Numbered from the stretch's first letter, positions 1 to 23,891 are shown. The stretch: 23,891 nucleotides of DNA from a virus (IMGVR_UViG_3300036981_000058:1-23891); one strand, 5' to 3'. Numbers and translations: made by a program. Notes: generated by a model from the sequence alone, not told the origin.

Positions 1-99
1 CTGCGGGATGCGGTTCTGTCAGCTAAAGGAATGATAGGCCACCCTGACAACATCGCCATTCTAGACAGAGTGCTCGCTGCAACGGAGCCGAAGCCATGA
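1..99 (+). CDS. C-terminal end of an unidentified small protein (5' truncated)
   Basis: An open frame enters from the left edge and stops at TGA 97-99. The visible 32 residues are mixed and mostly helical in character, ending ATEPKP. No motif can be recognised and the start lies outside the window. The TGA overlaps the ATG of the next gene (ATGA at 96-99), the typical sign of translational coupling within a phage operon. Codon use and the tight junction support a real gene, but nothing can be said about function. Confidence 0.5.
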   Translation: MRDAVLSAKGMIGHPDNIAILDRVLAATEPKP

Positions 100-248
100 A
101 GTACCTAGTCGGAGTCCTCGGATTTATTGCGGTTCTGGCTCTGTACTGGATCGGCGGAGGAGAGTTTGAGCGCAGCCCTGTGATGGCCTATTACTGCGTC
201 GTTGCCGTGTTTGTCGGTGGCGTCGCATACACGTTTTGGAGTTGGTGA
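96..248 (+). CDS. Small membrane protein, two predicted transmembrane helices (50 aa)
   Basis: Fifty residues begin at ATG 96, with GGAG about 8 bases upstream and a four-base overlap with the previous stop. Residues about 3-19 (YLVGVLGFIAVLALYWI) and about 30-47 (MAYYCVVAVFVGGVAYTFW) are hydrophobic enough to span the inner membrane. They are separated by a short charged hairpin (GGGEFERSP). Tiny two-helix proteins of this sort in phages include holin-like proteins, superinfection-exclusion proteins and many of unknown role. No endolysin is visible beside it, so a holin assignment is not supported. The protein is real or likely real; its function is unknown. Confidence 0.6.
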   Translation: MKYLVGVLGFIAVLALYWIGGGEFERSPVMAYYCVVAVFVGGVAYTFWSW

Positions 249-249
249 C

Positions 250-417
250 ATGACAAATTGCAAAGACTGCAAGTTCTACCAGTCCAACACCGACTGGAAC
301 GGATGGTGCCTCATCGACTTGCCGCGGTGGCTTCGCGTGGCGGTTGTGCAACTCCATGAGGGTGAGAATCGCTTCGTCCGCGCTGATGATCGTTGCGACT
401 TGGGGGCGCCGAAATGA
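250..417 (+). CDS. Small Cys-rich protein, possible zinc-binding peptide (55 aa)
   Basis: The start chosen is ATG 250, one base after the preceding stop, with GGAG about 8 bases upstream inside the previous gene. A longer frame starting near 202 would overlap the membrane-protein gene and lacks a comparable site. The protein opens MTNCKDCKFYQ and has a third Cys in GWCLIDLP and a fourth near the C terminus (DDRCDLGAP). That CxxC plus two single Cys pattern is compatible with a small zinc site. Such peptides are common among early or accessory phage genes, where several are anti-host factors, but no specific family is recognised. Its stop overlaps the next start (ATGA, 414-417). Confidence 0.6.
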   Translation: MTNCKDCKFYQSNTDWNGWCLIDLPRWLRVAVVQLHEGENRFVRADDRCDLGAPK

Positions 418-641
418 GCTGCCAACACGGAAACCACGTAGACGACTGCGACCTGTGCAACGAACTGCTCGCCGAATATCGCTCAGGAATTGAGCATGGC
501 AAAAGGGAAGGCTGGAAGGCCTGCGAGAAGGCCCACGGCATTTTCGAGGGGAAGCACATGGAGGCGGAATCACTCCGCCAGCAACTCGCGGAGCGGGATG
601 CCGCTATTGCGAGACTGGAGAAAAGGCTCGCTCAGTGGTGA
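414..641 (+). CDS. Small protein with N-terminal Cys/His cluster and C-terminal coiled coil (75 aa)
   Basis: The start ATG 414 overlaps the previous TGA by four bases. The N terminus MSCQHGNHVDDCDLCNELL has three Cys and two His in a spacing that could bind a metal. From about residue 45 the chain is strongly helical and charged (MEAESLRQQLAERDAAIARLE), with heptad-like spacing suggesting a coiled coil. A metal knuckle plus coiled coil resembles many unassigned early phage proteins. It is the last + strand gene before the convergent late operon and ends seven bases from the stop of the facing gene at 649. Confidence 0.65.
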   Translation: MSCQHGNHVDDCDLCNELLAEYRSGIEHGKREGWKACEKAHGIFEGKHMEAESLRQQLAERDAAIARLEKRLAQW

Positions 642-643
642 TT

Positions 644-665
644 GGCGCCTACCGCCCCCGGCGCC
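644..665. terminator. Inverted repeat between convergent genes (possible weak terminator)
   Basis: GGCGCC at 644-649 and again at 660-665 can pair across a 10-base loop. The hairpin sits where the + strand operon and the long minus-strand operon meet and covers the stop codon of the minus gene. A hairpin there could end transcription from either side. No T tract follows on either strand, so it does not meet the usual rule for an intrinsic terminator. It may be chance in GC-rich DNA. Confidence 0.25.
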
Positions 666-2325
666 TCTTCAGTTCGGCCAGCGCCTCGTCTTCGGAATAC
701 AGGTCGCCGAGGGACTGAAGCCCCGTAGCAGCCCGGGACATGCCGGGAGCCACCGGGGCGACGGCCCGGCCAGCAGCAGCAAATGGCCTCGACGCCCGGC
801 CGGCAAGGTGGGCGAGCTCTCCAGAGAAGCGCGGGCTCTCGGCCGCGAGCGCAGCAAGGAACCCCGGGTGCGTGGCGACAGACAATCCGGCCGTGATCGG
901 AATGGCGGTCGCGTTCTGAATGCCCCGTGGCATCCACGTGTTCAGCGCCTGTCCGGCGATCTGCGGCATCAGGGGAAGACCCCCCTCTCCCGTAAGGGTG
1001 TCAAGATCGCGGACACGCTTCCCGAAGTTCGTGTTGACGTTGTTCCGCAGCACGCTGGTGAGCTTCCGTAGCGTCGAGTCGGTGGATGCCTTGTCGCCGA
1101 GCGATAGGCTCTTCGTCAGGTCGTCGATTTTCGCCGAGGCCGCCCCCCAGTCGTCCATCGTCTTCGCGTAGTCCGGTGCGACGGCGCGGATTTCCTTGTT
1201 GATAGCCGCCCGCATCTGGGTGATCGCCCGTCCAGCAGAGGGGGCATTGATCCGGTCGTATGGAAGGTCATTGATAAGCTGCTTCAGGGCGTCCATGCCG
1301 TTGACGGTGTGCGACGCCGGGTCGTTCCGCCACTTGGCAAGGGCAGATTCAATGTCGGCCATCACTGCCTGCTGCGGCTGCCCAACCTTGAACTTCCCGC
1401 GGTGCTGCATCGAGGCGAGAATGTCGCCATAGGCCTTGTCGATTGGCGCGAAGCTGACCGGCGCGTCGGCGCCTTTCCACCCGGCAGAGTTGGTCTGGTA
1501 CTCGGCCGCACGTGCCTGCCGGATGTTGTCCAGATTCTCACGGGCGACGGCGACGATCTCATCCGGCCGCGCCTCTCCTCGCATGTTCGACCGGAAGGAC
1601 TTCCCGGCGTCTCCGCCCTCTTGCCCGGCCTGATAGGCGATCTTCAGCGCATCGCCGCCGGCGCCGCTCAGGTTCCCGGCGATGGTGGCGCCGACGTTGC
1701 CGAGCGTGTTCGCAGTTCCGGCCACGCCCTTCGCGGCAAGATTGACCGGATCGGTGAATGCCGCGGCGCGGGAAAGGGTCGACGCAACTGACCCAGCCTT
1801 CGGGGCGATCATCGCGCCACCGGTCGCCAGCGTCGAGACGTCGGAAAGAGCGCCGACCGGATCGCGTCCGATCGTGTTCAGGATGTTCTGGCCGCCGCCG
1901 TACCGCTGGCTCAGATACTGCCCGGCAGCACTGCCCACCGCCTCGCGCCGCGCAAGCTCCTCCGGGGTCTCGGGAGACGCCTTGTCGAGGAACTTCAGCA
2001 GATCGGGCGATGCCATCTTGATCGCGTTCCGAATACCTCCCCCGGCGACGTCCCGCAGACCCTTCGCGGTCTCGACCGGGTTGGTCACTGCCTGCCAGAT
2101 GTCGCCGGCGAAATTTGCGGCGCTCTGGGGCGCGTTTCGGATCGCGGCCATCGGTACATCACCCAGAGACAGATCGGGCGCTGTAGGGGCTTGCATGGGG
2201 CTTGCTGGGGCTTTCTGGCCTGTGTTCGCCTGAGCGTAGGCAAGAACCTGTTCCTGAGTCGCGCCTTCGGGGGCGTCGACTTCCCATTCCTTGCCGTCGG
2301 GCGAGGTGATGATGTAGGTCGGCAT
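649..2325 (-). CDS. Internal virion / DNA-ejection-type protein (558 aa)
   Basis: Start ATG 2325 follows the previous stop by one base, with AAGGGA upstream. A frame extending to 2358 would run into the previous gene. The N-terminal ~35 residues (MPTYIITSPDGKEWEVDAP, then GATQEQVLAYAQ) match a short module found at the start of many phage internal virion and ejection proteins. The middle is helical, with Ala/Gly-rich segments (for example STLATGGAMIAPKAGSVAS) that could insert in membranes, and the C terminus is basic (LKRRRGR). It is the last gene of the late operon and follows the transglycosylase gene. P22- and T7-type phages place injected proteins at this point, so an ejection role is inferred. 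No enzymatic motif is seen. Confidence 0.65.
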   Translation of the reverse strand: MPTYIITSPDGKEWEVDAPEGATQEQVLAYAQANTGQKAPASPMQAPTAPDLSLGDVPMAAIRNAPQSAANFAGDIWQAVTNPVETAKGLRDVAGGGIRNAIKMASPDLLKFLDKASPETPEELARREAVGSAAGQYLSQRYGGGQNILNTIGRDPVGALSDVSTLATGGAMIAPKAGSVASTLSRAAAFTDPVNLAAKGVAGTANTLGNVGATIAGNLSGAGGDALKIAYQAGQEGGDAGKSFRSNMRGEARPDEIVAVARENLDNIRQARAAEYQTNSAGWKGADAPVSFAPIDKAYGDILASMQHRGKFKVGQPQQAVMADIESALAKWRNDPASHTVNGMDALKQLINDLPYDRINAPSAGRAITQMRAAINKEIRAVAPDYAKTMDDWGAASAKIDDLTKSLSLGDKASTDSTLRKLTSVLRNNVNTNFGKRVRDLDTLTGEGGLPLMPQIAGQALNTWMPRGIQNATAIPITAGLSVATHPGFLAALAAESPRFSGELAHLAGRASRPFAAAGRAVAPVAPGMSRAATGLQSLGDLYSEDEALAELKRRRGR

Positions 2326-2326
2326 G

Positions 2327-3859
2327 TCAGTTTCCCTTCGGACGGATGCCCCACCCACCGCCGGCCGCTGCCGGCGCGGCAGGTTGCACGAACGGCGTCG
2401 CGTAGGGGTTCGGAACCTTCACGCCGGCCGCTGCCCGGGCCTTGCCCGCGGCGATAACTTCCTTCAGGTCGGCAAGGGCTTGACGGTGCGCCGCCGGGCT
2501 CTGCTTCAGGCTCAGGGAGGTGATCGCGTTCGTCGCCTTCTGGCCTTCGATTTCCGTAATCGCACCACCACCGCGAAGCGACTCGAACGCCTGCAAGAAC
2601 GCCGTTCCGGTGACTTGGCCGAGCTTGGATTCATAGTCGGCCGCGGCGCTGCCCGGGATGGTGGGGAGGAGCGATGTCAGGCCGACGGCCTTGTCCAGCC
2701 CCGGGTGGGTCAGGGCGGAGTCAATTACCGCCGTTGCTGCATCGGCCTTCGCGATAGCCGCCGGCGCATTGATCGCGCTCTGGGCGTTCGCCTTGCCGAC
2801 CTCGGTCGCGGCTGCCTTCTGCTCGGACACTTGGCCCTGAAACTCTGGCAGTTTGGACTCGACCGAGAAGGGCATCCCCTTCGCCGGTTCGACGGTCTTC
2901 GTGCCATCGTTGGCGTACCGAACCACATTGACCGCCCCGGTCTTCGGGTCGCGCTCGTAATGCGGGGTCGTGCCGTAACTGGCCGGGTTCATGGTCTTGA
3001 GCAGGCCGGCGCGAATCTGCATCGCCTTCTCGGGCTCGCCCTTCGCGTCGTAGTAGTCGGCCATGCGATTTGTCTCTTCGATGCTCATGTCCTCCTGCTG
3101 GAGCTTGCGCTCGGCGAGACGGGACCGGGCCTGCGATTCCTTGCGCTTCTGCTGGAGCTCCCACAGTTCGTTCTCGGCCTGCTGGCGATTGTGGACGGCG
3201 TTGTTGGCGGCCATCACGCCCATGCCCAGAGGCCTGCCCCAGTCTGTCCCAGAGGCGGCCATGATCGCGGCGCCCATCTGGGTCAGCGGGTTGGTCATCA
3301 TCTTCTCGTACATGTTCATCTCGCGCTGCGGGGGCATTTCCGGCTCGGCGTACTGCGGTTGCTGCTGCCGCCGCATCTGCGCCATGCGGGCCACATAGTC
3401 CATGTACTCGCGGCGCTTCTGCTCTTCGTCAAGGGCTGACAGGTTGATGTCTGCGGGCATTGCGTTCTCCTTCGGTGCTTCGATGTTCTGCGGGTCCAGC
3501 CGTGCGCGTACCTGCTGGGCGTACTGGGCAGTCGTTGGATGGCCCTTCGGGGCTTGGCCGCGGCCGTAGTATGCACCGGTGCGGTCCTCCAGAGTCTGCC
3601 CGCCCTTCGCATACAGGCTCGACGCGAAGTCAGCCTGTTCCTTCAGCGACCCGGCCGCGGGGAACCCCGGGTGATAGTAGGGAACCACCTGAAACGGCCC
3701 CAAAGCATTTCCGCGCCCGCGAGAGAGCGCCGGCCCCTTGATATTCGGATCGAGCGCCCCACCTGATTCCTGTTTCCAGATCGAGCGGAACTCGCCCGGC
3801 AGCAGGCCCAGTGCACTTTCGCGCTCGGCCAGATAGGCTTCGAGCTCTTCGCGTGTCAT
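2327..3859 (-). CDS. Virion-associated lytic transglycosylase (SLT-like), ejection protein (510 aa)
   Basis: Residues about 1-121 look like a soluble lytic transglycosylase domain, which cleaves the glycan strands of peptidoglycan. The candidate catalytic Glu is E31 in WKQESGG, followed by the G-x-x-Q-type element ALGPFQVVP (54-59) and AYYGRG (about 96-101). The remaining ~390 residues carry no enzyme motif. They are Gln/Arg-rich and helical around 150-260, then Ala-rich. This N-terminal enzyme plus long helical tail is typical of injected virion proteins that open the cell wall during DNA entry, as with T7 gp16. The start ATG 3859 overlaps the upstream stop by four bases. Canonical ES is present, but whether it is active is not shown. 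Confidence 0.75.
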   Translation of the reverse strand: MTREELEAYLAERESALGLLPGEFRSIWKQESGGALDPNIKGPALSRGRGNALGPFQVVPYYHPGFPAAGSLKEQADFASSLYAKGGQTLEDRTGAYYGRGQAPKGHPTTAQYAQQVRARLDPQNIEAPKENAMPADINLSALDEEQKRREYMDYVARMAQMRRQQQPQYAEPEMPPQREMNMYEKMMTNPLTQMGAAIMAASGTDWGRPLGMGVMAANNAVHNRQQAENELWELQQKRKESQARSRLAERKLQQEDMSIEETNRMADYYDAKGEPEKAMQIRAGLLKTMNPASYGTTPHYERDPKTGAVNVVRYANDGTKTVEPAKGMPFSVESKLPEFQGQVSEQKAAATEVGKANAQSAINAPAAIAKADAATAVIDSALTHPGLDKAVGLTSLLPTIPGSAAADYESKLGQVTGTAFLQAFESLRGGGAITEIEGQKATNAITSLSLKQSPAAHRQALADLKEVIAAGKARAAAGVKVPNPYATPFVQPAAPAAAGGGWGIRPKGN

Positions 3860-4263
3860 GCTTTCCGCTTCCGACCTTTGTTGAGCTGCTGCAACGCCTC
3901 GACGAGCGGGAACAGGTACTCAAACTGCATGTCCTGCGCCTGCGGGGTTCTCATGCTGACCTGCGGAGGCGGAGGGATGCCGTTGCTGCCGTCGTTCGCC
4001 ATCTTCGACAGTGCGGAGCCGGCCGCCATGAGCCCGCCAGCGGTTGCGCCCATCTGCGGAGAGGGCTGGGCATTCATCTGCATGTAGGGCGCCTGCGACA
4101 CCTCGCCGCCGAGCCCGATTCCCTGTGAGGGCGGAGTCATCGGCGTGTTCGGGTTCTGCTCGAACTGAAACTGGTTCAGGTACGGCTCGGGCTCCATCAG
4201 TCGTTCATACGACGGCCCGTAGTCGTTCGAGCCGAACGGGTCTTGCTTCCTGAAGCTGTACAT
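3856..4263 (-). CDS. Low-complexity virion-type protein (135 aa)
   Basis: The chain is rich in Pro, Gln, Met and Gly through about residue 95 (for example NQFQFEQNPNTPMTPPSQG), with a short Gly/Ala/Met stretch GATAGGLMAAGSALSKMA near 72-89. A helical, basic C terminus follows (LVEALQQLNKGRKRKA). No family is recognised. It lies between an equally low-complexity protein and the transglycosylase, and its stop overlaps the transglycosylase start (ATGA). Position and composition suggest a minor internal virion or ejection protein, by inference only. Confidence 0.6.
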   Translation of the reverse strand: MYSFRKQDPFGSNDYGPSYERLMEPEPYLNQFQFEQNPNTPMTPPSQGIGLGGEVSQAPYMQMNAQPSPQMGATAGGLMAAGSALSKMANDGSNGIPPPPQVSMRTPQAQDMQFEYLFPLVEALQQLNKGRKRKA

Positions 4264-4272
4264 GACACCCCC

Positions 4273-4767
4273 TTACGCCGGGCCGGCTTGCGACGGAGTT
4301 GGCGACAATTGACTTCCCATCGCCCGGGCAACGTCCATCGGGAGACCGCCAGCCTTGCCGGTTTTCATCGCGTTGCCATACCCGATCTGCGGCTGCTGCG
4401 GCGCCCGGGACATCATCACCTGTTCGAGCGACATCGGCTGACCGCCGACCTGACCCATCCACGATGGCATCTGCGGGCTCAACCCTTGAGCCTGCTGCTG
4501 GTCGTACTGGCCCATCTGCTTGACCGCCTCATCATGGATCGGCATGCCGTAGGGACTGAGCATGTCCTGCGTCAGGGAAATCCGCGGATCGGCCGCGCTC
4601 TTCCCCCACGTGTCCATGGCGAAGTTGCCCTGCATCCACGAGGGCTTCCCCTGCGCCGTGAAGGGGTTCATGGTCTGGTTGTATCCAGAGTTCCGGTAGT
4701 GCGACGGGTCCGTATCGAAAACCGGCGCCTTGACCGCACTGTTCTTGCTCTTGCCTCCACCGCCCAT
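4273..4767 (-). CDS. Low-complexity virion-type protein (164 aa)
   Basis: It begins MGGGGKSKNSAVKAP, echoing the MGGGGSSTS start of the next upstream gene product. It then runs as a Met/Gln/Gly/Pro-rich chain with motifs such as MNPFTAQGKPSWMQGN and DQQQAQGLSPQMPSW. No transmembrane segment, signal peptide or catalytic motif is visible. The gene lies nine bases after its upstream neighbour and nine bases before the next. A minor virion or tail-associated protein is the most reasonable guess; the shared N terminus hints at a common docking or sorting signal with the S74-bearing protein. Confidence 0.6.
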   Translation of the reverse strand: MGGGGKSKNSAVKAPVFDTDPSHYRNSGYNQTMNPFTAQGKPSWMQGNFAMDTWGKSAADPRISLTQDMLSPYGMPIHDEAVKQMGQYDQQQAQGLSPQMPSWMGQVGGQPMSLEQVMMSRAPQQPQIGYGNAMKTGKAGGLPMDVARAMGSQLSPTPSQAGPA

Positions 4768-4776
4768 TTCGTGCTC

Positions 4777-5937
4777 CTACTTGACCATGCTGTAATCGAC
4801 CGCATCGAAGCCGGATGGCATCCGATGCACCCATTCTGCCGGAACCTCGTCGGCCATCACGCCAACGCCCGGGGCGCCCCAGACGTAGTCCCAAGCGTAG
4901 ATATTGAACCCCGCCCCGGTCTTCCCGATCTGGCGGATATTCCGCTTAAGCCGGCGGTCGGACATCATCATCGCGATGCCTGCGACAGTGGCCGCGGTTC
5001 CGATGCCGGAGGCAACCTGCGAGCCACGCGACGCCTGCTGCGAGCTCTGGCCGGTTCCCTGCTGCACGCCGTATGGCTGGTACGCATTGGTGACTTGGTT
5101 GATGTTCTGGAGGCGCTGCCACGGCTCTTGAAACTGGAAGTTGTACCGGTTCATCGAGTCCTGCAACGCCCGGCCCTGATAGTCCTCGACGGTCTGACCG
5201 GCCTGCCCGAGCATCCCGGCGCCCTGAGCGAGAGCGTTCGCGCCCTTACCCTGCATGTCTGCACCGGCCCCGTACATCTGGCCGAGCTTGCCCATCCAGT
5301 CCGTAGAACCCTGCAAGCCCTGCTGGACGTTGCCGATCTGGCTCAGAGCATTCTGCTGCGCCCCAAGCCCCTGCCCGTAGGCGTTCAACATGGTCGAGGC
5401 GTTCGTGTTCATCAGGCCGCCCATCGTGTCACCAATGGCCTTCCCTTGCATCATCCCGTGGCGCGAGGAGCCGAGAGCGTTCACACCTTGAGCTCCCTGA
5501 TTCACCATCGGCATCGCCTGCCCGAGAGAGCCCATCGCGATGCGCTGGTTCGCGGCGAGCTGGTTCTGCACGTAGGGATTGTTCGCGACGTCGGCCGCGT
5601 TCGACAGGAAGTTGTAATTCTGCAACCCGGTCTGCCCGACCTGATTCAGCCCGGGAACCGCGCCGTATCCGTACTGGGCCGCGTTCTGCATCATGTTCCC
5701 GGCGGTGTCGTACCCTCCGGCGGTTCCGGCCATCGTCCTGCCGGCCTGAGACGCCAGATCAACCCCCTCCTGCGTCAAGCCGGAAGGCCCGACGTAACCC
5801 TGCCCCGGGAAGTACCCGGTAGGCTGGTCCATGATGCTCTGCCCGAGCGCCCCGCCGTATCCGAGCATCGGCATCATCGCCGAGTTCGGGGTGAGGCTTG
5901 AACTTTGATTGCTTGTGCTGCTTCCGCCGCCGCCCAT
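4777..5937 (-). CDS. Phage protein with C-terminal peptidase S74 (intramolecular chaperone) domain (386 aa)
   Basis: Start ATG 5937 is fixed by AAGGAG six bases upstream; a longer frame to 6087 would sit inside the GNAT-like gene. Residues 1-300 are Gly/Gln/Met/Asn-rich and largely helical, without beta-helix fibre repeats. Residues about 306-325 (ASRGSQVASGIGTAATVAGIA region) are small and hydrophobic. From residue 326 comes SDRRLKRNIRQIG, then YAWDYVWG, GVMADEVPAEWV and VDYSMVK, the signature of the S74 chaperone domain that trimerises and then cuts itself off. By analogy with endosialidases, S326 and K331 would form the catalytic dyad and cleavage would fall after S326. The family usually ends long trimeric fibres, so this short, non-fibrous carrier is unusual. 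Confidence 0.75.
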   Translation of the reverse strand: MGGGGSSTSNQSSSLTPNSAMMPMLGYGGALGQSIMDQPTGYFPGQGYVGPSGLTQEGVDLASQAGRTMAGTAGGYDTAGNMMQNAAQYGYGAVPGLNQVGQTGLQNYNFLSNAADVANNPYVQNQLAANQRIAMGSLGQAMPMVNQGAQGVNALGSSRHGMMQGKAIGDTMGGLMNTNASTMLNAYGQGLGAQQNALSQIGNVQQGLQGSTDWMGKLGQMYGAGADMQGKGANALAQGAGMLGQAGQTVEDYQGRALQDSMNRYNFQFQEPWQRLQNINQVTNAYQPYGVQQGTGQSSQQASRGSQVASGIGTAATVAGIAMMMSDRRLKRNIRQIGKTGAGFNIYAWDYVWGAPGVGVMADEVPAEWVHRMPSGFDAVDYSMVK

Positions 5938-5948
5938 GATTTTCTCCT

Positions 5949-6365
5949 TCAGACGTCCATGTCGATGATTATGCGCTTTCGCTCGGCGCCAAGTTTGCGA
6001 AACCACCCCGGCCGCCCCGTTCCGGTCATCCCGGTACAGCCGACAGACTTGGCGATTGCCTTCAGCGTGGTGAGGCACTGAAACCACAATTCTTCGGTGT
6101 GCGAGTCAGCACCGACCAACAAAACATCCATTACGGTTCGGCGAGGGTAGTAGGTGAGTTGAGTAACGCACGCCCCGAAATACTCGCCGTCATTCACCAG
6201 CGCCCAGAGGGCAACGTGTCCAGACTCGGCCATCGACTTCACGTCTTCCTCGTTCCAGTCGACGTGACACCCGCTTTCGCGGATCGCGGACTCGATGTAG
6301 CCGACCAACTGCCCCCAGACCTTCGGAAGGCGGGGATCGACGCGGAGGATCAGAGCTTGGTCCAT
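5949..6365 (-). CDS. GNAT-like phage protein (138 aa)
   Basis: The chain resembles the small GNAT-fold proteins found in many podovirus tail regions. An N-terminal helix pair (RLPKVWGQLVGYIESAI) is followed by a central strand block with LWALVNDGEYFGACVTQL, then YYPRRTVMDVLLVG, and a C-terminal helix ending GCTGMTGTGRPGWFRKLG. The GRPGW segment is characteristic of this phage group. A standard acetyl-CoA loop (R/Q-x-x-G-x-G/A) is not obvious, so acetyltransferase activity is uncertain. The start ATG 6365 lies 16 bases inside the end of the upstream gene. The substrate is unknown; a structural role is possible. Confidence 0.65.
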   Translation of the reverse strand: MDQALILRVDPRLPKVWGQLVGYIESAIRESGCHVDWNEEDVKSMAESGHVALWALVNDGEYFGACVTQLTYYPRRTVMDVLLVGADSHTEELWFQCLTTLKAIAKSVGCTGMTGTGRPGWFRKLGAERKRIIIDMDV

Positions 6366-6610
6366 GCGGTCCCGTTATAGACGTAGACGCCCTTGCCGGC
6401 GCCGGGATTCCATTGTACCCCGTCGGCGTACCGCAGCATGCCCTCCCGGAAGTGCTCTGGGGGCTCTGTGGTGACGTCAAGGTCGAGGATGGTACTCTGC
6501 CCTTGGAAGATGGCAGAAAGCTCCCTACGGAGCCATTCTGTAAGTTCTGGCGACAGTCCGGCAGGAACGGTGCCGGGGTAGTACCTGCGTGAGGCGGTTC
6601 CTCTTGCCAT
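6350..6610 (-). CDS. Conserved short phage protein of unknown function (86 aa)
   Basis: Start ATG 6610 shares one base with the upstream stop (TGATG); an extension to 6634 would lie inside the nozzle gene. The chain opens MARGTASRRYYPG, has a helix (PELTEWLRRELSAIFQGQ), then short strands, and ends YVYNGTAWTKL. That tail resembles the last strand of phage appendage proteins. It overlaps the GNAT-like gene by 16 bases. It sits directly after the nozzle, so a minor tail component is likely, but nothing else supports a function. Confidence 0.6.
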   Translation of the reverse strand: MARGTASRRYYPGTVPAGLSPELTEWLRRELSAIFQGQSTILDLDVTTEPPEHFREGMLRYADGVQWNPGAGKGVYVYNGTAWTKL

Positions 6611-8217
6611 CAGCGTTCCCCAGCCCGTTCCCACTGATACGTGAGGGCGGCGAGGTTCCAGTTGCCTGCTGCGCGACTTTCGACGCGGACACAGATGAAC
6701 CTCCCCGTGACTCTCGGCGTAACCGATCCGCCGACCCCGGGGATGAACTCATACGGCCCATCCCACACCGGGGAGGCGCCATCGGAAATCTGGCCGCCGA
6801 TGCTGATATTCACCGGAATGCTTCCAATGATCTCCGGCCACACCTCTGTGACCATCGCCATCCCGTCAGCACCTTCAATCGGCATGCCGACACGTTCGGC
6901 GCGGCAATACTTCGGGTTCCCGCTGCTGTCGGTGTCGGACAGGGCAATCACGCTGACCCACCACGAGGTGTCGGCGTCGTTCGACTCGTAAAGCAGAATG
7001 TCAGGGACCGAAGGCTGATAGACGCCCTTGTTCCACGATCCGTCGGTCTGTTCGTCCCACGGCTGCCCGCCGACCATGCGGGGGTACTTCTGGTTCAGAG
7101 GGGCTTGGCTTGCAAGCTCGTCCCACGACGGCAAGTCAGCCGAGACAGTGACCAGCGCCTCGTCGAAGCCGTAGCCGAAATTCAGCCGGCGATTGCCCCA
7201 CGTGCCTTCTTCGTAGTTGAACACGAGGGCGGAAGAGAGCTGCTGGAAACCAGCGGATACGCCGGCGACAAAAAGCTGGCTGGTTGCCGAGTGCACATAA
7301 ACCTGCGACCGCTCCCAGAGCTCTTCGGAAATCTCATTGGTGATCGAGTTGCGGAGTTTCCCATCGACAAGACTCGCCGAGTTCTGGCCGTCGAAGAACA
7401 GGATGTCGGTCGTCGTGAAAACCACCATCCCGCCCTGCATCGCGGCAAACCCGCGTTCAAGTCGAGTCCCGACCCCGCCCTTCAGACGATCCACGCGCAT
7501 GACGTACTCGCCGCCGATCCACGACATCGAGTAGATCGCGTCTTCCTTGACGATGTAGAGCTGATCGCGAACCACGGCGCCGCCAACAATCACGCCGCCG
7601 GTTTCGCCGAGAATGTCGTCGCCCGCGTCGTTGGTGACGGCTGGAATCCACTCGGTAGGAAGCGATCCTTCCTGAGCCGAGTTGGACCAGCGGAGCTTGT
7701 GCGGGAAGCTGTCGTTGCCCTCTTTCATCCCGAGCGCCACGAGGAAATAGCGGAACGCGATGATCGACCGGCAGCGCCAGTCTGTATCCCACCCGGGGAG
7801 CGGGGCAAGAATCTGGTTGAGCGGATCGGCCGCCCCGGTGTCCCAGAAGAACGCCCCATCGGTAGCCGAATTGACCACCATAACGCCGTTCAGGTTGGTG
7901 AATGAGACCGGGCCGCCAGTGAAGTCCGCGGCCGGGGTGATCTCTTTCTCGGTCTGGGAAATCAGGTCGTAGGACATGACCTTCTGACCGTCCGACACGA
8001 CGACGTACCACCGACCAGTCGGGCCGACATACGTCGCGTGATACAGGGGCCGCACAGAGACATTGAACAGCTTTCTCTCCCCGCGAACCGACCGCAGCGA
8101 TCCGTCGTTGGTCGTCACATTGACCAGCGAGGTCCAAGCGTTCTGCGGGATAGAAGACGGAACCGGATCGGGCATCAGCCCGATGGCGCCAAGCTGCTCA
8201 ACTCTCTGCCGTGGCAT
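6610..8217 (-). CDS. Beta-propeller-type short-tail nozzle protein (P22 gp10 / T7 gp12-like) (535 aa)
   Basis: The 535-residue chain is built of many short beta strands. It carries recurring blade-like patterns such as YHATYVGPTGRWYVVVSDG, VSFTNLNGVMVVN, RDQLYIVKEDAIYSMSW and GMVVFTTTDILFFDGQ. N-terminal text (QNAWTSLVNVTTNDGSLRSVRGERK) resembles the start of podovirus tail proteins of the P22 gp10 type. These form the hexameric nozzle below the adaptor and close the DNA channel. No catalytic motif is seen. It lies downstream of the fibre cassette and upstream of the ejection genes, consistent with this role. Assignment is by fold pattern and position, not by a strong motif. Confidence 0.65.
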   Translation of the reverse strand: MPRQRVEQLGAIGLMPDPVPSSIPQNAWTSLVNVTTNDGSLRSVRGERKLFNVSVRPLYHATYVGPTGRWYVVVSDGQKVMSYDLISQTEKEITPAADFTGGPVSFTNLNGVMVVNSATDGAFFWDTGAADPLNQILAPLPGWDTDWRCRSIIAFRYFLVALGMKEGNDSFPHKLRWSNSAQEGSLPTEWIPAVTNDAGDDILGETGGVIVGGAVVRDQLYIVKEDAIYSMSWIGGEYVMRVDRLKGGVGTRLERGFAAMQGGMVVFTTTDILFFDGQNSASLVDGKLRNSITNEISEELWERSQVYVHSATSQLFVAGVSAGFQQLSSALVFNYEEGTWGNRRLNFGYGFDEALVTVSADLPSWDELASQAPLNQKYPRMVGGQPWDEQTDGSWNKGVYQPSVPDILLYESNDADTSWWVSVIALSDTDSSGNPKYCRAERVGMPIEGADGMAMVTEVWPEIIGSIPVNISIGGQISDGASPVWDGPYEFIPGVGGSVTPRVTGRFICVRVESRAAGNWNLAALTYQWERAGER

Positions 8218-8218
8218 G

Positions 8219-8524
8219 TCAATCCTTTGGTTGAATGAAGTCCCGAACGATTGGAATCACCCGCAGCCAGTTCCCGCAGGGGCATTGATCCTCACCCCTG
8301 TTGTTCGGGTTGTAGCACGTGCGAACGGTCGTCCGCATGGCCCTGCACAACTCTTCCTGCTGTCCGGTGATGATGGCGACAGGAAGCACGATAGGCCCGA
8401 GAACGAGGGCCGTTGCCGCCTCTGCAAGCACCAGCTTGTGCTGTGGTGTCAGTTCAGGACGGCGATCCTCTGCCTGCGCCAACATCGGCAGGCAGAGCGC
8501 CAGAATGAGCAGTAGCCGGTTCAT
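8219..8524 (-). CDS. Exported small Cys-containing protein (101 aa)
   Basis: An N-terminal signal peptide is clear: MNRLLLILALCLPMLAQA, with likely cleavage after AQA at residue 18. A second hydrophobic segment follows at about 38-53 (ATALVLGPIVLPVAIITG). The C-terminal part has four Cys (C60, C70, C80, C82 by my count) in ELCRAM, VRTCYNP and QCPCGNW. An exported or membrane-anchored protein of this size could act in lysis, host-envelope modification or superinfection control. Nothing in the sequence decides among these. Its start overlaps the previous stop by four bases and its stop lies one base before the nozzle start. Confidence 0.6.
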   Translation of the reverse strand: MNRLLLILALCLPMLAQAEDRRPELTPQHKLVLAEAATALVLGPIVLPVAIITGQQEELCRAMRTTVRTCYNPNNRGEDQCPCGNWLRVIPIVRDFIQPKD

Positions 8525-9057
8525 TTCTGGCAGGCCGGGGCAGCGGCTGCGTACTTGCTGGCGCAGAGCACCTTGACCGCGTCTTCCTTCATCCCCATCG
8601 TATTGAAGCTGCGAGCCGTTTCACGGATGCCGCACTCGTCATCTGTCCACGAGCTGCCGATGCTCACTCCGAAGCCGACACCAGCGCCGCCGATTGTCGA
8701 ACTTCCCATGCACGGCGCAGTCGGATAGACGTTCCCACCAAACACGTTTGGGACGTTCCTGATCTCGACCTTGCCGGCCTGTTCGAGCCGGGTGTTGGCA
8801 GGGATTTCAGCCTCGTTCACGGTCAGAGAGACATCAGCCGGGGCGACATAGACCGAGGCCAGCGCACGGCTGCGGCTGTCGGCGTTGCTGAACTGGGCTT
8901 GGCCTTGTCCTTGCGCCTGCCCCTGAATCTGGCCTTGGGCCTGACCTTGGTTCTGCGCTTGGACGCCCCCGCCGCCGCCGGGAGGGTTGTCGTTGCCGAT
9001 ACCGACCGCGAAGGCCGAGGTGGCGAAAAAGGCGAGTGCTGCGATGAGAAGTTTCAT
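8521..9057 (-). CDS. Exported protein with Gln-Gly-Ala repeat (178 aa)
   Basis: Start ATG 9057 overlaps the lipoprotein stop by four bases; a frame reaching 9336 has no signal sequence and runs through neighbours. MKLLIAALAFFATSAFA is a signal peptide with likely cleavage at AFA/VG. A low-complexity repeat follows (QGQAQGQIQGQAQGQGQ), then a folded part with NVYPTAPCMGSSTIGG, DDECGIRETARSF and a C-terminal VLCASK/PACQK. The four Cys after the repeat suggest two disulphides in the periplasm. I recall similar signal peptide, repeat and Cys-domain proteins in other phages of GC-rich hosts, without a known function. Confidence 0.65.
   Translation of the reverse strand: MKLLIAALAFFATSAFAVGIGNDNPPGGGGGVQAQNQGQAQGQIQGQAQGQGQAQFSNADSRSRALASVYVAPADVSLTVNEAEIPANTRLEQAGKVEIRNVPNVFGGNVYPTAPCMGSSTIGGAGVGFGVSIGSSWTDDECGIRETARSFNTMGMKEDAVKVLCASKYAAAAPACQK
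8893..8961 (-). repeat. Imperfect 6-base-unit repeat encoding Gln-x (QG/QA) units
   Basis: This stretch of the exported-protein gene is made of degenerate CAG/CAA-GGC/GCC units that read Gln-Gly and Gln-Ala on the minus strand. The unit is two codons. It is interrupted once by Asn and once by Ile. Such short repeats can expand or contract by slippage, so length variation between related phages is plausible. Confidence 0.7.
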
Positions 9058-9275
9058 TGTTGTGATCCTATAGAACGGGTTGTGGAAGTGGTGTTGCTCT
9101 TGGTCACGTCGCCACTGGTCGTACCCTCCCCTTGCGTGGCGGTTTGAATCGTGTGGCAGTCCATCGTGCAGTTCGGCTGCCCGAAGTTCAGGGATTGCAG
9201 GTTCGGCTGGGCGGCGTTCATGTTGACCGTCGTGCCGCAGCCGGCGAGGAGGAAGAGGGGGAGTAGGTAGCGCAT
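9054..9275 (-). CDS. Small lipoprotein (73 aa)
   Basis: Start ATG 9275 shares one base with the fibre-gene stop (TGATG). The N terminus MRYLLPLFLLAGCGTT is a type II signal peptide with lipobox LAGC and acylated Cys at residue 13. The mature part is short, with NCTMDC, and a Ser/Thr/Asn-rich C terminus (TTSGDVTKSNTTSTTRS). Phage lipoproteins of this size include outer spanins (Rz1-like) and superinfection-exclusion lipoproteins. Outer spanins are usually Pro-rich and nested with an Rz gene, neither of which is seen, so a spanin call is not made. Confidence 0.65.
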   Translation of the reverse strand: MRYLLPLFLLAGCGTTVNMNAAQPNLQSLNFGQPNCTMDCHTIQTATQGEGTTSGDVTKSNTTSTTRSIGSQQ

Positions 9276-10252
9276 CAGAGTTCCGCCAACCACAAGGCGC
9301 CGGCAGGAGGAACCGTGGCGGAGGCATTGCCCGCAACGAGACCGGAGGTAACAGTAAGCACTTGAATATCTCCGTTAACGACGGTTGGTAATGTCACCGT
9401 CGCACCAGCAGTTACTCCGGCTACAGCAATACAAGACCACCCCGACGTGGCAGACAAGGTTGGTGTGGCCCTCATGTCTGAAACGTCATAATACCCGATT
9501 GATTGCGTCGGTGCCGTAGCCTGAAAGATAGACCTGACTACTGGTTTTGCGTATCTCCTGCACAGGCTCCGCTCCAGACCAATCGGGCGCCGCTCGAACG
9601 GAGTGGCGATTGAGCCTTCTTCGAGTTGGACAGCAGTTATTCCAACCTGCGTTGCGCCAACAGGGCCGGGAAATCCAATTGTCAGTTGAATCCCGTTTTT
9701 GGCTGAATCTGGCAGCGAGGCAGGCATGGTAAATACCAACGTCTGCCACCCACCAGTGAGAGTAACGACTGGTCCTGCGGCGACTTCCGTTATCGTAGCA
9801 AAGTTATCAACAGCGTTCGCAGTCCATAATTTGATCTGCACGGTTTGCCCTGCCGGACCAAACACGCCGAGAGATACTGTGACCGGTTTCCCGGCCAGCA
9901 ACCATGTATTTTCAGATTCAATCCTCTGGGAGAAATATACCGCCCCCGATCCGGCAACGCCGGTGAAAACAAGGGAGTATTTCCCGAAACTTGCAGCAGC
10001 ACCGAGATTCCACGAAGCAAGGTTGCTGTCAGATGTCTGAATAATCCAGCGGTCGTGTGCGTATCTGCCAGCGCCAAAATTCAATCCAGAAGATGAGTCT
10101 CCCCGCTGTCTAACTCGCATGTCTCCGTTGATGATTTTGTTGCGGAACCCCGTCAACTGGCCCGAGTTGTCATCGCCGAAGCGGAATGCCTCGCCCTTGT
10201 TGGTGCCGAGGGAGCCGACGTTGTTGCTGATTGCTGTGAGTTTTGCGGTCAT
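9275..10252 (-). CDS. Receptor-binding tail fibre protein with carbohydrate-binding-like domain (325 aa)
   Basis: The N terminus (MTAKLTAISNNVGSLGT) is a short docking region. It is followed by the widespread phage module opening NKIINGDMRVRQRG and running through YAHDRW and QLEEGSIATPFERRPIG to ERSLCRRYAKP. That module resembles jelly-roll, carbohydrate-binding-type domains of tail fibres. The C terminus is a separate beta-rich region ending PPAGALWLAEL. The protein likely contributes to host recognition. It is the last of the fibre cassette, and its start lies one base from the previous stop. Local base composition is AT-richer than the flanking operon, in keeping with exchange of fibre genes. 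Confidence 0.7.
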   Translation of the reverse strand: MTAKLTAISNNVGSLGTNKGEAFRFGDDNSGQLTGFRNKIINGDMRVRQRGDSSSGLNFGAGRYAHDRWIIQTSDSNLASWNLGAAASFGKYSLVFTGVAGSGAVYFSQRIESENTWLLAGKPVTVSLGVFGPAGQTVQIKLWTANAVDNFATITEVAAGPVVTLTGGWQTLVFTMPASLPDSAKNGIQLTIGFPGPVGATQVGITAVQLEEGSIATPFERRPIGLERSLCRRYAKPVVRSIFQATAPTQSIGYYDVSDMRATPTLSATSGWSCIAVAGVTAGATVTLPTVVNGDIQVLTVTSGLVAGNASATVPPAGALWLAEL

Positions 10253-10253
10253 G

Positions 10254-10751
10254 TCAGTATCCTATCGCGATCCATGAAACATTGACCCCGGTCAAGGCAG
10301 TAAGTGATGTGGATAGCGAAACCGTTATTGAGGCGTTGCCATCGTTCAAGATGTTGGTTGCCATCGTTTGCCCGGAAACAAGGTTCGCATTTCTTAGGGT
10401 ACATGACCCGGACAAATAGCCATTTGGAAACGGCTTATCCAGAGCAACGTTCACGTTGGCCCACGTATCTGCCGCCACGGTATCAATAGCCGCTCCGCCC
10501 CAGTTGATAATCAGCCCACCCGGAAGGGTTATGTGACCCTTTGACCCCGGCGATCCGCCGACATTGCTGCTCATCTGCGGGAAGTCGATCTGACTTAGCG
10601 CATCCACAGTCATAATGTCCTGAGTGGTAGCGCCTGCGTTGCCACGAGCTAGTTTCATCGTGCCGTTGTCGGCGCTGGCGTCGAGGACGAAGTTATTCGC
10701 CGGAGTGACCGACAGGCCGAGTTGGGCCTTGATGATTTTGATGAGACTCAT
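10254..10751 (-). CDS. Tail fibre protein with gp53-like C-terminal domain (165 aa)
   Basis: An N-terminal ~55 residues (MSLIKIIKAQLGLSVTPANNF onward) precede a C-terminal domain with GLIINWGGA, an AFPNG-like element (KPFPNGYLSGSC) and the ending NVSWIAIGY. Those are the hallmarks of the gp53-like C-terminal domain common at the tips of phage fibres. The protein is short, so it probably sits on another fibre or baseplate component. Its start overlaps the previous stop (ATGA). Confidence 0.7.
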   Translation of the reverse strand: MSLIKIIKAQLGLSVTPANNFVLDASADNGTMKLARGNAGATTQDIMTVDALSQIDFPQMSSNVGGSPGSKGHITLPGGLIINWGGAAIDTVAADTWANVNVALDKPFPNGYLSGSCTLRNANLVSGQTMATNILNDGNASITVSLSTSLTALTGVNVSWIAIGY

Positions 10752-11227
10752 GGCGCCCTCCCTACAAAGAAACCGGAAAAGTAAGTGCTCGGAGGATCAA
10801 CAAAAGAATCTTGTGTGACTTCTGATTGATAAACGAAAGCCTCAACATAATCAGTAGTCCCATTCAAATATGCAATTCCTGACCCCATCAACCTACTAGC
10901 CAAATCGCTGTTCTGCACAATAGTATCGCCAACCCCGTTTTTATTTATTGTCAGGATCATCTGAGCAGCAGCAGAAGACAAACGTACTCCGATGCTAAAC
11001 ATATACCAGCCGGCGATGGCTGGTTGAAAGCGAGAATTTATAGCATCATAAAAGTTATGTGAATCAAATAACTCTTGGTTGTATTGGCACTTCGTAGAGG
11101 TATTCTGAGGTAAGACCGTAGGAACATTTGCAACCGCCTTAAATATCGGCCCGTTATCCGCAGCCGTCGCCTGCACCGTGCTGTCGGGGAACTCGATCCC
11201 CTCCGTGCCTTTGATTTTCGTTGTCAT
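10748..11227 (-). CDS. Tail fibre protein with C1q/TNF-like jelly-roll domain (159 aa)
   Basis: The N terminus MTTKIKGTEGIEFPDSTVQ is a short attachment segment of a kind found on many phage fibres. Residues about 50-159 have the C1q-like pattern: NSRFQPAIAGWYMFSIGV, then TINKNG, then YLNGTTDYVEAFVYQ, ending YFSGFFVGRAP. These trimeric jelly rolls bind receptors. The gene is clearly AT-richer than the operon average (one 60-base line at 11041 counts 21 G+C), evidence of recent mosaic exchange. It lies directly downstream of the HNH endonuclease gene, which it overlaps by four bases. Confidence 0.7.
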   Translation of the reverse strand: MTTKIKGTEGIEFPDSTVQATAADNGPIFKAVANVPTVLPQNTSTKCQYNQELFDSHNFYDAINSRFQPAIAGWYMFSIGVRLSSAAAQMILTINKNGVGDTIVQNSDLASRLMGSGIAYLNGTTDYVEAFVYQSEVTQDSFVDPPSTYFSGFFVGRAP

Positions 11228-11571
11228 ACCACCACCCTTTTCGTGTACTGGTTTCCCCAGTGTCCGGTTTCATAGGCGTGTTTCATGTTCCCAGACCTGT
11301 CGCACCACTCAAGGTTATCCGCACGGTTGTTGTGTTTGTTTCCGTCCTTGTGGTTGACCTCTTTTAACAGCAAGGAGTCGGGGTTATGAACGTGCGTCAA
11401 AGCAACAAGACGATGGCGATTACGCCGGAATGTTTTCCCGTCGCGACGCAGCAGAACCCCAAGGTAATTCCCGCCGCCGCCCTTCAGAAAGGCGCCTGTG
11501 CGCTCGCTGAATACCTGACCGTCCTCTGTGACGAAATAGCCGGGAAACTCTTTCAATTCGATCATTTTCAT
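11224..11571 (-). CDS. HNH homing endonuclease with NUMOD4-type N terminus (115 aa)
   Basis: Start ATG 11571 follows the upstream fibre stop by one base; a longer frame to 11835 is antisense-like shadow inside the fibre gene. Residues about 1-25 (MKMIELKEFPGYFVTEDGQ) fit a NUMOD4 DNA-binding segment. The HNH nuclease follows, with NRHRLVALTHV and the core VNHKDGNKHNNRADNLEWC. The first His of the motif, the Asn pair and NLEWC are all present, so the enzyme looks intact. Such enzymes cut a related phage lacking the insertion and spread by repair. The gene is a free-standing insertion among fibre genes and shares their AT-richer composition. Confidence 0.85.
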   Translation of the reverse strand: MKMIELKEFPGYFVTEDGQVFSERTGAFLKGGGGNYLGVLLRRDGKTFRRNRHRLVALTHVHNPDSLLLKEVNHKDGNKHNNRADNLEWCDRSGNMKHAYETGHWGNQYTKRVVV

Positions 11572-11572
11572 C

Positions 11573-12352
11573 TTACACCACCGACCAAACACTGCCCGGT
11601 TCAACCGTAACCGCGAATCCATTCTCGACCTGAATCGGGCCGGCGGAAAGTCCGTTCGCCCCGCTCTTGACGGTGATGTTCTCGGCGATGCTCTGGGCGT
11701 TGTAGAAGACGCCCTTGACCAGAGCGTTGCCGTACATCTGCCCACCGCCAATCGCCACCCAGTTCGTTCCGTTCCAGCCTTCCCACCCGACCGCGGTCGA
11801 GGAGAACCGGATCGCGCCGAGCTGCGGAGAGGCATCGCGCTGTCCTTCGGTGCCGGCCGGAATCAGCGCGGTGCCGGTGTTGGACGTCTTCTTGACGTTC
11901 GCCGCATCCAGCGTGTTGACGTAGGTAATGTCCGCCTTCGTCGCAATCGCCGCCGCGTTGTTGGAGATCAGGGTGTCCTGAGCGTCATTCTCGGAGTCGA
12001 CATAGGTCTTGTCGGCCTTCAGGGCAATGGCCGCGTCTTGGCTCGTGTTCTTCGATTTGATCCCGTCAAGATCGGTCTGTAGACCGGTAATGGCTGCAAT
12101 CGGGTGTGCGTCCGGCTGGCTGCGGCCGGAAAGCGCGTTGTGCTGCAACGACGTGGTCGCAGACTGCCACGAATTGTTTGACCGCAGATACATCCCGCCG
12201 TCGGCAGGAGCCTCTTCCACTGCACCGATGAAGGTACGGGCTGCCTGCGGGGTCTTCGCCTGTCCTAGCGCGTCCCAGACGGTGTCCGAGACCGCATTGA
12301 GAAACGCGGAGCAAATCTTTGTTTCAAAATCGACGAAAACGATTTTGTCCAT
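11573..12352 (-). CDS. Tail fibre protein with coiled-coil shaft (259 aa)
   Basis: The N terminus (MDKIVFVDFETKICSAFLNAV) is followed by a segment with PADGGMYLRSNNSWQ. A heptad-like helical shaft spans about 85-150 (TGLQTDLDGIKSKN, ALKADKTYVDSENDAQ, ATKADITYVNTLDAA) with repeated xKADxTYV units typical of trimeric fibre stalks. The tip contains LGAIRFSSTAVGWEGWNGTNW and ends EPGSVWSVV. It is probably the main stalk of the host-binding appendage. The HNH gene starts one base after its TAA stop. The start shares one base with the preceding stop (TGATG). Confidence 0.7.
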   Translation of the reverse strand: MDKIVFVDFETKICSAFLNAVSDTVWDALGQAKTPQAARTFIGAVEEAPADGGMYLRSNNSWQSATTSLQHNALSGRSQPDAHPIAAITGLQTDLDGIKSKNTSQDAAIALKADKTYVDSENDAQDTLISNNAAAIATKADITYVNTLDAANVKKTSNTGTALIPAGTEGQRDASPQLGAIRFSSTAVGWEGWNGTNWVAIGGGQMYGNALVKGVFYNAQSIAENITVKSGANGLSAGPIQVENGFAVTVEPGSVWSVV

Positions 12353-12633
12353 CAGTTGAACCCTCCATCAAATCCGCCGCTGAAACCCTTGCTGCTGCCT
12401 CCGCCCTCCGGTGCTCCGCCGCTAGGCCCCTCGCCACACACATACGCCCCGCTCGTCTCTGCGTCCCACACAGGAGCAGGAGCTGGAGAGCAGGCAATCG
12501 CGAAGCATGCAATCGCCCGGCAGGCAATCGAGGTCGCATAGTCAGGCGATACCCACCGATCTGTGGCAGAGCATCCACCATCAGCCCACTGCGGGGCCGG
12601 GGTGGCTTCTGGAGACCAGCAGGTACTAGGCAA
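12352..12633 (-). CDS. Small Cys/Gly-rich protein with TTG start (93 aa)
   Basis: No ATG is available in this frame. TTG at 12633, with GAGAG six bases upstream and an eight-base overlap with the adaptor stop, is the best start. A TTG at 12693 is an alternative, but it lies deep in the adaptor gene. The predicted chain has a Cys/Ala segment with a five-residue repeat (AIACR, AIACF, AIACS) and a Gly-rich C terminus (GGSSKGFSGGFDGGFN) of a kind seen on small phage proteins. It exactly fills the gap between adaptor and fibre, and its TGA overlaps the next ATG. The three in-frame repeats support coding. Function unknown. Confidence 0.5.
   Translation of the reverse strand: MPSTCWSPEATPAPQWADGGCSATDRWVSPDYATSIACRAIACFAIACSPAPAPVWDAETSGAYVCGEGPSGGAPEGGGSSKGFSGGFDGGFN
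12491..12535 (-). repeat. 15-base tandem repeat, three units, in frame
   Basis: GCAATCG occurs at 12494, 12509 and 12524 on the + strand, exactly 15 bases apart. On the minus strand each unit encodes a five-residue AIACx block. The period is a multiple of three and keeps the frame of the Cys/Gly-rich gene. Unit number may vary between relatives by slippage. Confidence 0.75.
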
Positions 12634-13210
12634 GGCGGACTCTCGGGGCGGTCGCGATTGATCGTGTGGCGCCCTGCTCGACCAGAGAAGCAAGCCGAGC
12701 GCCGAAGACCTGACTCCATTGGGCCAGCCGTGCGTCGTCCTTCAGATACACCGCGGCTTCGTTCAGGGCGCCGTAGAGGTACAGATCGGAGTGGTAGTTG
12801 GAAATCCAGTTGGTGTCCGTGTTGCCCTGAAGCGGACGCACGGCGCCGTAGTAGTCGAGGTGGTACAGGGTGTCGGCAGCCGGCGACGGGAAGAGCTCGG
12901 CGCAATCCCCACGGATGATGTAGGCCCGCCCCACCGCCGCGGCAGCATCCCGGCCGTCCGCCTGAAACTGGGCGAGCGTGCCGACGTCGTCACGGAGCAG
13001 GATGATCTGCATCAGATCGACCGGAAGCGGCAAGATCGCGTTCCCGGCCGGCTGGGTGAAAGTCGTGCGCCGCATGTTGTTCGGGTGCTCCCTGAGCACG
13101 CGGTTGAACACCCCCTCGATGGAGGAAATCATCGTGTTGATGTCGGTGTCGTTCAGGTTCGGCCGGTTCAGATACGACTTGACCGCCGCCACAATTTCGC
13201 CCCGGTTCAT
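12626..13210 (-). CDS. Short-tail adaptor / head-completion protein (T7 gp11- or SU10 adaptor-like) (194 aa)
   Basis: The N terminus (MNRGEIVAAVKSYLNRPNL, then DTDINTMISSIEGVFNRVLREH) forms the helix pair seen in ring-forming adaptor proteins. A beta-rich middle (GNAILPLPVDLMQIILL, then DYYGAVRPLQ) is followed by the characteristic NWISNYHSDLYLYGALNEAA with a C-terminal helical stretch. In this family a dodecameric ring docks under the portal and carries the nozzle. Its place between head genes and the tail nozzle agrees. The start overlaps the 88-aa gene stop (ATGA). Confidence 0.7.
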   Translation of the reverse strand: MNRGEIVAAVKSYLNRPNLNDTDINTMISSIEGVFNRVLREHPNNMRRTTFTQPAGNAILPLPVDLMQIILLRDDVGTLAQFQADGRDAAAAVGRAYIIRGDCAELFPSPAADTLYHLDYYGAVRPLQGNTDTNWISNYHSDLYLYGALNEAAVYLKDDARLAQWSQVFGARLASLVEQGATRSIATAPRVRLA

Positions 13211-13473
13211 ACGCCCCCCTTGTTCTCAATGGCCCCGCGCCAGAAGGTCAGCATCTGGTCGTTGCCGGTCATCATCTGGTTCCTGAACGACTCGACGGCC
13301 GCAGAGGTCTGCCGCTGCTGCTGCGAATTCTCGATCATCAGGATGGGAAGGAATGCGATTGCACACCCGTCATTGTCGATTTCCTGACCGGTCTGCGGGT
13401 TGATCCCGCGTAGCCGGGTATGCCACAGGCAGCGGCTGCACTCATGCCCCAACGGGCAGGTCTTCTCGGCCAT
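13207..13473 (-). CDS. Conserved phage protein with Cys cluster (88 aa)
   Basis: The N terminus has MAEKTCPLGHECSRCLWH, with Cys at 6, 12 and 15, and a fourth at 37 (NDGCAIAFLP), a spacing compatible with a zinc or Fe-S site. The middle INPQTGQEIDNDGCAIAF and helix ENSQQQRQTSAAVESFRNQM match a small family that I recall near tail genes in several phages, function unknown. The start lies one base after the collar-fibre stop; its stop overlaps the adaptor start. Confidence 0.65.
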   Translation of the reverse strand: MAEKTCPLGHECSRCLWHTRLRGINPQTGQEIDNDGCAIAFLPILMIENSQQQRQTSAAVESFRNQMMTGNDQMLTFWRGAIENKGGV

Positions 13474-13474
13474 G

Positions 13475-14233
13475 TCAGTTACGCACGCAGAGAATCATGT
13501 CGATGTACCGCGGCGCCCAGCTTGCCGGCGAGGCGTTGTTGTCGGTCGTTCCTGAAACGCCGTGCGTGTGCAGGGTCGAAATACCGCCGGTTTGACCAGA
13601 TACTTCGTGCCTGTGGTTGATGTCGGAATGATTGACGCTGATCCCGGTTCCTGACCCGGCACTGTTCAACCCGCTGATTCCGGGGCTGGCATAAGGGTAA
13701 GACTGCGCGTAATCGGACGTGCCGCGCTGACCCATGTTCAGCCCGTGAGCATGGCCCGGGTCCGAAACCCCGTGGTTGTGCGGATTGCTTTCCAGCATGT
13801 AACCAGACACCGCGTAAAACGGATGCGAGTGGTCCGTACTCTCTGTCGTTGAAGACCCGCTGAAACCGTGCGTGTGCGCCGGAACCTTGTCGTTCAGGAC
13901 CGGGTTATCCACACCACCAGAGACCCCGCCGGCCACTGCCGACCCGACGATCCGCATCGCGAAGGTGTCGGAGAAGCCGGTGACGCGAGACCAGCCAGCG
14001 GGCGCGGAGGCTTGGTAGAAGGGCAGGATAGAGCCGGCCGGAACCGACCCGGCATTGATCTGGGCGTCCGACAGGGTGATCGGCCCGGAGACGTTCGGGA
14101 AGGTATTGACCAGCACCTGTTTGATTCCCCGGAGATGGTCGTCTCCCGCGTCGGGAAGGTCAGAGCCGAGCGGCCATGCCTCGTTCAGGTCGTCAATGAA
14201 TTTGCCGGTTCCGGTCAGGTCTTCTAGGGGCAT
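13475..14233 (-). CDS. Collar-type tail fibre with six HxH metal-binding motifs (252 aa)
   Basis: The N-terminal ~55 residues (MPLEDLTGTGKFIDDLNEAW, then DDHLRGIKQVLVNTFPNVSG) are a common phage-fibre attachment domain. A tail-collar-like domain follows (GSILPFYQASAPAGWSRVTG). Residues 120-224 carry six HxH motifs at 120/122, 135/137, 152/154, 161/163, 207/209 and 222/224, and the chain ends SWAPRYIDMILCVRN. In the T4 gp37 tip and short-fibre gp12, HxH pairs from three chains hold a row of iron ions or a zinc ion and stabilise a thin receptor-binding needle. A similar trimeric metal needle is inferred. The gene has no unusual composition. Confidence 0.75.
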   Translation of the reverse strand: MPLEDLTGTGKFIDDLNEAWPLGSDLPDAGDDHLRGIKQVLVNTFPNVSGPITLSDAQINAGSVPAGSILPFYQASAPAGWSRVTGFSDTFAMRIVGSAVAGGVSGGVDNPVLNDKVPAHTHGFSGSSTTESTDHSHPFYAVSGYMLESNPHNHGVSDPGHAHGLNMGQRGTSDYAQSYPYASPGISGLNSAGSGTGISVNHSDINHRHEVSGQTGGISTLHTHGVSGTTDNNASPASWAPRYIDMILCVRN

Positions 14234-14243
14234 GTCGTGTTCC

Positions 14244-14795
14244 TCACGTGAATGAATTGACCGGATCGACGCTGATAATCAGCGCCGCGCTCCGCAGCGT
14301 GACAGAGACGCCAGCGACCTCGGCCGTAATGTAGATCGAGTAGATCGCCGCCGGATCGGCGTAGTCGATTGCTGTCAGAGCAACCGCAATAGGGTTTCCG
14401 GCGCCCGCCCCGTTGCCGGTGATCCGCCATGCGGTAGGGGAGCCGTTCTTGTACAGGGTGAAGGTCAGAAACCGCCCCGTCGCGCACTCGAAATCGGTCG
14501 TGAAGTTGATGGTGGAAGTCCCGCGCTCGGCCCGCGTGATCTCGCCGTTCACGAAGCTGCTCGATGTCTGGTTCGCGTCCGAGTCTGACTGGGCAGCCCA
14601 GAGCATCTTGACCGGGGTTGTGCCGACTGTCTGCACACGGTCCGGGTTTTGTGTCAGCACCCCGTAGGCCGGCCTGATCGCGTTCAGGAACTCCAGCAGG
14701 TACTCGCGGACCTTTGCCGGGGTGATGAATTGGGTCGTGTTGTCCGGGAAGAACACCCCCAGATCGTTCTGAAGCTCGACAAAGCTCTTTCTCAT
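14244..14795 (-). CDS. Virion-type protein of unknown function (183 aa)
   Basis: Start ATG 14795 overlaps the upstream stop by four bases. The N terminus is helical (MRKSFVELQNDLGVFFPDN, then TPAKVREYLLEFLNAI). The rest is beta-rich, with GTSTINFTTDFEC, RFLTFTLYKNG and YSIYITAEVAGVSVTL. That arrangement fits a minor virion protein with a small beta-sandwich, perhaps a fibre-attachment or baseplate part. No family motif is recognised. It sits between the PAPS-reductase-like gene and the HxH fibre. Confidence 0.6.
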   Translation of the reverse strand: MRKSFVELQNDLGVFFPDNTTQFITPAKVREYLLEFLNAIRPAYGVLTQNPDRVQTVGTTPVKMLWAAQSDSDANQTSSSFVNGEITRAERGTSTINFTTDFECATGRFLTFTLYKNGSPTAWRITGNGAGAGNPIAVALTAIDYADPAAIYSIYITAEVAGVSVTLRSAALIISVDPVNSFT

Positions 14796-15337
14796 GCCGC
14801 TGCCTTCCAAAGGTCTTTCGTCCGGCCGCCGCAGGCCTCCTCGACCGGACAGGTGGCGCAGTCCGGCATCCCGACTGAGCCGTTGCGGTAGGCGTCAGGG
14901 AGCATCGGCCCAAGATAGTCCTCGACGTCCTTGTCCGACCAGTGCCACAGGGGGAAGGTGTAAAGCATCCCCTCGACCACTTCGCCGGGATAGACGACAT
15001 GGATGTGCGGGTCGCATGCCTTCGAGCCGCGGATAACCTGCTTGAACCCCATTTCATGCAGGGCGGTGTTCATCGGCATCCAGATGTTCTCGTTGCAACA
15101 CCGGGTCCAGTCCCTGCCCGTGGGGTCGCCGTGCTTGGCGCGATACCCGAGAGAGTCTGCCTTGATCGTCTTGAAGTGCGGAACGGACAATCTCAGCTTC
15201 TCGATCATCATCCGGGCCGACAGGGGCAGATCGCCCGAGTCCACGTGAATGACGGTCAGGAACGGCCACAGGGCTCGCATGTGCATCAGCAGAGCCAGCG
15301 AGTCCTTGCCGCCGGAGAACTGGAGGGCGGTCCTCAT
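14792..15337 (-). CDS. Phage PAPS-reductase-family protein with [4Fe-4S]-type Cys pattern (181 aa)
   Basis: The N-terminal PP-loop SGGKDS (residues 8-13) binds ATP-like nucleotides, followed by IHVDSGDLPLS, both standard for the PAPS reductase / ATP sulphurylase-like superfamily. Cys occur as a pair at 80-81 (WTRCCNEN) and as CATC at 160-163, with another at 169. A CC-X(about 80)-CxxC layout holds a [4Fe-4S] cluster in APS reductases and in the DNA-sulphur-modification protein DndC. The C-terminal catalytic ECG(I/L)H of PAPS reductase is absent. A sulphur-transfer or nucleotide role is therefore possible but unproven. It is embedded in the tail operon by ATGA overlaps at both ends. Confidence 0.75.
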   Translation of the reverse strand: MRTALQFSGGKDSLALLMHMRALWPFLTVIHVDSGDLPLSARMMIEKLRLSVPHFKTIKADSLGYRAKHGDPTGRDWTRCCNENIWMPMNTALHEMGFKQVIRGSKACDPHIHVVYPGEVVEGMLYTFPLWHWSDKDVEDYLGPMLPDAYRNGSVGMPDCATCPVEEACGGRTKDLWKAAA

Positions 15338-15792
15338 ATAATCGAGCCGGCCAACGTCAGCGGAGTGCTCAGGGCGATTTGCCCCTGCATGTAGGCATAG
15401 GCGCCGCCAGCATGCCCAAGGTAGCGGTCAATGTCCCACGCGAAGATGATGCGCCCCGGGCCGACGAAAGGCCCAAGCCTAGCCGTCAGGTGGGTGGTGA
15501 TCTCGGGGAACTGCACGCCGCCGACGTTTTGCACGATAACTTCGTCATTTTCCGTCACCTGAAACATGGCAACCGTACCCCCGGCAAAGGCGCCATCTGG
15601 CGAGAGGTCTCCTGCCAGTGGATCGAGCCGATAGCCGACGCTGCTGATAGAAAACTGCTCTGGCGTGAGCGTGAATTGCTTCGCCGTCGGGACAACGGAG
15701 TTCTGAAGCAACTTCAGGACGTTGCCCTTGATCCACTTTCCCCGCGTCAGGTTGTGGATAACCGGCTGCCGGTGGCGGATAAGCTGGCGCAT
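15334..15792 (-). CDS. Head-tail region protein of unknown function (152 aa)
   Basis: Start ATG 15792 is one base after the previous stop; a frame to 15864 would run inside that gene. The N terminus is basic (MRQLIRHRQPVIHNLTRGKW). The remainder is beta-rich with QFTLTPEQFSISSVGYRLDP, VIVQNVGGVQFPE and RIIFAWDIDRYLGH. No motif or family is recognised. It is read between a decoration-like protein and the PAPS-reductase-like protein and overlaps the latter by four bases, so a minor structural role is likely. Confidence 0.55.
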   Translation of the reverse strand: MRQLIRHRQPVIHNLTRGKWIKGNVLKLLQNSVVPTAKQFTLTPEQFSISSVGYRLDPLAGDLSPDGAFAGGTVAMFQVTENDEVIVQNVGGVQFPEITTHLTARLGPFVGPGRIIFAWDIDRYLGHAGGAYAYMQGQIALSTPLTLAGSII

Positions 15793-15793
15793 G

Positions 15794-16339
15794 TCAGGCA
15801 GTCGGCAGGATCGCGCAGCAGTCACGCGCCCCGGCAGCACCACCACCATACGAAGCCATGCCATCCACGAAGGCCTGAGCGTTCGCGTCTCCAGCCTGCG
15901 CCTTGTAGCTGCTGCCAGTCAGGCGGACGTTCGCGGCAGCCACCACACCGGCCCCGGTCGAGGCGCCAGTGTTCGCGACACTCACCAGAGCATTCGCGGC
16001 AGTGTTCGCGCCGATTGCGGTATCCACCTGAGCCGCGGTGCTGGTGATCGCGCCGACAGAGCTTGTCGCCAGCGAGACATTGACCGTCGTCCCGGCAACC
16101 GAGACGGCCAGCGACTTGCTGTTCCCGCCCGGGTTGATGAGGTTGATCTGCACACCGTCACCCGGGACCACGGAGGTGTAGGTCAGGCCGTTGTTCGCGC
16201 CAACCGTCCCGGTCGTTCCCGTGGCCGGCGTGATCGAGCCGCCACCCTTCTTGAATGCCCGGCCCTCGCAATACGCTTTGACCAGCATCGGGTCGTTCGG
16301 AACCTTCGTGTTGCCTGTGATTTTCAGTTTGCCGGGCAT
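15794..16339 (-). CDS. Decoration-type or minor virion protein (181 aa)
   Basis: The start at ATG 16339 has a strong AAGGAG six bases upstream, clearly better than the in-frame ATG at 16384. The N terminus MPGKLKITGNTKVPNDPML is followed by Gly/Ser/Thr/Val-rich beta sequence (GDGVQINLINPGGNSKSL, NVSLATSSVGAITS, VSVANTGASTGAGVV), resembling Ig-like or decoration-protein surface domains. Two adjacent Cys lie near the C terminus (RDCCAIL). Its place soon after the capsid gene fits a capsid surface protein. No family name can be given with confidence. Confidence 0.6.
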   Translation of the reverse strand: MPGKLKITGNTKVPNDPMLVKAYCEGRAFKKGGGSITPATGTTGTVGANNGLTYTSVVPGDGVQINLINPGGNSKSLAVSVAGTTVNVSLATSSVGAITSTAAQVDTAIGANTAANALVSVANTGASTGAGVVAAANVRLTGSSYKAQAGDANAQAFVDGMASYGGGAAGARDCCAILPTA

Positions 16340-16341
16340 TG

Positions 16342-16389
16342 CTATCTCCTTGTCGGACGGGGGCGAGGCTTCGGTTTCTTGCATGCCAT
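16342..16389 (-). CDS. Micro-gene: 15-residue basic KP/RP peptide
   Basis: ATG 16389 to TAG 16342 encodes MACKKPKPRPRPTRR. A GAGGT site six bases upstream gives it its own ribosome binding site, and its last codons form the AAGGAG site of the next gene. It occupies the only sizeable gap (about 54 bases) in this part of the operon. The product is extremely basic with alternating Lys/Arg-Pro and one Cys. Short KP/RP-rich peptides near capsid and tail genes occur in other phages, as I recall, without known function. It may instead be a leader that couples translation to the next gene. Confidence 0.5.
   Translation of the reverse strand: MACKKPKPRPRPTRR
16346..16351 (-). promoter_or_regulatory. 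Strong ribosome binding site deciding the start at 16339
   Basis: AAGGAG reads on the minus strand at 16351-16346, six bases before ATG 16339. It lies inside the end of the 15-residue micro-gene, so ribosomes finishing that peptide end on top of this site. Confidence 0.8.
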
Positions 16390-16393
16390 GATA

Positions 16394-16714
16394 CTACCTC
16401 GACGGGGTCAAAATGTGATCCACCACCATGACTTCGGGGTGGGCTTGAATCAGTTGCAGCAGCTTGGCTTGTCGGTCGGCCTTGACCGGCGAACGAAGCT
16501 CGGGGTTCTCGCGGAGCCACTTGTTGTACATGATCTCCGGGATCGAGGCGAGTTGCTGCGCCCACTGGCCGGGACGGTGCTCCAGCTTCCGCTTCTCGGC
16601 GTTGGCGCGGAGGATCGCGTCCTCATTGATCTGCGTCTTCTCGACGTACAGCTTGTTCTCGTGCGGCTGGAATACGGACTTGGTCCGAAACAGCCCGTCA
16701 TCATGCTGGTTCAT
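16394..16714 (-). CDS. Conserved small head-region protein (106 aa)
   Basis: The chain is mostly helical, with VFQPHENKLYVEKTQ near the N terminus, then a helix around ILRANAEKRKLEH, the segment WAQQLASIPEIMYNKWLREN, and a C-terminal helix KLLQLIQAHPEV. This pattern resembles a small family encoded just after capsid genes in several podoviruses, whose role is not established. It overlaps the previous gene by four bases (ATGA). A head-completion or assembly role is inferred from position only. Confidence 0.6.
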   Translation of the reverse strand: MNQHDDGLFRTKSVFQPHENKLYVEKTQINEDAILRANAEKRKLEHRPGQWAQQLASIPEIMYNKWLRENPELRSPVKADRQAKLLQLIQAHPEVMVVDHILTPSR

Positions 16715-16920
16715 GGTTTCGCAATCCCTTTCGAGCGAAGAACCGTCGCGATCTTGGACGGAACCGCCACAGAGGTGCCTGCAAGGGCTCTGGAGCCGTA
16801 CAGGAACGTGTCCTTGACCAAGACGACGGTTTCAGTGTCCGCGGCCTTCTGGGGCGCTTCCTGTGCGTCCTGATCGGCCTCTGGCTCATGGTAGAGCGGC
16901 GTTCTGGGTCGTCGTGCCAT
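16711..16920 (-). CDS. Small head-region protein (69 aa)
   Basis: ATG 16920 is preferred because GGAGG lies five bases upstream; the ATG at 16932 overlaps that very site. The N-terminal half is disordered and charged (MARRPRTPLYHEPEADQD). The C-terminal half is better ordered (TVVLVKDTFLYGSRALAGT, then VPSKIATVLRSKG). It is the first gene after the terminator that follows the capsid gene. The function is unknown. Confidence 0.6.
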   Translation of the reverse strand: MARRPRTPLYHEPEADQDAQEAPQKAADTETVVLVKDTFLYGSRALAGTSVAVPSKIATVLRSKGIAKP

Positions 16921-16925
16921 TCTGT

Positions 16926-16930
16926 CCTCC
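16926..16930 (-). promoter_or_regulatory. Ribosome binding site deciding the start at 16920
   Basis: GGAGG at 16930-16926 on the minus strand lies five bases before ATG 16920. It would be used as coding sequence if translation began at the ATG at 16932, so the internal start is favoured. Confidence 0.7.
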
Positions 16931-16935
16931 ATGTG

Positions 16936-16969
16936 AAAAAGGGGGGAAGGGTCATAAGCCCAACCCCCC
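16936..16969 (-). terminator. Intrinsic terminator downstream of the capsid gene
   Basis: On the minus strand the stem GGGGGG-TT-GGG (16969-16959) pairs with CCC-TT-CCCCCC (16951-16941) over a seven-base loop and is followed by five T residues (16940-16936). The two TT/TT mismatches form an internal bulge. It lies 23 bases after the capsid stop. A partial terminator here would keep capsid mRNA more abundant than downstream tail mRNA. Transcription must read through to reach the tail genes unless another promoter exists. Confidence 0.75.
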
Positions 16970-16991
16970 TATTCTATGTCACACCAACCGA

Positions 16992-18023
16992 TCAGGCCGT
17001 GACGGCGAGGGTCGGGTCGATGTCGGCAATGACGCCGTGGGCTGCTTCGTTGTTCACGATCAGCGTCCAGTCAACAGCCATCTGGCGGTTGTCGGCGAGG
17101 CCGGTCTTGGCGAGCGGTTCCACACGGTAGCCGTGCAGGAAGCCGAGCGACAAGTAGGCCGGGTCGATGATGTAGACGTTGGCGCAATCGCCGTCGTCGG
17201 CCGCGTACAGTTGCTGCAAGCGGTTGTCCACCAGTTCGAGCGTGCCGAAGTCGGTCACAAACACGTTGACCGATCCCAGAGCGGTAGCCTTTTCCGAGCT
17301 CTTGCCCTGATCGGACGTGAGGGTTGCCACACGCGCCGAAGAGGTGAACAGGTACTCGGAGAAGCCGCGAATGACACCGGGAACGGACATCAGGACGGAC
17401 GGATCGCCGCCTTCCTGATACACGCTCTGGACGATGTCGCGCACGGTCTTTTCGGACAGCGCACGCTTCGCACCAACGGCCGGGGCCGCCACGATGCCGG
17501 TCGAGAAGCCACCATCGGCGCCAGTGGTGCCGCGGTTGGTCGAGGTCGTCAGCCAAGCACCCAGACCACCGGACTTGCCGGCGTTGGTGTTGCCGTCATC
17601 AGCCAGAGAGGCTTGATGCGTCAGGGCGATAGCCTCGACGTCACGGCGGAGCTCTTGCTGGCGACGCATGACCTGATAGGCCAGTTCGTCCGAGCGACCG
17701 ATAACGTCGACGTTCTGGGCGCGGGTCGAGACGCGAACCACCTTGACCGAAATCTGGCAGTGGTTGCCGACGCGGGCGCCGACGACGGTGTTGTTCCCGG
17801 ACTGGTCGGAACCGTCAACCACGGCGTTCGTGATGTTCGGCGCGGCCAGCTTGTCAATCGTCCATTCCTTGTAGGGATTGTCCGACGTGTCCGAGCCGAT
17901 GCGGTCGGTTAGGGGGAGCGGGATGCGACTGATGTCGAAAATGCGCTCCATGACGTCCTCACGGATGAGGCCTTTGTAATCGACGGCTTTCAGGTCTGCT
18001 GCGTCGAGGTTTGCTGTGGACAT
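16992..18023 (-). CDS. Major capsid protein, SU10/DUF5309 family (343 aa)
   Basis: The family is recognised from MERIFDISRIPLPLTDRIGS, NPYKEWTIDKLAAPN, the N-loop region with RVGNHCQISVKVVRVSTRA, and VIGRSDELAYQVMRRQQELR followed by RDVEAIALTHQAS. The C-terminal part has VFVTDFGTLELVDNRL and VEPLAKTGLADNRQM, also typical. Family members adopt the HK97 fold and form the icosahedral shell. Its gene follows the scaffold gene, has AGGAGG just upstream of ATG 18023, and is followed by an intrinsic terminator, all consistent with high expression. No cleaved delta domain is evident. Confidence 0.85.
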   Translation of the reverse strand: MSTANLDAADLKAVDYKGLIREDVMERIFDISRIPLPLTDRIGSDTSDNPYKEWTIDKLAAPNITNAVVDGSDQSGNNTVVGARVGNHCQISVKVVRVSTRAQNVDVIGRSDELAYQVMRRQQELRRDVEAIALTHQASLADDGNTNAGKSGGLGAWLTTSTNRGTTGADGGFSTGIVAAPAVGAKRALSEKTVRDIVQSVYQEGGDPSVLMSVPGVIRGFSEYLFTSSARVATLTSDQGKSSEKATALGSVNVFVTDFGTLELVDNRLQQLYAADDGDCANVYIIDPAYLSLGFLHGYRVEPLAKTGLADNRQMAVDWTLIVNNEAAHGVIADIDPTLAVTA

Positions 18024-18032
18024 GGTGTCCTC

Positions 18033-19082
18033 CTATCGAGAATTGAGTAGTGCCTGAATCGCAGCGACTTGATCGCCGCGCTTCTGCGTGGTTTTGGCTC
18101 TCTGCACCAAGTTCTCCGTCTTCCGCACTGCAACGGGGGCAACTTTGCGGTTCCCGGGCTGGACTACCGGCTTGGGTGCTTTCCGCACCTTCTGCACGGC
18201 GCCCTGAACGGAAGCGATGTGCTGATACCACCGGAGTGCCATCAGTGCCACCACCCGCGCCCGAGCATCGACGATGGACGCCAGTTCCTGCGGGGCAAAT
18301 CCGACCTTTTCCATCAGGAACCCGTCGAGCTCTTGGGCTTCCTTCTGGGCAACCGCCGGGTTGCGCCACTCAGGCACCGCGGAAAGAAACTTCTCGTTGT
18401 TCTCCGCCACCAGTTGCTGCATCACTTGCTGCTGCATCACGGCCCGTTGCTCCTGCACGCGCTTCAGGTCATCCTTCGCGCCCGCATATTCAACCGCCAT
18501 CTGCTGCTGCATGAATGCCGCCCGGCCCGGGTCAGTCTGAGAAAGCCCTTCCCAATCCACCGCGCTGTACCGCTCCTGAGCCGCTGCGATACGGCCCATT
18601 GCGTCACGCTCTTCCTGCGAAATCTGGTTCTGGCCCGTGAGAATCTGCTGCTCCGCTTGGCGAAGCCGCTGGTACTCCTGAGTCAGATTTTCCCTTGCTG
18701 CATTGATCTCGGCGCGTTCGCGAGAAGCCATCTGCAAGGCATCCTTCATCTGGCCGATAGGAATCTCTTCCCCCGTATCCAGCCTGACAGACAGCCCGTA
18801 AATGTCCTCCGGCGTCCAACCGGCAGCCTTAGCGAACTCGGTCAGGGTGCGAATCTCTCCGCCTTGCTCCCCGCCAACTTCCGCCTCTTCTGCCTGCGCT
18901 TCGATCCCGTCCTCGACCGCGTCGTCTTCGTGGCTCTCGCCCGACGCTATCTGCTCCGGCTCTTCGGTGACTTCCTCGACCGCCGCTTCATCTCTGACCG
19001 GCTCGTCGGTGCTGCCACCACTGAGCAAGTTCGACACTGCCGATACCTGCTCCTGAACCCCTCTCGGTTGGTTCGTTTCCAT
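18033..19082 (-). CDS. Capsid scaffolding protein (349 aa)
   Basis: The protein has the typical scaffold layout. An acidic, disordered N terminus is rich in Glu and Asp (residues about 25-75, for example EVTEEPEQIASGESHEDD). A long helical, coiled-coil-like middle follows (REINAARENLTQEYQRL-like heptads, then MQQQMAVEYAGAKDDLKRVQ and QQQVMQQLVAENNEK). The C terminus is basic and probably binds the capsid protein (KVRKAPKPVVQPGNRK to the end). It lies directly upstream of the capsid gene, as in P22-type phages. It has no protease motif, so it probably exits or is recycled rather than self-digested. Confidence 0.75.
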   Translation of the reverse strand: METNQPRGVQEQVSAVSNLLSGGSTDEPVRDEAAVEEVTEEPEQIASGESHEDDAVEDGIEAQAEEAEVGGEQGGEIRTLTEFAKAAGWTPEDIYGLSVRLDTGEEIPIGQMKDALQMASRERAEINAARENLTQEYQRLRQAEQQILTGQNQISQEERDAMGRIAAAQERYSAVDWEGLSQTDPGRAAFMQQQMAVEYAGAKDDLKRVQEQRAVMQQQVMQQLVAENNEKFLSAVPEWRNPAVAQKEAQELDGFLMEKVGFAPQELASIVDARARVVALMALRWYQHIASVQGAVQKVRKAPKPVVQPGNRKVAPVAVRKTENLVQRAKTTQKRGDQVAAIQALLNSR

Positions 19083-19085
19083 ATC

Positions 19086-19298
19086 TTACACCCTTCCATT
19101 TATGCGCGTCTCCGCGCTTTTCGTCAATCGGCGTTCGAGCTCGGTTCTCACCTGACCCAGCGCCCACACTCGCATGGCGACGCCACGCAATTCATTCCCC
19201 GCAGGGTCGGCCCGGCGGAACTGGTTGAACAGATCGGCTTCGATTTCTCGGAATACGTCATCGAAAATCTTGGAGTCAAGAATCTCCTGCGCCGTCAT
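19086..19298 (-). CDS. Small conserved phage protein between portal region and scaffold (70 aa)
   Basis: The chain (MTAQEILDSKIFDDVFREIE, then ADLFNQFRRADPAG, then RVWALGQVRTELERRL) is all-helical and matches the pattern of a short protein encoded near portal genes in many phages, of unknown role. Its start shares one base with the previous stop (TGATG). It ends three bases before the scaffold start. Confidence 0.65.
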   Translation of the reverse strand: MTAQEILDSKIFDDVFREIEADLFNQFRRADPAGNELRGVAMRVWALGQVRTELERRLTKSAETRINGRV

Positions 19299-21382
19299 CA
19301 GTCGTAACTCCCCTCGCCGCCGCCGGCGTAGCCCAGACCAAGCATCCCAAGCACCGCGGCCGGAACGATACCCTGCTCAACCAGCTTCTTCAGGGCAGGC
19401 AGGCCGCCAGAGCCGAGCGCCTCCATCATCGGGGCGTAGTACGGGGCGGAACGAAGCCCGAGCTTCTCGGCCTGCGCCGTGACCGTGTCGAGCAATTCCT
19501 GAGCGTACCCGCCCTGCATGGTCTGGTTGAAGTTCTCGACCATCTTCGGGCCGCCCGCCTCGATCTCGGAAATGAACGGCTTCGAGGACCACCTTTCGCT
19601 CGGAACCTCGGGGAGAATCCCACCCGAGTTGTTCAGCCAGCGCAAATCGCCACCAGTGGCACCAGCGTGCGCCTGTAGCGCGGCCCGAAGCTCCGGCGCG
19701 AAGATGTCTTTGGTCTGACCCTCGTCGCCGAACTGAAGCCCGCGGACGCCCCTTGAATCGACGATAGGAACATGCACGCCGAGAGAGGCGAGACGCTGGT
19801 TTGCCCGAGAAAGATCATCACCCTGCAATGCGCCGCCGGGATATTCGATCCTGAATGCGTTCGACTGATTTGCCGGAGCCCCACCACGATTCAGCGACGT
19901 CAGGTAGTTGTAGGCCGACTGATCCTGAACGCCGACAAGCCCATGCGCCCCCGCAATGGAGCGGACAACCTGCTCGCTCGCCGGGTCCATCGCCTGCTCG
20001 GCAAGCGTCGTCGGGTTTGACATCTTGCCAACGCCGACCAGCGAGGCATATCCCGGGTTCGTGGCGCCCTCGTAGACGCCCACGTTGGGCAAGGACGTGT
20101 CAGTCAGCGCCCCCATGCCCCGAGCCAGCCGGTCAATCCCCTGCGGGCCTGTGTTCACGTCCTCCAGCGCCTGAGAAAATCCCTGACGAACCTCGTAGGG
20201 CATGCTGCCCAGTTCCTCAAGGTGTCCAGACCTCGTGCTCGGCACCCACTCGCGGGTGATCTGGGCCTGATACTCGGGGGCAAAGTAGCCGTAATGCTGC
20301 GCCGTCTCTCCGACCTGCCGGCCTTCCTTCTTGGCCTTCTGCGAAATCCACGCGGCAGCCTGTGCGCGGTAGGGATTCCAGTCGGTAGCGCCACCCAGCG
20401 CCATGTTGTTCGCCTTGCCAGAGACATAATCCGCCTGCTCGTCAAGGAACCTGTGCGCCGCCGGAGGCACGCCCTTTTTCCAGTCTTCTCCGGTCTTCGG
20501 GTCTTTGATGTCCCACGCCCGCATGTCGTGAATGTCGTGCGTCGGGCGGCTTGCAAACTCCTTGCCGCGCCAATCGACCGACAGGCCGGCAGAGAATGGC
20601 CCGCGCTTCAGCCCGGCCGCGGACGCCTCGGGGTCAGTGAAGGTGCGGGTGATCTCCTTGCCCATGTTGTTCGGGAACTTGCCGGAGTGGATCGGCTGGC
20701 CCAGAAGATGCTGGTTCCACGCCTTGTTGGTGTACATCAGGTTCGGAGGTACTGCCGTGCTTGAAGACGTCGTTGCAAGCGCGTTCGCGACCTTGTCAGA
20801 CTCTGCCGGCACCCCACCGGTCCAGCGATTGATCGCGGCCGACGACTCGTCGTACCAATGGCGGCCGGGCGTACCCGCCTCCATGTGGGCCATGTAGTTC
20901 GAGCGCATCCTGCCCAGTTGGGCCGGGGTGATGTGTCCGAGCGCACCGGTGGCGTCATAGACCCGCTTGCCCTCTTCGGTGGTCTTCAGCTTGTTGCCGC
21001 GTCCCTGCATAGGGACTTCCACCGAGCGAGACGCAAGCCCCTCCTGACCAACCGCGGTCTTCACCGGGGCGACTGCCTTGCGTACCGAGTCGTCAATCAC
21101 GCCGCGGGTCATTCCGGCCATGCCGGCGAACATCCCGGCGCCAGCGCCCATCCCGGCCAGCAGCTTCCCGCCAGCCATGATCGGCTTCGAGATTCCAGAA
21201 CCGATCAGGTCGTCAGGGGCGAACATCGGCGCCTCCAGCGCATGACCGCCGGGGCGCTGGTACTCCGGCTGCCACTCCGGCTCTGACGGACGCGACATCA
21301 CGGACCCCTTCAGGCGTGCCTGATCCTGCTGCCTCTTGCGCCACGCCTTAAGCTCAAACAGATCGCGATAACCGATTGCCAT
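19298..21382 (-). CDS. Large polyvalent-type virion protein with DUF7178-like region (694 aa)
   Basis: The N-terminal ~65 residues are disordered and basic. Residues about 66-95 are a Gly/Ala/Met-rich hydrophobic stretch (ISKPIMAGGKLLAGMGAGAG onward) and the last ~20 residues are hydrophobic again. Residues about 150-245 contain RSNYMAHMEAG, GRHWYDESSAAINRW, ANALATTSSSTAVPPNL and LLGQPIHSGKFPNNM. These resemble the DUF7178 domain of phage and plasmid polyvalent proteins, which are large proteins thought to be injected with DNA. No known enzyme motif is visible. It lies between portal and scaffold, an unusual place for so large a protein. It shares one base with the upstream stop. Confidence 0.6.
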   Translation of the reverse strand: MAIGYRDLFELKAWRKRQQDQARLKGSVMSRPSEPEWQPEYQRPGGHALEAPMFAPDDLIGSGISKPIMAGGKLLAGMGAGAGMFAGMAGMTRGVIDDSVRKAVAPVKTAVGQEGLASRSVEVPMQGRGNKLKTTEEGKRVYDATGALGHITPAQLGRMRSNYMAHMEAGTPGRHWYDESSAAINRWTGGVPAESDKVANALATTSSSTAVPPNLMYTNKAWNQHLLGQPIHSGKFPNNMGKEITRTFTDPEASAAGLKRGPFSAGLSVDWRGKEFASRPTHDIHDMRAWDIKDPKTGEDWKKGVPPAAHRFLDEQADYVSGKANNMALGGATDWNPYRAQAAAWISQKAKKEGRQVGETAQHYGYFAPEYQAQITREWVPSTRSGHLEELGSMPYEVRQGFSQALEDVNTGPQGIDRLARGMGALTDTSLPNVGVYEGATNPGYASLVGVGKMSNPTTLAEQAMDPASEQVVRSIAGAHGLVGVQDQSAYNYLTSLNRGGAPANQSNAFRIEYPGGALQGDDLSRANQRLASLGVHVPIVDSRGVRGLQFGDEGQTKDIFAPELRAALQAHAGATGGDLRWLNNSGGILPEVPSERWSSKPFISEIEAGGPKMVENFNQTMQGGYAQELLDTVTAQAEKLGLRSAPYYAPMMEALGSGGLPALKKLVEQGIVPAAVLGMLGLGYAGGGEGSYD

Positions 21383-22686
21383 TACCTTCCCCCAACTTTG
21401 CGAACCCAGTCTTCACTCAGCAAGTCTTTGAACGGCAAACTGGAATGCGTCCATTTCTCGCCACCATACCCACCCAGAGACGGCAGGGCGAAGGGCGGGC
21501 TGTATATGCCGCCGTCCGTGTTCTTCCACAACGTCTGCTCTACCGGGGTCGTGAACTCATCCCCGAAGAAGTTGTTACGCAACCACTCGTCCGACTCGCC
21601 AGCCCGCTTCTGAACTGCGTTCGCCATCTGCTCGCCATACAGCGACCGGTAGGCGTCGTACTCACTCGCCCGTGCATACGCAGCGGGGTTCGCCGACTTC
21701 AGGGCATTGATGGCCTGCCGGACCTGCGTCGGGTCTCGCCCGGCGCCAACGTCGGCCGCGATCTGGTTCCGAAGCCTGCGCTTCTCCTCGAACAGCCGGC
21801 TGAAATTCTCCGGCCCGCCACCCTGCGGCAGCTTCTCGATGTCTTGGATGCCGTGCGTAACCTCGTGAGAGACGACAGGGACCAGCGAGTTCGCGCTCTC
21901 CGCGTCCTTCGTGCCGATCTCGATCAGGTTCTGCGACGGGCTGTGGAAGGCGCCACGGGTGTGCGGATTTATCGACAGGTCCATCTTTCCGATGATCGGA
22001 TAGTTGTCGTACAGCTCCGGGTGGTCAAGGAACTGCGACAGCGGCATGTTCGGCACGTCCTGACGCGGAGGCGTCTTCAGTTGGTTCTCGGCCCTCAGAC
22101 GGCGTTGCAGGTACGGCTCGAACTCGGCATAGGTCATCTTTCCCTCGGCCCGCTGCTGCTTCGCCCACTCAAACGCCCCGTTGGCGTCGTCCACCTCGGC
22201 GCGAAGTTTCGCGAAGTCAGGCAGCCACGGGGCATTGATCCTCGCCCCCTTGTCGGAAAACTCCTGCAACACGGTCCCGGTCGGCATCACGTAGTTCTTC
22301 GGAACGTCGAACCATATCTCCCGCGGGGTGGCGCCCATGCCGGCAAGCCGGGATGCCTCCTGCGCCGCCTTCTCGTTAAATCCCCTCGCGCCTCGGCCCA
22401 TCAGCGTGCCGCCAAGCGCCGGAATGAACGGCAGCACCCCGGCCGCGTTCAGCCCGGCCGACAGGTAGTTGCCCTCCTTGAAGTCGTCCCACGCCAGCTT
22501 CCCGGCGGCAATGTCCGACACGCCGGGCGCGAACGAGTTTGCAATCGCCTCGGTCGCACGGCGGCCGGTCAGTTGCGGGAACGTCTCACTCACCGACTTC
22601 TGCGCCACCGGCGCGTGCTGCGGCATCATCGTGCCGGTGCGCTTGCGCCTCTGGAGCTCGGCGAGAACTGAGGACATGCCGGCCAT
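21382..22686 (-). CDS. Polyvalent-type protein with HExxH metallopeptidase-like domain (434 aa)
   Basis: ATG 22686 has AAGGGG six bases upstream. The N-terminal ~100 residues are a basic tail and a small hydrophobic hairpin (AAGVLPFIPALGGTLMG). From about 120 (PREIWFDVPKNYVM) the sequence follows the LPD23-type large polyvalent protein-associated domain: LSQFLDHPELYDNYP, GAFHSPSQNLIEIG, then the zinc motif HEVTHG at 274-279, and SEYDAYRSLYGEQMANA, where E352 is a candidate third ligand. That makes a gluzincin-like peptidase plausible. The substrate is unknown; a host target after injection is a hypothesis. It lies three bases after the small basic gene. Confidence 0.7.
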   Translation of the reverse strand: MAGMSSVLAELQRRKRTGTMMPQHAPVAQKSVSETFPQLTGRRATEAIANSFAPGVSDIAAGKLAWDDFKEGNYLSAGLNAAGVLPFIPALGGTLMGRGARGFNEKAAQEASRLAGMGATPREIWFDVPKNYVMPTGTVLQEFSDKGARINAPWLPDFAKLRAEVDDANGAFEWAKQQRAEGKMTYAEFEPYLQRRLRAENQLKTPPRQDVPNMPLSQFLDHPELYDNYPIIGKMDLSINPHTRGAFHSPSQNLIEIGTKDAESANSLVPVVSHEVTHGIQDIEKLPQGGGPENFSRLFEEKRRLRNQIAADVGAGRDPTQVRQAINALKSANPAAYARASEYDAYRSLYGEQMANAVQKRAGESDEWLRNNFFGDEFTTPVEQTLWKNTDGGIYSPPFALPSLGGYGGEKWTHSSLPFKDLLSEDWVRKVGGR

Positions 22687-22689
22687 GAT

Positions 22690-22836
22690 CTACCCCTTCG
22701 GTGGTTGTTTGAAGCCCACCTTGCGGAACCTGCGCCCCGTCCGGTAGGCCTCCTTCAGCGTCTCGGCAATGCGCTTGCACTGCTCCTCTGTGCGGCAGCG
22801 CACATTGGCAACCTTCGGCGCCTTGATCGTCTTCAT
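22690..22836 (-). CDS. Small basic protein (48 aa)
   Basis: ATG 22836 overlaps the portal stop by four bases, and TAG 22690 lies three bases before the metallopeptidase start. The chain MKTIKAPKVANVRCRTEEQC onward is basic, helical in the middle (RIAETLKEAYRTGRRF) and has two Cys. A longer frame running to 23391 is antisense to nothing useful and overlaps the portal. Function unknown. Confidence 0.55.
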   Translation of the reverse strand: MKTIKAPKVANVRCRTEEQCKRIAETLKEAYRTGRRFRKVGFKQPPKG

Positions 22837-23891
22837 TGCATCGGCCCCGCGGGCTGGAGCTCCTGCGGTTCGTCGGGAACCGGGTCGCCGTCGTACTTGG
22901 CATTGAGCTCCACCAGCTTCAGGCGCTGCTCGAAGCTCTTCAGGATCATATCGAACTGGGCCTGCATCTGGGCCTGCTGCGCCTTCATCGTCTCGATCTG
23001 GGCCGCGGACTCCGACCGGATCGTGGCGGACCTGACCGTACCTTCGGCCTTGATCTTCTCCATGTCCAGCGGAACCTGCAATTGCGCCTGTGCAGCCTGC
23101 TGCTGAATCTGCGCCTGCTGCTGTGCGTTCTGCTGCTTCTGCTGCGCTGCCTGCTGGGCCTGCGGCGACTCGGGGTTCTGCCAATACTGGTTCGGATCGG
23201 GCAACCCAGCCATCCGGGCGGCGTCCACGAGGGTGTGGTAGATGTTGCTCGGCGTCACGAGGATGCCATCCATCCCGGAGGACATGGCTTGAATCTGGGC
23301 TTGCAGGATCGAACCAAGAGCGGCCGACCTTCGCGTCCTCTCGCCAACGGACATGCCGAGCGAGACAACCATGTTGTCCCGGGGGCTCCATTGCGCCGGG
23401 TTGGCGGTCTGCCAGCCGGTCGAGCCCGGGATCACCAGAGGATTCTTCTGGTACGAACGCAGCAGGGCGTGCAGCTTCAGGTACAGCGGCTTAATCAGCG
23501 TCTCGGCGAGGTTCTTCGCCACCATGGCATTGACCTGCTCGGCGGCAGACATCATGCGTTCGAGGCCATGGGCCGTATCACCCGCCAGTGCATTGACCTG
23601 CGCCGCGGAGTCGATTGCGCCGCCGCCCTTGTCCTTGCGGACCTCGTCCATGTACGTCAGCACCGAGAAGAGCTGGGGCGGAATCTGAACGTCCGGGATC
23701 GGGAAGACGGAACCCGCGGCCTTCATGCGGACCACGCCACCCATGACTGAGGTAAGCAGATCGTCCATGTTCACGTCGCGGTCGATGGCGCCGATCCGCT
23801 GGCGTACGTTGCGCTTGCTGGCGTCCAGCAGGTCACGGGTCAGGCTGGTCTTGACGTCCTGCACGCTCTTCAGCTTGTCGAACAGGCTGAT
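22833..23891 (-). CDS. Portal protein, P22-like, C-terminal part (5' end beyond the window)
   Basis: The frame is open to the right edge, so the start is outside; GTG 23864 is only internal. Visible text begins ISLFDKLKSVQDVKTSLTRD, then VNMDDLLTSVMGGVVRMK, TYMDEVRKDKGGG, AEQVNAMVAKNLAETLIKPL, matching the P22-type portal family. The C-terminal ~130 residues are very Gln/Ala-rich helix (QAAQQKQQNAQQQ and similar), as in the long barrel helix of P22 gp1. The dodecameric portal is the DNA entry and exit channel. It heads the visible part of the late operon; terminase would be expected further upstream. Confidence 0.8.
   Translation of the reverse strand: MSLFDKLKSVQDVKTSLTRDLLDASKRNVRQRIGAIDRDVNMDDLLTSVMGGVVRMKAAGSVFPIPDVQIPPQLFSVLTYMDEVRKDKGGGAIDSAAQVNALAGDTAHGLERMMSAAEQVNAMVAKNLAETLIKPLYLKLHALLRSYQKNPLVIPGSTGWQTANPAQWSPRDNMVVSLGMSVGERTRRSAALGSILQAQIQAMSSGMDGILVTPSNIYHTLVDAARMAGLPDPNQYWQNPESPQAQQAAQQKQQNAQQQAQIQQQAAQAQLQVPLDMEKIKAEGTVRSATIRSESAAQIETMKAQQAQMQAQFDMILKSFEQRLKLVELNAKYDGDPVPDEPQELQPAGPMQ

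What the first reader, a model, noticed from the sequence alone, without database searches (positions are those of the whole stretch)
21382..22686. HExxH metallopeptidase-like polyvalent protein placed between portal and scaffold
The protein has HEVTHG at 274-279 inside an LPD23-type context (LDHPELYDNYP, GAFHSPSQNLIEIG) and a candidate third ligand E352. Enzymes of this sort are thought to be injected by phages and conjugative elements to act on host proteins. Finding one beside the portal gene of a short-tailed phage suggests a packaged effector.
Basis: partly seen in the sequence, partly recalled or inferred. Interest (0 to 1): 0.7.

Follow-up and report, generated by a model that had tools for sequence, protein, structure and literature searches.

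The report
Swappable zinc-protease cargo in phage
A gene inserted between the portal and scaffold genes of a short-tailed-type phage encodes a probable zinc protease of a known phage family, and relatives carry other toxin-like enzymes in the same slot, some behind interchangeable front ends, which suggests a cargo bay for proteins shipped inside the virus particle.

Summary
The 434-aa gene (21382-22686, minus strand) carries HEVTHG at 274-279 and E352. In an alignment of 44 relatives, H274, E275, H278 and E352 are invariant. 42 of the 44 match Pfam LPD23; the window protein and its closest relative are too diverged to score, but keep that domain's invariant residues at about 103-150. AlphaFold gives a confident zincin-like topology. 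Solved zincins recur among weak fold matches (ArdC, IrrE, anthrax LF), and the IrrE match puts E352 in register with zinc ligand Glu113. It is therefore very probably a zincin metallopeptidase of the phage polyvalent-protein kind, known in outline (Iyer 2017).

The surroundings are more interesting. The portal-scaffold gap is an accessory slot: nearly empty in 13 relatives, holding zincin, ADP-ribosyltransferase-like or DUF7178-like cargo in others. N-terminal modules move between bodies. Module A (~90 aa) heads the window's 694-aa neighbour, an L009 zincin, an L123 HExxxH zincin and an L122 ART-like protein. Between the window and L009 the two cargo genes have exchanged N-termini. This works like T4 internal proteins, where one capsid-targeting leader heads unrelated anti-defence cargo. 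Packaging, injection and substrate are inferred, not shown.

The parts
21382..22686 (-). Zincin metallopeptidase gene, 434 aa (the finding)
   Evidence: homologues
21850..21867 (-). HEVTHG, residues 274-279, predicted zinc-binding HExxH helix
   Evidence: invariant H, E, H in 44/44; helix 266-284 in the model
21631..21633 (-). E352, predicted third zinc ligand (family motif GE.EAR)
   Evidence: 44/44 E; helix 350-361; in register with IrrE Glu113
21550..22062 (-). Peptidase domain, residues 209-379
   Evidence: domain model pLDDT 86.9
22237..22380 (-). Diverged LPD23-like region, residues about 103-150
   Evidence: 42/44 relatives hit PF18838; G118, E142, D145 invariant; no Pfam hit on this protein itself
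22396..22530 (-). N-terminal module B, residues about 53-97 (DDFKEGNYLSAGLNAAGVLP)
   Evidence: shared with the N-terminus of the L009 694-homologue and with family members L070, L049, L044
22639..22677 (-). Short N-terminal amphipathic helix (VLAELQRRKR), candidate leader
   Evidence: helix 4-16 at low confidence; leave-out motif scan
19298..21382 (-). Second cargo gene, 694 aa, weakly DUF7178-like, overlaps the finding's stop codon
   Evidence: 57% identity to L009:6544-8736; weak DUF7178; hhalign E 5e-4 over 80 columns to the L010 group
21101..21382 (-). N-terminal module A on the 694-aa gene
19086..19298 (-). 70-aa gene between cargo and scaffold
   Evidence: homologues in L008-L011, L013, L015, L035
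22690..22836 (-). 48-aa basic gene between portal and the finding, similar ORF in L009
22833..23891 (-). Portal protein (SU10 type), C-terminal part, truncated by window end
   Evidence: PF23899 E 5e-61
18033..19082 (-). Scaffolding protein
   Evidence: phrog_3927 E 3e-18
16992..18023 (-). Major capsid protein (SU10 type)
   Evidence: PF17236 E 3e-68

Best explanation
The gene encodes a zinc-dependent metallopeptidase (zincin; ligands H274, H278 and E352, general base E275) carried as an accessory cargo protein of the virion. It is made late with portal, scaffold and capsid, loaded into the procapsid through its N-terminal part (short amphipathic helix plus a hydrophobic module), ejected with the DNA, and then cleaves a host protein, most plausibly one that would harm the incoming genome. 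The same slot and the same kind of N-terminus serve other enzyme bodies in relatives. Shown: homology, conserved active-site residues, predicted zincin-like topology, an accessory slot, and shared or exchanged N-terminal modules. Inferred: catalysis, packaging, ejection, host substrate. My estimates: zincin 0.9; virion cargo 0.7; acts on a host protein rather than on phage proteins 0.55.
For: Active-site residues invariant in 44/44. LPD23 in 42/44 relatives. Domain model pLDDT 86.9 with strands, HExxH helix, then Glu helix. Foldseek top three are ArdC chains, an antirestriction metalloprotease-domain protein, and VIA-align lists IrrE (Z 5.5, 3.2 A, 84 aligned), SPRTN, LF and BlaR1. The ends of the IrrE alignments (155/124 and 156/125) put model residue 144 (= E352) at Glu113, a zinc ligand, if the last helix is ungapped. 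The slot is accessory: 13 relatives have a 225-300 bp gap between portal and scaffold, while others hold 2-4 kb of different cargo, including an ART-PolyVal protein in L035. Module A heads a DUF7178-like, two zincin and one ART-like body. N-termini of the two cargo genes are reciprocally exchanged between window and L009 (53% identity over 88 columns, z 32.6; and z 7.5). Genes near family members are mainly TerL, portal and scaffold. Iyer 2017 places such proteins in the virion.
Against: No virion proteomics, no activity, no host known. Fold matches to solved zincins are weak (best Foldseek E 0.039; Z below 6). The second Glu of the family motif GE.EAR is Met here (M354), also in L009, so the active site is not typical in every detail. 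The reciprocal swap rests on two genomes, and its module B half is a short match. The leader-motif comparison is significant only as a top-rank count (hypergeometric 9.5e-6, threshold chosen after looking); the overall rank test is not (p 0.26).
Confidence: 0.6

Rival explanations
1. It is a processing protease for the phage's own proteins: it matures the procapsid, or clips the cargo proteins (itself or the 694-aa neighbour) inside the head before release.
For: Place between portal and scaffold/capsid is, from general knowledge, the usual site of prohead proteases. Iyer 2017 favours self-processing by these domains, with P1 DdrB as the example. The two cargo genes are adjacent and overlapping.
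Against: 13 relatives with the same portal, scaffold and capsid types have no gene of that size in the slot, so assembly does not need it. In other relatives the slot holds ART-like enzymes instead.
Confidence: 0.22
2. The HExxH domain is no longer, or never was, a peptidase: it serves as a packaging or structural module, or catalyses another metal-dependent reaction.
For: In N4 virion RNA polymerase the region with the domain is required for encapsidation and the protein is packaged uncleaved. An HExxH-domain alpha-ketoglutarate oxygenase is among the fold matches.
Against: General base and all three predicted ligands are invariant across 44 diverse proteins, which a purely structural role would not require.
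Confidence: 0.12
3. It is an intracellular, non-virion protein that merely sits in the late operon, for example acting on host defence during lysis-stage infection.
For: No packaging data; in L018 a family member lies about 10 kb from the portal, after the adaptor gene.
Against: N-terminal modules are shared with other cargo and family members sit by head genes across diverse viruses; F116-group phages carry the domain in proteins annotated as structural or internal virion proteins.
Confidence: 0.06

Closest known systems
Zincin-like MPTases of phage polyvalent proteins (Iyer et al. 2017, PMC5512222), with Pfam LPD23 (PF18838)
   Same: HExxH plus downstream Glu, three-stranded core, virion-gene context, LPD23 upstream in 42 of 44 relatives.
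   Different: A small stand-alone protein, not a giant multidomain one; LPD23 diverged below detection; M354 in place of the second Glu; paired with a second cargo gene and with exchangeable N-termini.
Pseudomonas phage AF gp16 (2213 aa)
   Same: LPD23 plus the same peptidase domain, HEVQHAIQ.
   Different: Embedded in a giant protein that begins with LPD22 and follows genes annotated as internal virion proteins and endolysin.
T-even internal proteins with a capsid-targeting sequence (PMC3012670, PMC12373910)
   Same: Works alike: a shared N-terminal leader on otherwise unrelated, fast-changing cargo.
   Different: No homology to the T4 leader was tested; cargo here is larger enzymes; packaging is not shown.
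ArdC of plasmid R388 (6sna) and IrrE/PprI (3dti)
   Same: Best solved-structure matches; metalloprotease domains, IrrE zinc ligands His82, His86, Glu113.
   Different: Weak scores, no sequence match in PDB; different delivery and context.
DUF6782 (PF20573, putative metallopeptidase)
   Same: 8 of 44 relatives match at E 0.01 or better; in MW202710 the match covers the HExxH region.
   Different: The window protein does not match.

Membership tests
Zincin metallopeptidase superfamily | HExxH in a helix | tested here: met
   residues 274-278, 44/44 conserved, helix 266-284
Zincin metallopeptidase superfamily | Conserved downstream third ligand on a second helix | tested here: met
   E352 44/44, helix 350-361; that it binds zinc is not shown
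Zincin metallopeptidase superfamily | Fold match to solved zincins | tested here: inconclusive
   ArdC, IrrE, SPRTN, LF, BlaR1 among the matches but E 0.039 and Z below 6
Zincin metallopeptidase superfamily | Ligand geometry and zinc binding | not testable with these tools
   model coordinates not exposed; needs structure or metal assay
LPD23-associated phage MPTase family | Homology across LPD23 region and peptidase domain | tested here: met
   tblastn E 7e-5 to phage AF; 45% identity to L009; 44-sequence alignment with shared invariants
Pfam LPD23 (PF18838) | Model score above cut-off on this protein | tested here: not met
   no hit on P0001 or in the window, though 42 of 44 relatives hit
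Pfam DUF6782 | Model score above cut-off on this protein | tested here: not met
   no hit on P0001; 8 of 44 relatives hit
Polyvalent protein | Several conflict domains in one polypeptide | tested here: inconclusive
   LPD23-like plus MPTase only; short
Packaged and ejected phage protein | Presence in the virion and transfer to the host | not testable with these tools
   needs proteomics or injection assay
T4-type capsid-targeting-sequence cargo (as analogue) | Common N-terminal leader on unrelated bodies | tested here: met
   module A on different bodies; L002/L130 share 96 aa at 76% with different bodies; homology to the T4 leader not tested
Prohead maturation protease | Needed for head assembly in the lineage, hence always present | tested here: not met
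   13 relatives lack any gene of that size in the slot; presence elsewhere in their genomes not excluded, as many contigs are partial

The most novel reading that the evidence does not exclude
These phages keep a dedicated cargo slot between portal and scaffold whose proteins share interchangeable N-terminal loading modules (module A with the GGHALEAPM...PDDLIG motif, module B, and a short leader helix). Any enzyme fused behind them, protease, ADP-ribosyltransferase or DUF7178 protein, would be loaded into the capsid and injected: a T4-like capsid-targeting system, evolved in a different phage group, for large toxin-like enzymes.
Probability: 0.42. Interest if true: 0.72.

Novelty: new variant of a known kind. 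Interest (0 to 1): 0.5.

Why it matters
The enzyme itself extends a known class. What would be new is a readable loading code: if modules A and B alone carry proteins into the capsid, unknown injected effectors could be recognised by their N-termini across phages outside the T4 group, and the anti-host roles of these proteases and ART-like proteins would become directly testable. It also shows that stand-alone members of the LPD23-MPTase family are common beside head genes, while no held paper was found that discusses this domain under the names LPD23 or DUF6782.

Tried and rejected
Direct family searches with the window protein (Pfam, PHROGs, NCBIfam, PADLOC, PDB sequences) gave nothing useful. 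A single-sequence scan of IMG/VR found no relative; an alignment-based scan found 318 relatives, 80 kept. Fold search with the full model was filled by a helical hairpin (157-207) and was uninformative for the peptidase domain, so the domain was folded alone. I considered an essential prohead protease and rejected it because 13 relatives have an almost empty slot. A rank test of the N-terminal leader motif over all gene clusters was not significant (p 0.26), although 4 of the top 5 of 173 clusters were cargo. A genome scan for module A gave one weak, probably unrelated hit in a Bdellovibrionales MAG. The 694-aa gene found no relative in phages or viral contigs when used as query.

Full report
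What was checked. The gene at 21382-22686 (minus strand) is an intact 434-aa ORF with HEVTHG at 274-279 and E352 in YGEQMAN. Shuffling the sequence gives an HExxH in 0.7% of trials, so the motif by itself would be weak. Conservation makes it real. The window lies in a 23,891-base IMG/VR virus record with SU10-type portal, capsid protein and adaptor, a scaffold, and a protein of the family 'released from the phage upon host infection'. From the portal end the order is: portal, a 48-aa basic gene, this gene, a 694-aa gene, a 70-aa gene, scaffold, capsid protein. Several neighbours overlap by a few bases.

Family. The window protein alone hits no library. tblastn finds Pseudomonas phage AF gp16 and an environmental phage, MW202710 (E about 1e-4). 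AF gp16 carries LPD22 and LPD23 at strong scores; the MW202710 protein carries DUF6782, a weak M78 match and weak LPD23. A capsid-protein scan of IMG/VR found 33 related loci. One, L009, has the same gene order with a 45%-identical 441-aa homologue (HEGQH). An alignment-based scan then found 318 relatives, 80 kept. In an alignment of 44 proteins, H274, E275, H278, Q281, G289, Y346, G351, E352, A355 and R361 are invariant, as are G118, E142 and D145 upstream. Of these 44, 42 hit Pfam LPD23 at E 0.01 or better; only the window protein and L009 do not (for the two). The region at about 103-150 is therefore a diverged LPD23, and the quoted LDHPELYDNYP/GAFHSPSQNLIEIG stretch belongs to the peptidase domain. 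The second Glu of the family motif GE.EAR is Met in the window protein and L009, but the first Glu (E352) is universal, which makes E352 the best third ligand.

Structure. The full model has pLDDT 78.8, with most ten-residue blocks from 101 to 300 at 89 or more and lower values around 301-340. The domain alone (209-379) has pLDDT 86.9 and shows three short strands, the HExxH helix, a helical insert, and a helix bearing E352, as Iyer 2017 describes for these domains. Foldseek's first three PDB matches are ArdC chains (best E 0.039), and ZMPSTE24, ADAMTS-5 and anthrax LF also appear. VIA-align gives IrrE at Z 5.5 (3.2 A, 84 aligned), SPRTN, LF, PprI, BlaR1, BepA and Wss1. The scores are modest, so the fold is supported rather than proven. 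The two IrrE alignments end at 156/125 and 155/124; read back without gaps, E352 (model residue 144) falls on IrrE Glu113, which binds zinc together with His82 and His86. Viral-structure matches are 'large polyvalent protein associated domain-containing' proteins. Distances could not be measured.

Surroundings. Across capsid-related loci with both portal and scaffold, 13 have only a 225-300 bp gap with one small ORF, and 12 have gaps of about 0.7 to 4 kb. The contents differ: zincin plus 694-type (window, L009); diverged zincin (HELSGH) plus a 393-aa protein (L020); an 811-aa protein with an ART-PolyVal match (L035); a related 309-331-aa region plus a 73x-aa protein matching DUF7178 (L010, L013, L015); a 602-aa protein (L008); a glycoside-hydrolase-like protein (L038). 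In L019/L021 a zincin of the family sits directly before the portal, and in L018 after the adaptor. Genes next to representative family members in other viruses are mainly terminase, portal and scaffold. The slot is thus accessory and variable, which argues against an essential assembly protease.

N-terminal modules. The window's 694-aa gene begins with about 90 aa (module A) that reappear at 53% identity at the start of the L009 zincin (z 32.6 against shuffles), whereas the window zincin's module B (DDFKEGNYLSAGLNAAGVLP) reappears at the start of the L009 694-homologue (z 7.5; best of 300 shuffles 48 against 66). The two cargo genes have exchanged N-termini. Module B also precedes LPD23 in other family members (L070, L049, L044), so it is probably the older partner of the zincin. 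Module A was found on three further proteins: L122 (327 aa, ART-like by eye, no Pfam hit, after a spanin-like gene), L123 (518 aa, HELGGH zincin of this family at E 4e-10, between terminase and a short downstream ORF that is probably the portal) and L124 (cut by the contig end). A separate example exists in MW202710 and MW202462: 96 aa at 76% identity head a zincin in one and a different, ART-like body (by eye; no Pfam hit) in the other, both upstream of the terminase. A 14-residue leader motif trained on the four window/L009 cargo starts ranks four other cargo proteins highest among the 502 remaining genes; by cluster, 4 of the top 5 of 173 are cargo (hypergeometric 9.5e-6, post hoc), but the overall rank test is not significant (p 0.26).

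Mechanism. The most economical reading is a virion cargo protein: loaded through its N-terminus, ejected with DNA, acting as a zinc protease on a host target. T-even internal proteins are the nearest working model: diverse anti-defence proteins with only the capsid-targeting leader in common. ArdC, the top fold match, is a conjugative-plasmid antirestriction protein with a metalloprotease domain, which makes a defence-related target plausible but not shown. Rivals are processing of phage or cargo proteins, and a non-proteolytic role.

Verdict. The enzyme is a new member of a described class. The accessory slot with exchangeable N-termini is a new variant of the packaged-cargo theme and is the part worth following.

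Noticed in passing
window 22690-22836 (-): 48-aa basic ORF (MKTIKAPKVANVRCRTEEQCKRIAETLKEAY...) between portal and the finding; a similar ORF sits at the same place in L009.
   Followed up: partly
window 19298-21382 (-): 694-aa neighbour with weak DUF7178 similarity and a hydrophobic C-terminus; only one full-length relative (L009) found.
   Followed up: partly
window 649-3859 (-): Two probable ejection proteins; 2327-3859 matches phrog_2534 'released from the phage upon host infection'.
   Followed up: no
window 14792-15337 (-): PAPS-reductase-like gene among the head and tail genes.
   Followed up: no
L036-L039: Capsid protein gene is split into pieces separated by up to about 2.4 kb, as if by inserted elements.
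   Followed up: no
L038:4836-6116: Glycoside-hydrolase-like protein (Pfam GH42, just above cut-off) in the portal-scaffold gap.
   Followed up: no
L074:5721-13064: 2447-aa protein with two copies of the same LPD23-type peptidase domain.
   Followed up: no
L003:3799-10440 (Pseudomonas phage AF gp16): A second HExxH (HELGHYY at residue 1007) follows the family domain in the same protein.
   Followed up: no
L020 and L123: Family members with HExxxH instead of HExxH (HELSGH, HELGGH), the variant described by Iyer 2017.
   Followed up: partly
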